A stretch of DNA of 64,000 nt. Origin: Aquibium microcysteis (GTDB taxonomy: Bacteria; Pseudomonadota; Alphaproteobacteria; Rhizobiales; Rhizobiaceae). The DNA is taken from assembly GCF_014495845.1 (NCBI RefSeq), contig NZ_CP061080.1:4888001-4952000 (forward strand), written 5' to 3'. Positions 1 through 64,000 of the stretch are shown here, piece after piece. The notes below the pieces were generated by a model. That model saw only the letters and a program-made list of their open reading frames with translations. It did not search any database and was not told where the DNA came from. Position 1 is the stretch's first letter, and each line of letters opens with the position of its first letter. A program made the translations under genes and the position numbers.

Positions 1-466
1 CGTCCAGGGATACGAACGGCTCGTCGAGCAGAAGCAGGCCGGGCTGGACGGCGAAGGCGCGCGCCAGCGCCGCCCGCCGCGCGAGTCCGAGCGAGAGTTC
101 GCCGGGGTAGAAGTGCTCGAATCCGGCAAGGCCCATCCGGCTGAAGAGCTCGTCCAGCGGCCGTTCGCGCAGTTCCGCGGGCTGGGCGATACGGACGTTC
201 TCCGTGACCGTCCGCCACGGCAGCAGACGGGGCTCCTGGAATGCGACGCCGATGCGCGCATCCCCGCCGACGCGTTCGACGCGTCCGTCGTAGTCGTGCT
301 CCAGTCCGAGCAGGATGCGCAGGCATGTCGTCTTGCCGCAGCCGGACGGGCCGACGAGGCAGGCGAACTCGCCGTCGGCGATTGCGAACTGCAGGTCCTG
401 GATGGCCAGCAAGGGCTGTCCGCCGCTTGTCCGGTAGGTTTTCGACGCAATCTCGATCTCAAGCAT
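1..466 (-). CDS. ABC transporter ATP-binding protein, NitT/TauT-like (partial, C-terminus beyond window)
   Basis: This is the ATPase that would power import by the permease and binding protein encoded just upstream. It begins at the ATG at 464-466, overlapping the permease stop by 8 bp, and runs off the left edge after about 155 codons. Visible motifs are Walker A (GPSGCGKTT), a Q-loop region (AFQEPRLLPWR) typical of nitrate/sulfonate/taurine ATPases, and Walker B (LLLLDEP). The signature motif, usually LSGGQ or LSGGM, reads LSLGL followed by ARRAALARA, so the two glycines are replaced by L and G at shifted positions. That variant looks like a subfamily trait rather than decay, because the rest of the protein is well conserved. 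The substrate cannot be deduced. Confidence 0.85.
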   Translation of the reverse strand, partial: MLEIEIASKTYRTSGGQPLLAIQDLQFAIADGEFACLVGPSGCGKTTCLRILLGLEHDYDGRVERVGGDARIGVAFQEPRLLPWRTVTENVRIAQPAELRERPLDELFSRMGLAGFEHFYPGELSLGLARRAALARAFAVQPGLLLLDEPFVSLD

Positions 467-1217
467 CCGATCGCCGCCAGCGTGTCGCATGCCGGTCGTA
501 CGGCCGCAGCAGAAGGACCTCCACCATGAGCATCACCGCCACGAAGGCGAGCGCGTAGGCGAGGATGGTGGCCACGTCGAACAACTGGAAATGCAAGTGG
601 ATCTGGAATCCGACTCCGTTCGACCGCCCGAGCAGTTCCACCACCAGCACGATCTTCCAGATCAGCGCGATCCCCGACCGGCTGGCGGCTGCGAGGTAAG
701 GCTGCAGCTGGGGCAGCACCACGTTTCGGATCCGGCTGGAAAACGAGAAGCGGTAGACTGTGGCGAGTTCCGAATAGGTGCGGTCGAACGCACGCGCCCC
801 TTCTCTCAGGGTCACGATGACGTTCGGAATCTTGTTCACGGCCACCGCGCCGATCGCCGCTGCCTCGTTCAGCCCGAACCAGACATAGGCCAGGACGATG
901 ACGACGAGCGCCGGCAGGTTGAGGAACAGCACCACCCAGGGATCGAACAGCCGGTCGAGACCCCTGTTCGTGCCGAGCGCGATGCCGATGCCGCTGCCGA
1001 TGGAGAGTGCGAGCACGAAGGCTGCCGCCACGCGGGCGAGCGTGATGCCGAGGTGGCGGGCGAGATCGCCCGACATCGCTTCCCGCAGCAAGGCTTCCAG
1101 TACTGCGGGCGGAGCTGGAAAGACGCGCGGATCGGCCGGCAGCGCCAGAAGCCACCAGAGTGCCAGAAGCCCCACCAGCGATGAGGCGGTCCAGAAGATG
1201 GGAGATCGGCGGCGCAC
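459..1217 (-). CDS. ABC transporter permease, NitT/TauT (SsuC/TauC-like)
   Basis: This 252-residue inner-membrane protein would form the channel of the importer. It has an arginine-rich N-terminus, a first membrane segment (residues about 9-27), and several further hydrophobic helices. The cytoplasmic coupling loop that contacts the ATPase lies near residues 140-175 (EGARAFDRTYSELATVYRF, then LPQLQPYL), as in the BPD_transp_1 fold. Its start lies 6 bp after the stop of the substrate-binding protein gene and its end overlaps the ATPase start, so the three genes form one operon in the order binding protein, permease, ATPase. The length is usual for the family. The substrate is unknown. Confidence 0.85.
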   Translation of the reverse strand: MRRRSPIFWTASSLVGLLALWWLLALPADPRVFPAPPAVLEALLREAMSGDLARHLGITLARVAAAFVLALSIGSGIGIALGTNRGLDRLFDPWVVLFLNLPALVVIVLAYVWFGLNEAAAIGAVAVNKIPNVIVTLREGARAFDRTYSELATVYRFSFSSRIRNVVLPQLQPYLAAASRSGIALIWKIVLVVELLGRSNGVGFQIHLHFQLFDVATILAYALAFVAVMLMVEVLLLRPYDRHATRWRRSDA

Positions 1218-1223
1218 CGGCGG

Positions 1224-2225
1224 TCAGAAACCGCCGACGAGGCGCGGCCAGTAGGTGCCCGGCGCCATCGCGGCCGACCGGCCGACCAGTTTCTCTCCGC
1301 CGAGCTCGGCCAGCACGCCATGGAGCAGCCGGGCATCGGCCTCCTCCTCCGCGGCCGGCCGCCGGGGTATCCCGTCCCGGTATCGGTCGCGCAGGGCCAG
1401 AAGTTCCGCCCCTTCCGCACGAACCAGCGGCGCGAGACGCTCCCATGCGGCATCCGAAGAGGCGAGCAACGCCTTGGTGGCACGCGAAGCTTCCACGAAG
1501 CCCCGGGCCGCCTGCGGATGGGCATCTGCCCACCGCTCCGGGAACACCCAGCCGAGCGCCGAGACCGGACCGGATGCGCCGAGTGCGCGCGCAGCTTCAT
1601 CCGCACCCACCAGCGATCGAAAGCCCTTCGCCTCCAGCCTTGCATTGTAGTGCCAGTAGTTCAGCACGGCATCGAGCTCGCCCTGCCTGGCCTTTTCGGA
1701 AAGCAGCGGCGGCGCGCCGTAGACGATGTCGTTCTCCGCCGCCAGGTCGACCCCGTGATCGCGCCTGGCCAGTCCCTGGATCAGCAGCCAGCTCTTGTCG
1801 AGTGGCCCGCCTGCCACTCCGAGCTTGCGGCCCTTCAGGTCGCCGAGCGAACGCAGAGCCGAGTCCTGCGGCACCATGATCGCGCCGACCGACGAGGAGT
1901 AGGGCACGAAGGTGTAGTCGGCGCCGTCGGTGCGCAGCCGCGACACCCACAGCCAGTCGGAGACGATCACGTCGACGTCCCCGGCCTGAAGCGCCACGTT
2001 GCTCGCGTCCTCCCCGGCGAAAGGCACGATCTCCACGTCGACGCCGGCCGAACGGTCGAGCCCCGCCTCCTTCATCGCATCGAGTTCCCAGTTCACGGTG
2101 CCGAACTTCAGCACGCCGACGCGCACCGTCTCCAGGGCCGAAGCCGCGCCGAGACTGGCCGAGAATACCAGGGCGGTCAGCAGGACGACGACCAGGCGGC
2201 CGTGCGATCTGAACGAGGGGATCAT
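1224..2225 (-). CDS. ABC transporter substrate-binding protein, NMT1/TauA-like
   Basis: This 333-residue periplasmic protein is the likely ligand-binding component of the importer. Residues 1-30 form a Sec signal peptide (basic start, hydrophobic LVVVLLTALVFSASLG, then ASA before LETVRVG). The mature part has the NMT1/SsuA-like pattern: an opening strand VRVGVLKFGTVNWELD, a DVDVIVSDWLW segment, GRKLGVAGGPLDKSW in the hinge, and a late ALLASSD helix. It is the first gene of the operon. Family members bind nitrate, sulfonates, taurine or thiamine precursors; nothing here picks one. mobA ends about 120 bp upstream on the same strand, so read-through from the cyclase-mobA pair is possible. Confidence 0.8.
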   Translation of the reverse strand: MIPSFRSHGRLVVVLLTALVFSASLGAASALETVRVGVLKFGTVNWELDAMKEAGLDRSAGVDVEIVPFAGEDASNVALQAGDVDVIVSDWLWVSRLRTDGADYTFVPYSSSVGAIMVPQDSALRSLGDLKGRKLGVAGGPLDKSWLLIQGLARRDHGVDLAAENDIVYGAPPLLSEKARQGELDAVLNYWHYNARLEAKGFRSLVGADEAARALGASGPVSALGWVFPERWADAHPQAARGFVEASRATKALLASSDAAWERLAPLVRAEGAELLALRDRYRDGIPRRPAAEEEADARLLHGVLAELGGEKLVGRSAAMAPGTYWPRLVGGF

Positions 2226-2348
2226 CGGGATACTCCTTGCGGCTGGTGCCGGTCGGCGGGGTGAAAGGCAGCCCCGCGAGAGGTTCTCTATGCCTGCTTG
2301 CTCCGTTGCTCCGCAACAGCGCGACGATCCGATCGTGCGCGCCGGCGC

Positions 2349-2972
2349 TCAGTCAGGCATGAGACGCAGCAGGCTCTCCGCCTGCGCGAGGTCTCCGGGG
2401 GTATTGACGTTGAAGAAGGGATCGATCGGCTCGACCGGCCAGTCCGCTCGCGCGATGGAATGCCTCTCCGTCCACGCGGCGACCTTGCGCAGGTTCTCCT
2501 CTTCCAGTGCCTGCCTGAGGTCGGTGCGCAGGGCCGGGGACCACAGCCCGGCCACGGGATGGGGCCGTCCGTCCGACGATGCCAGCGCCATCTCGGCGCC
2601 TGCGGACCGGCGAGCGGCAGAGAGTCGCTCGACGAGGTCGCGCGGCAGGAAAGGGCAGTCCCCGGGCACGGTAGCCACCAGAACCGCGTCGGGCCGGTTG
2701 GCGGACGCCCACTCGAGCGCGGCGAGAAGCCCGGCCAGCGGACCCGCGAAGCCCGCCACCGGATCTGCCACGACCGGCAGGCGGTAACTTTCCAGTCGCC
2801 GGGCGTCGCCGTTGGCGTTGATCACCACGGCGTCGCACTGCGGCGCGAACCGGTCCAGCACATGGTCGAGGATGCTTCGACCGCCGAGCAACTGCAACGG
2901 CTTGTCGCCGCCGCCCATCCGCCGCGACAGTCCGCCGGCGATGACGGCACCGACGATCGTCTCGCGGCGCAT
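2349..2972 (-). CDS. mobA: molybdenum cofactor guanylyltransferase
   Basis: MobA attaches GMP to molybdopterin to make the bis-MGD cofactor used by DMSO-reductase family enzymes. The protein of 207 residues opens with the nucleotide-binding loop [15 protein letters not shown], followed by [10 protein letters not shown] and VPGDCPFLP, all typical of MobA. The start chosen is the ATG at 2970-2972, which shares one base with the stop of the upstream cyclase gene (TGATG) and places the conserved loop close to the N-terminus; an in-frame extension to 3047 would lie inside the cyclase gene and lacks family similarity. Translational coupling with a nucleotide cyclase is an unusual pairing. I saw no other molybdopterin genes in the window. 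Confidence 0.88.
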
Positions 2973-4177
2973 CAGTAGACGTAGATCTTCTGCAGCCCCT
3001 CGAAGCCCTTGAACGGCACCTCGGTGGCCACGCGCGGGGCGCAGCACAGGTGCTGGGCCACTTCGGCCGACGCCACCCTGTGCAGCGAAAGGTCCGAGGC
3101 GCAGGTCAGCAGCCGGGCGGCGTAGTTGATCGGACGACCGATCGCGGTGAAGTCGAGACGGTTCGCACCGCCGATGTTGCCATAGTGGAACCGGCCCGCA
3201 TGCAGCGCCGAACGGAACGAGACCGTCCTGCCGAGTTCCGTTTCGGCCAGCCGCGCCTCGCCCTCCATGATGGTTCGGCTTGCCGCCTTGACGGCATCCG
3301 CCATCGTGCGATCTCCGCCATACGGAAAGATCGCGAAGAAACCGTCGCCGAGAAACTTCAGGATCTCGCCGCCGTTCGCCTCTACCGGCGGGACCATGAT
3401 GTCGAACGCGTCGTTGAGGATCGCCACCATCTGCGGCCCTGACAGCGTGTTCGACAGCTGCGTGAAATCCTTCAGGTCCGTGAAGAGGATGGCGGCATCG
3501 ATTTCCTCTCCGTCGCCGCGATGCACCCGACCCTGCAGGATCTGCTCTCCGCCGCCGCGTCCGATGTAGGTCGACAGGATGGAGGCTGCGTTCAGCCGCA
3601 GCAGGTAGGCTTCGGCAAGCCGTGCAAGCGGTCGACGCAGGACGTCGAGCGCGTCGATCTGTTCGAGCGAGAAGCCCAGCGGGTGCTTCGTCGACCAGGT
3701 CGAGGCGTGCGTTTCTCCCGTCGTGAAGATCAGGGGTTGTGCGAGATAGTCGGTGAACCCTTCGGCGCGCAGTTCGGCGAGGATCAGGAATTCGCTGAGC
3801 GCCTGCGGATCGGTCAGCCGCCGACGGATCGAGACGCCCTCCGTCGTGACGCGCGGGAGCGGATTCTGCCAGTATTCCTGCTGCGAGAAGATGTCGAGCT
3901 GGACCTCGTTCACTTCCACCCCGCCGGACTGCGTCCAGCGGAAGCGACGTGCCGCGATGTTGGGGTGCAGGGTGTTCATGAACAGCGCGAACCGGTCGAC
4001 CGGCACGCCGGCTTCCACGACACGCCGGCAGATGGCGTCGATGATGGCGCTGGCGTCACCGCTCGGCCGCGCGCCGTCGATCATCCAGGCGACCAGCGCG
4101 TCGATCAGCAGGTGGTCGACCTCGCCGGGCAGCAACTGCGTCGCTTCTGGGGTGCGCAGGCGCGCCGGGAGGGTCAT
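2972..4177 (-). CDS. class III adenylate/guanylate cyclase
   Basis: The product (401 residues) should make cyclic AMP or GMP. The C-terminal half (about residues 205-380) is a class III catalytic domain: the metal-binding aspartate in [10 protein letters not shown], the lysine and second aspartate in [14 protein letters not shown], and the transition-state asparagine and arginine in [11 protein letters not shown]. The N-terminal 200 residues are soluble and contain [14 protein letters not shown], an arrangement seen in many rhizobial adenylate cyclases whose N-terminal domain is of unknown function. There is no membrane segment. The gene stops one base into the mobA start. The purine-binding lysine suggests adenylate rather than guanylate cyclase, but this is inference. 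Confidence 0.85.
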
Positions 4178-4398
4178 GGCGGATCTCGTGAGCGGTTCGC
4201 CGGCTGTTTAACACGCCGCGCTCGCGTGCGAACAGCCGCCGCAGTCGATGCACCGTTCACGAATTGCGGCGGTATGCCCGTCGCCGTCCTCTACGCGCCG
4301 GTGGGGCCGCCACGGAACCGGAATGCGGCGCCGTGAGTTCCACGAAGGAACGGCCGGGCTTCTTCCCGGTCCCTCGGCACCATTGCACGGAGATGATA

Positions 4399-4593
4399 TT
4401 GGCCCACGAACCGGACCACCACACCGAAACCACAGGAACCCGCGCCCGTCAGGGGAGGCAGGGATTTCCCATTCTGCTCGTTCTCGTCATCGGCCTCGTG
4501 CTGGCGATGGGTGCATGGGCGCTGGCGGAAATGTATGGTGTCTGGATCGCGCCCGACGATCCGGTTGCCGAGGCGGAACACACGATCGACTGA
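4399..4593 (+). CDS. small single-pass membrane protein, unknown function
   Basis: A 64-residue protein with a hydrophilic N-terminus, one membrane helix (PILLVLVIGLVLAMGAWALA) and an acidic tail (DDPVAEAEHTID). I prefer a TTG start at 4399, because GGAG at 4389-4392 then sits 6 nt upstream; the ATG at 4393 directly abuts GGAG and would be poorly spaced, and a longer frame back to 4264 has no ribosome-binding site. No family is recognised. Its 3' end faces the minus-strand gene at 4627-4788. Confidence 0.45.
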   Translation: MAHEPDHHTETTGTRARQGRQGFPILLVLVIGLVLAMGAWALAEMYGVWIAPDDPVAEAEHTID

Positions 4594-4619
4594 CATCCCG
4601 CGGTGCACGGACGAAGCGG

Positions 4620-4639
4620 CGAGCGGCTACGGCCGCTCG
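4620..4639. terminator. short hairpin between convergent small genes
   Basis: CGAGCGGC at 4620-4627 pairs perfectly with GCCGCTCG at 4632-4639 around a 4-nt loop. It lies between the ends of two convergent genes and includes the stop codon of the minus-strand one. There is no T-tract on either side, so terminator function is only plausible. Confidence 0.35.
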
Positions 4640-4788
4640 TCGAAGACGTCTCGCGTGCCGCGCGCCTGAGCAGCGCGTTCCGTGCGGCTCAGGCGCCGCT
4701 TCCGCATGAGCGCGAAGCCGATCAGGATGGCGATCAGCACCGGGCCGCCCGCTACCACCAGGAGCCAGAGGATGTTTTCCGTTTCCAT
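4627..4788 (-). CDS. small membrane protein (53 aa), unknown function
   Basis: Read from the minus strand, this frame encodes 53 residues: METENILWLLVVAGG, a hydrophobic continuation PVLIAILIGFALM and then a basic tail RKRRLSRTERAAQ. This is a single membrane helix with a positively charged cytoplasmic end. GAGGGAG lies just upstream of the ATG, and a full EcfG-type promoter (GGAAC-N16-CGTT, 4845 down to 4821) ends about 32 nt before the start codon. The frame, Shine-Dalgarno and promoter together make it a credible gene although it is short. No family is recognised. Confidence 0.6.
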   Translation of the reverse strand: METENILWLLVVAGGPVLIAILIGFALMRKRRLSRTERAAQARGTRDVFDERP

Positions 4789-4818
4789 GCGCGTGCTCCC
4801 TCGGTTGCCGTCGGCTGC

Positions 4819-5031
4819 TCAACGTTCCTTGTGTTCGAGGGTTCCAGCCCCAGGGCGAAGGTCGGGGTCCACTCCGGTCGCAGCCGCGCCGTCGCCCCGG
4901 CCGGCCGGGGGCGCGACGTCGGGGCCTTGTCCCGCAGGTGCCTCCATGCGGGTCTGTTTCCTTCGAGCCCGAAGGCTCTTCAGCCAGGACGGCAGCACCT
5001 CCGCGGCCATGCTCTTCCAGTAGGAACCCAT
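4819..5031 (-). CDS. hypothetical protein (70 aa)
   Basis: A small protein beginning MGSYWKSMAAEVLPSWLKSL and continuing into a basic, then Gly/Pro/Ala-rich tail with no membrane segment. The ATG at 5031 is favoured over the GTG one codon earlier because AGGAG (5044-5040) is 8 nt upstream. It is preceded by a bidirectional EcfG-type promoter shared with the divergent gene at 5143. I recognise no family; promoter and ribosome-binding site are the main support. Confidence 0.5.
   Translation of the reverse strand: MGSYWKSMAAEVLPSWLKSLRARRKQTRMEAPAGQGPDVAPPAGRGDGAAATGVDPDLRPGAGTLEHKER
4821..4845 (-). promoter_or_regulatory. EcfG-type promoter, GGAAC-N16-CGTT
   Basis: On the minus strand GGAAC (4845-4841) is followed after exactly 16 nt by CGTT (4824-4821). 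This matches the alphaproteobacterial general-stress sigma factor consensus GGAAC-N16/17-CGTT and is placed to drive the 53-residue membrane protein gene starting at 4788. It overlaps the 3' end of the next upstream gene. Confidence 0.6.
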
Positions 5032-5070
5032 CACGTTTTCTCCTGCAGCCCGCGTCTCTCCGGTCCTTCA

Positions 5071-5098
5071 GGAACAATCGGCCCGCCGCGCATGTTCC
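5071..5098. promoter_or_regulatory. back-to-back EcfG-type promoters in one 28-bp element
   Basis: On the plus strand GGAAC (5071-5075) is followed after 17 nt by TGTT (5093-5096). On the minus strand GGAAC (5098-5094) is followed after 17 nt by TGTT (5076-5073). Each strand's -35 element therefore supplies most of the other strand's -10 element. It sits between divergent small genes starting at 5031 (minus) and 5143 (plus). Confidence 0.6.
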
Positions 5099-5142
5099 CC
5101 ACGCGGGTGTTTCGCGCAAACGAAGAACAGGGAGATCGGACG

Positions 5143-5349
5143 ATGGTTCACGAACCGGACGGCAAGACGGGAAAGCGACGTAACGACGAGGCGACGAAGG
5201 TCATCTCCGACACCGACGTTCCGCCCGGCGGATCCCTGGGCGTGCGTGGGATCAGGTCGGTTGACCTCGAACCGCGTTCGAACGGGGAAAACGACTGGCA
5301 GGATGAGCGACCGCCTCGCAAGCACGGGACGCCCGCGGCGCGACGTTAG
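5143..5349 (+). CDS. hypothetical hydrophilic protein (68 aa)
   Basis: A 68-residue, highly charged protein starting MVHEPDGKTGKRRNDEATKV, with no membrane segment or signal peptide. The ATG at 5143 has GGAG at 5131-5134, 8 nt upstream, and lies about 45 nt after a plus-strand EcfG-type -10 element. The composition suggests a small, probably disordered, stress-induced protein. No family is recognised. Confidence 0.5.
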   Translation: MVHEPDGKTGKRRNDEATKVISDTDVPPGGSLGVRGIRSVDLEPRSNGENDWQDERPPRKHGTPAARR

Positions 5350-5382
5350 GCCTTCGCGCCACGCCTGCAGACTCCATCAACA

Positions 5383-5407
5383 GGAACAACACCTCGCACG
5401 AAGGGTT
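5383..5407 (+). promoter_or_regulatory. EcfG-type promoter, GGAAC-N16-GGTT
   Basis: GGAAC at 5383-5387 and GGTT at 5404-5407 are separated by 16 nt, about 35 nt before the start of the BrkB/YihY-family gene at 5443. Only the first base of the -10 tetramer differs from the consensus CGTT. Confidence 0.5.
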
Positions 5408-5442
5408 TCCTTCCGACACCATTGTTGAAGGGAGATCCGGGT

Positions 5443-6414
5443 ATGCCTGCAGACGAGCGAACGGAAGCCGGTCGAGGCCGCGAGGCGGACTGGCCATCTG
5501 AGATACCCGCACGGGGGTGGAAGGACGTTCTGTGGCGCGTCTACCAGCAGGTCCTCGAGGACCGCGTCACGCTGGTCGCTGCGGGCGCGGCCTTCTACCT
5601 GATGCTGGCCATCTTCCCGGCTCTTGGCGCCTTCGTGTCGATCTACGGCTTCGTGGCGGATCCGACTTCCATTGCCGGCCAGATCCAGTTCCTTCAGGGT
5701 GTTCTGCCGTCGGGGGGACTCGATCTGATCTACAGCCAGCTGGAGAGTCTGACCAGCCAGGATCCGAGCGCTCTCAGCATCGGGCTGGCAATTACGCTCG
5801 CCGTCTCGCTCTGGAGCGCCAACAACGGCGTCAAGACACTCTTCGAGGCGCTGAACATCGCCTATGAGGAGGAAGAGAAGCGCTCGTTCGTAAAGCTCAA
5901 TCTCGTTGCATTCGCCTTCACCCTCGGCTTCATGGTCGCCATGATCGTGATGATCGCGGCGATCGGTGTCGTGCCCGCCGTTCTGGCCATCCTCAATCTC
6001 GGAGGCCTCTCCCAGATCGTCATCGCCGTGGGCCGGTGGGTCCTCGTGCTGGGGATGATGATCATCGGTATCTCGCTTCTCTACCGCTTCGGGCCGAGTC
6101 GCGAGCCTGCGAAATGGCGGTGGATCAACTGGGGGAGCATCATGGCGACGCTGGTCTGGTTGATGGCGTCGATCGGCTTCTCCTACTATCTGCAGAACTT
6201 CGCCGACTACAATGCCACCTATGGTTCGCTCGGCGCAGTCATCGGCTTCATGCTCTGGATCTGGCTCTCGGCGGTTATCCTGATCGTCGGCGCCGAGCTG
6301 AATGCCGAGATGGAGCACCAGACCGCACGCGACACGACGACCGGGGAGGAGCGGCCCATGGGCGAGCGTGGCGCCACGGTCGCCGACACGCTGGGCAAGC
6401 CGATGGCGGATTGA
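5443..6414 (+). CDS. YihY/BrkB-family inner-membrane protein
   Basis: The product (323 residues) belongs to the YihY/virulence factor BrkB family of multi-pass membrane proteins, whose biochemical role is not settled. After a soluble start (WKDVLWRVYQQVLEDRVTLVAAGAAFYLML is a family hallmark, near residues 32-62), hydrophobic helices occur near residues 55-75, 115-130, 155-180, 195-215, 235-255 and 265-285. The family motif SANNGVKTLFEALNIAYEE lies near residues 126-145. The start at 5443 has GGAG 8 nt upstream and is preferred to an ATG-like codon at 5422. The EcfG-type promoter upstream suggests stress induction. It converges on the gene ending at 6531 across a strong hairpin. Confidence 0.85.
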   Translation: MPADERTEAGRGREADWPSEIPARGWKDVLWRVYQQVLEDRVTLVAAGAAFYLMLAIFPALGAFVSIYGFVADPTSIAGQIQFLQGVLPSGGLDLIYSQLESLTSQDPSALSIGLAITLAVSLWSANNGVKTLFEALNIAYEEEEKRSFVKLNLVAFAFTLGFMVAMIVMIAAIGVVPAVLAILNLGGLSQIVIAVGRWVLVLGMMIIGISLLYRFGPSREPAKWRWINWGSIMATLVWLMASIGFSYYLQNFADYNATYGSLGAVIGFMLWIWLSAVILIVGAELNAEMEHQTARDTTTGEERPMGERGATVADTLGKPMAD

Positions 6415-6472
6415 GTAACGCGGGACCGGTCCGGCGACTGCCGGATCGCGTCCGCCCGACCCGTCGACGAGA

Positions 6473-6505
6473 AAAGGGCGGGCTCCACGGAGGAGCCCGC
6501 CCTTT
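6473..6505. terminator. strong bidirectional terminator hairpin
   Basis: AAAGGGCGGGCTCC (6473-6486) and GGAGCCCGCCCTTT (6492-6505) form a perfect 14-bp stem with a 5-nt loop. The A and T runs at the stem ends suit factor-independent termination in both directions, and it lies between the convergent genes ending at 6414 and 6531. Confidence 0.85.
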
Positions 6506-6530
6506 GTCGTGTCGATCGTCGCCTCTTCCG

Positions 6531-7691
6531 TCAGACCGTCTTGCCGCTGCCCGGAGCCGGCGAGACGCCGGCGGGCTTGTCGGACGTGCCGAACGGCCCG
6601 GTTCCGGAAGCGGGGGACGACGGCGTTCCGGAAGCCGAAGCGCCGGTCGTACCCGGTCCGGACGAAGCCGGCTTCCCGGTCTCGCCGGTCATCTCGCGAG
6701 CCTTCTCGCCCACTGCCTTGCCGGCGGCGGATGCGACGTGCCCGACCTTCTCGGCCAGAGGCGTGCCGTCGGAGGACGTGAGGCCCTCCTCGTCCGCCGA
6801 CTTGCGTGCCGCGGCATAGCCTTCGGCCGCCACATCCTTGGCGCCCTCATAGCCGCGGCGCATCGCCCGCATCGCCTCGTCCTTCAGGTCGTCGCGGGTC
6901 TGGCCGAAGGTCTCGTCCTCGATCCGCGTCTTCGGCAGCATGGCGCCGATGGCCGCACCCAGCGCCAGGCCGAGGGCGCCGACGATCAGCGGCTCCCGGT
7001 CGAGCGCATCCATCAGGCCGTCGCGCGCCTGATTGGCGGCGCGTTCCGCACTGCGTCCCACCCTGCGTCCCGCCCGGGCGGCCTGTCGCCCCGCATCGGC
7101 AGCATAGTGGCCCGCCTCGGAGGCATAGGCGCCCGCGCGGCTGCCGGCCTGCCTGGCCGCGCCCGCGGCATTCGAGCCCAGCCGGGAAGCCGCTCCGGCG
7201 ACGGAGCTCCCCGCATCGGAAACCCGGTGGGCCGCGCTTCCGGCACGCTCGGACCATGAGCTTTCGGGGTCCTTGCCGTCGTCGTGCGTCTCCAGATAGC
7301 CCAGACCGCCGGCGCCGGTCTGCGCGCCGGCGCCGCGAAGCGGGGAGTTGCCGATGACGTCGTCGTCGATGCCGGGCTCGGGATAGAAGGTGCTGTCGCC
7401 GTCGTACCCGAAGCCGTCGTCCGGATAGGGGTAGTACTCGCGGCGCACGGGCCGCGGCCCCGCGAAAAGCCAGGCGACGCCGGCACCGATCAGCGCGAGG
7501 CTGAGGGGATTGTCGCGGACCTGGCGGCCGAGATTGTTCACAGCGGCCGATCCGTTCGAGTCGCGCATGTAGTGGAAGACCTCGTCCACCAGCTGGCCCG
7601 GCGACATGCGGTCCCGGATCTGCTCGGCGGTTCCGGCCATGCGGGCGCGCACCTCCTCCGCGTGGCGTTCATGTTCGGTCGAAGTTGTCAT
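6531..7691 (-). CDS. DUF3618-type membrane-associated stress protein
   Basis: A 386-residue protein whose N-terminus (MTTSTEHERHAEEVRARM, then AEQIRDRMSPGQLVDEVFHY) matches the DUF3618 pattern, followed by NPLSLALIGAGVAWLFAG, a short hydrophobic segment. The middle is rich in Ala/Gly/Arg/Ser heptad-like repeats (about residues 150-235), then a second hydrophobic stretch PLIVGALGLALGAAIGAML. The tail is low complexity (Pro/Ser/Gly/Thr). The start at 7691 overlaps the holin-family stop by 4 bp (ATGA) and has AAGGAG at good spacing; the open frame continuing to 8252 is antisense-like filler over the neighbours. It is the last gene of a four-gene stress operon. Confidence 0.75.
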   Translation of the reverse strand: MTTSTEHERHAEEVRARMAGTAEQIRDRMSPGQLVDEVFHYMRDSNGSAAVNNLGRQVRDNPLSLALIGAGVAWLFAGPRPVRREYYPYPDDGFGYDGDSTFYPEPGIDDDVIGNSPLRGAGAQTGAGGLGYLETHDDGKDPESSWSERAGSAAHRVSDAGSSVAGAASRLGSNAAGAARQAGSRAGAYASEAGHYAADAGRQAARAGRRVGRSAERAANQARDGLMDALDREPLIVGALGLALGAAIGAMLPKTRIEDETFGQTRDDLKDEAMRAMRRGYEGAKDVAAEGYAAARKSADEEGLTSSDGTPLAEKVGHVASAAGKAVGEKAREMTGETGKPASSGPGTTGASASGTPSSPASGTGPFGTSDKPAGVSPAPGSGKTV

Positions 7692-8083
7692 CGCACCTGC
7701 TCCTTTGCAACGTCGATATCGCGGCGGACCTGCGCCATGGATTTTTCCGGTGCCAGTTCCGAAGGCGACATGTTCGTCGTGCCGCGGCGGACGAGCATGT
7801 AGCCGACGGCTGCCACGACCAGCCCGACGAGCAGCGAGGCCCAGCCGGCCCCGAGCCCGAGATTGGCGAGGGCGACCACCAGTGCCTGGAGAAGCACCAG
7901 GAGCGCCGCCAGCAGCATCACCACCCCGGCTGCGACTTCCATCGCGCCGGTGCCGGCCTTGCTCATCTTTTCCTGCATCTCGGCCCGCAGGAGGCGTGCC
8001 TCGGTGCGCACCAGTTCGGCCATCTGGTTGACGAGGTCCGTCACCAGCGTGCCGAGCGGTCGATGATCCTGATCCATGCTCAT
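7688..8083 (-). CDS. phage holin family (DUF1469-like) membrane protein
   Basis: This 131-residue protein has an N-terminal amphipathic helix (LGTLVTDLVNQMAELVRTEA) and two membrane helices (about residues 50-75 and 80-97) followed by a charged tail. This is the layout of the phage-holin-like family 3_6 (DUF1469) proteins found in alphaproteobacterial stress operons; despite the name, no lytic role is implied. It overlaps both neighbours by 4 bp (8080-8083 and 7688-7691), so translation of the three is probably coupled. Confidence 0.75.
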   Translation of the reverse strand: MSMDQDHRPLGTLVTDLVNQMAELVRTEARLLRAEMQEKMSKAGTGAMEVAAGVVMLLAALLVLLQALVVALANLGLGAGWASLLVGLVVAAVGYMLVRRGTTNMSPSELAPEKSMAQVRRDIDVAKEQVR

Positions 8084-8667
8084 GTGAAGTCTCCAGTGCT
8101 TGTCGGCGCGCCGGCGGCGTCCCCTGCGGAATAGGGACGCGGGGAGGGTGCAGGCCGCGGCGGCTGCGGTGCGCGTGGGGTGGTGGACGCGGTGCGGTCG
8201 TGCTGGTGCTGGGCGGACGCGCCGGCGAACCGGCCGATGGCGATCCCGGCAAGGACGCTGGCAGCGATGAAGCTTACCGGGTTGCGGCGACCGAAGTCAC
8301 GCACCGTGTCGAGCATTTCGCCGGCCGACGCGTTCTGCATGCTGCGCGACAGGCTCTCCAGACCTTCGGCGGCCTGGCCGACGAGGCCGGAGATCGGACC
8401 CATGTCCTTCTTGTCCAGTTCGTCGCGTGCGCTGCGGATCGCATCCGCAAAGGTCTTCAGCCCGTCTGCCGCCTGCCCCTTGAGGGCCTCGCTCCTTTCG
8501 CGAACCTCCTCCTTGGCATCCTCGGCCAGGGTGGTTGCCTGCTCCTTGAGCGCATCGCGACCCTTTTCGAACTGGCGGCCCGCGGCTTCCTGTTCCTGCC
8601 TGAGCCGCGCGCGCGCCGCGTCTGCGTCCGCTGCGGGGCTTGGTGTATTGCTGGTATGGTCAATCAT
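8080..8667 (-). CDS. ElaB/nutrient-deprivation-induced-type protein
   Basis: A 195-residue protein with a long, charged, helical N-terminal part (about residues 15-115, with A/E/K/R heptads suggesting a coiled coil), then GRRNPVSFIAASVLAGIAIGRF (residues about 126-147), the C-terminal membrane anchor typical of ElaB/YqjD-like ribosome- or membrane-associated stress proteins. The tail is Pro/Ala/Thr-rich. AAGGAG lies upstream of the ATG and overlaps the stop of the preceding 24-codon gene. Its exact role is unknown; similar rhizobial proteins are annotated as nutrient-deprivation-induced. Confidence 0.65.
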   Translation of the reverse strand: MIDHTSNTPSPAADADAARARLRQEQEAAGRQFEKGRDALKEQATTLAEDAKEEVRERSEALKGQAADGLKTFADAIRSARDELDKKDMGPISGLVGQAAEGLESLSRSMQNASAGEMLDTVRDFGRRNPVSFIAASVLAGIAIGRFAGASAQHQHDRTASTTPRAPQPPRPAPSPRPYSAGDAAGAPTSTGDFT

Positions 8668-8679
8668 CGATCGCTCTCC

Positions 8680-8754
8680 TTACGCCAGACCCAGAAGGGA
8701 AAGGACGGCCAGGACCACGACGATCAAACCGATGACATAAATGATGGAATGCAT
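8680..8754 (-). CDS. 24-residue single-helix membrane peptide
   Basis: The minus strand encodes MHSIIYVIGLIVVVLAVLSL and ends LGLA with a TAA stop: a peptide that is almost entirely one membrane helix. GGAG sits about 10 nt upstream of the ATG, and an EcfG-type promoter (8823 down to 8799) ends 45 nt upstream. The stop codon is part of the next gene's ribosome-binding region, so it heads the operon running to 6531. Very short hydrophobic peptides of this kind recur in rhizobial stress loci and are usually missed by gene callers. Confidence 0.6.
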   Translation of the reverse strand: MHSIIYVIGLIVVVLAVLSLLGLA

Positions 8755-8798
8755 GGTACGTGATCTCCGTTATTGGCTGGTACTGCTACCTCACCAAA

Positions 8799-8823
8799 AA
8801 CCTGCGGAGGCGACACCTGTTCC
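8799..8823 (-). promoter_or_regulatory. EcfG-type promoter, GGAAC-N16-GGTT
   Basis: On the minus strand GGAAC (8823-8819) is followed after 16 nt by GGTT (8802-8799). It precedes the four-gene operon starting with the 24-residue peptide at 8754. Apart from this element, 8755-8954 shows nothing recognisable. Confidence 0.55.
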
Positions 8824-8954
8824 ATGGCTGGCGCGAACTTTCGCCATTTCTTGGCCATCTTCCGACTTGCGCGCCGGATTGGTAAGTCAAGGCGCACGAT
8901 TGCGTTCGAGGCGGCCCTGCGCCGCGTCCGCGGGTCCGTGCCGAACGCTGGGTG

Positions 8955-10346
8955 TCAGCTTGCCGCGCCGCCTTGTGCCTCCGCGGCTTCGAGCTCGTCG
9001 ATGAAGCTCGACATCCAGATGCCGACGTCGCTTTCTTTCACGCGTTTCAGCAGGCTGGCGTGACGGTTCTGTCGCTCCTCCAGCGGCATTCGCAGCGCCA
9101 GTTCCATCTTCTCGCCCATCTCCTCGGTGTCGTGCGGATTGACGATCAGGGCATCGCCGAGTTCCTCCGCCGCGCCGGCGAACTGCGACAGCACCAGCAC
9201 GCCCGGGTCGGCGGGATTCTGGGCGGCGACGTACTCCTTGGCGACGAGGTTCATCCCGTCCCGGAGCGGCGTTACCAGCCCGACCTCGCTCGACCGGAAC
9301 ATCGCGGCAAGGCGCGGCCTCGGCACGGGCCGATGGATGTAGCGGATCGGGACCCAGTCGATGTCGCCGAACTTGCCGTTGATGGAGCCGGCGAGGCCCT
9401 CCAGCTTCATGCGGATTTCCGAATAGGCGGTCACGTCCTCGCGGGTCGGCGGCGCGATCTGCAGGAACGTCACCGACTTCTCCAGTTCCGGGTGCAGGTA
9501 GAGCATGCGCGAAAAGGCTTCGAAACGTTCGGGGATGCCCTTCGAATAGTCGAGCCGGTCCACCCCGACGATCTGCCGCTGGCCCAGGATCGCCCGCCGC
9601 ATATGATCGATGTTGATATCCTCGAAGGTCTTCTCCGCCAGTTCGGTGAACTGGGCCACGTCGATGCCGATCGGCAGGCGTATCGCCCGCACGGTGCGGC
9701 CGCCATGCATGATCACGCCGTCGGGACCCATCGAGTCAGGCATGTTCTCTTCGACATAGCGGTTGAAATTGTTGAGGTCGGTGGACGTCTGGAACCCGAC
9801 CACGTCGTAGGAAAGCAGCGCCTCCACCAGATAGGCGTGGTTCGGCGAGGCCGCGAGGATGTCCGGCGGCGGAAAAGGGATGTGGAGGAAGAAGCCTGTC
9901 TTCTGGCGGCAGCCGAGTGCCCGCAGCCGTTCGGCGAACGGGATGAGGTGATAGTCGTGGACCCAGACCATGTCCCGTTGCTTGAGGAATGGCTTCAGCA
10001 GCGAGGCGAACTTGTCGTTCACCCGCATGTAGCCCTCGAAATATTGCGGACGGTAGTCCACGAGATCGATGCGATAGTGGAAGAGCGGCCACAGCACGCT
10101 GTTGGCATAGCCGATGTAGTACTGGCTGTAGTCCTCGACCGTCAGCGGCGAGGAGATCACGTCGACGTCGCCCACCCGGTCGACCCCGAGCTTCTCCGTC
10201 TCGTCCTCAAGCGTATTGCCGTCCCAGCCGAACCACACGCCGCCCCTGGCCTTCAAAGCGTCGGCAATGGCCACGGCAAGCCCGCCGGACTGGGTCGCCT
10301 TGCGCAGATCCGCGACCCGATTGGACACCACGACCAACCGGCTCAT
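8955..10346 (-). CDS. otsA: alpha,alpha-trehalose-phosphate synthase (UDP-forming)
   Basis: OtsA (463 residues, usual length) joins UDP-glucose and glucose-6-phosphate to make trehalose-6-phosphate, the substrate of OtsB. The glycosyltransferase family 20 motifs are all present: the N-terminal loop LVVVSNRVAD with SGGLAVAI, WVHDYHLIPFAERLR, the donor-binding GVDRLDYSKGIPERFEAF, and the C-terminal PLRDGMNLVAKEYVAAQ. It lies 46 bp downstream of otsB on the same strand and is presumably co-transcribed. GGAAGA directly precedes the ATG. Trehalose made this way protects against osmotic and desiccation stress. Confidence 0.95.
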   Translation of the reverse strand: MSRLVVVSNRVADLRKATQSGGLAVAIADALKARGGVWFGWDGNTLEDETEKLGVDRVGDVDVISSPLTVEDYSQYYIGYANSVLWPLFHYRIDLVDYRPQYFEGYMRVNDKFASLLKPFLKQRDMVWVHDYHLIPFAERLRALGCRQKTGFFLHIPFPPPDILAASPNHAYLVEALLSYDVVGFQTSTDLNNFNRYVEENMPDSMGPDGVIMHGGRTVRAIRLPIGIDVAQFTELAEKTFEDINIDHMRRAILGQRQIVGVDRLDYSKGIPERFEAFSRMLYLHPELEKSVTFLQIAPPTREDVTAYSEIRMKLEGLAGSINGKFGDIDWVPIRYIHRPVPRPRLAAMFRSSEVGLVTPLRDGMNLVAKEYVAAQNPADPGVLVLSQFAGAAEELGDALIVNPHDTEEMGEKMELALRMPLEERQNRHASLLKRVKESDVGIWMSSFIDELEAAEAQGGAAS

Positions 10347-10392
10347 TCTTCCACGTCCCGCACGATGTCGCCCCTCTTTTCCTGTGTCCGCT

Positions 10393-11157
10393 TCACGACG
10401 CTAACTCCACCCGCCGTGTTCCGTTCCGGTCTGCGAACCGCTGGAGCCACGCGCGCAGGGCGGCGGGGTCCGCGATCCGGTGTGCCGCCGCGGTCTGTCC
10501 TTGCCCGACTTTCACGCCGATTCCCTGCCACTGCGGCAAGGCCCGGAACCCATCCTCGTCGGTGACGTCGTCGCCGAAGAAGATCGGCCGCCGACCGCGG
10601 AAGGGCTCCTCCGCCATGAAGTCCGCGATGAGATCGCCCTTGGTGCGGCCGCTGAGTTTCAGTTCGACGACCATCTTCCCCTCGAGCAGCGTCACGCCCG
10701 GAGAGGCGGCTGCCCGGGCCGCGGCACGGCATGTGCTCTCCAGGTCGGGCCGGCGGCGGTAGTGGAGGGCGACCGACAGGCGCTTGCGTTCGACGAGGAG
10801 ACCATCATGGCGTCGCGCCACGTCCTCCAGTTCCGCGGCCAGCCGCTCGATGGCCGGTTCGTCGGCTTCAACCCTGTGGAGCCGGCCGGAAGAATCGCGC
10901 CGCTCGGATCCATGGGCGCCGCCGAGCGGCAGACGCAGGGGCGCCAGAAAACCATCGAGCGTGTCGATCTCGCGGCCCGAAACGATCGCGACCGCGCCCC
11001 CGGACAAGGCGAACAAGGCGTGGAGAGCGTGGCGGACCGTGGCGTCGATCGCGACGGCGGCCGGATCCTCGACGATCTCCGCGAGCGTGCCATCGAAGTC
11101 GAAGAAGAACGCCGTCTCCTCCGGCGGAAGGTTCAACTCGGTCAGGTCTTCAGGCAA
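10393..11157 (-). CDS. otsB: trehalose-6-phosphate phosphatase
   Basis: OtsB removes phosphate from trehalose-6-phosphate. The HAD-fold motifs are visible: I, FFFDFDGTLAEI; II, SGRE; III, lysine in GRTKGD; IV, GDDVTDEDGF. The open frame reaches 11265 but that start would overlap the divergent gene at 11252 and its promoter. The TTG at 11155-11157 places motif I about 15 residues from the N-terminus, as expected, with AGGAG 10 nt upstream, giving 254 residues; this start is a judgement. It is the first gene of otsB-otsA, and a degenerate EcfG-type promoter (AGAAC-N16-TGTT) lies on the minus strand at 11226-11202. Confidence 0.9.
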   Translation of the reverse strand: MPEDLTELNLPPEETAFFFDFDGTLAEIVEDPAAVAIDATVRHALHALFALSGGAVAIVSGREIDTLDGFLAPLRLPLGGAHGSERRDSSGRLHRVEADEPAIERLAAELEDVARRHDGLLVERKRLSVALHYRRRPDLESTCRAAARAAASPGVTLLEGKMVVELKLSGRTKGDLIADFMAEEPFRGRRPIFFGDDVTDEDGFRALPQWQGIGVKVGQGQTAAAHRIADPAALRAWLQRFADRNGTRRVELAS

Positions 11158-11199
11158 CTCTCCGCCACTCCTGTTGCGATGCGATTTGGCGCCTTCGTC

Positions 11200-11226
11200 G
11201 GAACATCCGGTCGGCGGGCGGGTTCT
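11200..11226. promoter_or_regulatory. overlapping EcfG-type promoters, plus strand strong, minus strand degenerate
   Basis: Plus strand: GGAAC (11200-11204), 16 nt, GGTT (11221-11224), 27 nt before the gene at 11252. Minus strand: AGAAC (11226-11222), 16 nt, TGTT (11205-11202), about 44 nt before the otsB start. Each strand's two boxes overlap those of the other. Confidence 0.5.
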
Positions 11227-11251
11227 TGCCGAGTTCCGCAGGAGGTGCCGA

Positions 11252-11572
11252 ATGCCGCGTTTCACATCTGAGGTCGTCCGCCACGGCGACGCCGCTGCGC
11301 CGCACTACTCCGTCCGCTTCCTGGGCGGCGACGGCGAGACGGTCACGGTGGAACTGCATCTTGCAAGTGCCGGCGGCGACCCTGACCGGCAGACCGTCCT
11401 CGACGCCGCCCGGGCGATCCTGGCGCGCCTTGTGGCCGATGCAGGCGACAGTCGCATCGATCAGCCGCGGAGCGGATCGGTGGGGTCGCCTTCCGCCGGT
11501 TTGAGCCGTGCCGCGTCGGAAACCGAGGCGGATACCCATGGATCCGACGGGCGCGATACCGGCACGGCGTGA
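11252..11572 (+). CDS. hypothetical protein (106 aa), divergent from otsBA
   Basis: A soluble protein starting MPRFTSEVVRHGDAAAPHYS with an alternating hydrophobic pattern suggesting beta strands (HYSVRFLGGDGETVTVELHL), then a helical segment and a low-complexity tail. GGAGG (11241-11245) is 6 nt before the ATG, and the EcfG-type promoter above is well placed. I recognise no family. Its position suggests a stress-related role, but this is inference. Confidence 0.6.
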   Translation: MPRFTSEVVRHGDAAAPHYSVRFLGGDGETVTVELHLASAGGDPDRQTVLDAARAILARLVADAGDSRIDQPRSGSVGSPSAGLSRAASETEADTHGSDGRDTGTA

Positions 11573-11613
11573 GGGGATTGCTCCGCGCAGGCCGCGCCGG
11601 TTCGCTGTCTTGG

Positions 11614-11883
11614 TCAGGATCGATAGGCCCAGGATCGGAATACTGCCCCTGCCTCATCCGGACGAAGCGACACGCGCCTTTCGGCGCGGCCGAAGGCATC
11701 CGCAAGGCAACGGACGACGTCCTTCGCCTTGATCAGCGCCTCTGCCGGATTTGCATGCGCCTGAGCAGGATCGAGCATGATCGAGACAGTCGATCCATCT
11801 TCCGTAACGAAGCAGATCGGCGTGCCTTCACTCGGGCGTTCCCCCGTCGGGGGTTCGGCTGAAGGGCTGGTTTGTCCAGGCAT
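11614..11883 (-). CDS. hypothetical protein (89 aa)
   Basis: A small protein starting MPGQTSPSAEPPTGERPSEG, then a compact domain including PICFVTEDGSTVSIML and a helix ALIKAKDVVRCLADAFGRAE. The ATG at 11883 has GAGGAGG close upstream. It lies about 40 nt downstream of the minus-strand half of a near-perfect palindromic EcfG-type promoter, divergent from the glucan operon. The frame continues upstream to 11991 but without a ribosome-binding site and across the promoter. No family is recognised. Confidence 0.6.
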   Translation of the reverse strand: MPGQTSPSAEPPTGERPSEGTPICFVTEDGSTVSIMLDPAQAHANPAEALIKAKDVVRCLADAFGRAERRVSLRPDEAGAVFRSWAYRS

Positions 11884-11920
11884 CGGTTCCTCCTCGTGAC
11901 GGCGCACTGCGCGCGATACG

Positions 11921-11948
11921 GGAACGCGTTCCCGTGGGACTTTGTTCC
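11921..11948. promoter_or_regulatory. back-to-back EcfG-type promoters (GGAAC-N17-TGTT / GGAAC-N17-CGTT)
   Basis: Plus strand: GGAAC 11921-11925, 17 nt, TGTT 11943-11946, facing the glgE operon. Minus strand: GGAAC 11948-11944, 17 nt, CGTT 11926-11923, facing the gene at 11883. The minus-strand version is a full consensus match. Confidence 0.65.
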
Positions 11949-12001
11949 AGGGGTTGCGACGGAATTCCGGTTGCAGTGCCGGCCTTTGCACCGGGGCGCC
12001 G

Positions 12002-12026
12002 GGAACCTTTCGGGACCGTTGGGGTT
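12002..12026 (+). promoter_or_regulatory. second EcfG-type promoter before glgE operon, GGAAC-N16-GGTT
   Basis: GGAAC at 12002-12006 is followed after 16 nt by GGTT at 12023-12026, about 35 nt before the small frame at 12061. With the element at 11921 this would give the operon two tandem stress promoters. Confidence 0.5.
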
Positions 12027-12060
12027 GGGCAACGTCTGCCGGACGGAGGGTACTGTTTCA

Positions 12061-12197
12061 TGAGCGCAATCGTTTCCCGCCCCATCGACCGCCTGGGCGT
12101 TGCAGAAGAATGCATCCCGGGGACACAGGCTTGCGGCGGTGCAGGCTGGATGTTCGTCCGCCGCACCCGTGCGGCATACCGGTCGAGGGGATGGTGA
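12061..12197 (+). CDS. possible 45-residue leader peptide of the glgE operon
   Basis: An ATG at 12061 with GGAGGG about 9 nt upstream opens a frame encoding MSAIVSRPIDRLGVAEECIP and ending RAAYRSRGW, with TGA at 12195-12197. The stop lies inside the region of the glgE start codons (ATG at 12191 and 12203), an arrangement that would couple translation. No homology is recognised and the composition is not distinctive, so it may be only a chance frame behind a good Shine-Dalgarno. Confidence 0.3.
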
Positions 12198-12202
12198 CCT
12201 CG

Positions 12203-14235
12203 ATGTCCAGATCCGCGCAACGTAAATCGCTTGGATCGTCGGCCAGGGGCGTCCGGAACGCGATGGACCCGCGTCTCCGTGATCTCGCTGACCGCCGCAT
12301 TGCGATCGAGGGGATCGACCCGGAGATCGACGGAGGTCGGTTCCCGGCGAAGGCGGCACAGGGCCATCCGTTTCTGGTGGAGGCGGACGTCTTCGGCGAA
12401 GGGCACGACGTCGTGGACGCAGCCTTGCTGTGGCGTCGCAAGGGTTCGAACCAGTGGACGGAGGCGCCGCTCGAGTTCGACGTCAACGACCGCTGGCAAG
12501 GCAGGATCGAGTTTCCGGACATCGGCGATCACGAATACACCGTCATCGGCTGGCGCGATCTGTTTGCCGGCTGGCGCCGCGACGTGGAAAAGAAGCTCCA
12601 GGCCGGCCAGGCCGTCAGCCTCGAAGTGCTGGAGGGGGCAGCGCTCGTGCGGGAGGCCGCAGGTGAACCGCGCGATCCTGCCGGTGCGGAGGCGTTGCGT
12701 GAGCTGGCGGCCTCGCTCGAAGCGGAGGCGGATGAGGCGCGCCGCCTCGCGCTACTTCTGAGCGACGAGACCGCGAGCCGGATGAGGGCCTTCGCGCCGC
12801 GAAACAGCCTCACCTGGTACGAGCGCGTGCTCGACGTCATCGTCGATCGCGAGCGGGCTGTGTTCGGTGCCTGGTACGAGATGATGCCGCGGTCCCAATC
12901 CTCCGCGCCCGGGCGCCATGGAACCTTTGCGGACGTCATCGAGCGGCTTCCCTACGTGAAGGATCTCGGCTTCGACGTGCTTTACTTCACGCCGATCCAC
13001 CCGATCGGCCGGATCAACCGAAAAGGTCCCAACAACACGCTCACCCCGACGGGCGCCGACCCGGGCAGCCCCTATGCGATCGGCTCGGACGAGGGCGGCC
13101 ATGATGCCATCCATCCCGAACTCGGCACCATCGACGATTTCGATCGGCTGGTACGGGCGGCCGCCGCCCAGGGGATCGAGATCGCGCTCGATTTCGCGAT
13201 CCAGTGCGCTCCCGACCATCCCTGGATCCGGGAGCATCCGGAATGGTTCGACTGGCGGCCCGACGGGACGATCAAGTTCGCCGAAAATCCGCCGAAGAAA
13301 TACGAGGACATCGTCAACGTCCACTTCTATCGCGAATCCATACCGTCCCTGTGGGAGGCGCTCCGCGATGTCCTCCTCTACTGGATCGGTCATGGGGTGA
13401 AGATCTTCCGGGTCGACAACCCTCACACCAAGCCTTTCCCGTTCTGGGAGTGGGTGATCGGCGAGATCAGGAGCCGGCACCCCGACGTGATCTTCCTGTC
13501 CGAGGCGTTCACGCGACCCAAGGTGATGAAGCGCCTGGCCAAGGCCGGGTTCACCCAGTCCTACACCTACTACACCTGGCGCAACCTCGGTTGGGAGCTC
13601 GAACAGTATCTGACCGAACTGACCCGGGAAGAATGCCGTCACTACATGCGGCCGAACTTCTTCGCCAACACGCCCGACATCAATCCCTTCTATCTCCAGA
13701 CCTCCGGACGACCGGGATTCCGCACGAGACTGCTCATGGCCGCGACGCTTGCCGGAAATTATGGCATCTACAACGGCTATGAGATCTGCGAGGCTGCCGC
13801 ATTGCCGGGCAAGGAGGAATATCTGGATTCGGAGAAGTATCAGCTGCGCGACTGGGACCTCGACCGTCCCGGACACATCAAGGACGACATCCGTCTGGTG
13901 AACCGGTTGCGGCGGGAGCACCCGGCGCTGCGCGACTTCACGTCCCTGCGGTTCCACAGGACCACGAATGAGAACGTCCTGTCCTATTCGAAGGGCTCGC
14001 CTGAATCGGGCAGCTACCTCCTGTTCCACGTCAACCTGGACCCCCACAATCCGCATGACTTCGATTTCGAAGTCCCGCTCTGGGAGTTCGGTCTGCCGGA
14101 CGATGGAGCCGTGGAGGTCCAGGATCTCGTGCACGGCAACAGCTTCGCCTGGTATGGCAAGAACCACAGGCTGACCCTCGACCCCCATGCCCGGCCCTAT
14201 GCGGTCTGGCGCATCCTTGGACCGGTGAGCACTTG

Positions 14236-14236
<1 letters not shown>
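12203..14236 (+). CDS. glgE: alpha-1,4-glucan:maltose-1-phosphate maltosyltransferase
   Basis: GlgE transfers maltosyl units from maltose-1-phosphate onto growing alpha-1,4-glucan, bypassing ADP-glucose. The protein (677 residues) has an N-terminal beta-sandwich (about residues 30-210), then the GH13 subfamily 3 barrel. Characteristic segments include WYERVLDVIVDRERAVFGAW, YFTPIHPIGRINRKGPNN, the nucleophile aspartate in KIFRVDNPHTKPFPFWEW (about residue 405) and the catalytic glutamate in FLSEAFTRPKVM (about 434). The start at 12203 is preferred on spacing from GAGGGG at 12185-12190; 12191 and 12263 are alternatives. Its stop shares a base with the treS start (TGATG). Maltose-1-phosphate would come from the downstream maltokinase domain. 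Confidence 0.92.
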
Positions 14237-17528
<3,292 letters not shown>

Positions 17529-17532
<4 letters not shown>

Positions 17533-19739
17533 TCATGGCGAATGCCAATCCGTCTGCCCCCTCCGACTCCGACATCCAGGCGGTCGTCGGGGCGCGTCAC
17601 GGAAATCCCTTCGTCGTCCTGGGCATGCACGGCGGCGACGGCGCGCCCCTTGTCGTGAACGTCTTCGCTCCGGAGGCCGGTGAGGTTGCCGTCGTCGACC
17701 GCGCTACGGGCGCCGTGGCGGCTGTGCTCGAGCGTGTCCATTCCGATGGCTTCTTTTCCTCCACGCTCGACGGTCGGACCGGTCGGTTCGACTACCGTTT
17801 GCGGCTTGCCGCGGGCGAGCGCAGCTGGACGATCGACGACCCCTATTCCTTCGGCCCCATCCTCGGCGAACTGGATGAGCACCTGATGGGCGAGGGCCGG
17901 CACGCCGAACTCTACAAGCGCCTGGGCGCCCACCCGGCGGAGGTGAACGGCATCCGCGGGGCCGTCTTCTGCGTCTGGGCGCCGAACGCCCGTCGTGTCA
18001 GCGTGGTGGGTCCCTTCAACAACTGGGACGGCCGCCGCCACCCGATGCGCAAGCGGGTCGGCATTGGCGTCTGGGAGCTCTTCATCCCCGGGCTGGAGAT
18101 CGGCACCACCTACAAGTACGAGGTGCTCGGCGTGCATGGGGATGTTCTGCCGCTCAAGGCCGATCCGGTCGGTTTTGCCGCGGAACAGCCGCCGGCCACA
18201 GCCTCGATCGTCTGCGGCCTGCCCCGCCACGAATGGGGCGATGGCGGCTGGATGAGCCAGCGCGAGGTCCGCCACGCGACCAACCAGCCTGTTTCGATTT
18301 ACGAGGTCCACCTCGGCAGCTGGCGTCGAGGCGCCGCCAACGAGGTTCTGGACTACGATGCCCTGGCGGATCTTCTGATCCCCTACGTCCAGGAGATGGG
18401 CTTCACTCACGTCGAGTTCCTGCCCGTCAGCGAGCATCCGTTCACGGGCTCCTGGGGCTATCAGCCGATCGGACTGTTCGCGCCGACGAGCCGGTTCGGA
18501 TCCCCGAAGGCCTTCGCGCAGATGGTCGACCGCCTGCACCAGGCCGGCATCGGCGTCATCGTCGACTGGGTGCCTGCGCACTTTCCGTCCGACCAGCATG
18601 GGCTCGCCCGTTTCGACGGCACTGCGCTCTATGAACACGAGGATCCGCGCCTCGGCTTCCACCAGGACTGGAACACCCTGATCTACAATTTCGGCCGGAC
18701 GGAGGTTTCGAACTTTCTTCAGGCCAGCGCGCTCTACTGGCTCGACCAGTTCCACGTCGATGCCCTGCGCGTCGATGCCGTCGCCTCGATGCTCTATCTG
18801 GACTACAGCCGCAAGGACGGCGAGTGGATCCCCAATCGCCACGGCGGCAACGAGAACCTCGACGCCATCGCCTTCCTTCGCGAGACCAACCAGCGCATCC
18901 TCGAGCGCCACCCCGGTGCGCTGACCATCGCCGAGGAATCGACGGCCTGGCCGGGCGTGAGCAGGCCGGTCGCGGATGGAGGACTGGGCTTCGACTACAA
19001 ATGGAACATGGGCTGGATGCACGACACGCTCGCCTATATGAGCCTCGATCCGATCCACCGGCGGCACCATCACCACCAGATGACCTTCGGCATGGTCTAC
19101 GCCTATTCCGAGAAGTTCGTCCTGCCGATCAGCCATGACGAGGTGGTGCACGGCAAGGGCTCGCTTCTGGGCAAGATGCCGGGCGACCGCTGGCAGCGCT
19201 TCGCCAATCTCCGCGCCTACCTGTCCTTCATGTGGACCCATCCGGGCAAGAAGCTGCTCTTCATGGGCTGCGAGTTCGGTCAGGAGAGGGAGTGGAACCA
19301 CGACCAGTCCCTCGACTGGCATCTGCTCGACGATCCCATGCACGCCGGCCTGAAGGCGCTGGTTCGTGACCTGAACGCGCTCTACAGGTCGAGCGCCGCG
19401 CTTCACGACCTCGACTGCGATCCGCAGGGGTTCGAATGGCTGGGCTCCGACGACGCCGAAAACAGCGTCTATTCCTTCGTCCGTCGCGGCCGCGGCGGCG
19501 AGCCCGTCGTCGTCGTCTGCAACATGACGCCCGTGCCGCGTCCGGGTTACCGGGTCGGTGCTCCGCAAGGGGGGAACTGGTTGGTTCGCCTCAACAGCGA
19601 CGCGCAGCAATATGGCGGCTCGGGCAGTGGTACCACGGAACCTGTGATGGCCGGCGCCGTTTCTTGGCACGGCAGGCCACATTCGCTGGAGCTCGACCTG
19701 CCCCCGCTCGCAGTGGTGGTCCTCGCTCCAAGCCCCTAG
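17529..19739 (+). CDS. glgB: 1,4-alpha-glucan branching enzyme
   Basis: GlgB (736 residues, usual length) introduces alpha-1,6 branches into the glucan made by GlgE. The order is an N-terminal CBM48-type domain ([20 protein letters not shown] near residues 148-167), then the GH13_9 barrel with EVHLGSWRR, the nucleophile in [17 protein letters not shown], the acid in [15 protein letters not shown] and [15 protein letters not shown], and a C-terminal beta domain. The ATG at 17529 overlaps the treS stop by 4 bp, which fixes the start; the frame open to 17304 is inside treS. glgX follows 7 bp after the stop. Confidence 0.96.
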
Positions 19740-19746
19740 GAGCAGC

Positions 19747-21819
19747 ATGCGCCGCAACGGACAGATCAAGCCTGGCTCGCCCTTCCCGCTCGGGGCGCAC
19801 TGGGACGGCTCGGGCGTCAATTTCGCCCTCTTTTCCGCCAATGCCACCAAGGTGGAACTCTGCCTCTTCGACGGCACCGGTCGCCGCGAGATCGAGCGGG
19901 TGCTACTGCCGGAATTCACGCACGAGGTCTGGCACGGATACCTGCCCGACGTGAGGCCCGGTCAGCTCTACGGCTATCGCGTGCACGGACCCTACGAGCC
20001 GTCCGCCGGGCATCGGTTCAACCCCAACAAGCTCCTGCTCGACCCTTACGCTCTCGAGCTGCGCGGCGAGATCCGCTGGCATGACGCCGTCTTCGGCTAC
20101 CGGATCGGTCATCCCCGTGAGGATCTCTCCTTCGATCGCCGCGACTCGGCATTCGTCATGCCGAAATGCGTCGTCGTCGACCCGGCCGTCACCTGGGGCA
20201 ACGACATGCGCCCCGGCCGCCCATGGGACGAGACGATCATCTATGAGGCACACGTGAAGGGCATGACGGCGCTCAACCAGGAGCTGCCCGAACAGTATCG
20301 CGGCACCTTTGCCGGCCTGGCGGATCCGCGCACCATCGATCACCTCGTCAAGCTCGGCGTCACGGCGATCGAACTGATGCCCACGCAGGCCTTCTTCGAC
20401 GATCGCCATCTCATCGAGCGCGGTCTGTCCAACTACTGGGGCTACAACACCATCGGCTTCTTCGCACCGGCCACCCGGTTCATCGCACCCGGCGCCGGTA
20501 TCCACGATTTCAAGCTGATGGTTCGCCGCCTGCACGAGGCCGGCATCGAGGTCATCCTCGACGTGGTCTACAATCACACCGCCGAAGGCAACCAGATGGG
20601 GCCGACGCTGTCGTTTCGCGGCATCGACAATGCCAGCTACTACCTCCTCGGCGACGATCCGCGCTACTACTTCGATACGACGGGCTGCGGCAACACCGTC
20701 AATCTGCGCAATCAGCGCGTGCTGCAGATGGTCATGGATTCGCTGCGCTACTGGGTGCAGGACTGCCATGTCGATGGCTTCCGCTTCGATCTCGCCAGCT
20801 CGCTCGGTCGCGACCGCGACAGCTTCGACCAGAACGCCGTCTTCCTCGACGCCGTGCGGCAGGATCCGGTCCTGTCGATGGTCAAGCTGATCGCGGAACC
20901 CTGGGATACCGGAAACGACGGCTACCAGCTCGGCAACTTCCCCCCGATGTGGGCAGAGTGGAACGACCAGTATCGCGACACCACGCGCGCCTTCTGGAAG
21001 GGCGACGACGGCATCGCCTCCGACCTCGCAGGCAGACTCCTCGGTTCTGCGGGCGACTTCGAGAAGCGTGGGCGCCGTCCGTGGGCGAGCGTCAACTTCG
21101 CGACTGCGCATGACGGTTTCACGCTGATGGACCTCGTCAGCTACAACGACAAGCACAACGAGGCCAATGGCGAGGAGAACCGCGACGGCCATTCTCACAA
21201 CCTGTCGTGGAACTGCGGTGCTGAGGGCCCGACCGACGATCCGGAGATTCTCGATCTTCGAGACCGCATGCGACGCAATCTCGCCGCGACCGTGCTTCTG
21301 TCCCAGGGCACCCCGATGATCCTGATGGGCGACGAACTCGGCCGCAGCCAGGGCGGCAACAACAACTCCTACTGCCAGGACACGGAGATGAACTGGCTGA
21401 AGTGGGGAGAGGGGATCGACGAACGCGACCGGGCCTTCTTCGATTTCATGCGCAAGCTGATCGCGCTGCGTCTCGACCAGCCCCTCCTGCGCCAGCGCTT
21501 TTTCCTGCATGGCGAACCGCGGCCGAACGGCGCGAGCGGCGTTCGCTGGCTGCGCGCCGACGGCCAGCAGATGAGCGACGAGGACTGGCTCCAGCCGCAC
21601 ACGCGCGCCTTCGCCATGCTTCTGTTCACCGATGCCCGGAAGCTGCTGATCGTCTTCAACGCCCATTACGAGGACATCGACTTCGCCCTTCCGGAAGCCT
21701 ATCCCTCGGGCTGGCGGCGGCTCCTCGACACTGCCGATCCGGATGTATCCGGCGATCCGGTGGCTGGTCCGGCGGCGGCGCGCGGCCGGACGCTGATGCT
21801 GCTGGAGACCAGGGCGTGA
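19747..21819 (+). CDS. glgX: glycogen debranching enzyme
   Basis: GlgX (690 residues) hydrolyses alpha-1,6 branches, releasing short malto-oligosaccharides from limit dextrin. It has an N-terminal domain beginning with the family signature PLGAHWDGSGVNFALFSANA, then the GH13_11 barrel: YEAHVKGMT, VVYNHTAEGNQ, the nucleophile in GFRFDLASSLGRD, the acid in LIAEPWDTG and NFATAHDGFTLMDLVSYNDK. AGGAG is 4 nt before the ATG. The TGA overlaps the GTG of treZ (GTGA). Here it probably feeds linear oligosaccharides towards the TreZ branch and controls branch structure. Confidence 0.95.
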   Translation: MRRNGQIKPGSPFPLGAHWDGSGVNFALFSANATKVELCLFDGTGRREIERVLLPEFTHEVWHGYLPDVRPGQLYGYRVHGPYEPSAGHRFNPNKLLLDPYALELRGEIRWHDAVFGYRIGHPREDLSFDRRDSAFVMPKCVVVDPAVTWGNDMRPGRPWDETIIYEAHVKGMTALNQELPEQYRGTFAGLADPRTIDHLVKLGVTAIELMPTQAFFDDRHLIERGLSNYWGYNTIGFFAPATRFIAPGAGIHDFKLMVRRLHEAGIEVILDVVYNHTAEGNQMGPTLSFRGIDNASYYLLGDDPRYYFDTTGCGNTVNLRNQRVLQMVMDSLRYWVQDCHVDGFRFDLASSLGRDRDSFDQNAVFLDAVRQDPVLSMVKLIAEPWDTGNDGYQLGNFPPMWAEWNDQYRDTTRAFWKGDDGIASDLAGRLLGSAGDFEKRGRRPWASVNFATAHDGFTLMDLVSYNDKHNEANGEENRDGHSHNLSWNCGAEGPTDDPEILDLRDRMRRNLAATVLLSQGTPMILMGDELGRSQGGNNNSYCQDTEMNWLKWGEGIDERDRAFFDFMRKLIALRLDQPLLRQRFFLHGEPRPNGASGVRWLRADGQQMSDEDWLQPHTRAFAMLLFTDARKLLIVFNAHYEDIDFALPEAYPSGWRRLLDTADPDVSGDPVAGPAAARGRTLMLLETRA

Positions 21820-23615
21820 CCGCGGCCCGGCGGCCCGATCCGTCCTCGCCTTCGTGGGGTGCAAAGGTCCTCGGCGGCGGCAGGGTGCGGTTCCGTCTCT
21901 GGGCGCCGGGTGTGAAGGCCCTAGCTCTCCGGCTCGGCGGCAGCGACCGGCCGATGCGGCGCGATGCCGATGGCTGGTTCGAGCTGGTGGCCGATGACGT
22001 GTCGCCGGGCGCGGAGTACCTCTTCGTGTTGCCTGATGGCAGGGCCGTTCCCGATCCGGCCTCGCGCGCACAGGCCGGCGACGTGCACGGGCCGTCGCTC
22101 GTCGTCGACCCGGCCGCTCACGACTGGACGGCGCGCGACTGGACCGGCCGTCCCTGGGAAGAGGCCGTCATCTACGAACTGCATGTCGGCACCTTCACCG
22201 AAGAGGGCACGTTCGCGGCAGCCATCGGCAAGCTCGACCATCTGGTGGCACTCGGCGTCACGGCCGTGGAAGTCATGCCTGTCGCACAGTTCTCCGGCAA
22301 TCGCGGCTGGGGGTACGACGGCGTCCTGCCCTATGCTCCCCACAGCGCCTATGGCGGGCCCGATGGTCTGAAGCGTTTCGTCGATGCCGCCCACCAGCGC
22401 GGCCTGATGGTGCTCCTCGACGTCGTCTACAACCACTTCGGTCCCGACGGGAACTACATCTCGCTCTATGCGCCCGACTTCTTCCGCCCGCAGGACCATA
22501 CGCCCTGGGGCGCCGCCATCGCTTTCGATGCCGAGCCCGTCCGGCGCTTCTTCACCGAGAACGCGCTCTGCTGGCTCGAAGAGTACAGGCTGGACGGCCT
22601 TCGGCTCGACGCAATCGACCATGTCGCCGATGATCTCCTCGCGGAGATCGGGCAACGGGTGCGGGCGCGATTTCCTGACCGGCATGTCCACTTGACGACG
22701 GAGGACAACCGCAACGTCACCGTCCTGCACGAGCGCGGCGGGGACGGCACCGTCACCGCCTACACCGCCGAATGGAACGACGACTTCCACTCCATCGCGC
22801 ACGTCATCGCCACCGGCGAGACCGACGGTTACTTTGCCGACTTCAAGGATGACCCGACCGGGAAGCTCGCCCGTGCGCTGGCGGAGGGGTTCGCCTATCA
22901 GGGCGAAGTCTCGCCGCAATGGGAACGACCGCGCGGAGAACCGAGCGCACATCTGCCCCCGACGGCCTTCGTGGATTTCCTCCAGAACCACGACCAGGTC
23001 GGCAATCGCGCGTTCGGCGAGCGGTTGCCTGCCCTTGCCTCTCCCGACATGTTGCGCGTGCTCACCTCTGTGCTGCTGCTGTCTCCGCATATCCCGCTGC
23101 TGTTCATGGGCGAGGAATTCGCCGAGGATCGCCCGTTCCTCTTCTTCACCGATTTCCATGGCGAGCTGGCGAAAGCCGTGACGGAGGGGCGGCGGCGGGA
23201 ATTCGCGCGCTTCGCCGCGTTCGGCGACGGCACCCGGAAGATACCCGATCCGAACGACCCGGCGACCTTTGCGGCCTCCAAACTCGATTGGACGAAGCCT
23301 GGCCTCGGCAGCGGGCGGCTGCGGTTCGATCTTGTGAGGCGTCTCCTCGCGCTTCGCCGGGAAGCGATCGTGCCCGCTCTCGCCTCTGCCTCCGGCAACA
23401 GCGGAATCATCCGGGCAGCAGCCGATGGTCTCGTGGCCGTCGACTGGACGCTCGGGAAGGCGCAGCTTCAGATGCGGGTCAATCTGTCGAACGGACCGCG
23501 CCGTGCGCCGGCACTGGACGTGCCGCTGCTCCATGCCGATCCCGTCGAAACGGTGGTGACGCTCGTCGATGCGGTCGAACTGCCGCCGTTCGCGATCGCC
23601 GTGGGGTTCGCCTGA
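21816..23615 (+). CDS. treZ: malto-oligosyltrehalose trehalohydrolase
   Basis: TreZ (599 residues) cuts trehalose from malto-oligosyltrehalose, the second step of the TreY-TreZ route. The GTG start at 21816 overlaps the glgX stop by 4 bp and begins VTAARRPDPSSPSWGAKVLG. An N-terminal beta domain (VRFRLWAPGVKALALRL) is followed by the GH13_10 barrel: IYELHVGTFTEEGTF, the nucleophile in GLRLDAIDHV, the acid in LTTEDNRN and DFLQNHDQVGNRA. The partner TreY is not in this window and must be elsewhere if the route is active. It is the last gene of the glucan operon. Confidence 0.94.
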   Translation: MTAARRPDPSSPSWGAKVLGGGRVRFRLWAPGVKALALRLGGSDRPMRRDADGWFELVADDVSPGAEYLFVLPDGRAVPDPASRAQAGDVHGPSLVVDPAAHDWTARDWTGRPWEEAVIYELHVGTFTEEGTFAAAIGKLDHLVALGVTAVEVMPVAQFSGNRGWGYDGVLPYAPHSAYGGPDGLKRFVDAAHQRGLMVLLDVVYNHFGPDGNYISLYAPDFFRPQDHTPWGAAIAFDAEPVRRFFTENALCWLEEYRLDGLRLDAIDHVADDLLAEIGQRVRARFPDRHVHLTTEDNRNVTVLHERGGDGTVTAYTAEWNDDFHSIAHVIATGETDGYFADFKDDPTGKLARALAEGFAYQGEVSPQWERPRGEPSAHLPPTAFVDFLQNHDQVGNRAFGERLPALASPDMLRVLTSVLLLSPHIPLLFMGEEFAEDRPFLFFTDFHGELAKAVTEGRRREFARFAAFGDGTRKIPDPNDPATFAASKLDWTKPGLGSGRLRFDLVRRLLALRREAIVPALASASGNSGIIRAAADGLVAVDWTLGKAQLQMRVNLSNGPRRAPALDVPLLHADPVETVVTLVDAVELPPFAIAVGFA

Positions 23616-23740
23616 AGATGGAACGACGCCCGGTACGATGGTAGTCTGTGCTGCCGGACGGCCAGACGCCGACATCCCCGTCGCCTGCCGGTTCTCAACA
23701 GGGCGTCGTCGAACCGGACGTTAGGAAGGGATCTGCACCG

Positions 23741-24022
23741 ATGAACACGCATCGAGACGAGCAACTGCGACAGCGCGCCTACCGCATCTGGGAAGCCGAA
23801 GGGCGGCCCGAAGGCCGGGAGGCGGAGCACTGGGCACGCGCCGAACGTGAACTCGCCGACGAGCAGCCGGTCACCGCACCGGAGGACGCCGCGGCTCCGT
23901 CCCGTGCACGCCGCAAGGCGCCGGCGGCGGAGCCTGCCGCCGGCGGTGGTACCGACGGCACTGCGAAACGGGCAGCCCGGAGCGCCGGCAAATCCGCCGC
24001 TCCACGCAAGAAGAAAGTTTGA
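23741..24022 (+). CDS. DUF2934 protein
   Basis: A 93-residue protein whose N-terminal 35 residues (RDEQLRQRAYRIWEAEGRPE, then GREAEHWARAERELA) are the DUF2934 signature, a helical motif of unknown function common in alphaproteobacteria. The tail is rich in Ala/Pro/Arg/Lys and ends in a basic cluster (PRKKKV), likely disordered and possibly nucleic-acid binding. The ATG at 23741 fits the motif position; upstream codons are filler. No clear EcfG-type promoter was found before it. Confidence 0.75.
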   Translation: MNTHRDEQLRQRAYRIWEAEGRPEGREAEHWARAERELADEQPVTAPEDAAAPSRARRKAPAAEPAAGGGTDGTAKRAARSAGKSAAPRKKKV

Positions 24023-24064
24023 AGCCGCGCGATCCGCGCGCGGAAGGTTCGGAAGGAGTAGACG

Positions 24065-24376
24065 ATGGCCGAGACAAGGGTACTGACCGATCACCAGGAG
24101 ATCCGCGAATGGGCGGCCGCACGCATGGGCTCGCCGGCGATCCGTCCGGCGGCGCCGTCGATCGGCAACAACGACCCCGTGCTGATGATCGTCTTCGACC
24201 AGCAGTCCTACGAGGATCAGGACCAGGGTGCAGACCGGCCGACGGACCTCGGTCGGCCGGAGATCGTCGAATGGGAGGAGTGGTTTGGGCTTTTCGACGA
24301 GCGCCAGCTCGGTCTCGTCGTGTCGCGGGAGATCGCAGGCCTGCGCGAGAGCTTCCACCAGCTCATCGCACGCTGA
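24065..24376 (+). CDS. hypothetical protein of the DHxEIRxWA family (103 aa)
   Basis: A soluble 103-residue protein with LTDHQEIREWAAARMGSPA, then MIVFDQQ and EEWFGLFDERQLGLVV. This layout (D-H-x-E-I-R-x-W-A near the start, then a strand and W/F-FDE-x-x-L) resembles a widespread uncharacterised bacterial family that I know only as hypothetical, often near glycogen or stress genes. AAGGAG lies upstream of the ATG. It follows the DUF2934 gene by 42 bp on the same strand. Confidence 0.65.
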   Translation: MAETRVLTDHQEIREWAAARMGSPAIRPAAPSIGNNDPVLMIVFDQQSYEDQDQGADRPTDLGRPEIVEWEEWFGLFDERQLGLVVSREIAGLRESFHQLIAR

Positions 24377-24529
24377 CCCATGAAGACGCGGTCGAAGGCA
24401 GCGCCTTCGCCGCGTGCTTCCCGGCGGCGATGACCTGGAGGGGCAGTCGCTTCGAGCGGCGCGCCCCGGCGCCTTCGAGGGAGCGGCGACGTGGCGCCGG
24501 AAGCGGCGCCCGCTCTCGCGGCTCCGCCT

Positions 24530-25078
24530 TCAGCCCATCTTCCCGGAAGAGAACATGGATGCCACGGGATGCACCTGTGCGCGCTCCACCGTCGAGCGGC
24601 TGGATGTTTCCCCGAGCTCTTCGAGAAGGCGCAGGCGCGCGCGGTTCAGCCTGCTCTTGATGGTACCCATCGCGCAGCCGCAGATGTCGGCTGCCTCGTC
24701 ATAGCTCATGCCGAGCACGCCGATGAGCACCAGCACCTCTCGCTGCTGGTCCGACAGACGCGACAGCGCCATCGCGATTTCATGTCGCCGCGCCGACCAT
24801 TCCTGCGTGGCGTCGATGGCGGGTCTGGCGGCGGCATCGTCGGCGGCACCGGGAGCCTCCCGGTTCGCGAGTCGGATCCGCGTGTAGAATGTGTTGCGCA
24901 TGATCGTGAACAGCCACGACTTCATGCTCGTGCCTTCCGCGAACTGGTGAATTTTGGCCAATGCCTTCGTGAGCGTTTCCTGCACGAGGTCGTCCGCATC
25001 GCTGGGATCGCGGTAGAAGGTTCGGGCAAAGGCGCGCAGGGCGGGGATCAGACTGACGATCTCGTTGTCCGGTGACAT
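24530..25078 (-). CDS. ECF sigma factor, EcfG-like (general stress response)
   Basis: A 182-residue group 4 sigma factor. Region 2 spans about residues 11-75 (IPALRAFARTFYRDPSDADD, LVQETLTKAL, MKSWLFTIMRNTFY) and binds the -10 element and core. Region 4 spans about 110-165 (LSDQQREVLVLIGVLGMSYD and CGCAMGTIKSRLNRARLRLL) and reads the -35 element. The region 4 sequence resembles the EcfG/ECF15 group that directs the alphaproteobacterial general stress response, fitting the many GGAAC-type promoters nearby. No nepR, phyR or anti-sigma gene is adjacent, so it may be a secondary paralogue. The ATG at 25078 is preferred; the frame to 25210 lacks sigma similarity. Confidence 0.85.
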   Translation of the reverse strand: MSPDNEIVSLIPALRAFARTFYRDPSDADDLVQETLTKALAKIHQFAEGTSMKSWLFTIMRNTFYTRIRLANREAPGAADDAAARPAIDATQEWSARRHEIAMALSRLSDQQREVLVLIGVLGMSYDEAADICGCAMGTIKSRLNRARLRLLEELGETSSRSTVERAQVHPVASMFSSGKMG

Positions 25079-25165
25079 TGCGCTCCACCCTCGTGAGCCA
25101 TGCGCGGTTCGCTTCATGGCTCGACTGATACATGTATTGATGCTCCCCCCGAGCCCCAGTCTCTC

Positions 25166-25190
25166 AATGCGTCCATCGCGGGTAAGTTCC
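25166..25190 (-). promoter_or_regulatory. possible EcfG-type promoter before the sigma gene, GGAAC-N16-CATT
   Basis: On the minus strand GGAAC (25190-25186) is followed after 16 nt by CATT (25169-25166), one mismatch from CGTT. It lies about 88 nt upstream of the ECF sigma factor start and could provide autoregulation. Confidence 0.35.
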
Positions 25191-25206
25191 AGCCTGTCGC
25201 TCGCGG

Positions 25207-25884
25207 TCAACGCGAAAGACGTCCTTTTTCTCCGTTGCAGGAGCGCTGCTGCAGGTTGCGCCTCATCATGAGGCGCTCGATGGAGCGGCGTGCGCTCGCC
25301 GAGCGGATCTGGCGGGCATACGTGGCGCGGGGTCTCAATCGGGTGGGGGTCACCGCACGGTCGAGTTCGAATTCGCGCTCTGCGGCCACGAGACCGTCTT
25401 GCGACAGGTAGGTGGCAGCGATGGTGATCGTCAGCTGGGAGCGGTCCCTCTGGGGGGAATGACTCGCCTCTCCGTCGCCCGGCCCGCCGGCTGCCTTGTC
25501 GATCAGGTCCTGGTAGGTCCCGATGTCGATCAGCTCTCCGCTCTGAAGGGGACCCTGCAGCCAGCCGCGGCGAGGGTCTTCATCGTCCTTGGCGCGCGCG
25601 GTGTCGAGTTCGCTCAGCGAACAGACCATCGGTTCGTCCTCGTCGTTGCCGCCGCCTAACGAAATCAGTACCGCCTCGATGTAGATCGCCTCCGCGCTCA
25701 TGTTGGCGACGATGCACCGGGCCTCGACCGTGTGGCCCGCGCCGCGATTGATGAGAATGCGGGGGCGGCGCAGCCGCCGGTAATTGCTGTAGAGCAGATG
25801 GAAGTAGAGCGTCCAGATGACCAGTGTCAGGATGCCGGAAAGGGCGCTGACCACCCCGTGATTGTCTTTGAGCCATTCCCACAT
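25207..25884 (-). CDS. membrane-anchored hypothetical protein (225 aa)
   Basis: The protein starts MWEWLKDNHGVVSALSGILT and has one N-terminal membrane helix (LSGILTLVIWTLYFHLLYS, about residues 14-33). A soluble domain follows, with beta-rich segments (ARCIVANMSAEAIYIEAVLI) and an acidic stretch (GGGNDEDEP), then a basic C-terminal tail. No family with a known function is recognised. The ATG at 25884 puts the helix at the N-terminus; an ATG at 25902 is also possible, and the frame to 26067 crosses a palindromic EcfG-type promoter. The ECF sigma gene is 128 bp downstream on the same strand. Confidence 0.6.
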   Translation of the reverse strand: MWEWLKDNHGVVSALSGILTLVIWTLYFHLLYSNYRRLRRPRILINRGAGHTVEARCIVANMSAEAIYIEAVLISLGGGNDEDEPMVCSLSELDTARAKDDEDPRRGWLQGPLQSGELIDIGTYQDLIDKAAGGPGDGEASHSPQRDRSQLTITIAATYLSQDGLVAAEREFELDRAVTPTRLRPRATYARQIRSASARRSIERLMMRRNLQQRSCNGEKGRLSR

Positions 25885-26002
25885 GAACACCTGTCCCGGC
25901 ATCGGACCCATTCGAGGTGCGACCGCGCGCGCCCGCCCGGCCCGTGGCCACGCAACCCCGCATCGGAGAAGACGACCGCCTTCTGGACTTCCGCCTGCTC
26001 CC

Positions 26003-26029
26003 GGAACGCTCGTGCCGCCGCGACGTTCC
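26003..26029. promoter_or_regulatory. perfect back-to-back EcfG-type promoters (GGAAC-N16-CGTT on both strands)
   Basis: Plus strand: GGAAC 26003-26007, 16 nt, CGTT 26024-26027. Minus strand: GGAAC 26029-26025, 16 nt, CGTT 26008-26005. Both are full consensus matches. The plus side faces the truncated ku copy at 26066, the minus side the membrane protein gene at 25884. Confidence 0.7.
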
Positions 26030-26065
26030 TCGCGGTTTGGAACGAAGACCGGTGAATGAACCGAC

Positions 26066-26290
26066 ATGGCGCCGCGCAGCGCCAGGAAGCGCTATCTGGA
26101 GCTGTCGCTTGTCACGTGCCCCGTCCAGATCACCCCTGCAACCAGCGAAAGCGAGAAGATCAGTTTCCACTCCCTCAACCGTGCCGCGGGCAACCGGGTG
26201 AGAGACCCCTATGTCGATTCCGGGACCGGAAAAATGGTGCGCGACGAAGACCGGGTTCAGGGCGTCGCGAAGGGCGGCGGTGGCCACTTC
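26066..26290 (+). pseudogene. truncated ku copy (5' end only)
   Basis: About 225 bp align without gaps to the first 225 bp of the intact ku gene at 29666, with roughly 30 mismatches by eye. The encoded start is MAPRSARKRYLELSLVTCPV, then TPATSESEKISFHSLNR; the frame remains open to 26389 but similarity ends near 26290 (KGGGGHF where the intact gene has KGDGDYV). Only the first 70-75 residues of about 270 remain, so the DNA-encircling core is missing. It keeps a perfect EcfG-type promoter at the equivalent position. The homology stops just before cydB, whose stop codon is at 26340. Lack of internal stops suggests recent duplication or residual selection. Confidence 0.85.
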
Positions 26291-26339
26291 CTGCCCGGAC
26301 TCGGCGACGGGAAGGTTCGTCCCGCGCCCTCTCGCCCGG

Positions 26340-27350
26340 TCAGTAGTAGCGCAGTTCGGTCGCCTTGCCGCGGAACACGAAATAGCTGAAGGCGGTGTAG
26401 GCGACGATAAACGGCAGCACGAAGACAGCTCCGAAGAGGATGATCAGAAGACTTTCCGGTGCCGCTGCCGCCTCTGCGATCGTCAGCCGTTCGGGCACGA
26501 CATATGGATAGAACGAGTAGGCGAGGCCGCAGAAGCCGAGAACGAACAGGCTGGTGGCGCCGAGGAACGGCACCAGGTCGAGGCTGTGGTCCTTGCGCGG
26601 CATGCGTGCCAGGAACACGCGCAGCGCAATGAACAGGGCTGCGGTCATCAACGGGATCGGTGCCAGCATGATCAGATTGGGGAAGGAGAACCAGCGTTCG
26701 AAGATGCGGGCCGAAACCAGTGGCGTCGCGACAGAGACGACGACCATTCCCGCCACGGTCAGGACGAGCGTGATCCGCGCCCAGCCGACGGCCAGGGCCT
26801 GCAGCGCCCCATCGGTCTTGGCGATGAGCCATGTCGCGCCGACGAACATGTAAGCACTTGCCAGACCTCCTGCCGATAGAACTGCGAACGCTTCCGATTC
26901 CCAGCCGCCGCCGAAACCCATGACGTACTTCCCCAGCATGTAGCCCTGCATCAGCGCCGCGAGCGTCGAGCCGGCCACGAAGGTTCGGTCCCACCATGCC
27001 TGGTGGGGAACCGGCGCCTTGACGCGGAACTCGAAGGCGACGCCCCGCATGGTGAGACCGAGCAGCATCATGGCGACGGGAAGGTAGAGCGCGGAAAGCA
27101 CCATGCCGTGCGCCATCGGGAAGGCGACGAGCAGAAGTCCGATGCCGAGCACGAGCCACGTTTCGTTGGCGTCCCAGAATGGACCGATCGTTGCGATCAT
27201 GCGGTCTCGCTCGGCCCGGTCGGCGTCCGCCATGAGCATGCCGATGCCGAGGTCGTATCCGTCGAGGATGACGTAGGCGAGGATGGCGATCCCCATGAGC
27301 GCGGCGAAGGTGTATGGCAGGATCGAGCCGTTCAGCAGTATGTCGGACAT
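26340..27350 (-). CDS. cydB: cytochrome bd-type ubiquinol oxidase subunit II
   Basis: CydB/CioB (336 residues) pairs with CydA in the bd-type (probably cyanide-insensitive) quinol oxidase, which reduces oxygen with high affinity without pumping protons. Family features are the opening LPYTFAALMGIAILAYVILD with GYDLGIGML, the segment IGPFWDANETWLVLG, and MRGVAFEFRVK, spread over about eight to nine membrane helices. It starts one base after the cydA stop region and ends 50 bp from the truncated ku copy. I saw no cydX-like small subunit in the short downstream gap. Confidence 0.93.
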   Translation of the reverse strand: MSDILLNGSILPYTFAALMGIAILAYVILDGYDLGIGMLMADADRAERDRMIATIGPFWDANETWLVLGIGLLLVAFPMAHGMVLSALYLPVAMMLLGLTMRGVAFEFRVKAPVPHQAWWDRTFVAGSTLAALMQGYMLGKYVMGFGGGWESEAFAVLSAGGLASAYMFVGATWLIAKTDGALQALAVGWARITLVLTVAGMVVVSVATPLVSARIFERWFSFPNLIMLAPIPLMTAALFIALRVFLARMPRKDHSLDLVPFLGATSLFVLGFCGLAYSFYPYVVPERLTIAEAAAAPESLLIILFGAVFVLPFIVAYTAFSYFVFRGKATELRYY

Positions 27351-27351
27351 G

Positions 27352-28713
27352 TCATGCCTCCCGGGTGACCGAGCCCATCGGAAGAACCGATGACGCGCCC
27401 GGGTCTTCAGGAGCGAACCCCGCCCGCCCTTTGCCGGCGAGATGATAGATCACGCCGACATAGGCGACGATCAGGGCCGCATAGGTGGCCAGATAGAGAA
27501 CGAGGGTGGTCCCGATCATGGCCGCCGGCACGTCGGACGCTGCCTGCGCCGTCGTCAGCACGCCGGTGACGAGCCAGGGCTGGCGACCGATTTCGGTGAC
27601 GTACCAGCCTGCCAGCGTCGCAACCCACCCGGAAAAGGTCATTCCGACCAGCGCCAGCGCCAGCGGCCTCGTGATGTCGCCCTGCCGCTTGAGAGCCCAT
27701 GCGGCGGCCCAGGATACGAGCAGCATCAGCACGCCCATCCCGACCATGATGCGGAAGGCGTAGAACACGGGCGCGACCGGCGGGTGTCTGCCCTCGAACG
27801 CGTCGAGGCCCGGAACCACCCCCGCGGGATCGTGCTTGAGGATCAGGCTGGCACCGTTCGGCACGGCGATCTCGAAATCGTTCCGCCGTTCGGCCTCGTT
27901 CGGGACCGCGAAGAGCACGAGCGGCACGTTGCCGCGCGTTTCCCAGTTTCCTTCCATGGCGGCCACCTTGGCAGGCTGATGCTCGAGCGTGTTCAGGCCG
28001 TGCAGATCGCCGACGAGGATCTGGATCGGGATGAGCGTGGCGGCGAGGTAGACGCCGGTGCGCATCGCCGTCAGGACGTCCGGCCCGCGATCGTCGCGCA
28101 GCCATCGCCAGGCGGCGAGGCCCGCGATGAGGAAGGCACAGGTCAGGCCGGACGCGATCAGCATGTGCGCCAGGCGGTAGGGCATCGACGGGTTGAAGAC
28201 GATCGCCATCCAGTCGGTGGCGTGTGCGACGCCGTCGCGCATCTCGAAGCCCGCCGGCGTGTGCATCCACGAATTCAGCACCAGGATCCAGAAGGCCGAC
28301 ATCGTCGTGCCCAGTGCGACGAGAACCGTCGCACCGGTATGGATCCAGTTCGGCACCTTATTGAAGCCGAACAGCATGATGCCGAGGAAGGTCGCTTCCA
28401 GGAAGAAGGCGGTGAGAACTTCATAGGCGAGCAACGGCCCCGCGATGTTGCCGACATGATTCATGAAGCCGGGCCAGTTGGTGCCGAACTGGAAGCTCAT
28501 GGTGATGCCGGACACGACACCGAGTGCGAAAGTGAGCGCGAAGATCTTCACGAAGAAGCGGTAAGCCTCCATCCACCTGGCCTCGCCGGTGGCGTTGAAC
28601 CGCAGCTTGAAGAACAGGAGCACCCAGCCGAGCGCGATGGTGATCGTCGGGAACAGGATGTGGAAGGAGATGTTCGCCGCGAACTGGATGCGGGCGAGGA
28701 CGATCGGATCCAT
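27352..28713 (-). CDS. cydA: cytochrome bd-type ubiquinol oxidase subunit I
   Basis: CydA/CioA (453 residues) carries the haems and the quinol site. The ATG at 28713, with AAGGAG upstream, begins MDPIVLARIQFAANISFHIL, where the histidine is the conserved axial ligand position. Other family segments are GVVSGITMSFQFGTNWPGFM, LEATFLGIMLFGFNKVPNWI, a periplasmic Q-loop and NSWMHTPAGFEMRDG. The Q-loop looks short, as in CIO-type oxidases. The frame open to 29286 is antisense filler over the regulator gene. The regulator stops 5 bp before the start, making a regulator-cydA-cydB operon. Confidence 0.95.
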   Translation of the reverse strand: MDPIVLARIQFAANISFHILFPTITIALGWVLLFFKLRFNATGEARWMEAYRFFVKIFALTFALGVVSGITMSFQFGTNWPGFMNHVGNIAGPLLAYEVLTAFFLEATFLGIMLFGFNKVPNWIHTGATVLVALGTTMSAFWILVLNSWMHTPAGFEMRDGVAHATDWMAIVFNPSMPYRLAHMLIASGLTCAFLIAGLAAWRWLRDDRGPDVLTAMRTGVYLAATLIPIQILVGDLHGLNTLEHQPAKVAAMEGNWETRGNVPLVLFAVPNEAERRNDFEIAVPNGASLILKHDPAGVVPGLDAFEGRHPPVAPVFYAFRIMVGMGVLMLLVSWAAAWALKRQGDITRPLALALVGMTFSGWVATLAGWYVTEIGRQPWLVTGVLTTAQAASDVPAAMIGTTLVLYLATYAALIVAYVGVIYHLAGKGRAGFAPEDPGASSVLPMGSVTREA

Positions 28714-28718
28714 CGAGG

Positions 28719-29303
28719 CTACTCCTTGCTCTTGCCGGTGACGGATCGGGATTTTCCGCCGGGAAGTGCGAGCAGCCGGTCCTTCATCTCGAGAACCTTC
28801 ACGACCTTGGCGCCGAGGCTGAGGAGCTGGATCAGTCGCTCCGTCTCGAGTTTCTGGACGTCGCCGTACCAGCTGGTCAGGAGTTCGATCAGCTCGTGCA
28901 TGTCGCGCATCCGGTCCTGCGCGTGCCGCTCGGGCTCGCTGTCGGGCTTGCGCATCAGCAGTTCGCGCAGCACCGACAGCGTCGGGTCTATCTCGCGCTT
29001 CTTGCGTTCGTCGACCAGCGTCCGGACGATGGCGTAGATGTCGGCCGGGGTGACGAAGAAGTCGCGGCGGTCGCCGGGCATCGAGCGGTGCTGGAGCAGG
29101 TTCCAGCTCTGCAGTTCCTTCAGCCCCATGGAGACGTTGGAGCGGGAGATCTCCAGGCGCTCGACGATGTCGTCGGCGCACAGCGGTCTGTCCGCGATGA
29201 AGAGAACGGCATAGATCTGGCCGACCGTCCGGTTGATGCCCCAGCGGCTTCCCATTTCGCCGAAATGCAGGACGAAGGCTTCGCACAGGGGAGGCAGGTT
29301 CAT
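28719..29303 (-). CDS. GbsR/MarR-type transcriptional regulator
   Basis: A 194-residue protein with a winged helix-turn-helix near residues 20-85: EMGSRWGINRTVGQIYAVLF, CADDIVERLEISRSNVSMGL and KELQSWNLLQHRSMPGDRRD. This is the GbsR-like pattern. The rest is helical and charged, probably for dimerisation. It leads an operon with cydAB and likely controls it. The ATG at 29303 has AGGAAA upstream, and its leader holds a cluster of direct and inverted repeats (29309-29336) that are a good candidate for its own operator. The ligand or signal (redox, respiration state) is unknown. Confidence 0.85.
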   Translation of the reverse strand: MNLPPLCEAFVLHFGEMGSRWGINRTVGQIYAVLFIADRPLCADDIVERLEISRSNVSMGLKELQSWNLLQHRSMPGDRRDFFVTPADIYAIVRTLVDERKKREIDPTLSVLRELLMRKPDSEPERHAQDRMRDMHELIELLTSWYGDVQKLETERLIQLLSLGAKVVKVLEMKDRLLALPGGKSRSVTGKSKE

Positions 29304-29308
29304 CGGTA

Positions 29309-29336
29309 TTTCCTGAAGTTTCAGAATTTCCTGAAA
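29309..29336. promoter_or_regulatory. candidate operator repeats upstream of the GbsR-like gene
   Basis: TTTCCTGAA occurs twice, at 29309-29317 and 29327-29335, 18 bp apart. Between them TTTCAG (29319-29324) and CTGAAA (31-36 of the same block, 29331-29336) form an inverted repeat around 6 bp. The block lies directly before the regulator's start codon and is much more AT-rich than its surroundings, as expected for an autoregulatory operator. The rest of 29340-29610 shows no gene. Confidence 0.55.
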
Positions 29337-29613
29337 ATTATGCAGGCTAGACAATCGATCAATCGGCGAAAGTGACGCAGGGGCGGTATGGTGCCATGCG
29401 AACGGTCGGTCGCCGGCGCTGGGCGACCCCCGGCAGACGGGCGAAGCGGCTGCTTCCTGCTCTCGCGACGGCGGCCGGCGGTCGCGGTCGGCGCCCGGAC
29501 GGAGAAGGAGACGCGGAGGCGACGCGGCTGGAATTCCCGGGCAATGCGCATCCAGGGTGCTGGCATCACGCCAGGGAGGGTGGCGCGTCGCCGCGGTCAT
29601 GCCACGCCGTTGC

Positions 29614-29638
29614 GGAACGCTCCCGCTGCTTCGGCGTT
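29614..29638 (+). promoter_or_regulatory. EcfG-type promoter of ku, GGAAC-N16-CGTT
   Basis: GGAAC at 29614-29618 and CGTT at 29635-29638 are 16 nt apart, 27 nt before the ku start. The first bases after the -35 box (GCTC) match those of the promoter of the truncated copy at 26003, so the duplication may have included the promoter. Confidence 0.65.
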
Positions 29639-29665
29639 CACGACGGATTGAACCGGGGTTGGAAC

Positions 29666-30475
29666 ATGGCGCCGCGCAGCTTCTGGAAGGGCTATCTGAA
29701 GCTGTCGCTGGTCACGTGCCCCGTGCAGATGACCCCTGCAACCAGCGAAAGCGAGAAGGTCAGTTTCCACTCCCTCAACCGTGCCACGGGCAACCGGGTG
29801 CGAAACCGCTATGTCGATTCCGAAACGGGAAAGATCGTCCGCGACGAAGACCGGGTTCACGGCTTCCCGAAGGGCGACGGTGACTACGTCGTCATCGAGG
29901 ATGAGGAACTGGACTCGATCGCGCTCGAAAGCACCCATACGATCGACATCGACACCTTCGTCCCGCGCGACACGATCGGCTGGATCTGGCACGACAAGCC
30001 CTACTTCCTGGCGCCGGACGACAAGGTGGGCGAGGAAGCCTTCGCAGTGATCCGGGATGCCATGCGCACGACGGGCATGGTCGGCATCTCCCGCGTCGTT
30101 CTCTTCAGGCGGGAGCGCGCGGTGATGCTGGAGGCCTGCGGCAAGGGCATCCTCGCTTGGACCCTGCGTTTCGGAGACGAGGTGCGCGAGGCCGAGGTTG
30201 CCCGGCCCGCTCAGGACAAGCCCGAAGCCCGTCTGATGCGGCTGGTCAAGACGCTGATCGACGAGCGCACCAAGGACTGGGACCCCTCGATGGTGGAGGA
30301 CCCGGTGCAGGGCAGGCTGCTCGAGCTCATCGAGACCAAGCGAAAGAAGCGCAAGCCGGCCAAGGCCAAGGCTGCGCCTGAACCGGCGCCCGAAACCCAG
30401 GGCAACGTCGTCTCGATCATGGACGCGCTCCGCCGCAGCGTGGAGCAGGAGAAGAAAGGGCCGAAAAAAAAGTGA
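29666..30475 (+). CDS. ku: Ku protein, non-homologous end joining (copy 1, intact)
   Basis: Ku homodimers ring the ends of broken DNA and recruit LigD. The protein (269 residues) starts MAPRSFWKGYLKLSLVTCPV and has the bacterial Ku core: SFHSLNRATGNRVRNRYVD, DDYV-like GDGDYVVIEDEELDSIALES, TIDIDTFVPRDTIGWIWHDK and AFAVIRDAMRTTGMVGISRV. The C-terminal tail is lysine-rich (KRKKRKPAKAKA and KKGPKKK), which in other Ku proteins aids DNA binding. It converges with ligD across 62 bp. Its promoter is a full EcfG match, so end joining is probably raised under general stress or in stationary phase. Confidence 0.95.
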   Translation: MAPRSFWKGYLKLSLVTCPVQMTPATSESEKVSFHSLNRATGNRVRNRYVDSETGKIVRDEDRVHGFPKGDGDYVVIEDEELDSIALESTHTIDIDTFVPRDTIGWIWHDKPYFLAPDDKVGEEAFAVIRDAMRTTGMVGISRVVLFRRERAVMLEACGKGILAWTLRFGDEVREAEVARPAQDKPEARLMRLVKTLIDERTKDWDPSMVEDPVQGRLLELIETKRKKRKPAKAKAAPEPAPETQGNVVSIMDALRRSVEQEKKGPKKK

Positions 30476-30537
30476 CGACCCGCCGTGCGTCGTCCGGAAG
30501 CGTCCGCTCCAGGCCATGAGGACGGCATCCCGGCTGG

Positions 30538-33162
30538 TCAGGCTGCGGATGTCTTCCGTTTCCGTGTCTTGTTAGCCGGCTTTGTACTCGTCCCGATCGG
30601 CGTACGCGCCTTTCCGAAATCGGCCCATGGATCGGCGGGAAGATTGGCGAGCCGCGCGGCGGCGTTCATGACCGTGAAGCCGGCGGGACCGATTTCGGGG
30701 CCCAGTTCGTCCCATTCGATCGGCATCGAGACCGCAGCTCCGTCGCGCGCGCGCGTCGAATAGGGGGCCACTGCGGTCGCCCCGCGTCCGTTGCGCAGAT
30801 AGTCCACGAGAATCTTGCCCTTCCGCTTCGCCTTCGACACCGTCGCGACGAAGCGCTCCGGGCTGTCTGCCGACATTTCGTCGGCGACCCGTTTGGCGAA
30901 GCCTTTCACTTCGTCCCAGCCCGCCATCGGCTCCAGCGGGCTGACGACGTGCAATCCCTTGCCGCCGGAGGTCTTCAGGAAGCAGGCCAGACCTTCCGCC
31001 TCCAGCCGCTCGCGCACCTCGCGTGCCGCGGCCATCATCGCCTCCCACGTCACGCCCTCGCCGGGGTCGAGGTCCATGACGATCTGGTCGGGCTTCTCCA
31101 GATCGTCGAGCGACGCCTGCCATGGATGGATTTCCAGCACGCCGCCCTGGACGAGGCCGATCAGCCCGTCGAACCCGTCGATGCCCACGATTGCCTCGCC
31201 GGGCTCGTCCTGCGGATCATGCAGCGTGAGGATCTTGGCATTCATCCCTTTCCACGCGTGCTTCTGGAAGAAGCACTGTCCGCCGACGCCTCCGGGACAG
31301 CGCAGCAGCGCCAGGGGACGGTGCACGACATGCGGCGCCATGAACCGCCAGGCCTCGCTGTAGTAGGCCGCGAGCCCCTGCTTGGTCACGCCGACGTCCT
31401 TCCAGTAGATCCGGTCGGGGTGGGTGAGCTTGACCGTCCAGTGCGGCAGCTTGGTGCTGCTCTTCGCGGGGCCTGCATCCTCCCGTATGACGGCCTCCGC
31501 GGACTTGTCCTCCCGCAGTCCGCGAAACGAGGCATGGCGCAGCACCCCGTCGCCCGTCCAGGCGCGGAACTCCACCTCGGCCACCAGCGTCGGCTCGACG
31601 AAGCGGACGCCGCGGCGGGCTTCGGCCGACAGCGCAGCATCGAATGGTGAGTCCTCCCGTGCCAGCGGCTTCAGCCGTGCGTAGAGATCCTGCGCCATGC
31701 GTCTCGAGAAACCGGTGCCGACCCGGCCCGCGTGAACGAAGCTGCCGCCGTCGTGATGACCGAGAACCAGCGACCCGATCGCCTTGTCCGACGTGGTCGA
31801 CGGCACGTAGCCGGCAATGACGAATTCCTGCCGCTCCGAACATTTCGACTTGATCCAGTCCCGTCCGCGTCCCGGCCTGTACTTGCCGTCGCGAAGCTTG
31901 GAGATGACGCCTTCGAGGCTGAGCCGGCAGGCATGCCGGAGGATCATCTCGCCGTCCTCGTCGAAGTGGTCGCTGAATCGCAGCACCGACGGCGCACCCG
32001 CAAGCATCCGGCCGAGCACCGCCTTGCGTTCGGTCAGCGCCGCCCCTGTCAGGTCGCGCCCGTCGAGATGCATCAGGTCGAAGGCGTAGTACACGAAGCG
32101 ATCGGTCCGCCCCTCGGACAGATCGGCCTGCAGCGCGGAGAAATCGGAGGCGCCGCCACCACCCTCGACGACCAGTTCGCCGTCGATCACCGCTTCCGTC
32201 AGCGGCAGCGCTGCAAGCGCCCTGGCGATCGCGGTGCCGAACCGGTCGGACCAGTCGAGGCCGCTCCGGGTCAGGAGTCTGACATGACCGTCCGAGACAT
32301 GCGCCTGCAGGCGGTAACCGTCGAATTTGATCTCGTGGATCCACCGGTCTCCCGAGGGAGCCTCGGCGCGCAGGGTCGCCAGTTGCGGCTCGATGAAGTC
32401 CGGCATCGCTGCCTTGCGACTGCCCTTCACCGCCTTCTCGCCGGATGGGTCCGCCACGGCATCGTCCTGCCGCGCGTTCTTTTGCCGCTGCGCAGTCTTC
32501 GTCTTGCCGCTCCGGGCCGCGGTGGGCGCGGGGGCCGATGACGCCTCTTCGGAGGTCCTGTCGATCTTCCCGGTCTTCGACGACCATCCCGGCGTCTCGT
32601 CCTCCACGTCCGCGATGACGCGTCCGGTCTTTAGCGATTCCGGCCGTTCCTCCAGGATGTCGGGGTCATCGGCACCCCGGGCGAATTCGTCGTCGCCCTT
32701 GATCAGAAGCCAGTTCTCGCGCTTCTCGCGCGGCTTGCCGGCCATGCGCACCAGATGCCAGCGGCCGCCGAGCTTTTCGCCCTTCAGCTCGAAATCGAGG
32801 TGTCCTTTCCTGTAGCCCTTCTCCGCGTCGCCGATCGGCGCCCAGGTGCCGCGATCCCAGACGATCACGGTGCCGCCACCATACTCGCCTTTCGGGATCG
32901 TTCCTTCGAAATCGCCGTACTCGAGCGGGTGATCCTCGACATGCACCGCCAGACGCTTCTCTCCCGGCAGGAGGCTCGGCCCGCGCGTCACCGCCCAGCT
33001 GCGCAGCACGCCGTCCACCTCCATGCGGAAGTCGTAATGCAGCCGCCGCGCTGCGTGCTTCTGGATCACGAAGGAGCGTCCGCCGGCCTCTGGTGTCGCC
33101 GTGCCTTCAGGCTCGGCGGTCTTCCTGAAGTCGCGCTTCCTGCGATAGGTGTCGAGCGCCAT
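30538..33162 (-). CDS. ligD: multifunctional NHEJ DNA ligase
   Basis: LigD (874 residues) trims, fills and seals DNA ends held by Ku. Domain order is phosphoesterase (about 25-170; FVIQKHAARRLHYDFRMEVD and HPLEYGDFEGTIPKGEYGGG), a low-complexity linker, ATP-dependent ligase (about 255-545; adenylated lysine in HEIKFDGYRLQAHV, then DGELVV and EGVISK) and AEP-type polymerase (about 575-850; THPDRIYW, LRCPGG, VMDLDPGEGV and KTSGGKGLHVVSPL). This PE-LIG-POL order is usual in proteobacteria. It begins one base past the stop of the second ku gene, making a ku-ligD operon under an EcfG-type promoter. The C-terminal tail is basic (NKTRKRKT). Confidence 0.96.
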   Translation of the reverse strand: MALDTYRRKRDFRKTAEPEGTATPEAGGRSFVIQKHAARRLHYDFRMEVDGVLRSWAVTRGPSLLPGEKRLAVHVEDHPLEYGDFEGTIPKGEYGGGTVIVWDRGTWAPIGDAEKGYRKGHLDFELKGEKLGGRWHLVRMAGKPREKRENWLLIKGDDEFARGADDPDILEERPESLKTGRVIADVEDETPGWSSKTGKIDRTSEEASSAPAPTAARSGKTKTAQRQKNARQDDAVADPSGEKAVKGSRKAAMPDFIEPQLATLRAEAPSGDRWIHEIKFDGYRLQAHVSDGHVRLLTRSGLDWSDRFGTAIARALAALPLTEAVIDGELVVEGGGGASDFSALQADLSEGRTDRFVYYAFDLMHLDGRDLTGAALTERKAVLGRMLAGAPSVLRFSDHFDEDGEMILRHACRLSLEGVISKLRDGKYRPGRGRDWIKSKCSERQEFVIAGYVPSTTSDKAIGSLVLGHHDGGSFVHAGRVGTGFSRRMAQDLYARLKPLAREDSPFDAALSAEARRGVRFVEPTLVAEVEFRAWTGDGVLRHASFRGLREDKSAEAVIREDAGPAKSSTKLPHWTVKLTHPDRIYWKDVGVTKQGLAAYYSEAWRFMAPHVVHRPLALLRCPGGVGGQCFFQKHAWKGMNAKILTLHDPQDEPGEAIVGIDGFDGLIGLVQGGVLEIHPWQASLDDLEKPDQIVMDLDPGEGVTWEAMMAAAREVRERLEAEGLACFLKTSGGKGLHVVSPLEPMAGWDEVKGFAKRVADEMSADSPERFVATVSKAKRKGKILVDYLRNGRGATAVAPYSTRARDGAAVSMPIEWDELGPEIGPAGFTVMNAAARLANLPADPWADFGKARTPIGTSTKPANKTRKRKTSAA

Positions 33163-33163
33163 C

Positions 33164-34018
33164 TCAGCCCGCCTTCCGTCGCGGCGCCTTCGCCGACGAA
33201 GGTTTCGCCCCCGTCTTCCGCGGCTTTGCCTGCTTTCCCGTCGCCTTGCCCGCTTCCGCGCTGCGCCGCAGAGCCTCCATCAGGTCCACCACCTTGGCCT
33301 GCGGCTTCGGCTTGGCGGGTTTGATCGCACGGCCTTCCATCTTCGCCTTCACGAGTTCGGCCAGAGCGGCGTCGTAGCGGTCGTCGTAGTCGGACGGGTG
33401 GAACGCTCCCTTCTTCGTTTCGATGATGTACTTCGCCAGGTCGAGCATTTCGCCCTTGATGGCCAGGTCGGGCACATCGGCAAAGGCGTCGCGCGCGGAC
33501 CGCACCTCGTAGTCGAAATTGAGCGTGTTCGCGATCAGCCCGGCGCCCTGCGCTCGCAGGAGCACGGTCCGGACGCGGCGGAACAGCACCGTTCGGGCGA
33601 TCGCCGCGACGTTTTTCGTCCGCATCCCCTCACGGATCACGGCAAAGGCCGTCTCCGACACGGCATCGGATGGCGCAACATGATACGGCTTGTCCAGATA
33701 CACCGTCTCGATGTTCGGGCAGGACAGAAAGGCCTCGATCCGCAGCGTCTTGTCGCTCTGCGGCACTGCCTCCGCGATCTCGTCCGGATCCAGGAGGACG
33801 TACTGCCCGGAGGCGAGTTCGTAGCCCTTCACGATATCGTCGCGTTCCACCGGCTTGCCGGTCTCCTCGTCGACATACTGGCGCTGGACCCGGTTCCCGG
33901 TCTTGCGGTTGAGGATGTTGAACGATACCCGCTCCGCCGTCGACGCGGCCGCGTGGAGCGCCACGCCGCAACTCAGCTCGGCAACCTGCAGGTGGCCTTT
34001 CCAGACGGCTCTCGCCAC
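33164..34018 (-). CDS. ku: Ku protein, non-homologous end joining (copy 2)
   Basis: A second complete Ku of 284 residues, clearly diverged from copy 1: it starts VARAVWKGHLQVAELSCGVA and continues FNILNRKTGNRVQRQYVDEE, LDPDEIAEAV, TLRIEAFLSCPNIETVYLDK and TAFAVIREGMRTKNVAAIAR. The tail is rich in Lys/Ala/Pro. I chose the GTG at 34018, with AAGGAAGGA about 5 nt upstream, because it aligns with Ku N-termini; the frame to 34333 overlaps the divergent gene at 34145. It forms an operon with ligD. Two distinct Ku proteins occur in several rhizobia and may form homo- or heterodimers. Confidence 0.92.
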   Translation of the reverse strand: MARAVWKGHLQVAELSCGVALHAAASTAERVSFNILNRKTGNRVQRQYVDEETGKPVERDDIVKGYELASGQYVLLDPDEIAEAVPQSDKTLRIEAFLSCPNIETVYLDKPYHVAPSDAVSETAFAVIREGMRTKNVAAIARTVLFRRVRTVLLRAQGAGLIANTLNFDYEVRSARDAFADVPDLAIKGEMLDLAKYIIETKKGAFHPSDYDDRYDAALAELVKAKMEGRAIKPAKPKPQAKVVDLMEALRRSAEAGKATGKQAKPRKTGAKPSSAKAPRRKAG

Positions 34019-34044
34019 GGCGTCCTTCCTTTTTGCCGGGGCAC

Positions 34045-34069
34045 AACGTCCGCTGCCGGCCGATGTTCC
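34045..34069 (-). promoter_or_regulatory. EcfG-type promoter of ku-ligD, GGAAC-N16-CGTT
   Basis: On the minus strand GGAAC (34069-34065) is followed after 16 nt by CGTT (34048-34045), a full consensus match, 26 nt before the GTG start of the second ku gene. Confidence 0.65.
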
Positions 34070-34087
34070 GCAAGCTCGTCCCGCGCA

Positions 34088-34113
34088 GGAACCTTTCGGA
34101 TGCCCGCCGTGTT
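34088..34113 (+). promoter_or_regulatory. EcfG-type promoter of DUF2188 gene, GGAAC-N17-TGTT
   Basis: GGAAC at 34088-34092 is followed after 17 nt by TGTT at 34110-34113, 31 nt before the ATG at 34145. It lies back to back with the ku-ligD promoter, separated by 18 bp. Confidence 0.55.
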
Positions 34114-34144
34114 GCGGGAAGAACCGAAATCGGGAAAAGCAGCC

Positions 34145-34390
34145 ATGCCTCGCCTCCTCTACGAAGTGGTGCAACACGACGAAGCCTGGGCCTACAGGGT
34201 CGGCGACGTCTATTCGGAGACTTTCGCGACCCGCGGGGAGGCCCACGCGGCGGCAGAGCAGGCCGCCGCCAGCCATCGTCTGGCGGGTTCTGACGAGCAT
34301 ATCGAATATCAGGACCCGCAGGGCCGCTGGCACGAGGAAGAGGAAGACGGTGACGATCGTCCGGACACCGGCGTCGCCGACCCGGACTGA
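34145..34390 (+). CDS. DUF2188 protein
   Basis: An 81-residue protein with the DUF2188 pattern: YEVVQHDEAWAYRVGDVYSE followed by TFATRGEAHAAAEQAAASH and a final strand (EHIEYQDPQGRWHEEE). The acidic tail is probably disordered. Members are small stress-associated proteins of unknown activity. It is divergent from ku-ligD and has its own EcfG-type promoter. Confidence 0.75.
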   Translation: MPRLLYEVVQHDEAWAYRVGDVYSETFATRGEAHAAAEQAAASHRLAGSDEHIEYQDPQGRWHEEEEDGDDRPDTGVADPD

Positions 34391-34423
34391 ACCTCGCGGC
34401 CGGCGTGCCGTCGGGCTTGGAAG

Positions 34424-35053
34424 CTACCGATCGCGCGGAAAAGGCCGCGACAGGAAGCGCGAGCCGGACAGGCCGAACCGCCAGGGCAGGTCGACTGCCT
34501 TGCTGATGCCGATCCGCGGTCCCGCGACCACATCCGGCCGCCGCGAAACGGGCGCGAGCTGCAATGCCCCATGGCCGATCGGCATGCCGTTCTGGGACTG
34601 GCTGATCGCCAGCGCCTGGCAGAGCTTGCCGGGCCCGGAGCAGAGCGACCGAACCTCCTCGAGCCCCCGCCGCCGCACCATCGCAGCGAGCCCGGCCTTC
34701 GGCTCGAGTGCCCGCACCAGCACGGCCGAACCGGGTGCGCAGACCACGTTGAAGCACCAGTGGATGCCGTAGGAGCGATAGACGTATGCATGCCCGGCGG
34801 GGCCGAACATCGCCGCGTTGCGTGCGGTCGGACCGGAGAAGCTGTGCGAGGCCGGATCGTCGGCGGCATAGGCTTCGGTCTCCACCACCATTCCGCCGAC
34901 GCCGTCATGGGTCAGCATCGCGCCGATCAGCGCCGCGGCCACCTCCTGCGCCGGTCGGTCCAGAAACTGTGTCAACTCCCGGCCCTCCATCGTCATCTGC
35001 TCCTCGGCCGCCCTCGGCAGCGCCGTGCGGCGGACTTCTGCCGACGGGATCAT
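34424..35053 (-). CDS. DNA-3-methyladenine glycosylase (AAG/MPG family)
   Basis: The enzyme removes alkylated purines from DNA to start base-excision repair. In the 209-residue product the hallmark segments are MVVETEAYAADDPASHSF (the catalytic glutamate follows VVET), YVYRSYGIHWCFNVV, VLVRALEP and SGPGKLCQAL. I give the longest start; ATG codons at 34996 and 34990 are equally plausible because GAGGAG lies just before them. The gene sits between the NHEJ block and topoisomerase IB, fitting a DNA-maintenance neighbourhood. No clear EcfG-type promoter was found. Confidence 0.88.
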   Translation of the reverse strand: MIPSAEVRRTALPRAAEEQMTMEGRELTQFLDRPAQEVAAALIGAMLTHDGVGGMVVETEAYAADDPASHSFSGPTARNAAMFGPAGHAYVYRSYGIHWCFNVVCAPGSAVLVRALEPKAGLAAMVRRRGLEEVRSLCSGPGKLCQALAISQSQNGMPIGHGALQLAPVSRRPDVVAGPRIGISKAVDLPWRFGLSGSRFLSRPFPRDR

Positions 35054-35305
35054 TCCGTAGCATCCGGTGTCGAACCGGGGAACAAGCCGCCCCGGCGCGA
35101 ATTTAGAGGATCACGATCGAACGGCCGCGGCAGACGTGCGCCGGCAAACCGGGAGTGGCCGTGGTGAAGCGTGCAGTATCGATGCGGATGGTTGCAGCCT
35201 CCCTGGCCGCATGGTGGCACCCGCAGGTCGCTCGCCGCGCCACCTCTTCCGCCAAACCCACCTTCGGAGGCGACTGAGCTGCGCGGCGTCGGGGCGACAC
35301 CCATC

Positions 35306-36352
35306 ATGGCTGCTACGGCGGAAACGTCGGCGGCGCGCGCCGATCTGGCCTATGTCACCGACACCGGTCCGGGCATCCGCCGCCGTCGCGCCGGAAAGGG
35401 ATTCGCCTATTTCGAGCCGGGCGGCGGCAAGCTCGAGGATGCCGCGGCCCGCGAGCGCATCCGCACGCTGGCGATCCCGCCGGCCTGGACCGACGTTTGG
35501 ATTTCGCCCGATCCCGATGGCCACATCCAGGCCACGGGCCGCGACCAGAAGGGGCGCAAGCAGTATCGCTATCATCCGGGCTGGACCGCCTGCCGCGACG
35601 AGGCAAAGTTCTCCTCGCTGGTCGCCTTCGCCTCTGTCCTGCCGAAGATCCGCGACCGTATCGACCATGACCTGCGCCGACCCGGCGTGCCGCGCGAGAG
35701 GGTGCTTGCCTCCGTCGTCTGGCTTCTCGACCGCACGCTCATCCGCATCGGCAACGACGTCTACACGCGCCAGAACGAGAGTTTCGGGCTGACCACGCTC
35801 CGCCATCGGCACGTCAGGATCGAGGGCCAGCAGATCCGTTTCTCCTTCATCGGCAAGTCCGGCCAGGAGTGGAAGCTCAAGCTGTCCGATCGCCGCATCG
35901 CCCGGATCGTCGGCACCATCGAGGAATTGCCGGGCCAGCACCTCTTCCAGTATCTGGACGCGGACGGAGAACGCCGGCCGGTCCATTCGCACGACGTCAA
36001 CGCCTATCTGCGCGAGACCGCCGGTCCGCAGTTCACCTCGAAGCACTTCCGCACATGGGCTGCGACAACAGCTGCGGCGGTGCGGTTTGCCGGGACCGAA
36101 CCACCCCAGACGAAGCGAGAGTTCGCCCGGGTCACCAACGAGGTGGTCGATCAGGTGGCCGGCCGGCTGCACAACACGCGTGCGGTGTGCCGCCGCTGCT
36201 ACATCCATCCCCTGGTCATGGAGACGTGGGAGCAGGGCGCAATCGGCGAAGAGCTCGCCCGGATCCGCCGCCGGAGCCGCAAGCCTCTGCAGGGGCTCGA
36301 CGACGACGAATCCCTGGTCCTTCGCTGGCTTCGCCTTCATCATCAGAAGTAA
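35306..36352 (+). CDS. DNA topoisomerase IB (poxvirus/bacterial type)
   Basis: This 348-residue enzyme relaxes supercoils by transient 3'-phosphotyrosyl nicking. Typical features are the N-terminal GKGFAYFEPGGG and IPPAWTDVWISPDPDGHIQA, the catalytic core with LTTLRHRHVRIEGQQIRFSF and the lysine in FIGKSG, the arginine helix KHFRTWAATTAAAV, and the active-site tyrosine in CRRCYIHPLVMETW near residue 298. The ATG at 35306 gives a compact N-terminus; the open frame back to 35171 adds 45 residues without similarity. It converges on the DUF427 gene over a GC-rich hairpin. Confidence 0.92.
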   Translation: MAATAETSAARADLAYVTDTGPGIRRRRAGKGFAYFEPGGGKLEDAAARERIRTLAIPPAWTDVWISPDPDGHIQATGRDQKGRKQYRYHPGWTACRDEAKFSSLVAFASVLPKIRDRIDHDLRRPGVPRERVLASVVWLLDRTLIRIGNDVYTRQNESFGLTTLRHRHVRIEGQQIRFSFIGKSGQEWKLKLSDRRIARIVGTIEELPGQHLFQYLDADGERRPVHSHDVNAYLRETAGPQFTSKHFRTWAATTAAAVRFAGTEPPQTKREFARVTNEVVDQVAGRLHNTRAVCRRCYIHPLVMETWEQGAIGEELARIRRRSRKPLQGLDDDESLVLRWLRLHHQK

Positions 36353-36361
36353 CGGACCGCG

Positions 36362-36382
36362 GCCGTCGCCGCGGGCGACGGC
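36362..36382. terminator. GC-rich hairpin between convergent genes
   Basis: GCCGTCGCC (36362-36370) pairs perfectly with GGCGACGGC (36374-36382) around a 3-nt loop. It lies in the 69-bp gap between the topoisomerase IB and DUF427 stop codons. No T-tract follows. Confidence 0.4.
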
Positions 36383-36421
36383 GGGCGCGGCCGCGTGCCG
36401 TCGACCCCGGACGTCGGGCCC

Positions 36422-36796
36422 TCACGCGGGCCAGTGCACCTTGTGCTCGGGATCGGGGGTCTCCATGGCCTCCACGGTCACGATCTCCGGGTCGAAGGCC
36501 GCATGACCGCGCAATTCGCCGAGTTCCACGGGTGGCGCGTCGTACGCCCACATCGCCCTGTCGGCGGCCTCGCCGACCGCGCTCACCCGCCAGTACCGCG
36601 TCCGATGGCTGCCATCCTCGCCTTCGTCCGGATGCTCGTGCAGAAACTCGAGATAGATGTGCCGAAGCGGGATGAAGTAGATGTCCCGCCGTCCGGCTTC
36701 GCTGACCTTCAGCGCGGCGTCCGTCGACGCCACCATGGCATCCCGGAACATCACGTTGACTTTTCCGCGGAAGGGTTCGACCCGTCTCGTATCCAT
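36422..36796 (-). CDS. DUF427 domain protein
   Basis: A 124-residue protein whose pattern fits DUF427: KVNVMFRDAMVASTDAALKV, then IYFIPLRHIYLEF, a charged loop, YWRVSAVGEAADRAMWAYDA and a last strand ELRGHAAFDPEIVTVEAM. The family adopts a small beta fold of unknown function. The ATG at 36796 has GAGGA 7 nt upstream. It follows the DUF3008 gene by 46 bp and is probably co-transcribed with it. Confidence 0.78.
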   Translation of the reverse strand: MDTRRVEPFRGKVNVMFRDAMVASTDAALKVSEAGRRDIYFIPLRHIYLEFLHEHPDEGEDGSHRTRYWRVSAVGEAADRAMWAYDAPPVELGELRGHAAFDPEIVTVEAMETPDPEHKVHWPA

Positions 36797-36842
36797 TGCA
36801 TGTCCTCGTCGTCTCGTGAGTGTGGTCCGGTCGTCCGGCCGC

Positions 36843-37031
36843 TCAGGCGTCCGACTTGTGTTCCGGCTTGCCCTCGCGCCTGGTGGAAGCCATGTCCGAC
36901 AGTTCCTTCTCGGACATCGACTTCTCCATGCTCTTGGAGGCACCCTTCAGGTCGCTCTTCTTCGTCTCCCCGCGTTTGGCCGAAAGCGCGGCGCCGGCCG
37001 CCTTCTGCTGAGCCTTCGATGTCGCTGGCAT
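36843..37031 (-). CDS. DUF3008 protein
   Basis: A 62-residue, basic, hydrophilic protein starting MPATSKAQQKAAGAALSAKR, with LKGASKSMEKSMSEKELSDM, the DUF3008 pattern. Members are small and probably disordered, often stress-induced. AGGAG lies 8 nt before the ATG. A degenerate EcfG-type promoter (CGAAC-N16-CGTT, minus strand 37117-37093) is upstream. The frame to 37127 has no support. Confidence 0.78.
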   Translation of the reverse strand: MPATSKAQQKAAGAALSAKRGETKKSDLKGASKSMEKSMSEKELSDMASTRREGKPEHKSDA

Positions 37032-37090
37032 CGTCCAATCTCCTTTTCCTCTGGCGTGGCACCGCGAACCGGTTCGCCACGCGACTGCCC

Positions 37091-37117
37091 AGAACGAATG
37101 GCCGCGCGAAAGGTTCG
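37091..37117. promoter_or_regulatory. degenerate back-to-back EcfG-type element
   Basis: Minus strand: CGAAC (37117-37113), 16 nt, CGTT (37096-37093), facing the DUF3008 gene. Plus strand: AGAAC (37091-37095), 16 nt, GGTT (37112-37115), facing the PLD-type gene. Each -35 box has one mismatch. Confidence 0.35.
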
Positions 37118-37136
37118 TCGCTGCCAACCGGGAATG

Positions 37137-37161
37137 GGAACTGCCGTGGATCGGCGGCGTT
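37137..37161 (+). promoter_or_regulatory. EcfG-type promoter, GGAAC-N16-CGTT
   Basis: GGAAC at 37137-37141 and CGTT at 37158-37161, 16 nt apart, 27 nt before the ATG of the PLD-type gene at 37189. Full consensus match. Confidence 0.65.
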
Positions 37162-37188
37162 TAGACAGTGTTTTCAGGAGGGTTCAGC

Positions 37189-38727
37189 ATGTCCCGAGCC
37201 GACCAGGCCAGTCTGCGCGTCATTCCCGGTGGGCTGTCGGTCGTGGAGGAGGCTGCGCGCGACCGCGGCGGCATACGTCCTCGCGGCGGCCCTATCCTGC
37301 GTCCCGGGCGAAACTGCTGGAAGCTGGCAAGGGCGAAGCGTGCCTCCGTTCTCGTCGATGGCGCCGACTATTTCGCGGCCCTGGAGAAGGCGATCCGGAC
37401 CGCCACCCGCTCCATCGTCATTCTCGGCTGGGATTTCGACGGCCGCATCCGGCTGCGTCCGGACGCGGACGAGCGCGAATCGCCGCCGCTCGGGCAGCTG
37501 CTGCGCGCCCAGGTCGAAGCCAATCCCGAACTCGAGGTGAACATCCTCGTCTGGAGCGAGTCGATCGTCCACACGCCGGGCTCGACGAAGGAGATGCTGT
37601 TCGGGGCGGCGTGGCAGGAGCACGCCCGCATAAAGGTCAAGCTCGACACCTATCATCCGATCTATGCGGCCCATCACCAGAAGATCGTCACGATAGACGA
37701 CTGTCTCGCCTTCTCGGGCGGCATGGATCTGACGGTCGGCCGCTGGGACCGCACGCCGCATCGGGTGCATGATCCGCTGCGGATCGATCCGGACGGCAAG
37801 GCCTACCCTGCCGTCCATGACGTGCAGATGCTGGTCGACGGCGATGCCGCATGCGTGCTGGCCGAGGTCGCGAAGGATCGCTGGCGCAATGCCACCGGCG
37901 GCGGTGCGCCGCTCGACTGCGACTGCAGTCACGACTACTGGCCGGAAGGTCTGGTCCCCGACTTCGTCGACGTCGACGTGGCGGTCGCCCGCACGCTTCC
38001 GGAGTATCTCGATACCGAACCGGTTCACGAGGCAGTCGACCTGACCATCGACGCGATCGAAAGCGCCCGTGACACCATCTACATCGAGGCCCAGTACATG
38101 ACGTCTTCGCTCCTCGGCGACGTCATTGAGAAGCGGCTGCGCGCCCTGGACGGGCCGGAAATCGTGGTGGTCATGGCGCATGAGTGCCACGGCATCATCG
38201 AGAAATGGGTGATGGGCACCAACCGGGACCGCCTGATCCGCCGCCTGCGCCAGGCTGACCGGTACGGGCGGCTGCGCATCCTCTATCCCGCCATTGCCGA
38301 TGGCGGAGAGACGACCCAGGTCTTCGTCCATTCGAAGGTGGTGGTCATCGACGATCGCTTCATGCGGATCGGCTCGTCGAATCTCAACAATCGCTCGATC
38401 GGCCTCGACACCGAATGCGACGTGGCGATCGAGGCGAAGAACGGTGCCCAGGCGCGCGCGGTAACGCGTCTGCGCGACCGCCTCGTCGCCGAACACATCG
38501 GCGTGACGGCCGAACGTTTTGCTCTGGAGATGGAGCGGCGCGGCTCGCTGGTCGCGGCGATCGAGGCGCTCGGCGGCGGCAAGTGCCGGCTCTTGCCCTT
38601 CGAGGCGATGTCCGACGAGGGGCCTTCGCATCCGGTGCCCGGCACTCGCCTGCTCGATCCGTCACGTCCCTATCGCATCCTGCGGCTTTGGGATCGTTTC
38701 TGGCGCAGGCGCAAGCTCGGTCGCTGA
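37189..38727 (+). CDS. phospholipase D/cardiolipin synthase-like protein
   Basis: The 512-residue protein has two HKD motifs of the phospholipase D superfamily: HHQKIVTIDDCLAFSGGMDL (about residue 162) and HSKVVVIDDRFMRIGSSNLN (about 380). It probably acts on phospholipids, as a hydrolase or a cardiolipin-type synthase. There is no N-terminal membrane helix, unlike classical ClsA. AGGAGGG lies upstream of the ATG at 37189, and a full EcfG-type promoter precedes it. The convergent EEP-family and flippase-like genes downstream are its usual partners in this phylum, suggesting a membrane-lipid remodelling module under stress. Confidence 0.85.
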   Translation: MSRADQASLRVIPGGLSVVEEAARDRGGIRPRGGPILRPGRNCWKLARAKRASVLVDGADYFAALEKAIRTATRSIVILGWDFDGRIRLRPDADERESPPLGQLLRAQVEANPELEVNILVWSESIVHTPGSTKEMLFGAAWQEHARIKVKLDTYHPIYAAHHQKIVTIDDCLAFSGGMDLTVGRWDRTPHRVHDPLRIDPDGKAYPAVHDVQMLVDGDAACVLAEVAKDRWRNATGGGAPLDCDCSHDYWPEGLVPDFVDVDVAVARTLPEYLDTEPVHEAVDLTIDAIESARDTIYIEAQYMTSSLLGDVIEKRLRALDGPEIVVVMAHECHGIIEKWVMGTNRDRLIRRLRQADRYGRLRILYPAIADGGETTQVFVHSKVVVIDDRFMRIGSSNLNNRSIGLDTECDVAIEAKNGAQARAVTRLRDRLVAEHIGVTAERFALEMERRGSLVAAIEALGGGKCRLLPFEAMSDEGPSHPVPGTRLLDPSRPYRILRLWDRFWRRRKLGR

Positions 38728-38791
38728 GACCCGGTGACAGGGGCGCAGGCATGACCGGCTTGCGACCCCTTTTCTCCCGTTTCATCCGTTC

Positions 38792-39778
38792 TCACCGTCT
38801 GCGCACGATGAACTCGCACGCGATCAGGCTCGCCGCACCGATCGGCAGCGGCAGCAGGAAATAGACGAAACGGAAGATCAGCACCGCGCCGATGAGACCC
38901 GCTCCCGGGATCATGTGCAGCACTGTGGCCTCGATCACACCCAGCCCGCCTGGAACATGCGCCAGCAGTGCGGCCGTGTTGGCGGTGACGTAGGCGGTCG
39001 CCACCGTCACGTAGGCGACATCCGCAAAGCCGGCGACGGCCTGGTGCAGGCAGGCGGCCACGAGCGCGAAGTTCAGCGCGCCGACGCAGACCTGGGAAAG
39101 GGCAAGCCGCAGTCCCGGCAGGCGGAACGCCCATCTGCGTATCGTGATGGTGCGCGTGACGAAGGCTGCGGCCAGGACATAGCCGGCGACGAGCAGAAGC
39201 AGCCCCGCTCCGGCGGCCAGGATCAGGCCGGAATCGAGCCCGGTCAGCTGCGCCGCGCCGTCGGGCCGGGCCAGGAGGGCGACGCCGCCGAGCGTCATCA
39301 GGCCGAGCGACACCGTCAGCCCGGAAAACAGCACGACCTTGGCGACGTCCTCGACGCTCAGTCCCCACCGCGCATAGAAGCGGTACCGGATCGCGCCGCT
39401 GGAGATGCCGGCGAAGCCGATCGAGTGGCCGAGCGACAGCGCCGTGAAGGAAGCCAGTGCCGCCTTGCGCCACGGAAGACGGTGCCCCGCATAGCGCAGC
39501 CCCAGATGGTCGAACATCGTCAGCGTCAGGTAGCTCGCGGCCATGAAGCCGACTGCCCCTGCAAGCCGTGCACCGGGGATGCTGGTCACCGACGCGACGA
39601 TCTCCGCGTAGCTGTAGCCGGAAAGGGTTCGGTACAGCAGATAGGCGGCGAGGATGACGGCAGCGATCGTGATCCAGGTCGACCAGGACAGCCCGAGCGG
39701 TTGCCGGGCGCCCGGGCGCGCGTCCTTTCGGTCGTTCCCGGATGTCTCTGCAAGCGGCGGCGCGGCGGTATCGGTCAC
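38792..39778 (-). CDS. flippase-like / lysylphosphatidylglycerol synthase-type membrane protein
   Basis: The product (328 residues) has about eight membrane helices and the pattern of the AglD/MprF N-terminal flippase domain (UPF0104): GLRYAGHRLPWRKAALASFT, LGHSIGFAGISSGAIRYRFY and HVPGGLGVIEATVLHMIPG. It is likely a lipid transporter, with no aminoacyl-transferase domain. The GTG at 39778 overlaps the upstream EEP-gene stop by 4 bp (GTGA), fixing the start; the frame open to 40576 is inside that gene. It ends 64 bp from the convergent PLD-type gene. Confidence 0.8.
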   Translation of the reverse strand: MTDTAAPPLAETSGNDRKDARPGARQPLGLSWSTWITIAAVILAAYLLYRTLSGYSYAEIVASVTSIPGARLAGAVGFMAASYLTLTMFDHLGLRYAGHRLPWRKAALASFTALSLGHSIGFAGISSGAIRYRFYARWGLSVEDVAKVVLFSGLTVSLGLMTLGGVALLARPDGAAQLTGLDSGLILAAGAGLLLLVAGYVLAAAFVTRTITIRRWAFRLPGLRLALSQVCVGALNFALVAACLHQAVAGFADVAYVTVATAYVTANTAALLAHVPGGLGVIEATVLHMIPGAGLIGAVLIFRFVYFLLPLPIGAASLIACEFIVRRR

Positions 39779-40614
39779 GGGCAGGCCTTCGTTGGAGCCG
39801 TGTCGACGCCCTGCCGCGCCGGATGATCCGGAACGAGGTGGGATTCCATGAAGGGAGGATCGTTCCGTCCTTCGATGATCAGGTCGGCGACGAGCGGCAG
39901 GTGATCGGATGCGGCGCGGCTCAGCACGCTGCGATGGGTATCGGCCGATTTGACGGAGAAATGACGGCTGACGAAGATGTGGTCGATCCGGAAGACGGGG
40001 AACCCGGACGGGTAGGTGCGGCGCGGTCGCCGGCGCTTCGGCGAGCCGATCTGGTGCGCATCGCGCAGGTGCTTTCGGATCATGCCGCAGACCGAGCCGT
40101 GCGGAAACGAATTGAAGTCCCCTGCCAGCACCATCGGCACGTCCGGGTCCGCACGGCCGAGCCACTCCCGACCCAGCAGGCAGCGCGCCTGCGCGCGCCG
40201 CTCCCAGCGGCGGAGGCCGAAATGCGTGTTGATGATGTCGATGGGGCCGCCCTCCAGCTCGATCCGGGCCCAGATCGCGCCGCGCGGCTCTATGCGCGGC
40301 TTGCGCTCGAGCCCTGGCAGCGCCCCGGCCTGGATGACACGAGAGGGTAGTGCGGTGATGATGGCGTCGCCGTACTCCTCCTCCATGATCTTCAGCGCCG
40401 GATGAAAGTGGACGTTGCCCATGCCGAGTTCGAGCGCGATCGCCTCGGCCTGATCTATTCCGCCGCTGCGCGGGCGACGGACGTCCAGCTCCTGCAGTGC
40501 CACGACATCGGCCCGCGTCTCCGCGATCACTTCCGCGATGCGCGCGGGCGAAAGCCTGCCGTCGACGCCGAGACAACGATGGACGTTGTAGGTGACGATC
40601 CTGAGCCGGTTCAC
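39775..40614 (-). CDS. endonuclease/exonuclease/phosphatase (EEP) family protein
   Basis: A 279-residue EEP-fold enzyme with RIVTYNVHRCLGVDG, the metal-binding glutamate in VVALQELDVRRP, INTHFGLRRWERRAQ, VLAGDFNSFPHGS, FRIDHIFVS and ASDHLPLVADL. The set of catalytic residues is complete. Members act on DNA, RNA, phosphoinositides or sphingolipids; association with a PLD-type protein and a flippase suggests a lipid phosphodiester substrate, but this is inference. It has no signal peptide. It follows a secreted-protein gene by 25 bp, downstream of a full EcfG-type promoter. Confidence 0.85.
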   Translation of the reverse strand: MNRLRIVTYNVHRCLGVDGRLSPARIAEVIAETRADVVALQELDVRRPRSGGIDQAEAIALELGMGNVHFHPALKIMEEEYGDAIITALPSRVIQAGALPGLERKPRIEPRGAIWARIELEGGPIDIINTHFGLRRWERRAQARCLLGREWLGRADPDVPMVLAGDFNSFPHGSVCGMIRKHLRDAHQIGSPKRRRPRRTYPSGFPVFRIDHIFVSRHFSVKSADTHRSVLSRAASDHLPLVADLIIEGRNDPPFMESHLVPDHPARQGVDTAPTKACP

Positions 40615-40639
40615 GAAAGGGTGCCCCGAGACCGCTCGG

Positions 40640-40993
40640 TCATTCGTCCTCCGGCACCGCGGACGGCGGAATGATGGGCGTCACGCCCGCGTCCGGCGCC
40701 GGCTCCACCATATCCGGATCGCCGACCGCAGGCGGCTTCAGGACGCCGCCACAGCGGTCGAGCGTGGCCGAGAGCGACGAATCCGCTGCGCCGTCCTCGT
40801 CCCGCTCCTCCCCTCCGGGAGACTGGGCCGCTTTGGCGTCGGGATCGATCGCACACGGTTCGGCCTCTGCCTCGAGCCCTGGCGCAACCGCGGGCGCCTC
40901 GGGTGTCTGCGTCTGTTGGCCCGACACGGGAGTGACGGCAGCAAGGAAAGCGACTGCAAAGCCGCCCGCGACAAAGTTTCCAAGGCGGATCAT
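40640..40993 (-). CDS. secreted hypothetical protein (117 aa)
   Basis: The product starts MIRLGNFVAGGFAVAFLAAV with signal peptidase I site near TPVSG-QQ, so it is likely periplasmic. The mature part is acidic and rich in Pro/Ala/Glu, probably disordered, with two cysteines (EPCAIDPDA and DRCGGVLKPP) that could form a disulphide. AGGAG is 8 nt before the ATG at 40993. A full EcfG-type promoter (41046-41022) ends 28 nt upstream, so it leads an operon with the EEP and flippase-like genes. No family is recognised. Confidence 0.65.
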   Translation of the reverse strand: MIRLGNFVAGGFAVAFLAAVTPVSGQQTQTPEAPAVAPGLEAEAEPCAIDPDAKAAQSPGGEERDEDGAADSSLSATLDRCGGVLKPPAVGDPDMVEPAPDAGVTPIIPPSAVPEDE

Positions 40994-41021
40994 CTTCGGG
41001 CTCCTGTTGCGCATGCGACTT

Positions 41022-41046
41022 AACGGCTCCGCGGGGATCATGTTCC
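41022..41046 (-). promoter_or_regulatory. EcfG-type promoter, GGAAC-N16-CGTT
   Basis: On the minus strand GGAAC (41046-41042) is followed after 16 nt by CGTT (41025-41022). It is a full match and would drive the three-gene operon beginning at 40993. Confidence 0.65.
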
Positions 41047-41120
41047 GGAACTGGGGCAAGGGAGGCGAAGCCGACGGCCGTTCGCCCGGCCTTGTGTGCG
41101 GGGGGGGCCGCAATCTGACT

Positions 41121-41360
41121 TCAATTCTCCACGAGCGTCCCCGCTTCGCGTGCAGCGCGGACGAGTGCGTCGCGCGCATCGACGGCCGACCGGTGTCCGT
41201 CGACCACCTTCAGCGCCGCATCGACGGCCTGCGCGTGCTCGATCCCCCGCACCGGCCAGTCCGGGCGCGACAGGACCTCGAAGGCCTGCTGCGCCGAACG
41301 CACGTCCAGGGGCCCCTCCGGTCCGGAAAGTCTGACCGGACGTTCGAATGTGCCCGTCAC
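41121..41360 (-). CDS. DUF982 protein
   Basis: A 79-residue protein with the DUF982 layout: PVRLSGPEGPLDVRSAQQAF, then a W-containing segment (LSRPDWPVRG), and a helix VDARDALVRAAREAGTLVE. The function is unknown; the family is expanded in rhizobia. It starts with GTG at 41360 overlapping the stop of the proline-rich gene by 4 bp (GTGA), which fixes the start and suggests coupling. Confidence 0.72.
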   Translation of the reverse strand: MTGTFERPVRLSGPEGPLDVRSAQQAFEVLSRPDWPVRGIEHAQAVDAALKVVDGHRSAVDARDALVRAAREAGTLVEN

Positions 41361-41533
41361 GGCCTTGCCCTGCCCGCCATGCGCCGGGTCGGGATGGGCG
41401 ACGGGCCTGGCTGTGGTACCGGGTCGGGCGGCAGGGGGCCGGGCGGCGGCGTCGGACCCGGCATCGGGATCGGTTCCGTTCCGCGGGTCCCGGCAGGCGG
41501 GATGGAGGGCTTGAAGTAGCGGGGGCTGGACAT
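41357..41533 (-). CDS. proline-rich small protein (58 aa)
   Basis: This frame encodes MSSPRYFKPSIPPAGTRGTE, then a run of alternating Pro/Gly/Leu residues (PGPTPPPGPLPPDPVPQPGP) and a basic end. It has no signal peptide and is likely disordered. GAGGAAGGA lies before the ATG at 41533. Overlap with the DUF982 start supports it as a real gene. No family is recognised. Confidence 0.5.
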   Translation of the reverse strand: MSSPRYFKPSIPPAGTRGTEPIPMPGPTPPPGPLPPDPVPQPGPSPIPTRRMAGRARP

Positions 41534-41610
41534 GGCATTTCCTTCCTCGGCGGACGTCTCTTTGTAAGTCGGGGCTCCTCGGGAAGGTTCCGGAATGTCG
41601 GGCGGTTGCC

Positions 41611-41635
41611 TGAACAATCGGCGTCCTGCATCGTT
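41611..41635 (+). promoter_or_regulatory. possible EcfG-type promoter before sodC, TGAAC-N16-CGTT
   Basis: TGAAC at 41611-41615 (first base mismatched) and CGTT at 41632-41635 are 16 nt apart, 30 nt before the sodC start codon. Confidence 0.4.
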
Positions 41636-41665
41636 GCGTAGGCTGACGAAAGGAAAGGTACCCTG

Positions 41666-42184
41666 ATGACGAAGACCCTTCTCGCCCTTCTCCTCGCCGG
41701 TGGATGCGCCGTTTCAGCGGCTCACGCGCAGGCTGTCTCCGCTTCCGCGAACATGATCGACCTCGAAGAACGGGAGGTGGGAACCGTCACGTTCCAGAGC
41801 ACGCGCTCCGGCATGCTGCGCGTGATCGTCGAACTGACGGATCTGCCGCCCGGCACTCTCGGCTTCCATGTCCACGAGACCGGAGACTGTGCGATTGCCG
41901 ATTCATTCGCATCCGCCGGTGGCCACTATGCCGCCGATGCGAGCCACGGAGTCGAGAGCGAGGACGGTCCGCATCCTGGCGACTTCCCCAACATCCACGT
42001 TGCCGAGAACGGTGTCGTCAAGGTCGAGTTCTTCACCGATCGTCTCTCCCTGGGCGACGGCGAGAACCCGCTGATGGACGAGGATGGTTCGGCGGTGGTG
42101 GTCCATTCCGGCCCCGACGACTACACCACTCAGCCCTCCGGCGAGTCCGGCGACCGGATCGCGTGCGGCGTCATCCGCCAATAG
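41666..42184 (+). CDS. sodC: periplasmic Cu/Zn superoxide dismutase
   Basis: SodC (172 residues) converts superoxide to peroxide and oxygen in the periplasm. Residues 1-21 are a signal peptide (MTKTLLALLLAGGCAVSAAHA). The copper and zinc ligands are visible as GFHVHETGDC, GGHYAADASHG, HPGDFPNIHV and VVVHSGPDDY, and the structural disulphide would join the cysteine of GDC to that of IACGVIRQ. It is a little short but complete. AAAGGAAAGG precedes the ATG. An imperfect EcfG-type promoter suggests induction with the other stress genes. Confidence 0.92.
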   Translation: MTKTLLALLLAGGCAVSAAHAQAVSASANMIDLEEREVGTVTFQSTRSGMLRVIVELTDLPPGTLGFHVHETGDCAIADSFASAGGHYAADASHGVESEDGPHPGDFPNIHVAENGVVKVEFFTDRLSLGDGENPLMDEDGSAVVVHSGPDDYTTQPSGESGDRIACGVIRQ

Positions 42185-42686
42185 CGCGCCGTCCTTCCCG
42201 CCGGTGAACACGGGAAGTCGGAGTGCCGACCATCGCCACGAACGGCAGTGCGTGTTCAGCGGCCGGAAGGTCGGGCAGGGCGGCACCATCCCGCGCACCC
42301 CGCCGCGCAGGGCCTTCTTCCTCGGCGGTCAGGCGGGGTTCGCCGTCCCTGCGGTGGTGCTCGGCGTGGCCGGTGTTTCGTGACTGCGGCGGCTGCCGCC
42401 GTTCTTTCCCTGCTGCAGGAAGCTCCGATTAACAAATGTTAGGAGATCGGCGAACCTTTCGCCCCGCGGCGGGTTGTGGAAGGGCGCTCGTTCCTCCCAC
42501 GGCGCCAGGGGCCGGCGGCGCGCTCCTCCCGTCCTCGACGCCGCCGCCGGCCCCGTCCTGCCTCTGACGCGAGGGCACACCGGCCTCGCATCACGCCGGA
42601 TCGAGAAGCTCGTCCCGGATCAGCGCGTCCGCGGCGATACCCGATGGCGCGCTCGATCATCCGGAAGGAAGGCGTTCCGCTCCCTG
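42185..42686. other. gene-free region of about 500 bp with a strong hairpin
   Basis: No convincing coding frame is seen between sodC and the DUF3072 gene. A weak hairpin (CTTCCCG 42194-42200 with CGGGAAG 42211-42217) follows sodC. Further on, an EcfG-like pair CGAAC (42451-42455), 16 nt, GGTT (42472-42475) faces right, and a perfect 13-bp stem lies at 42508-42520 with 42542-42554. These may mark a small RNA or only a terminator. Confidence 0.4.
42508..42554. other. perfect 13-bp GC-rich stem-loop
   Basis: GGGGCCGGCGGCG (42508-42520) pairs with CGCCGCCGGCCCC (42542-42554) around a 21-nt loop. It starts about 33 nt after an EcfG-like -10 box and is about 130 bp beyond the DUF3072 stop codon on the other strand. 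Confidence 0.5.
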
Positions 42687-42905
42687 TCAGAGCCTGAGTT
42701 TGTCCTTCAGCGCGTCGATCCGTCGGGAGGCTTCGGCCTTTGTCAGCCCCTCCTCGTAGCTCTCGGGATCGTGTGCCTGTTCCGACAATGTCTTGAGGTA
42801 TGAGCGCTGCGCGCCCGTCATGGGCTCGTCGCCGCTGACCCAGTCGTCCGGATCCTTGCGGGTGTTGGACTCGTCCGCGACTTTCGGATTGCTGTCGTCG
42901 ATCAT
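42687..42905 (-). CDS. DUF3072 protein
   Basis: A 72-residue acidic protein with the DUF3072 signature EPMTGAQRSYLKTLSEQA and LTKAEASRRIDALKDKLRL, predicted to form two helices after a disordered start. The function is unknown. AGGAG lies about 6 nt before the ATG at 42905; the frame to 43046 lacks support. Similar proteins are small stress-related factors in alphaproteobacteria. Confidence 0.78.
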   Translation of the reverse strand: MIDDSNPKVADESNTRKDPDDWVSGDEPMTGAQRSYLKTLSEQAHDPESYEEGLTKAEASRRIDALKDKLRL

Positions 42906-43075
42906 GTGGTTCTCCTGATCGCGGGAGAATGCCGGCGACCGGCCCCCGGTTCCGGTCGCTCCTGCGGAAGCGGCCTCCGCAGGCGAGAAGTTGCGGCGCG
43001 GTCGCATGGAGACGCATTGGCGCAGCATCGACCGGCCTTCCGCCATGTGCCGGAGGCCGTGCTTCGGGGGACGCG

Positions 43076-46000
43076 TCAGTAGTCCCGCTCGTAGAAGAGC
43101 CCGAGGCTCGAATCGCCATCCGACCCCACCGAACCGCGGGCCTTCAGGTCCTCCGTGATGTCGAGGTTGATCGTGCCGCGGGTCGATCCGGCCGCTCCGG
43201 CTTCCACGCCGAGATAGACGTTGTCGCGGATGTACCGCCCAGCGCGCACCGCCGTGTTGCCCTCGCTGTCGGTGATGATGTCGAGGTCGTCGAGGCCCGT
43301 CGCATCGCGCAGGCTGCCGACAAGCGACGTGTTCGACCCTCCGGCGAGTTCCGCTGCCGCCGCTGCGAGCTGGGCGATCTGCAGGGCGGACAGTTCCGAG
43401 ATGGAGCGGTTGAAGATCAGCCGCGCCAGCACCTCGTCCTGTGGGAGTTCCGGCTGCGACGAGAACGAGACCTGCGGGTCCGACACCCGGCCGCGCACCG
43501 TGACGAAGACCGTGATGTCGCCGCTCGTGCTGCGCGCCACGAAGTCGATGAACGGATCGAGATCCCCGACCAGCGACACGCTGCCCTCGTCGAACGTGAT
43601 CCGCTGTCCGAGAATCGAGAGCCGGCCGCGGATCAGGTTGAAGCCGCCGACCGGCTGGATGTCGGTGACCGGGCCGGTGAGCCGCACCTGTCCGCCGAGT
43701 TCGGCATCGAGGCCCCGCCCGCGCACGAAGATCTGGTTCGGCGCGCTCACCGTCACGTCCAGCCGCGCGACGCTCGGCCTCGCCGAAGGCATCGGCGTGC
43801 CGTCGTTGGCGCGTGCGCGCTCCAGCGTGGCGCGCACCGCGGGCGGCGGATTGACGTGGATGACGTCGATCGAGGTCGGCCCGCCGCCGATGTCGCCTGC
43901 AATCGAGATCTCCGCCCGCTCGACCGAGACCTGGCCCGAAATCAGCGGATCGCGCGCCAGTGCGCCGAAAACCGAGAGGGACGCATCCACCGTCGCAACC
44001 ACGAGCTCGCCGTCTGTGTAGCGCGCATCCAGCAGCTGGAGCGTGAGATCGGCAGGGAAGCCGTCGGCGAGCGAGATCGTGCCGCTGGCCACCACGCGCC
44101 CGCCGCCGGCCACCGAGGCGGCGAGCTGCGTGATGGTCACCGACTGCGCGTCGAGCCTTGCCGACAGCGCGATGTCGTTCAGCCGCACGTTGGCTTCCGG
44201 GTCGATGGCGGATGCTCCGGTCGTCGTGATGGCGCCGGTGACGACCGGATCCGACAGGCTGCCGGCGACGCGGATGTCGAGCACCAGCGTCCCGCTCACC
44301 TGCGTTCCCCGGTCGATCAGGAACCGGTTGGCGAGTTCGAGCGGGACCTGCCCGTTGGCCGAGACCGCCAGTCCGAGACCCGACAGCGGCACGGTGCCGC
44401 TCGCCGTCACCGACAGCCCGCGCGGACCGCTGGCCGCCGCCGAGGAAAGCGTGATCGTTCCATTTCCGTAGCGACCGGAAGCCGTGAGCCCCAGTGGCGC
44501 GACGCCCAGGTCCACCAGTTGCGTCGACGCGAGATTGCTTCCCGTCAGGTCGAAACGCGCGGCCGGATCGGCCAGCGGACCGGTGACCGTCGCATTGCCC
44601 GTGACGATCCCCGACAACGACTGCCCTGGCAGCATCGGGTTCAGGGTGGCCAGCGGGAAGCTCTGCAGCGCGACGTCGAGCGCAAGTGATCCGTCGCCGA
44701 GCGGAACGCCGCCGCTCGCCTGGGCGCGGAATCCCTCGGGACCCGAAACCGAGGCGTCGACCTCGAGCCTGTTGCCGCTGGTCGTACCCCGCGCGTCGAT
44801 CGAAAGCGTCGTCAGGCCCGCCTCGCGCAGGGCTGTGGCGGTCAGCCGGCGCCCGGCTACGTCGAAGCGGACGTTCGGCGCCGAACGTGAGCCGCCCACG
44901 ACCGCGGTGCCGTCGATCGTTCCGCCGAGCCCGAGGTCCGGCCGGATCGCGTTGGCGATCGACAGCGGCACCTGTTCCAGGCGCGCCGAGATGTCGATGC
45001 GCTCCGCCACCGTGCCCGTAGCGCTGATCGTACCGCCTCCGACGTTCATGGCGAAGGAATCGACGGTCAGGTCCTGGCCCACGACGCGCAGCGATGCCGT
45101 CTGTGACAGCCGCGCGGTGAGATCCCGCCAGGCGAGGTTCGCCTGTTCAAGCGTCAGCCGGAACCCTCCACCCTCCGGCGCGAGCGCGCCGGTCGTATCG
45201 ATCGTGGTGCCATTGTCGAGCCGCGCCTGCGCGGAAAAGCCGGTGGAGTCACCATCGCGCTGCGCATTGGCGGTGACGGTCGCGATATCCACTCCCGCCG
45301 CCGTCACGTCGCGCGCGTCGATCCGCCCCTGCACGGCGGGAACGCCGAACAGGTCTGCCACCTGCGCCTGTGCCGTCGCAGCGCCGATGCGGGTGTCTTC
45401 GTAGACGAGACCGTCGACCCGCGCATCGACTGTCGCGGCCTGGCGCCCATCGACGATCGCCAGATCGATGCTGGCCCGGATCGCGCCGCTCGCCTCGGCG
45501 AGTGCCAGAGCCGCCGCGGTCGACACGTTCGGCGCGTCCAGTTCGAGCGCGCCCGAAAACAGTCCCGCTTCCGTCTGCATGACGTTGCCGGTCAGCATCG
45601 CGCCGGCCGTCTCGAAACGGAGATCGCCCAGGCTCCGCTCGCCATTCGCCGAAGCGACCCGCGACCGCAGGCTGACACGCGTGCCGTCGAGGAAGGCATC
45701 GCCGGTGACGTTGCCGGCGAGCGCGCCTTCGCTGAGCGTGCCGTCGAAGACGATCGCGGCGTCCCGCAGCGCCCGGTCGGAGAGGGTGCCCACGGGGACG
45801 CGCGCCGCGAAGGCGAGCGCTATCACGCCGTCGGCGCCTTGCGCCGTGCCCGACGCGGTGAGGCGGCCGCCCAGCTCCTCGTGGATCTCGGAGAGTTCGG
45901 TAACCGCAAGATCGAAGCGGAAATCCGCGCTGCCGGTGGCGATCCGGCCGTCGGCGGTCAGGGTCGCCTGCGGGTTCTCGAGCCGGAAGGCGTCGGCGAC

Positions 46001-47668
46001 GAGACCGGCCTCGCCACGGGCGACGCGGCCCGAGATGGTGGTCGTACCCGACAGCAGATTGTCGGCGGTCGCGTCGTCGATCCTAAGTTCGGTCGCCTGT
46101 CCGTCGAGCGTCAGGTCGAAGGCCCCCGACGCCGGGCGCACCTCGCCGCGCGCCGTCAGCCGGGCGCCGCCGCCGAGGTCCCGGCCGGCGAGGCCGGAAA
46201 AGGGGGCGATGCTGGAGGCTTCGATCCCGAGGTCGCCGTTGAAGGCGCCATCGATGAACATTCCGGTGGCAGACAGGGCGAGAGCACGGCCGTCGACCGA
46301 AGCCCGCTCGATCCGCACCGGCTGCCCGGCGCTCCATGCGCCGCTGATCGCAAGCGCGATCCTGCTGCCCAACGCATCCGCGATGTCCTCGCGCGCCGCC
46401 TCGATACCGTCCGCCTGCCCGGTCACGTCGAAGGTGATACGCCGGTTCGTCGGGTCGTCCAGGTTGGAGACGAGACCGCCGAGATCCAGCGCTACGGTGT
46501 CGATGGCGAATTGCGGACTGTTCAGATCGTCGATCGACAACGTCCCCGACCAGCGGCCGTCCGGCGTGTCGCCGAATGCGAGGTTGACCACGCCGCTGCG
46601 GAGCGTCGTCGTCCCGCCCGGCACCGGCAGGACGACGGGCTGTCCGTCACCCGTTCCCACCTTTGCATCGAGCTTGAGCGACCGCAGGAAACCGTCGGCT
46701 CCCGTCTGTGCCGTCGCCTCGACATCGACCGCTGCGCTGTCGACGGTCAGACGGTCGATCGCGACGCCGCCCGCATCCCGGACGGTGCCGTTGACGGTCA
46801 GCGCCGTCTCCTCCCCGAAGAAGGCGCGGAATGCGGGTGCCACCAGTCGCGAGATCGGACCGCGCAGGTCGGCCGAAAAGGCGAGGCCGAGGTCTGTGCG
46901 GTCGAGCCGGGTCGTGCCGGTCAGGACGCGGGAACCGTCGGCGTCGAGCGCCAGTTCCAGCGCCAGGTCGCCGATCGGGCCGGACCCGGAAAGGGCGAGT
47001 TCCACCGGCGGGCGCCCCTCGATGTTGAGCAGGTTCGCCACGATACCGTTGGCCGGCTCACTCAGCCCGAGCCGCACGTCCAGCACCTCCGTCTCGTTGG
47101 CATAGCTTGCCGTGAGCGACAGGCTTCCGCCCGGCCCGTCGAGGCGCTGCATCTCCAGGGCGGTCTGCAGCGACCCGTCGGCAAGTTCGAAGTTGCCGGT
47201 CGCGCTCAGTTCCGAAGCCAGCCCGAAGACGTCCTGGCCGAATCGCAGCCGCGCGATCTCGAGGTTGCGCAGGCTGATGGCGAGTGGCAGGTCGGGCAGC
47301 TGGAAAGGCGTCGCCTCCGGCGACGGCAGGCCTTCTTCCGGCACCGGCTGGCGCAGCACCTCGATGGAATCGGCGCGCAGTGTCTCGATGTCCAGCCGCC
47401 CGCGCAGCAGCGCGGATCGGTTCCAGTCGATTCCGGCATTGGAGATTCTGAGCCATACGCCCTCGCGGTCGGCGATGGTGATGGAAGCGATCGTCGCCTC
47501 CGACGACAGGATGCCCTGAATGCCGTCGATCCTGATCTGCCGGTTCGGCGAGGACAGCTGGTTCTCGACGAAGTCGATGAAGAAGCCGCGCTCTTCGTCC
47601 GGCGTGTCCTGCGCCAGAACGGGGAACGCCAGCAACAGCGAAAGGAGGGCTGCGACGAAGCGGGTCAA
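43076..47668 (-). CDS. tamB: translocation and assembly module protein TamB
   Basis: TamB (1530 residues) spans the periplasm as a long beta-helical groove that works with TamA in outer-membrane protein insertion and lipid transport. The N-terminus is a membrane anchor or signal (MTRFVAALLSLLLAFPVLAQ), followed by long beta-repeat sequence. The conserved C-terminal DUF490 domain (about residues 1180-1530) has the family pattern including FEVRGRGLDAELGG-like IFVRGRGLDAELGG, GRLSILGQRITFDEGSV, QPELPQDEVLARLIFNRSIS and VGSDGDSSLGLFYERDY at the end. The ATG overlaps the tamA stop by 4 bp, making a tamA-tamB operon. Confidence 0.93.
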   Translation of the reverse strand: MTRFVAALLSLLLAFPVLAQDTPDEERGFFIDFVENQLSSPNRQIRIDGIQGILSSEATIASITIADREGVWLRISNAGIDWNRSALLRGRLDIETLRADSIEVLRQPVPEEGLPSPEATPFQLPDLPLAISLRNLEIARLRFGQDVFGLASELSATGNFELADGSLQTALEMQRLDGPGGSLSLTASYANETEVLDVRLGLSEPANGIVANLLNIEGRPPVELALSGSGPIGDLALELALDADGSRVLTGTTRLDRTDLGLAFSADLRGPISRLVAPAFRAFFGEETALTVNGTVRDAGGVAIDRLTVDSAAVDVEATAQTGADGFLRSLKLDAKVGTGDGQPVVLPVPGGTTTLRSGVVNLAFGDTPDGRWSGTLSIDDLNSPQFAIDTVALDLGGLVSNLDDPTNRRITFDVTGQADGIEAAREDIADALGSRIALAISGAWSAGQPVRIERASVDGRALALSATGMFIDGAFNGDLGIEASSIAPFSGLAGRDLGGGARLTARGEVRPASGAFDLTLDGQATELRIDDATADNLLSGTTTISGRVARGEAGLVADAFRLENPQATLTADGRIATGSADFRFDLAVTELSEIHEELGGRLTASGTAQGADGVIALAFAARVPVGTLSDRALRDAAIVFDGTLSEGALAGNVTGDAFLDGTRVSLRSRVASANGERSLGDLRFETAGAMLTGNVMQTEAGLFSGALELDAPNVSTAAALALAEASGAIRASIDLAIVDGRQAATVDARVDGLVYEDTRIGAATAQAQVADLFGVPAVQGRIDARDVTAAGVDIATVTANAQRDGDSTGFSAQARLDNGTTIDTTGALAPEGGGFRLTLEQANLAWRDLTARLSQTASLRVVGQDLTVDSFAMNVGGGTISATGTVAERIDISARLEQVPLSIANAIRPDLGLGGTIDGTAVVGGSRSAPNVRFDVAGRRLTATALREAGLTTLSIDARGTTSGNRLEVDASVSGPEGFRAQASGGVPLGDGSLALDVALQSFPLATLNPMLPGQSLSGIVTGNATVTGPLADPAARFDLTGSNLASTQLVDLGVAPLGLTASGRYGNGTITLSSAAASGPRGLSVTASGTVPLSGLGLAVSANGQVPLELANRFLIDRGTQVSGTLVLDIRVAGSLSDPVVTGAITTTGASAIDPEANVRLNDIALSARLDAQSVTITQLAASVAGGGRVVASGTISLADGFPADLTLQLLDARYTDGELVVATVDASLSVFGALARDPLISGQVSVERAEISIAGDIGGGPTSIDVIHVNPPPAVRATLERARANDGTPMPSARPSVARLDVTVSAPNQIFVRGRGLDAELGGQVRLTGPVTDIQPVGGFNLIRGRLSILGQRITFDEGSVSLVGDLDPFIDFVARSTSGDITVFVTVRGRVSDPQVSFSSQPELPQDEVLARLIFNRSISELSALQIAQLAAAAAELAGGSNTSLVGSLRDATGLDDLDIITDSEGNTAVRAGRYIRDNVYLGVEAGAAGSTRGTINLDITEDLKARGSVGSDGDSSLGLFYERDY

Positions 47669-49584
47669 AATGCCTGTCCTATTCCGACGTAGAAGGCGGC
47701 GCTGGGATCGCCCGGCCCCGGATCGAGGGGGAAGCCGACGTCCAGCCGGATCGGTCCGAGGCCGGTGAGATAGCGCAGCCCCACGCCCGTGCCGATGCGG
47801 AACGGCGCCGAGAAGTCGGGGATGGAATCCGCCCCGACATAGCCGGCGTCGACGAAGCCGACGAGCCCGATCGTGTCGGTGACGGCGACGCGCAGTTCGG
47901 CCGAAGCCTCGACCAGCGACCGGCCTCCGATGACGTTGTTGCCGACCGGCACTCCGATGTTGCGATAGGCATAGCCCCGCACGGATCCGCCGCCACCGGC
48001 GAAGAACAGCTTGTCCGGCGCGGTTTCCGCGATCGGGGGGCCGACGAGACTCCCGACCTTGATCCGTCCGGCCGCGACGATCCTGTTTTTCTCGCCGAAA
48101 CCGTAATAGGCGCGGCCTTCCGCCGTGAATGCCGCGGCTGGATTGCCGTACTGGAACTCGAAGAAGGGCTCCGCGGTCACCTCGGCATAATATCCCTCCG
48201 TCGCGTTGGCAGCATCGTCGCGGCTGTCGTAGACGAGGCCTCCCAGCACGCCCAGGCTCGAGAAGGTACGCTTGCCGAAGACGTTGTCCTCGAACTCGGC
48301 ATGGCGGGCATTTGCGAAGACGCGGCCGGAGATGCGGTCGGTGACGACGTGGGTGAAACCCGCCTGTCCGGTCACGCCGGTACGCGTGTAGGGTTCCAGC
48401 ACCTCGCGGTCGCCGAACAGGGACGCAACGAAGTCGGTGTCTGGGGTGAACACGCCAGGCCGTGTGAAGGTGGCGCCGAGACGATAGGTGAAGTCTTTGG
48501 GATCCACGCCGTTGATGCCGCCGACCTTGCCCTCGATGCGCAACCTTTCGGCATGTCCGAACAGGTTGCGGTGCAGCCAGTAGGCTTCCAGGCCGAGGCC
48601 GTCGATCGTCGAATAGGTGCCGCCGACACCGATCCGTCGCAGGGCGCGCTCCTGCACGACGACCGTGATCGGCAGCACGCCGTCCGGCCCGATCTCGTCG
48701 GCCTCGACGAGACGCAGCGAGCGGAACACGTCGAGGCGCGCCAGCCTCTTGCGGGCCCGCTCGATGTCGTCCGGGTCGAATTCCGCGCCGGGCTCGAGCC
48801 CCGCCATCCAGGCCACGAAGCCCGGATCCATGCGCTCCGTGCCCTCGGCTTTGGTGAACCCGTAGACGGCACGCCGCCCCGGTTCCACGGCAAGCGTCGC
48901 GTCCACGACGTCCTGCGTGTGCCGGGCTTCGACCCGCCGCTCCGCGATGCTCGCCTTGGCATGCCCCTGCTGGCGCCAGGCTTCGACCGCGAGCCGCTCG
49001 GCGGTGAGGATCGTCCCCGACCGCGCCACTTCGCCGGTTGCGAATCCCCTGGCGGCCGGCCGTTCGACCTGATCGCGCCGGTCGACGGCAGGCGGCGCCT
49101 CATTGGTGATGAGCGCCTTTCCGAACAGGAACACCGGCCCCGGCACCACGACCACGTCCACGCGGGCCGGGTCGGGCAGTTCGGTATCGGGCGGCAGGTC
49201 CGCCGCCTCGCGCCCGTCGATCAGGATGCTGATCGAGCCGCCATAGCGACCGTCCGCGTAGAGCGCCGCGAGCATCCGCCGGTAGTCCTGCCGCGCCTTG
49301 GCGATCAGGCCGGCGGCGCCCGAGGCAGGCTCGTCGCGATCGGACCACAGGCTGGAGGCACCCTTGAGCTGGTCCTCCAGGTCGTCGCCCGTCACCTGGA
49401 AATCGATGGTGTAGGGCTGCGGCTCGCCGATCACGTCGGCGGCGTCCGCCTCCTTGTCGCGGCCGAACAGCTTGATGCCGAACAGCTCGAAGGAATGCGC
49501 AGGTTGGGCGCCCGTCACCGACAGCGCCGCAATCATCATCGCCACCCGCACGGCGTGGCCCCTGGGATTCTGGCTACGGTTCAA
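47665..49584 (-). CDS. tamA: Omp85-family outer-membrane protein TamA
   Basis: TamA (639 residues) is the outer-membrane partner of TamB. A signal peptide (ending near GAQPAHSFE) is followed by periplasmic POTRA-type domains (about residues 55-290) and a C-terminal beta-barrel (about 300-639) ending in an aromatic residue (YVGIGQAF). Barrel motifs include FFAGGGGSVRGYAYRNIGVP and GVGLRYLTGLGPIRLDVGFP, the Omp85 VRGY and substrate-binding loops. It is the first gene of the operon. Its start codon is 228 bp from the divergent receiver-domain gene. Confidence 0.93.
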   Translation of the reverse strand: MNRSQNPRGHAVRVAMMIAALSVTGAQPAHSFELFGIKLFGRDKEADAADVIGEPQPYTIDFQVTGDDLEDQLKGASSLWSDRDEPASGAAGLIAKARQDYRRMLAALYADGRYGGSISILIDGREAADLPPDTELPDPARVDVVVVPGPVFLFGKALITNEAPPAVDRRDQVERPAARGFATGEVARSGTILTAERLAVEAWRQQGHAKASIAERRVEARHTQDVVDATLAVEPGRRAVYGFTKAEGTERMDPGFVAWMAGLEPGAEFDPDDIERARKRLARLDVFRSLRLVEADEIGPDGVLPITVVVQERALRRIGVGGTYSTIDGLGLEAYWLHRNLFGHAERLRIEGKVGGINGVDPKDFTYRLGATFTRPGVFTPDTDFVASLFGDREVLEPYTRTGVTGQAGFTHVVTDRISGRVFANARHAEFEDNVFGKRTFSSLGVLGGLVYDSRDDAANATEGYYAEVTAEPFFEFQYGNPAAAFTAEGRAYYGFGEKNRIVAAGRIKVGSLVGPPIAETAPDKLFFAGGGGSVRGYAYRNIGVPVGNNVIGGRSLVEASAELRVAVTDTIGLVGFVDAGYVGADSIPDFSAPFRIGTGVGLRYLTGLGPIRLDVGFPLDPGPGDPSAAFYVGIGQAF

Positions 49585-49779
49585 CGCGACTCTTCACTCT
49601 CACTGGTCGTGCCGCCCCGCGCGACCGAACCCGGCCGGCTACCCCGGCAAACTCAATCATGGCTTCATCATGCATTCAAGTTGTTACCAAAAATTAAGCC
49701 TGCCCGTCACGCACGCATTCCGAATCAGGAAAAGCCCTCCCCGGCGGCTGCGTTCGCGGTTCTTGCTGCGGCACGGGCC

Positions 49780-49804
49780 GGAACTTCCGTCCGGCGGGGC
49801 CATT
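49780..49804 (+). promoter_or_regulatory. possible EcfG-type promoter, GGAAC-N16-CATT
   Basis: GGAAC (49780-49784), 16 nt, CATT (49801-49804). The -10 box has one mismatch and ends only 8 nt before the ATG at 49813, so a transcript from it would be leaderless or nearly so. No Shine-Dalgarno is visible before that ATG. Confidence 0.3.
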
Positions 49805-49812
49805 GACTGTCC

Positions 49813-50418
49813 ATGGATGACAAGCTTTCCACCCTTGCGGGCATGCGGATCCTCATCGTGGAGGATGAATTCTTGCTGGCGGACGATCTCGCACAATTCT
49901 TCGCGAGCGTGGGCGCGACGGTGCTCGGCCCCGCGCCCGGCGTGGCCGCAGCGCGGGCGCATCTCGACCAGGCGGACGCCGCCGTCCTCGACATCAACCT
50001 GAAGGACGGTACCGTCTTCCCGATCGCCGACGAACTCTTCCTGCGCCGCGTGCCCTTCGTCTTCTTCAGCGGGATGGATGCCGCGTCGGTGCCCGAACGT
50101 TTCCGCTTCGTCGGCAGTCTTCCGAAACCCGTCAGCTGGCACAGCGTCGTCGACGTGCTGGTCAACGAACTGGACGGCAGGGCACGGGATCCGTTTTCGG
50201 TTTCGCGGCAGGACATGATCGTCGTTCTGCCGAAGTTGCGGCTCTCGGCGAGGCTGATGCTGGGCGACGCCCTGGCCGCCGACCGCCTGGTCGAGAAGAC
50301 GCTCGAGAGGGCGGTCGGGGAATTTCGCACCCGTCCGCACGACATCCCTACCTCGAAGTGGCTGACTCACCTCATGGAGACCACACTTGCCGACAGTGGT
50401 CGCAACCTGATGAACTGA
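49813..50418 (+). CDS. receiver-domain protein with sigma region 2-like C-terminus
   Basis: This 201-residue protein has a complete receiver domain (about residues 11-118): acidic pair in ILIVEDEF (E17, D18), phosphoacceptor D60 in VLDINLKDG, FFSG and K105 in LPKPVSW. The C-terminal part is not a usual output domain. Residues 139-192 align without gaps to residues 11-64 of the ECF sigma factor at 24530-25078: LPKLRLSARLMLGDALAADR with IPALRAFARTFYRDPSDADD, LVEKTLERAV with LVQETLTKAL, SKWLTHLMETTL with KSWLFTIMRNTF, about 17 of 54 identical. PhyR, the stress anti-anti-sigma factor, has the reverse order (sigma-like then receiver). A role in sigma control is inference. Confidence 0.75.
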   Translation: MDDKLSTLAGMRILIVEDEFLLADDLAQFFASVGATVLGPAPGVAAARAHLDQADAAVLDINLKDGTVFPIADELFLRRVPFVFFSGMDAASVPERFRFVGSLPKPVSWHSVVDVLVNELDGRARDPFSVSRQDMIVVLPKLRLSARLMLGDALAADRLVEKTLERAVGEFRTRPHDIPTSKWLTHLMETTLADSGRNLMN

Positions 50419-50437
50419 TGTCCGGCCGTCCGCCGGC

Positions 50438-50599
50438 TCACCGCAGGACCATCGCGAGAACGAGCCCGACCGCGGCGCCGGCGGTCACCCCGAGCCCTAT
50501 GCCGAGCGCCGGATCGCCGAACAGCACCTTGCCCAGCACGGCGCCGAGGCCGATTCCCACGATCACGCCGATGGCCGTTCTGATGAGGAAGGTCGTCAT
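50438..50599 (-). CDS. glycine-rich small membrane protein (53 aa)
   Basis: The minus strand encodes MTTFLIRTAIGVIVGIGLGA, then VLGKVLFGDPALGIGLGV and a final AAVGLVLAMVLR: two hydrophobic helices with many GxxxG-type spacings. It lies 9 bp after the stop of a similar 53-residue gene, and both encode glycine-zipper-like membrane proteins of unknown role. The ribosome-binding site is weak, so expression may depend on coupling to the upstream gene. Confidence 0.5.
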   Translation of the reverse strand: MTTFLIRTAIGVIVGIGLGAVLGKVLFGDPALGIGLGVTAGAAVGLVLAMVLR

Positions 50600-50608
50600 T
50601 CTGCGGAC

Positions 50609-50770
50609 TCAGCGGTTCGCGGGCAGGCTGCTGCCGATCCCCGCGCCGATGAAGACACCCAGCACGATCCCGAGAATGATGTTTTCGAGCACCGAAACGC
50701 CGAGCACGGCACCGACGGCCAGACCGATCGTGACGCCCATCACGGCGTTCATGTAGCGCGTTCCCGGCAT
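50609..50770 (-). CDS. glycine-rich small membrane protein (53 aa), tandem partner
   Basis: The product starts MPGTRYMNAVMGVTIGLAVG and continues VLGVSVLENIILGIVLGVFI to GAGIGSSLPANR: two membrane helices with glycine-zipper spacing, the same length and layout as the gene downstream. AAGGAGG lies about 6 nt before the ATG at 50770. No family with a known function is recognised. Confidence 0.6.
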   Translation of the reverse strand: MPGTRYMNAVMGVTIGLAVGAVLGVSVLENIILGIVLGVFIGAGIGSSLPANR

Positions 50771-50874
50771 CGCTGGCCTCCTTTCGTCAGGGAGGAAATC
50801 CACCATGTCGGGGATGGTTCCGCCGCTGTGCCGGCGCACCCGCCTGCATCCTGGCGGCTCGCCGATTACTCCCT

Positions 50875-50903
50875 TGCATTTGCCGGCGCGATTGCCGATA
50901 TGA
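50875..50903 (+). promoter_or_regulatory. candidate housekeeping promoter of ffs
   Basis: TTGCAT (50875-50880) and ATATGA (50898-50903) are 17 nt apart and end 5 nt before the expected 5' end of the SRP RNA. They fit a sigma-70-type promoter loosely. Confidence 0.4.
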
Positions 50904-50908
50904 GGGAC

Positions 50909-51008
50909 GGGAGGTTGGTGGTGGACGAGCCACTCGCCAACCGGGTCAGGTCCGGAAGGAAGCAGCCCTAACGAGCTCCGGCACGGGTCGCCGTGCCAGC
51001 CTCCCACC
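50909..51008 (+). ncRNA. ffs: signal recognition particle RNA (4.5S-type)
   Basis: The region contains the universally conserved SRP domain IV sequence, GGTCAGGTCCGGAAGGAAGC followed by AGCCCTAACGA, which binds Ffh. The ends GGGAGGTTGG (from 50909) and CCAGCCTCCC (to 51005) pair to close a single long hairpin, and a short T-run follows. The size of about 100 nt is typical of the small bacterial form. It lies just upstream of dnaX, a common position in alphaproteobacteria. Confidence 0.93.
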
Positions 51009-51132
51009 TTTTCCATCCGCTCGCGCCGGTCCGGATGCGGAGCCGGACGTGGTCCGGATCGGGCATCGACGCTGCGGCGTCTCGGCGGCGAAACACGACA
51101 GTCCGAGCCGCGATACGGAGGCGAACCGTCCA

Positions 51133-52977
51133 ATGAGCGAGGCCGGCGGCACCGACGCGACCGGGAACAGGGCGTATCGCGTCCTCGCCCGCAAGTATCG
51201 GCCGAGCGATTTTTCCGACCTGATCGGCCAGGAGCCGATGGTCCGTACGCTCACCAACGCATTTGCAGCCGACCGCATCGCCCAGGCCTGGATGCTGACC
51301 GGGGTGCGCGGCGTCGGCAAGACAACGACGGCCCGCATCCTCGCGCGGGCGCTCAACTACAAGACCGCCGATATCGATCGCCCCACTATCGACCTTGCCC
51401 TCCCGGGCGAGCACTGCAAGGCGATCATGGAGGGGCGCCATGTCGACGTGATCGAAATGGATGCCGCCAGCCACACCGGCATCGACGACATACGCGAGAT
51501 CATCGAGCAGGTGCGGTACGCGCCGGTCTCGGCGCGCTACAAGGTCTACATCATCGACGAGGTGCACATGCTCTCGACGCAGGCCTTCAACGGCCTGCTG
51601 AAGACGCTCGAAGAGCCGCCGCCGCACGTCAAGTTCATCTTCGCGACCACCGAAATCCGCAAGGTGCCGATCACGGTGCTGTCGCGCTGCCAGCGATTCG
51701 ACCTCCGCCGCATCGACGCCGGCCTGCTGGTCGGGCATCTTCGCGGTATCGCCGGCAAGGAGGGCATCGTCGTCGAGGACGAGGCGCTGGCCATGGTGGC
51801 CCGTGCCGCCGAGGGCTCTGCCCGCGACGCTCTCTCCATCTTCGATCAGGCGATCGCCCATGGTGCGGGTAGCGTCACCGCCGAGGCTGTGCGCGCCATG
51901 CTGGGCCTGGCGGATCGTGCCCGCGTCGTCGATCTCTTCGAGCACCTGATGCGCGGCGACGTCGCTGCGGCGCTGACCGAGTTCCGCGCCCAGTACGACA
52001 GCGGCGCCGATCCGGCGGTGGTCCTGACGGATCTCGCCGAGTTCAATCATCTCGTCACGCGTCTGCGTTTCGTTCCGGAAGCCGTGCGCGACGGCTCGCT
52101 CACCGAGGACGAGCGGCTGCGCGGCGCCGATTTCGCAGGCCAGCTCTCCGTTCGCGTGCTGTCGCGGACCTGGCAGATGCTGCTCAAGGGCATAGCCGAG
52201 GTGCAGGGCTCCAATCGCCCGGTGAGCGCCGCCGAGATGGTGCTGATCCGCATCGCCCACGCCGCCGCTCTGCCCACCCTGGACGAGGCCCTGAAGGCAA
52301 TCGAGAGCGGTGGGGTTCCGGCCCTCCAACCCGGCGGAGCGCCCCGGTCCGCAGCGAGCCCTGCAGCCGATCGCCCCTCCGCACCCGTGGGGAACGGCGG
52401 TGGTGTAGCGGCGGTCGCGCAGGCGCGGATGCCCGCAGGCGCCGGCGGCCCGGCGATGCGGCTGGTCGAACCTGTGCCCCAGGCCCAGGCAGCCGTGCTG
52501 CCGTCACCCGTCCCGGTCGAGGAGGCGCCTTCGGTGCCGCTGCGCTCGCTCGAGGATATCGCGGCGCTCGCCGACGCCAACCGGGACATCGCCTTCAAGG
52601 TCAAGCTCAAGAGCTGCGTGCGCCTGGTCGCCATCGAGCCGGGCCGCATCGAGGTCAGCCTGACGCCCGACGCGCCCAAGGTGCTCCTCAACGACATGAC
52701 GACCCGGCTGAAGGCCTGGACGGGCCGCAACTGGTTCGTTTCGGTCTCGCGCGAGGAGGGCAGTCAGACCCTTGCCGAAGTCGAGGCCGGCCGCCGCGAG
52801 AGCGCGCTCATGGACGCCCGTGCCGACCCGGCCGTCGCGGCCATTCTCGCCCGCTTTCCCGGCGCCAGGATCATCGACGTGCGCATCCCCGATGCGGCGG
52901 CACAGGACGTGGCGGAGGGCGACGAGACGTCGCTGCCGATCGATCCGGTCGCCGACGATGACGACGACGAACTTTGA
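51133..52977 (+). CDS. dnaX: DNA polymerase III subunit gamma/tau
   Basis: DnaX (614 residues) is the clamp-loader ATPase. Its first 40 residues contain YRVLARKYRPSDFSDLIGQE; Walker A is GVRGVGKTT, Walker B lies in VYIIDEVHML, and the arginine-finger SRC motif is SRCQRFDLRR. The zinc-binding loop usually holding four cysteines has just one (GEHCKAIMEGRHVDVIEMDA), a feature I associate with rhizobial DnaX. Domain III and a Pro/Ala-rich linker precede the tau-like C-terminus, which ends acidic (DDDDEL). The ybaB gene follows 21 bp later. Confidence 0.95.
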   Translation: MSEAGGTDATGNRAYRVLARKYRPSDFSDLIGQEPMVRTLTNAFAADRIAQAWMLTGVRGVGKTTTARILARALNYKTADIDRPTIDLALPGEHCKAIMEGRHVDVIEMDAASHTGIDDIREIIEQVRYAPVSARYKVYIIDEVHMLSTQAFNGLLKTLEEPPPHVKFIFATTEIRKVPITVLSRCQRFDLRRIDAGLLVGHLRGIAGKEGIVVEDEALAMVARAAEGSARDALSIFDQAIAHGAGSVTAEAVRAMLGLADRARVVDLFEHLMRGDVAAALTEFRAQYDSGADPAVVLTDLAEFNHLVTRLRFVPEAVRDGSLTEDERLRGADFAGQLSVRVLSRTWQMLLKGIAEVQGSNRPVSAAEMVLIRIAHAAALPTLDEALKAIESGGVPALQPGGAPRSAASPAADRPSAPVGNGGGVAAVAQARMPAGAGGPAMRLVEPVPQAQAAVLPSPVPVEEAPSVPLRSLEDIAALADANRDIAFKVKLKSCVRLVAIEPGRIEVSLTPDAPKVLLNDMTTRLKAWTGRNWFVSVSREEGSQTLAEVEAGRRESALMDARADPAVAAILARFPGARIIDVRIPDAAAQDVAEGDETSLPIDPVADDDDDEL

Positions 52978-52998
52978 GATCAACGGAAGGAAGACATC

Positions 52999-53322
52999 AT
53001 GAAGGACCTCATGGGCCTGATGGGCAAGGCCAAGGAGATGCAGGCGAAGTTCCAGACCATGCAGGAGGAGATCGCGCAGATCGAAGCCTCCGGCCAGTCG
53101 GGCGGCGGCCTCGTCACCGTCGTGCTGTCGGGAAAGGGCGAGATGAAGAGCCTGAAGATCGATCCTTCGCTCTTCAAGGAGGACGACGTCGAGATTCTCG
53201 AGGATCTGATCCTCGCCGCTCACGCCGATGCCAAGGGAAAGGTCGAAGCGGTCATGCAGAAGAAGACGCAGGAACTGACCGCCGGCCTGCCGATCCCGCC
53301 CGGCTTCAAGATGCCGTTCTGA
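52999..53322 (+). CDS. YbaB/EbfC-family nucleoid-associated protein
   Basis: The protein (107 residues) is of the small DNA-binding YbaB/EbfC family: [20 protein letters not shown] helix, then [30 protein letters not shown] and a C-terminal helix, ending [19 protein letters not shown] precedes the ATG. It follows dnaX in the usual order, but recR, normally next, lies about 5 kb away on the other strand. Confidence 0.93.
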
Positions 53323-53422
53323 GCCGCTCCGGACGATCAGCGGCGGGTTCCTCCCGGTCCCGCTGCGCCTGGACCATGCGTTTCGGGATTGGAAATCGGC
53401 CGGCTGCGCCTACATTGTCGCC

Positions 53423-54424
53423 ATGACACCGATTTCCGTTCTCGATCTTTCGCCCGTCCCGGAAGGCACCGATGCCGGTGCCTCGCTGCGCAATACGCTC
53501 GATCTCGCCCGCCATGCGGAGCGATGGGGATACCGCCGCTACTGGCTGGCCGAGCATCACAACATGCCGGGCATCGCCAGCGCCGCAACCGCGGTGGTCA
53601 TCGGCCATGTCGCCGCCGGCACCTCGAGCATTCGCGTCGGCGCCGGCGGCATCATGCTGCCCAACCATTCGCCGCTCATGGTGGCCGAAGCCTTCGGCAC
53701 CCTGGCCGCCCTGCACCCCGGCCGCATCGATCTCGGCCTCGGTCGCGCGCCGGGGACCGACATGCTGACCGCGCGTGCGCTGCGCCGCAATCTGTCCGGC
53801 GACGTCGACCAGTTCCCGCGCGACGTCGTCGAGCTGATGTCCTACTTCAAGCCGGTCGAGGAAGGCCAGCGCGTGCAGGCCGTGCCGGGCGCCGGTCTGG
53901 ACGTACCGGTCTGGATCCTCGGCTCCAGCCTCTACGGCGCCCAGCTCGCGGCGATGCTCGGCCTGCCCTATGCCTTCGCCTCGCATTTCGCCCCGGCCGA
54001 TCTGGAACATGCAGTGGCGATCTACCGCGAGCGCTTCGAGCCGTCGGAACAGCTGGACCGGCCTTACGTGATGCTGGGGCTCAGCGTCATCGCGGCCGAG
54101 ACCGACGAAGAGGCGCGGCTCCTGTTCACTTCGCAGCAGCAGTCCTTCGTCAACATCCGCACCGGGCGCCCCGGCAAGCTCCCGCCGCCGCAGCCGGGCT
54201 ACTACGAGAGCCTTGAGCCGATGGCACGGGCCATGCTGGACCAGACTCTCTCCTGCGCCGTCGTCGGGTCTCCCGCGACGGTGCGGCGCGGCGTCGCCGA
54301 ATTCGCCCGCCGCACCGGCGCCGACGAACTGATGGTCACCGGCCACATCTTCGACCACTCCGCCCGGCTACGGTCCTACGAAATCCTGGCCGACGCGCAC
54401 CGGGAGCTTTCCCGGGCCGCGTGA
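53423..54424 (+). CDS. luciferase-like (LLM class) flavin-dependent oxidoreductase, MsnO8/YhbW-like
   Basis: A 333-residue F420/FMN-type TIM-barrel oxidoreductase: [72 protein letters not shown] and [12 protein letters not shown]. This matches the YhbW/MsnO8 subfamily that lacks the bioluminescence function; substrates are unknown. The insertion between dnaX-ybaB and recR includes this gene. There is no obvious Shine-Dalgarno, and no partner flavin reductase lies beside it. Confidence 0.87.
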
Positions 54425-54509
54425 CCCAATGGCTGCCCCGCCGCCGGGCGGCGCGGATGCTCGCAGCGCGGCACGTCCGGCCGCAGGAGGATCGTCTTCG
54501 GCGCCCCGG

Positions 54510-54896
54510 TCAGCGGCAGGGCGCGTCGTAGAGGATGCGATGGCCCGCGTTCCTGGCCTCGCAGGCGTTTCCGAAGGTCCGGACGCTGCCGCCGCGCCGC
54601 GCACAGACCGGCTCGTACTGCTGCGTGCAGAAGCGGGGCTCGGGGCGGGGTACGGGACCACCGCGCCGACACTGACCCGGATGGAGGACGCGATAGCCCG
54701 CGGCCCTGGCCTCGCAGGCATTGCCGAAGGTCTGGCGGTCCGGACCGCTGCGACCGCAGACCGGCTCGTAGATGCGCGGACAGACCTGCGGCGGTCCCGG
54801 GCTGACGGATGGCGGTTCGGCGACCACGACCGTGCAGGACGAGACGATCAGCAGGGAAAAAAGCACGACCGTGTTCCTGAGCGACAGGACCTTCAT
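54510..54896 (-). CDS. Kazal-domain lipoprotein (two domains)
   Basis: A 128-residue secreted protein with an N-terminal signal (MKVLSLRNTVVLFSLLIVSS) ending at a plausible lipobox cysteine (IVSSC). The mature part holds two Kazal-like repeats: CPRIYEPVCGRSGPDRQTFG with NACEARAAGY, and CTQQYEPVCARRGGSVRTFG with NACEARNAGH. Each has the YEPVC...TFGNACEA core and four cysteines rather than six, a reduced form. Kazal domains inhibit serine proteases, so it may protect the envelope from proteases. Of two adjacent ATG codons I use the second (54896), 6 nt after AAGGAGG. Confidence 0.8.
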   Translation of the reverse strand: MKVLSLRNTVVLFSLLIVSSCTVVVAEPPSVSPGPPQVCPRIYEPVCGRSGPDRQTFGNACEARAAGYRVLHPGQCRRGGPVPRPEPRFCTQQYEPVCARRGGSVRTFGNACEARNAGHRILYDAPCR

Positions 54897-54995
54897 CATC
54901 GGCCTCCTTCGGGCCGTGGACCCGAGCCTCGTCTGATGCCCGCAACGCATCGCGGCGACCAAAGTTTCTTCCGCATCCGAAAAGCCTCCAGAGCC

Positions 54996-55020
54996 GGAAC
55001 CATCGTGCGGCTCGCCCGTT
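54996..55020 (+). promoter_or_regulatory. EcfG-type promoter, GGAAC-N16-CGTT
   Basis: GGAAC (54996-55000) and CGTT (55017-55020) are 16 nt apart, 38 nt before the AI-2E family transporter gene. Full consensus match, outside the main stress-gene cluster. Confidence 0.55.
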
Positions 55021-55058
55021 GATGGGCTTCCGCCGATTCGCGCGCGGACGGGGTGACC

Positions 55059-56177
55059 ATGGCCACATCGCAGGACGAAACCACCGCGCCGGCAGCGGCT
55101 GCCGCGGCCAAGCCGCAGCGCAGCCTTTTCGGCGTGCTGATGGGCATCTTCATCATCCTCTTCGTCTATGCCCTGTATTTCGCCAAGGACTTCTTCCTTC
55201 CCGTGGTGCTCGCCTTCCTGCTGGCGCTCACCCTGTCGCCGATCGTGCGGACGCTCGCCTGGCGCGGTATCCCGGCGCCCCTCTCGGCGACGCTTCTCGT
55301 CTTCCTGTCGTTCTGTGGCGTCGCGGCCATCGGCTTCGTCCTCAGCGGGCCGATCGTTGCCCTGGTCGAGGACGCGCCCAAGATCGGGCGCGAGTTGCAG
55401 GAGCGGTTGTCGGAGGTGAAGGGCCCGATGTCCCGCATCCTTCAGGCCGGTGACCAGATCGAGAGCGTCACCGAGACCGCCAGCGAGCCGGACGTGCAGA
55501 AGGTGGTCATCGCGCAGCCGGGCATCGTCTCGCGTGCCGCCGGAAACCTTCTCTCCGTCGGAACCACCATCGCCATCATGCTCGTCCTGTCGCTGTTCCT
55601 GCTCGCCTCGGGCAGCATGTTCTACGAAAAGATGGTCCAGACCTTCGATCTGATGAGCGACAAGAAGCGTGCGCTGCGGATCGTCTACGACGTGGAACGC
55701 GAGATTTCGCGCTATCTGCTGACCGTGGCGCTGATCAATTCCGGGCTCGGCGTCGCGGTTGGCCTCTCCTGCTGGCTTCTCGGACTGCCCGATGCGTTGC
55801 TGTGGGGGGTCGCAGCCGCGCTCCTGAACTTCCTGCCCTATGTCGGCAGCCTCATCGGCATCATCCTCGTCGGCGTCATCTCGATCGTCACCTTCGACAC
55901 GCTCGCCTCCGCCGCCCTCGCACCGCTGCTCTATGCCGGCTTCACGGTGCTGGAAGGCCAATTCGTCACGCCGCTGATCCTCGGCCGCCGGCTGGAGCTC
56001 AACGCGGTCGCGATCTTCATCGCCATCGCGTTCTGGTCGTGGCTCTGGGGCTTCGCGGGCGCCCTGCTCGCCGTGCCCATCCTCGTCATCGCCAAGGTCT
56101 TCTGCGACCACTTCGACGGTCTGGGTGCGATCGGCAACTTTCTCGGCGCTCAGGACGTGCGCGAGCCCGATCACTGA
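55059..56177 (+). CDS. AI-2E family (PerM/YdiK-like) transporter
   Basis: A 372-residue protein of the DUF20/AI-2E exporter family, with about eight membrane helices: an N-terminal pair (GIFIILFVYALYFAKDFFLP and LAFLLALTLSPIVRTL), a long central hydrophilic region, and a C-terminal set including GLPDALLWGVAAALLNFLPY, VGSLIGIILVGVIS and LEGQFVTPLILGRRLELNAV, the family hallmark. The transported compound is uncertain; some members move autoinducer 2, others sodium. The ATG at 55059 is used; a GTG two codons earlier is possible. A full EcfG-type promoter precedes it. Confidence 0.88.
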   Translation: MATSQDETTAPAAAAAAKPQRSLFGVLMGIFIILFVYALYFAKDFFLPVVLAFLLALTLSPIVRTLAWRGIPAPLSATLLVFLSFCGVAAIGFVLSGPIVALVEDAPKIGRELQERLSEVKGPMSRILQAGDQIESVTETASEPDVQKVVIAQPGIVSRAAGNLLSVGTTIAIMLVLSLFLLASGSMFYEKMVQTFDLMSDKKRALRIVYDVEREISRYLLTVALINSGLGVAVGLSCWLLGLPDALLWGVAAALLNFLPYVGSLIGIILVGVISIVTFDTLASAALAPLLYAGFTVLEGQFVTPLILGRRLELNAVAIFIAIAFWSWLWGFAGALLAVPILVIAKVFCDHFDGLGAIGNFLGAQDVREPDH

Positions 56178-56243
56178 ACGCATTCAGGCCTTCCGCCGGC
56201 CGCTGAATCCGACTAGTGCGTCGCGGACGGGAGGAACTCCACC

Positions 56244-57089
56244 ATGGACCAGACGCAGAGCGGCCCCGATCTCGACGCCTACTTCCTGCGTATAGGCTAC
56301 CGCGGCCCGCGAGAGCCCAGCCTCTCCGTCCTGCAGCGCCTCCACGCCCTTCACCCCCTGGCGATCGCCTTCGAGAACCTCGATTCCTTCCTCGGTCGGC
56401 CCGTGCGTCTCGACCTCCCTTCGCTGGAGGACAAGCTCGTCCATGCACGGCGGGGCGGCTACTGCTTCGAGCAGAACACGCTGTTCTGGAAGGTGCTGGC
56501 CGCGCTCGGCTTCGAGGTGTCGGGCCTCGCCGCACGCGTTTTGTGGAACCAGCCGGAGGACACGCTCAATCCCCGCAGCCACATGCTGCTGCGCGTCGAG
56601 ATCGACGGTGCGACCTGGCTGGCCGATGTCGGCTTCGGCGGCGTCACCCAGACCGCGCCGCTGCTGCTGGCGCCGGGCGCCGTGCAGGAGACGCCGCACG
56701 AGCCGTGCAGGGTGATCGAGACCGCGGATCACTATCGCCTGCAGGTGCAGATCGGCGGCGAATGGCGCACCGTCTTCCGTTTCGACATGACCGAACATGT
56801 CGACGTCGACTACGTGGTGTCGAGCCATTTCGTCTCCACCTGGCCCGCGTCACAGTTCGTCACCACGATCATGGCCGCACGCGCCCTGCCGACCGGTCGG
56901 CTGGCACTCAGGAACGACCGGATGACGGTCCACGAGACCGGCGGGCCGTCGCGGCAGGTCCACTTCGCCACCCCCGCCGAACTCCGCGCCACGCTGTCGG
57001 CCGATTTCGGCATCGAGGTGCCGGAGCCCGGTCGATTCGACGCGCGGTTCCTGGAACTGGGCCTCGGCGCTCCGGCCGAATTGCGGTGA
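56244..57089 (+). CDS. arylamine N-acetyltransferase
   Basis: A NAT enzyme (281 residues) that transfers acetyl groups from acetyl-CoA to arylamines and hydrazines through a Cys-His-Asp triad. The nucleophile is in RRGGYCFEQNTLF (about residue 74), the histidine in RSHMLLRVEIDG (about 112) and the aspartate in WLADVGFGG (about 127). The N-terminal YFLRIGYRGPREPSLSVLQR and HPLAIAFENLD are typical. No operon partner; AGGAACTCC-like sequence upstream is GAGGAA. It may detoxify aromatic amines. Confidence 0.92.
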   Translation: MDQTQSGPDLDAYFLRIGYRGPREPSLSVLQRLHALHPLAIAFENLDSFLGRPVRLDLPSLEDKLVHARRGGYCFEQNTLFWKVLAALGFEVSGLAARVLWNQPEDTLNPRSHMLLRVEIDGATWLADVGFGGVTQTAPLLLAPGAVQETPHEPCRVIETADHYRLQVQIGGEWRTVFRFDMTEHVDVDYVVSSHFVSTWPASQFVTTIMAARALPTGRLALRNDRMTVHETGGPSRQVHFATPAELRATLSADFGIEVPEPGRFDARFLELGLGAPAELR

Positions 57090-57177
57090 CAGTCTCCTTG
57101 ATTCCGATTGCATGACCCGCTCACTGCAAGCGGATGAGTTGCGAATGAAGTAGACTGTCCCCGCAACTCTCCACGCG

Positions 57178-58446
57178 TCAGCGCAGCCGCTTCACCAGCG
57201 CCGCATCCGGAAAGCAGGTCGGCGCCAGACCGTTCCGCGCCTGCCAGTCACCGATCGAGCGGCGCGTCCGGAACCCCGGCAGGCCGTCCGCGCCGCCGAC
57301 GTCGTAGCCGAGCTTTTCCAGCCCGCGCTGCATGGCGGCGACGTCGGACCGATAGAGGCCGCCGACACTGCCCCACGCGCCCGTAAACGTCCGGTCGCCG
57401 TACTGGATCCGATCCGCGGCATGGCCGACGAACAGCGCGTAGAGGTCGCTCTCGTTGTAGTCCTTCAGCACGTAGAAGTTCGGCGTGACCAGGAAGGCCG
57501 GACCGTTTCGGCCGGCGGGCATCATCAGATAGCCTTCGCCCTTCATCTCGTGCGCCGGGAACGGCTTGCCGCCGATGCGCGCCACGCCCATCCGCGCCCA
57601 GTCGGCGATCGGCTTGCCGCGGTCCGGGCCCTCCAGAGCGCAGGAGACGGCTTCCGGCACCGTCACCTCGAAGCCCCAGTCGCGGCCCCGCACCCAACCA
57701 TGCGCCTTCAGATAATTTGCGATCGAGGCCAGCGTGTCGGGCTCCGAATTCCAGATGTCGGCGCGCCCGTCGCCGTCGCCGTCCGCCGCGTTTTTCAGAT
57801 AGCTCGTCGGCATGAACTGCGGCTGGCCCAGCGCGCCCGCCCAGGAGGATTTCATCGAGCGCGGCGGAATCCTGCCGCGCTCCGCCATCACCAGGGCCGC
57901 CAGCACCTCCTCCCGGAACATTTCCTTTCGGCTGGCCAGGAAAGCTTTGGTGCCGAGCACCTCGAAGGCATCGTAGGGAATCCTGGCTCGGCCGAAACCC
58001 GATTCGCGCCCCCAGATCGCCAGTACGATGCCGGGCGGCACACCCGTCGCCTTCTCCAGCGCCGCCAGCGTCCGGGCATGCGTGCCCGCCCGGCTGCGCC
58101 CGCCCGCGGTGACGCCGCGCACCGTGTTCTCGGCGAAATAGGCGCCCGGCGACCCGAATTCCGCCTGATGCTGCGTCTTCGGCGTCTGCGGTTTCTGTCC
58201 GGGCAGCACGAGATCGGGCAACTTCAGGTTGGGCGTGATGCCGTCGAAGGCGGCATCGAAGGTCGCCCGTGAAACGCCGCCCGCCTTCGCCGACGGCCAG
58301 AGGTCCGCCTCCAGCCAGGAGCGGAACTGCCGGTCGATCGACTGTGCTGTTGCGGGCAGGGGGACGAGCGCCAGGAGCATTGCGCAGGTGGCGAGGCTCC
58401 ATGCCAGCCGGCGCATCGGCAGGGCAAGCGAGGCAACTCGGCTCAT
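57178..58446 (-). CDS. lytic murein transglycosylase (MltB-type)
   Basis: A 422-residue exported enzyme that cleaves peptidoglycan with 1,6-anhydro product formation. A signal peptide (LATCAMLLALVPLPATAQ) is followed by the SLT_2 domain (about 40-345): AYFAENTVRGVTAGG, the catalytic glutamate in LAIWGRESGFGRARIPYDAF, AGALGQPQFMPTSYLKNAAD and NFYVLKDYNESDLYALFVGH. The last 60 residues are a peptidoglycan-binding domain (LEKLGYDVGGADGLPGFRTR). There is no lipobox, so it is probably soluble in the periplasm. It lies 17 bp after recR on the same strand. Confidence 0.92.
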   Translation of the reverse strand: MSRVASLALPMRRLAWSLATCAMLLALVPLPATAQSIDRQFRSWLEADLWPSAKAGGVSRATFDAAFDGITPNLKLPDLVLPGQKPQTPKTQHQAEFGSPGAYFAENTVRGVTAGGRSRAGTHARTLAALEKATGVPPGIVLAIWGRESGFGRARIPYDAFEVLGTKAFLASRKEMFREEVLAALVMAERGRIPPRSMKSSWAGALGQPQFMPTSYLKNAADGDGDGRADIWNSEPDTLASIANYLKAHGWVRGRDWGFEVTVPEAVSCALEGPDRGKPIADWARMGVARIGGKPFPAHEMKGEGYLMMPAGRNGPAFLVTPNFYVLKDYNESDLYALFVGHAADRIQYGDRTFTGAWGSVGGLYRSDVAAMQRGLEKLGYDVGGADGLPGFRTRRSIGDWQARNGLAPTCFPDAALVKRLR

Positions 58447-58463
58447 CGGGCCTGCAACTCCCC

Positions 58464-59069
58464 TCAAAACGCCGTCCTGGCCTTCAGTGCCGCCGACAGC
58501 GTGCCTTCGTCGAGATAGTCGAGCTCCCCGCCCACCGGCACCCCATGGGCGAGCCGGGTGATCTTCACGCCGAGCCCGTCGAGCTGGTCGGTGATGTAGT
58601 GCGCCGTGGTCTGGCCTTCCACGGTGGCGTTGACGGCCAGGATGAGTTCGCCGACCCCGCCCTTCGCCACGCGGTCCACCAGGCTGCGGATGTTCAGATC
58701 GTCCGGCCCAACGCCGTCGAGCGGCGAAAGCGTGCCGCCGAGCACGTGGTAGCGCGCGTTCATCGCGCCGGCCCGCTCCAGGGCCCACAGGTCGGCCACG
58801 TCCTCGACCACGATGATCGTGCCCCCGTCGCGGCGAGGGTCGGTGCAGATCGTGCAGGGGTCGGACGTGTCGACGTTGCCGCAGGTCGAGCAGACGCGCA
58901 CCGTGTCCAGCGCCTCGCCCATCGCAGCGGTCAGCGGGCCGAGCAACTGCTCCTTCTTCTTGATCAGGTGCAGCGCCGCCCGCCGCGCCGACCGGGGGCC
59001 GAGCCCCGGCACCTTGGCGAGCAGCTGGATGAGGCGTTCGATCTCGGGGCCGACGATTCGCTTCGACAT
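58464..59069 (-). CDS. recR: recombination mediator protein RecR
   Basis: RecR (201 residues) works with RecO/RecF to load RecA at gaps. The N-terminal helix-hairpin-helix [17 protein letters not shown], the zinc finger [16 protein letters not shown], the Toprim segment [18 protein letters not shown] and the Walker-B-like ending [20 protein letters not shown] are all present. It is usually just after dnaX-ybaB; here it is in the opposite orientation about 5 kb away, with the lytic transglycosylase downstream. Confidence 0.96.
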
Positions 59070-59128
59070 GGCGCCTGTCTAGCGCAGAAACCGTGGCGAA
59101 AACACCGGCGCGAAGACCCTTGGTGCGA

Positions 59129-60184
59129 CTACGCGGCCGCAGCCTTGCGCTGCGCCACAGCCTTGCGCACCTCCGGCGCGACCCTGGTGCCGAACAGCTC
59201 GATCGCCTTCATCAGCGTGGCGTGCGGCATCACGCCGATCGCCATCTGGATCAGGAAGCGCGTGTTGCCGAAAATCGCGTGGTTTGCGAGGATCTTGTCG
59301 GTCACCTCCGCCGGGCTGCCGACGAACAGCGCTCCGCGCGGGCTGCGCGAAGCGTCGAACTCGCGCCGTCCGCTCGGCCCCCAGCCGCGCTCGCGGCCGA
59401 TGCGGTTCATCACTTCGGTCACCGGCGGGAAGAAGGTATCGGCCGCTTCCTGGGTCGTCTCGCCCACGAAGCCGTGCACGTTGATGCTGGTCGCGAGCGT
59501 GTCGGGGTCGTGCCCGAACTGTCGCGCCGCCTTGCGGTAGATCTCGAAGAACGGCGCGAAGCGCGCCGGTTCGCCTCCGATGATGGCCAGCGCCAGCGGC
59601 AGGCCGTACATGCCGGCACGCGCAGCCGATTGCGGCGTGCCGCCGATGGCGATCCACAGCGGCAGCGGGTCCTGGATCGGACGCGGATAGACGCCGCGGT
59701 CGTCGATCCTGGCCGTGTGCTTGCCGCCCGGCCAGGAGATGCGCTCGTCCTTGCGCAGGGCGATCAGCATCTCCAGCTTCTCGGCGAAGAGCGTGTCGTA
59801 GTCCTTCAGGTCGTAACCGAACAGCGGGAAGGACTCGATGAAGGAGCCGCGCCCGGCCATCATTTCGGCCCGCCCCTGCGAGATCAGGTCGAGCGTCGCA
59901 TATTGCTGGAACACGCGGACCGGATCTTCCGACGAGAGAACCGTCACGGCGCTCGACAGGCGGATGTTCCTGGTCCGGGCGGCGGCAGCGGCCAGAATGG
60001 TCGCGGGCGAAGACACGACGTAGTCCGGGCGGTGATGCTCGCCGAGCGCGAAGACGTCCAGGCCGAGCTGGTCGGCGAGCTCGATCTCCTCGATGAGATT
60101 GCGGATGCGCTGGGCCGGATCGATCCTCGCCCCGGATACCGGGTCGGTTCCGACGTCGCCGAAGGTGTAGAGGCCGAGTTCCAT
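59129..60184 (-). CDS. luciferase-like (LLM class) flavin-dependent oxidoreductase
   Basis: A 351-residue LLM-family TIM-barrel protein, different from the one at 53423: [80 protein letters not shown] and [18 protein letters not shown]. It probably uses reduced flavin to oxidise an unknown small molecule. AGGAG lies 6 nt before the ATG at 60184; the frame to 60265 has no support. No reductase partner is adjacent. Confidence 0.87.
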
Positions 60185-60361
60185 CTTCGTCTCCTGTTCT
60201 CGTATCGGCAAGATAGGCGGTGCGCCGGGCGCATGCGAGAGCCGGGCTGTGAACAGTGCATCCACGCTCGCCGGCTTAACGCGACGTACACCCGTGGCCG
60301 GTAGCCTTGCAACCTGACCGGGTCGGCCAATCTTACCATTGCAGGGTGCAGAACGCTGGAC

Positions 60362-62140
60362 ATGTCCCTTCTACGACGTCTTTCCGGCCGATGGACCGCC
60401 GCCTTCGCGCGCAACCTGCGCCTGCGAGTGCTGGCCTCCACGCTCGCTGTCTTCGTGGGGGTGGCGCTTCCGGCCTTCGGAGCATTCCTCTGGATCGTCG
60501 ACACGTCGTCGGAACGGCTGTCGACGCTCTTCGCCGAGCGACAGGTTCTCTACGACCGCTACCGCGGCCTCGAGCCCCTCACCCGGGAAGTGGCACTGGC
60601 CGAGACGCTGGCACGTTCACCCACCATCCTCGAATGGGCAGCCGACGAGGAACACGCGGGAAAGAAGGCACGCGGTCTCACCGCACTCGAGCATTTTCGT
60701 TCAGCCTTCGCCGATGGGAGCTACTTCCTCGTCCACGCAGTCTCGGGAAACTACTACTACGGCGACGGCAGATCGGGCGCGCAGAATGGCCGTCCGCGCT
60801 ACGCGCTGTCGCGCGAGAACGAAGCCGACGCCTGGTTCTACAAAACCCTCGCGCTCGGGCCGGGATGTCGTCTCAACGTCAACAACGACCGCGCGCTGGC
60901 CGTCACGAAAGTCTGGATCAACTGCGTCGTGCAGTCGCCCGACGGTCCGGTCGCCGTCATCGGTACCGGCCTCGACCTGTCGTCCTTCGTCGCTGACGTC
61001 GTGAACACGGGCCAGGAGGGCGTCGAGACGCTCTTCGTCGACGGCTCGGGAGCGATCCAGGCCGTACGGGATCGTGGCCAGATCGACTTCGCCAGTCTCA
61101 CCAAGGAGGTCGCCGAGCGAAAGACGGTGTTCCAGCTTCTCGACCGGGCCGAGCACCGCTCCCGCCTCGCGACCATGATGGCCGATCTTCGGACCGGCCG
61201 CAGCGAGGCCGTCACCGCCTTCCTCGACATCGGCGGCCGCACCATGCTGGTCGGCGTGGGGCATCTCGACCGCCTGGGCTGGTTCAACGTCACCGTGATG
61301 GACGTCGATGCGATCGTCGGCCGGGGGCTGTTCGCCCCGCTCGGAGTACTGCTTGCGCTCGCCATCGTGGCGGCGGCCGTGCTGATCATGCTGCTCTTCA
61401 AGCGCAGCGTGCTCGATCGGCTCGAAGAGACCGAGGGTTCGCTGCAGCGCTTCCGGAGTGGGGAGTTCGCACGCCCCGTCGCGGCGCGTGACGCCGACGA
61501 GATCGACCGCCTGACCATCGCGCTCGACCGGATGGCGCGGGCGGTGCGCGAGAACACCGAGAGGCTCGAGGGCACCGTCCGCGAGCGCACCGAGGAACTG
61601 GAGCGCCTCGCCTTTCTGGACTCGATGACGGGAATCGCCAACCGCCGCGGTTTCGCCGCCACGTTCGGCGTCGAGCATGCCGCAGTGCGAGCAAAGGGCG
61701 AATCGATCGGTCTGCTTCTGCTGGACGTCGACCTGTTCAAGTCGATCAACGATTCACGTGGCCATCAGGCGGGCGACGAGGTCATCGTGGAAGTGGCGCG
61801 GCGGATAGCGACCGTCGTGGAGGACCGCACCTTGTGCGCGCGCTGGGGCGGCGACGAGTTCGTGGTTCTCGTCCGCGGCGGCGCCGATGCCGTCATGGAG
61901 ACGGGCAGGCGTCTGCTGGACGCGCTGCGCGGTTCCGGCATCGTGCTTTCCGACGGGGCCGAGATCCGGGTCACCACCTCCATCGGCGGGCATGTGGTCG
62001 CGGCCGGCGACAATCTGTCTTCCGCGACCGCCAGGGCGGATGTCGCCCTGTACGAAGCAAAACGCGCCGGGCGCAACCGCATCGTGCTGCGCCCGGCCGA
62101 GGCGCTTCATCACGGCGACGGAACGGCGAAGGTCGCCTGA
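60362..62140 (+). CDS. membrane-bound diguanylate cyclase (GGDEF)
   Basis: A 592-residue signalling protein. A membrane helix near residues 22-46 is followed by a large extracytoplasmic sensor region (about 47-320; dCache/Cache-like, including [20 protein letters not shown] and [14 protein letters not shown]), a second helix (about 323-346), a HAMP domain (347-400) and a GGDEF domain (about 420-580). The active motif is intact ([10 protein letters not shown]) with [12 protein letters not shown] and [20 protein letters not shown]. The product would be c-di-GMP. The inhibitory I-site RxxD, expected just before the active motif, is absent (EDRTLC instead). No EAL domain. Confidence 0.9.
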
Positions 62141-62149
62141 TCCTCGGCG

Positions 62150-63391
62150 TCAGTCGTCTCCGTCGACCACCCGAAGCCGCAGCGAACCGGTCCGCGACGC
62201 CACCTCGGCCGGGGCGGTCGCCGCATCGGCCGGATGGTCGCCACCGAATTCCAGCGCCTCGATCTTCTGGCTGCGCTTCGTCACCTTCTCCGTCGACGTC
62301 AGGATCTGCTCGACGTCGCGCTGGGTCATCGCGAAATGGCCCTGCAGCTTGCGCACCCGCTCGTCGAGGCGGCCCACGTCCTCCATCAGGCGGATCACCT
62401 CGCCCTGGATCAGGTGCGCCTGCTCGCGCATCCGTGCGTCCTTCAGCACCGCCTGGATCACCTGGATCGACAGCATCAGCAGCGAGGGCGAAACGATGAC
62501 GATCCGGGCACGATGGGCGCGCTGCACCAGTGCCTCGTACTTCTCGTGAATATCGGCGAAGATCGATTCCGACGGCACGAACATGAAGGCCGTCTCCTGC
62601 GTCTCGCCGCTGATCAGGTACTTCTCGGCGATCGCCTTGATGTGGACCTCGATGTCGCGGCGAAAGGCCTGGGCTGCCGCCTTCTGCCCCTCGACCCCGT
62701 CGCCTTCTGCCGCGGCGCGGATCGCGTTCCAGGCCTCCAGCGGAAACTTGGCGTCGATCACCAGCGCCGGCGCGCCGTTCGGCATCCGCACCAGGCAGTC
62801 GGGCCGGTTGCCGTTCGACAGCGTCGCCTGGAACTCGTAACCGCCGTGCGGCAGCCCGTCGGCGACGATCGCCTCCATCCGCGACTGTCCGAAGGCCCCC
62901 CGTGTCTGCTTGTTCGACAGGATATGCTGCAGCTGCACCACCTGGCCGGCCAGCGTCTGGATATTGCCTTGCGCGGTGTCGATGACGGCGAGCCGCTCCT
63001 GCAGCTTCGCCAGACTCTCATGCGTCGATCTCGTCTGCTCGGTCATGGTCTGGCCGAGCCGCCCGGTCATCGTGTCGAGCCGCTCCGAGATCGCCCTGTT
63101 CAGCTCGTTCTGCCGCGAGCCGAACACCTCCGCGATGGTCGCCATGCGCCCCTGCATTTCCGACTGCACCCGCGTCAGTTCCGCCAGTCTTGCCTGCGCC
63201 TCCCGCGCCGCCTGCGCGGCGTCTTCGGCCGCTTGCGCCCGCAAGCGCGCCATCCGCCGCAACCCGAGCGCCAGCCACGCGAACATCAGCACCACCAGCG
63301 CTGCGGTACCGGCCAGCGCGTGTCCAGGCGTCACGGTCGTGGCGCCGATCTGGCCGAGCGGGGCCGAGAGAAAGGTGGGAAAATCCGTCAT
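62150..63391 (-). CDS. rmuC: DNA recombination protein RmuC
   Basis: A 413-residue RmuC-family protein that limits recombination at inverted repeats, related to nucleases. It has an N-terminal membrane helix (LAGTAALVVLMFAWLALGL, about residues 27-45), a coiled coil (about 48-165, AEDAAQAAREAQARLAELTR) and the RmuC core: SRMEAIVADGLPHGGYEFQA, VRMPNGAPALVIDAKFPLEA, ISGETQETAFMFVPSESIFA and FAMTQRDVEQILTS. The start and stop are as given. It is divergent from def, and its stop lies 9 bp from the diguanylate cyclase stop. Confidence 0.93.
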   Translation of the reverse strand: MTDFPTFLSAPLGQIGATTVTPGHALAGTAALVVLMFAWLALGLRRMARLRAQAAEDAAQAAREAQARLAELTRVQSEMQGRMATIAEVFGSRQNELNRAISERLDTMTGRLGQTMTEQTRSTHESLAKLQERLAVIDTAQGNIQTLAGQVVQLQHILSNKQTRGAFGQSRMEAIVADGLPHGGYEFQATLSNGNRPDCLVRMPNGAPALVIDAKFPLEAWNAIRAAAEGDGVEGQKAAAQAFRRDIEVHIKAIAEKYLISGETQETAFMFVPSESIFADIHEKYEALVQRAHRARIVIVSPSLLMLSIQVIQAVLKDARMREQAHLIQGEVIRLMEDVGRLDERVRKLQGHFAMTQRDVEQILTSTEKVTKRSQKIEALEFGGDHPADAATAPAEVASRTGSLRLRVVDGDD

Positions 63392-63493
63392 CGTCGAGCC
63401 CTATGCGATTCGTGGGTCGACCATAAGATCAAAACATGAACGGAAACCGCACGCGCGGTTGACGCTCTCGCGACCAGCGATTACCTGAAGGCC

Positions 63494-64000
63494 ATGCCGA
63501 TCAAGCCTCTCGTCATCCTGCCCGACCCGATCCTGCGCGAGGTCTCCCGTCCCGTCGAACGGGTGGACGGCGACGTCGCCCGTCTGGCCGACGACATGCT
63601 GGAGACGATGTATGACGCGCCCGGCATCGGTCTGGCTGCGATCCAGGTCGGCGTGCCGCTGCGCATGCTCGTGGTCGACCTGTCCAAGGAAGGCGAGGAG
63701 CGCGACCCGCACGTCGTGATCAATCCGCAGATCCTGTCCTCTTCGGATGCCCGCAACGTCCACGAAGAAGGGTGCCTGTCGATCCCCGACTACTATGCCG
63801 AGGTCGAGCGGCCGGCCACGATCCGCCTGCGCTATCTCGACCGGCAAGGCGCCGAGCGGGAGATGGAAGCGGACGGCCTGATGGCGACCTGCCTGCAGCA
63901 CGAGATCGACCACCTGAACGGCATTCTCTTTATCGACCACATCTCGCGCCTGAAGCGCGACATGGTGGTGCGCAAGTTCAAGAAGCTGGCGAGGGACAAG
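63494..64000 (+). CDS. def: peptide deformylase (partial, 3' end beyond window)
   Basis: Def removes the formyl group from the initiator methionine of new proteins. 169 residues are present and no stop codon is reached, so only a few C-terminal residues should be missing. The three metalloprotease motifs are visible: [10 protein letters not shown] (about residue 45), the cysteine ligand in EEGCLSIP (about 94), and [15 protein letters not shown] (about 135), where the two histidines bind the metal and the glutamate is catalytic. [15 protein letters not shown] is the usual start. It is likely followed by fmt outside the window. Confidence 0.96.

Follow-up and report, generated by a model that had tools for sequence, protein, structure and literature searches.

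PhyR, a response regulator, carries a sigma-like domain that has degenerated in the regions serving the promoter and the core RNA polymerase, and it titrates NepR, as an excerpt of PMC8103513 describes; the same source presents the pair SigO/RsoA, in which a sigma2-only protein works with a separate sigma4 protein. The FATGUY regulators work with kinases of the HWE/HisKA2 type, according to an excerpt of PMC5964349. The sigma factors of this response pose a problem of their own. Extra copies of EcfG were known in 2013 from about half of the completed alphaproteobacterial genomes, and their occurrence "has not satisfactorily been explained" in the words of one passage of PMC3892343. Roles have since been described in single species, such as mild amplification in Caulobacter (excerpt of PMC4814048) and that of the main regulator in Sphingopyxis (excerpt of PMC7083833). 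The copies probably arose by independent duplications (excerpt of PMC4814048), for which reason "EcfG2" is used here only for a clade of the sigma tree described below.

The window, the whole stretch of 64,000 nucleotides of the Aquibium microcysteis genome that was analysed, encodes a protein that would join the sigma-factor-mimicking response regulators as a new layout, judging from its sequence. The name RS2 is used here for this open reading frame and for its family. Among the titles and abstract openings listed from the open-licence literature, none describes a receiver-first regulator with a sigma2 tail. Databases already carry the annotation PF22029 on many RS2 proteins, the window's own precomputed annotation among them, under names such as "response regulator" or "hypothetical protein". 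The features concerned are as follows.

49813..50418, forward strand: RS2 gene, 201 aa, ATG start; receiver and degenerate sigma region 2
49780..49804, forward strand: site resembling an EcfG-type promoter, GGAAC-N16-CATT, differing at one base from GGAAC-N16-CGTT
49843..50166, forward strand: receiver domain, residues 11-118, FATGUY-like (PFVFFSG), from the SdrG match and conserved residues
50167..50211, forward strand: linker of varying length and sequence, residues 119-133
50212..50388, forward strand: sigma region 2-like domain, residues 134-192, from PF22029, the PDB search with a tail profile, hhalign and alignment columns
24530..25078, reverse strand: non-canonical EcfG-type sigma ("EcfG2 clade"), 182 aa, probable genetic partner of RS2, from identity, PDB match, tree and linkage

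Receiver and sigma region 2-like tail

The RS2 family numbers 236 proteins at E<=0.001, the window's protein included, and the closest group among the matches listed is 68-88% identical to it. RS2 carries E17, D18, E19, D60, S86 and K105. Among 120 sequences (the window's RS2 and 119 homologues from the matches listed), E17 and D18 are present in 119/119 rows that have a letter at these positions and E19 in 118/119, D60 in 119/120, and K105 as well as S or T at position 86 in 120/120. Residues 11-117 align to SdrG (PDB 5ieb, E 3e-13), and the Pfam model Response_reg, run on RS2 alone, gives a weak and partial match (E 0.008) under its cut-off. The almost invariant residues and the SdrG alignment bear out the initial annotation, which had placed a complete receiver at residues 11-118 on the strength of E17, D18, D60 and K105. 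Given that all six positions are almost invariant, with S or T at 86, the RS2 receiver should accept phosphate. A family motif follows the form PFVFF-S/T-G/A, with P81 and F84 in 120/120 sequences, F82 in 119 and F85 in 115/120; the corresponding FATGUY motif has A at the place of F85. Residues 119-132, in the linker, show column gaps and low information in the family alignment.

The tail is a genuine homologue of ECF sigma region 2, as judged by several sequence comparisons. Against the sigma factor encoded at 24530-25078 it has exactly 17 identities over 54 ungapped positions (residues 139-192), the figure that had earlier been reached by eye, and none of 5000 shuffled tails attained 17, the maximum being 15. 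PF22029 (PhyR_sigma2) matches the window's RS2 alone at residues 139-185 with E 1.9e-5 and 25.1 bits, the cut-off being 27, and scores 27.1 bits on it in the genome search. In the wider family this model finds 75/76 members at E<=0.01 (best 1.6e-7) and, at 0.01, six of eight further RS2 proteins, most of them outside the 76-member set; some of these six matches span only the first 35-40 residues, and the RS2 proteins of L137 and L043 gave no PF22029 match at 0.01. Sigma-factor models of NCBIfam match up to 37/76 members (PRK12540, best 3.6e-9). A tail-only profile, built from 20 tails and run against the PDB with matches taken up to E 0.1, returned six sequences, five of them sigma-factor entries (1h3l, 5uxx, 2o7g, 6jcy and 5zx2; E 2.3e-5 to 0.004) and one a PhyR-type response regulator (9cb6, E 0.019). 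Chance similarity was rejected on the shuffles together with the consistency of these profile matches.

Which sigma factor the tail resembles most is a separate matter. With group profiles from which rows with at least 10 gaps were left out, hhalign of the tails gave E 2.8e-15 for the EcfG2 clade, 3.5e-14 for other ECFs, 2.3e-12 for canonical EcfG and 2.1e-7 for PhyR. The mean score of the tails was 29.2 bits with the mixed other ECFs and 28.2 with the EcfG2 clade, and the best-scoring group for the 76 tails was other ECFs in 48, the EcfG2 clade in 27 and canonical EcfG in 1. Since other ECFs score as well as EcfG2, sequence does not fix which sigma RS2 mimics. Pfam and NCBIfam profile scans of the protein gave no match to sigma4 or region 4, and the order proposed at the outset, receiver first and only region 2 after it, agrees with a receiver at 11-118, a tail at 134-192 and an end at residue 201.

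What the tail has kept and what it has replaced can be read from an alignment of 76 RS2 tails with 23 EcfG2-clade sigmas, 23 canonical EcfGs, 32 PhyRs and 38 other ECFs, which is gap-free over residues 131-199 in four named examples. The 76 rows are those left of the 120 listed sequences (plus P0023) after redundancy was reduced at 75% identity; residue statistics use this set and not the 23 named loci, because the latter were fetched by the peptide pattern ADRLVEx[TA]L[EKQ], a selection that by itself makes these residues conserved among them. Between 93 and 100% of tails retain P140, L142, R143, A146, D157, L159, V160, A167, W183 and L184, the figure for P140, L142, R143, D157, L159 and W183 being 99-100%, and L142, R143, A146, D157, L159, A167 and W183 are invariant in the alignment. 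The DDLVQE stretch of sigma factors, presumed here to be the portion of region 2.2 that binds the clamp, has become DRLVE plus a variable residue, with R at position 158 in 93% of tails, E at 161 in 96% and mostly R, L or K at 162. Further along, E stands at position 181 in 61% of tails (K or R in 91-100% of EcfGs), mostly N, T or S at 185 (F in EcfG), E in 53% and D in 8% at 189, where 17% still have R, and D or E in 53% at 190 (N in EcfG). D158 and Q161 are presumed polymerase-clamp contacts, and 181, 185, 189 and 190 are presumed to lie within the part that contacts the -10 element; so assigned, the clamp and -10 residues of region 2 are not conserved in RS2 tails. PhyR is also altered at 158, 161, 162 and 189, mostly to residues other than those of RS2. 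The simplest reading would be that the tail is a sigma2 fold no longer able to serve as a sigma factor, and RS2 probably cannot act as one because the residues for polymerase and promoter have been replaced.

Distribution and genomic surroundings

When 297 genomes of the order were searched, the matches listed included 12 genomes scoring at least 150 bits with an alignment that reaches into the tail, and G031 has a further match of 93 bits that runs through a stop codon and reaches position 178. A class-wide draw of 387 genomes, with up to 15 candidates scored in each, produced tail-model scores above 60 bits, a line set by the author, only in the window's genome and in G308; most of the weaker class-wide tail matches fall in frames about as long as an ECF gene. 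G308, which falls outside the window's order, has three RS2-like tails (L111, L112 and L113), one of them flanked by an EcfG-type sigma on one side and a CheB-CheR-like kinase on the other, in the gene order EcfG-type sigma, RS2, a kinase starting like the CheB-CheR ones, and a receiver. Named carriers include Mesorhizobium, Aquibium, Shinella, Martelella, Methylobrevis and members of Paracoccaceae and Roseobacteraceae, and these families presumably belong to two orders.

A frequent companion of RS2 is a non-canonical EcfG-type sigma. That of the window is 50% identical to the NepR-linked EcfG of the same genome, and its best PDB match is 5uxx (E 6.5e-36), which we take to be a NepR complex. 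Such a sigma occurs in 29/33 RS2 genomes and in 28/33 shares a contig with RS2 at a distance of up to 30 kb (27/32 without the window's own pair, which prompted the search), a limit chosen after the distances had been seen and a count taken over related genomes; the 29th genome has its EcfG2-type sigma on another contig than RS2, and none was found in four of the 33, two of these being MAGs. G064, which also has RS2, was omitted from the count, as its place equals that of G352. Spacing is below 2 kb in five of the 33 genomes and below 10 kb in ten. Canonical EcfG, by comparison, lies within 30 kb of RS2 in 0/32 genomes, although in ten of the linkage genomes it was presumed from identity (46-48%), and nine EcfG2-type sigmas of those ten are absent from the tree. 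In that tree (n=84, nine loci dropped as duplicates), 19 linked sigmas fall within one clade of 24 rows (support 98/87), and 22/23 NepR-linked sigmas sit apart from it (95/82), the canonical set having been defined by a loose NepR search such that some rows labelled "other" may be canonical. Beyond these 19, the clade contains the sigma located on a different contig from RS2, three extra copies (two from Shinella and one from Carideicomes) and a sequence of G324. The linked sigmas do not form an exact clade, with three label changes in the tree and 0% of bootstrap trees with one.

Distances between RS2 and the EcfG2-type gene range from 0.2 to 30 kb between genera, and the genes therefore appear to have been reshuffled and yet to have stayed near each other. 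The linkage could in part reflect a common region of stress genes and not a direct pairing, in keeping with the many EcfG-type motifs of the window given below. A small protein of about 90-103 aa adjoins the EcfG2-type gene in the window (24065-24376), and small proteins that look similar by eye lie near RS2 in two relatives (L037:8179-8451 and L039:14196-14468).

For the other neighbours, open reading frames that reached 60 aa and showed codon bias were clustered across 36 loci, and the clusters were named by eye. Within the best 25 clusters, the most widespread were receivers (16 genera), kinases (12 genera) and EcfG-type sigmas (7 genera, 9/36 loci), followed by a family of about 177 aa (6 genera), several in at most five genera and numerous shadow ORFs. 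Among these clusters none could be recognised as a recurrent anti-sigma gene, though one of NepR size could have escaped the clustering. In 10/23 named loci RS2 has a CheB-CheR-HWE kinase no more than 1 kb away, the one in L119 looking broken, and in loci outside the named set Pfam confirms CheB, CheR, PAS and HWE domains in three and PAS-HWE in a fourth. CheB-CheR-PAS-HWE kinases of 1030-1070 aa are transcribed divergently from RS2 at L037:9470-12610, L038:9180-12272 and L039:7917-11129; to our knowledge, such a fusion is an unusual type of sensor for the general stress pathway. At L119:7180-12233 of Mesorhizobium neociceri, RS2 looks shortened (140 aa) and the neighbouring kinase matches only in pieces, as if decaying. 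In the window, inspection by eye found no kinase beside RS2, and the neighbouring genes look like tamA/tamB and dnaX.

GGAAC-N16-CGTT appears as an EcfG promoter consensus in an excerpt of PMC7083833. The exact motif lies within 300 bp upstream of 19/36 RS2 genes, or 18/35 without a duplicate, as L040 and L115 appear from equal length and place to be the same contig (L122 and L131 are one genome); it is absent upstream of 17/36, the window's gene among them. A looser pattern (GGAAC or GGAAT, N15-18) is found for 20/36, where mononucleotide shuffling of the upstream regions yields 0.26 on average and 3 at most, and GGAAC-N16/17-CGTT precedes 12/483 control ORFs of the same loci. When 13 loci were re-examined with up to one mismatch allowed, 7 had a match and 6 had none. 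The site in the window lies 33 bp before the ATG, with an identical site and distance in the Aquibium relatives L122 and L123, so close that a transcript from it would be nearly leaderless. A crude test found the motif before 3/18 EcfG2-type genes. Given that an EcfG-type motif precedes about half of the RS2 genes examined, this pattern suggests that RS2 is a feedback element of the stress response. The window as a whole (1-64000) holds 13 matches to GGAAC-N15-18-CGTT, two of which are one overlapping palindrome (26003-26029), where shuffles lead one to expect 1.9 and 0/100 reach 13; the region may thus be rich in general-stress genes.

Proposed role and rival explanations

In light of these features, RS2 is read here, with a little more confidence than doubt, as a sigma2 mimic that is gated by phosphorylation and acts in the general stress response of alphaproteobacteria. 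HWE-family kinases would phosphorylate its FATGUY-like receiver, and the receiver would control the C-terminal sigma region 2 with its replaced polymerase and promoter residues. Once phosphorylated, RS2 would take up a protein to which an EcfG-type sigma2 is otherwise bound, most probably an anti-sigma factor, whether NepR or a different one, and would thereby tune the non-canonical EcfG-type sigma encoded nearby. Made under an EcfG-type promoter, of which the motif is seen and the expression presumed, RS2 would itself form part of a feedback. The initial annotation had likewise proposed a sigma mimic or anti-sigma decoy, and this part finds support, in that the pattern of lost residues fits and the genomic context points to the general stress response; "PhyR domains in reverse order", taken as an origin, does not.

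As partner of such a mimic NepR suggests itself first, since it scores over the cut-off in 21/21 named RS2 genomes, in all 21 of which PF22029 also has matches of PhyR strength (at least 84 bits). PhyR and EcfG, however, grip NepR by sigma2 and sigma4 jointly, and RS2 has no sigma4. NepR may also be the wrong partner because non-canonical EcfG did not bind NepR in two species, Caulobacter and Sphingomonas, according to an excerpt of PMC4814048. Another anti-sigma factor, or direct contact between RS2 and the EcfG2-type sigma, may apply instead. Besides its one clear NepR, the window's genome has a weak NepR-like ORF of 63 aa (E 0.08; L049:1441-1632), near 4874900 of G000:C1, about 13 kb before the window and about 38 kb from the EcfG2-type gene; weak second NepR matches in five Mesorhizobium genomes are on contigs other than that of RS2. 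That RS2 embodies a second, independently evolved partner switch, in which a receiver-sigma2 protein, often under an EcfG promoter, exerts phosphorylation-dependent control over the non-canonical EcfG clade by way of a sigma2 mimic without sigma4, is a joint claim to be held tentatively, with doubt somewhat outweighing belief.

The close linkage to the EcfG2-type sigma would also suit a direct antagonist, an anti-sigma factor switched by phosphorylation that docks on region 4 of that sigma or on the clamp; the lack of a recurring anti-sigma recognised nearby (small genes could escape) points the same way, and negative feedback fits the EcfG promoter motif. Such a role is nevertheless unlikely: the presumed clamp contacts are altered in nearly all members (D158 to R, Q161 to E), which makes competition for polymerase improbable, docking on sigma4 finds no support in the sequence, and four RS2 genomes have no EcfG2-type sigma. 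Alternatively, RS2 might be a phosphate hub or sink like SdrG and MrrA, in which the sigma2 remnant sets only stability, localisation or choice of kinase. SdrG is indeed the closest solved receiver, and an HWE kinase and a single-domain receiver often lie near RS2, but the tail, with its seven invariant residues, is conserved to much the same degree as the receiver and has been retained across several families, presumably of two orders, so that this reading appears quite unlikely. A working sigma factor, whole or split, was rejected on the replaced polymerase and promoter positions. The split form, with RS2 supplying sigma2 to a separate sigma4 as RsoA does with SigO, has a precedent in that very pair (excerpt of PMC8103513); given that the positions needed by a working sigma2 are replaced, and that no free sigma4 gene was noticed by eye among the listed neighbour clusters, it is scarcely credible.

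Whether RS2 is simply a PhyR with its domains rearranged, as "PhyR domains in reverse order" might suggest, bears on origin as well as role. Both proteins have the same two kinds of domain, and PF22029, the Pfam model that fits the tail best, takes its name from PhyR; PRK09191, the NCBIfam model of PhyR, matches 76/76 members at E<=0.001. On the window's RS2, however, that model reaches 40 bits against a cut-off of 240, and the receiver is nearer SdrG than PhyR (53.3 versus about 23 bits for the window's RS2, 83 versus 45 for the family profile). In a receiver tree built without the window's RS2 and with 53 other receivers randomly thinned to 34, 32/33 RS2 receivers group together (97/64, the second support value being weak), apart from a group of 18 PhyR receivers (100/100), though the tree is poorly resolved, with many forks open. 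The tail, moreover, is nearer ECF sigmas than PhyR and lacks a sigma4 match. The reversed order is thus not supported as an account of origin, and a rearranged PhyR is very improbable. The receiver tree and the tail result argue instead for an independent fusion, in which an SdrG-like receiver was joined, probably once, to an ECF sigma2.

RS2 among known systems

RS2 is a linked candidate regulator for the EcfG2 clade, and control of that clade therefore becomes testable gene by gene. If the reading is true, response regulators would seem to have acquired sigma-factor mimicry on at least two occasions, each time with a different receiver.

Set beside the described systems, RS2 shares something with each and coincides with none. 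Like PhyR, it is a response regulator with a sigma-like domain whose polymerase and promoter positions have degenerated; PhyR, however, is laid out as sigma2-sigma4-receiver, whereas RS2 is receiver-sigma2 with no sigma4 match, its receiver nearer SdrG and its sigma2 nearer ECF sigmas. The EcfG (ECF15) sigmas, to whose region 2 the RS2 tail aligns without gaps, have regions 2 and 4, whereas RS2 is without region 4 and has replaced the polymerase and -10 positions. RsoA, like the RS2 tail, consists of region 2 only, but it works in transcription, whereas the RS2 tail has lost the positions needed and is fused to a receiver. Finally, among the FATGUY single-domain regulators SdrG, MrrA and Sma0114, SdrG offers the closest receiver in the PDB, and the RS2 motif has F where FATGUY has A; these regulators are a receiver only, whereas RS2 adds a conserved C-terminal domain.
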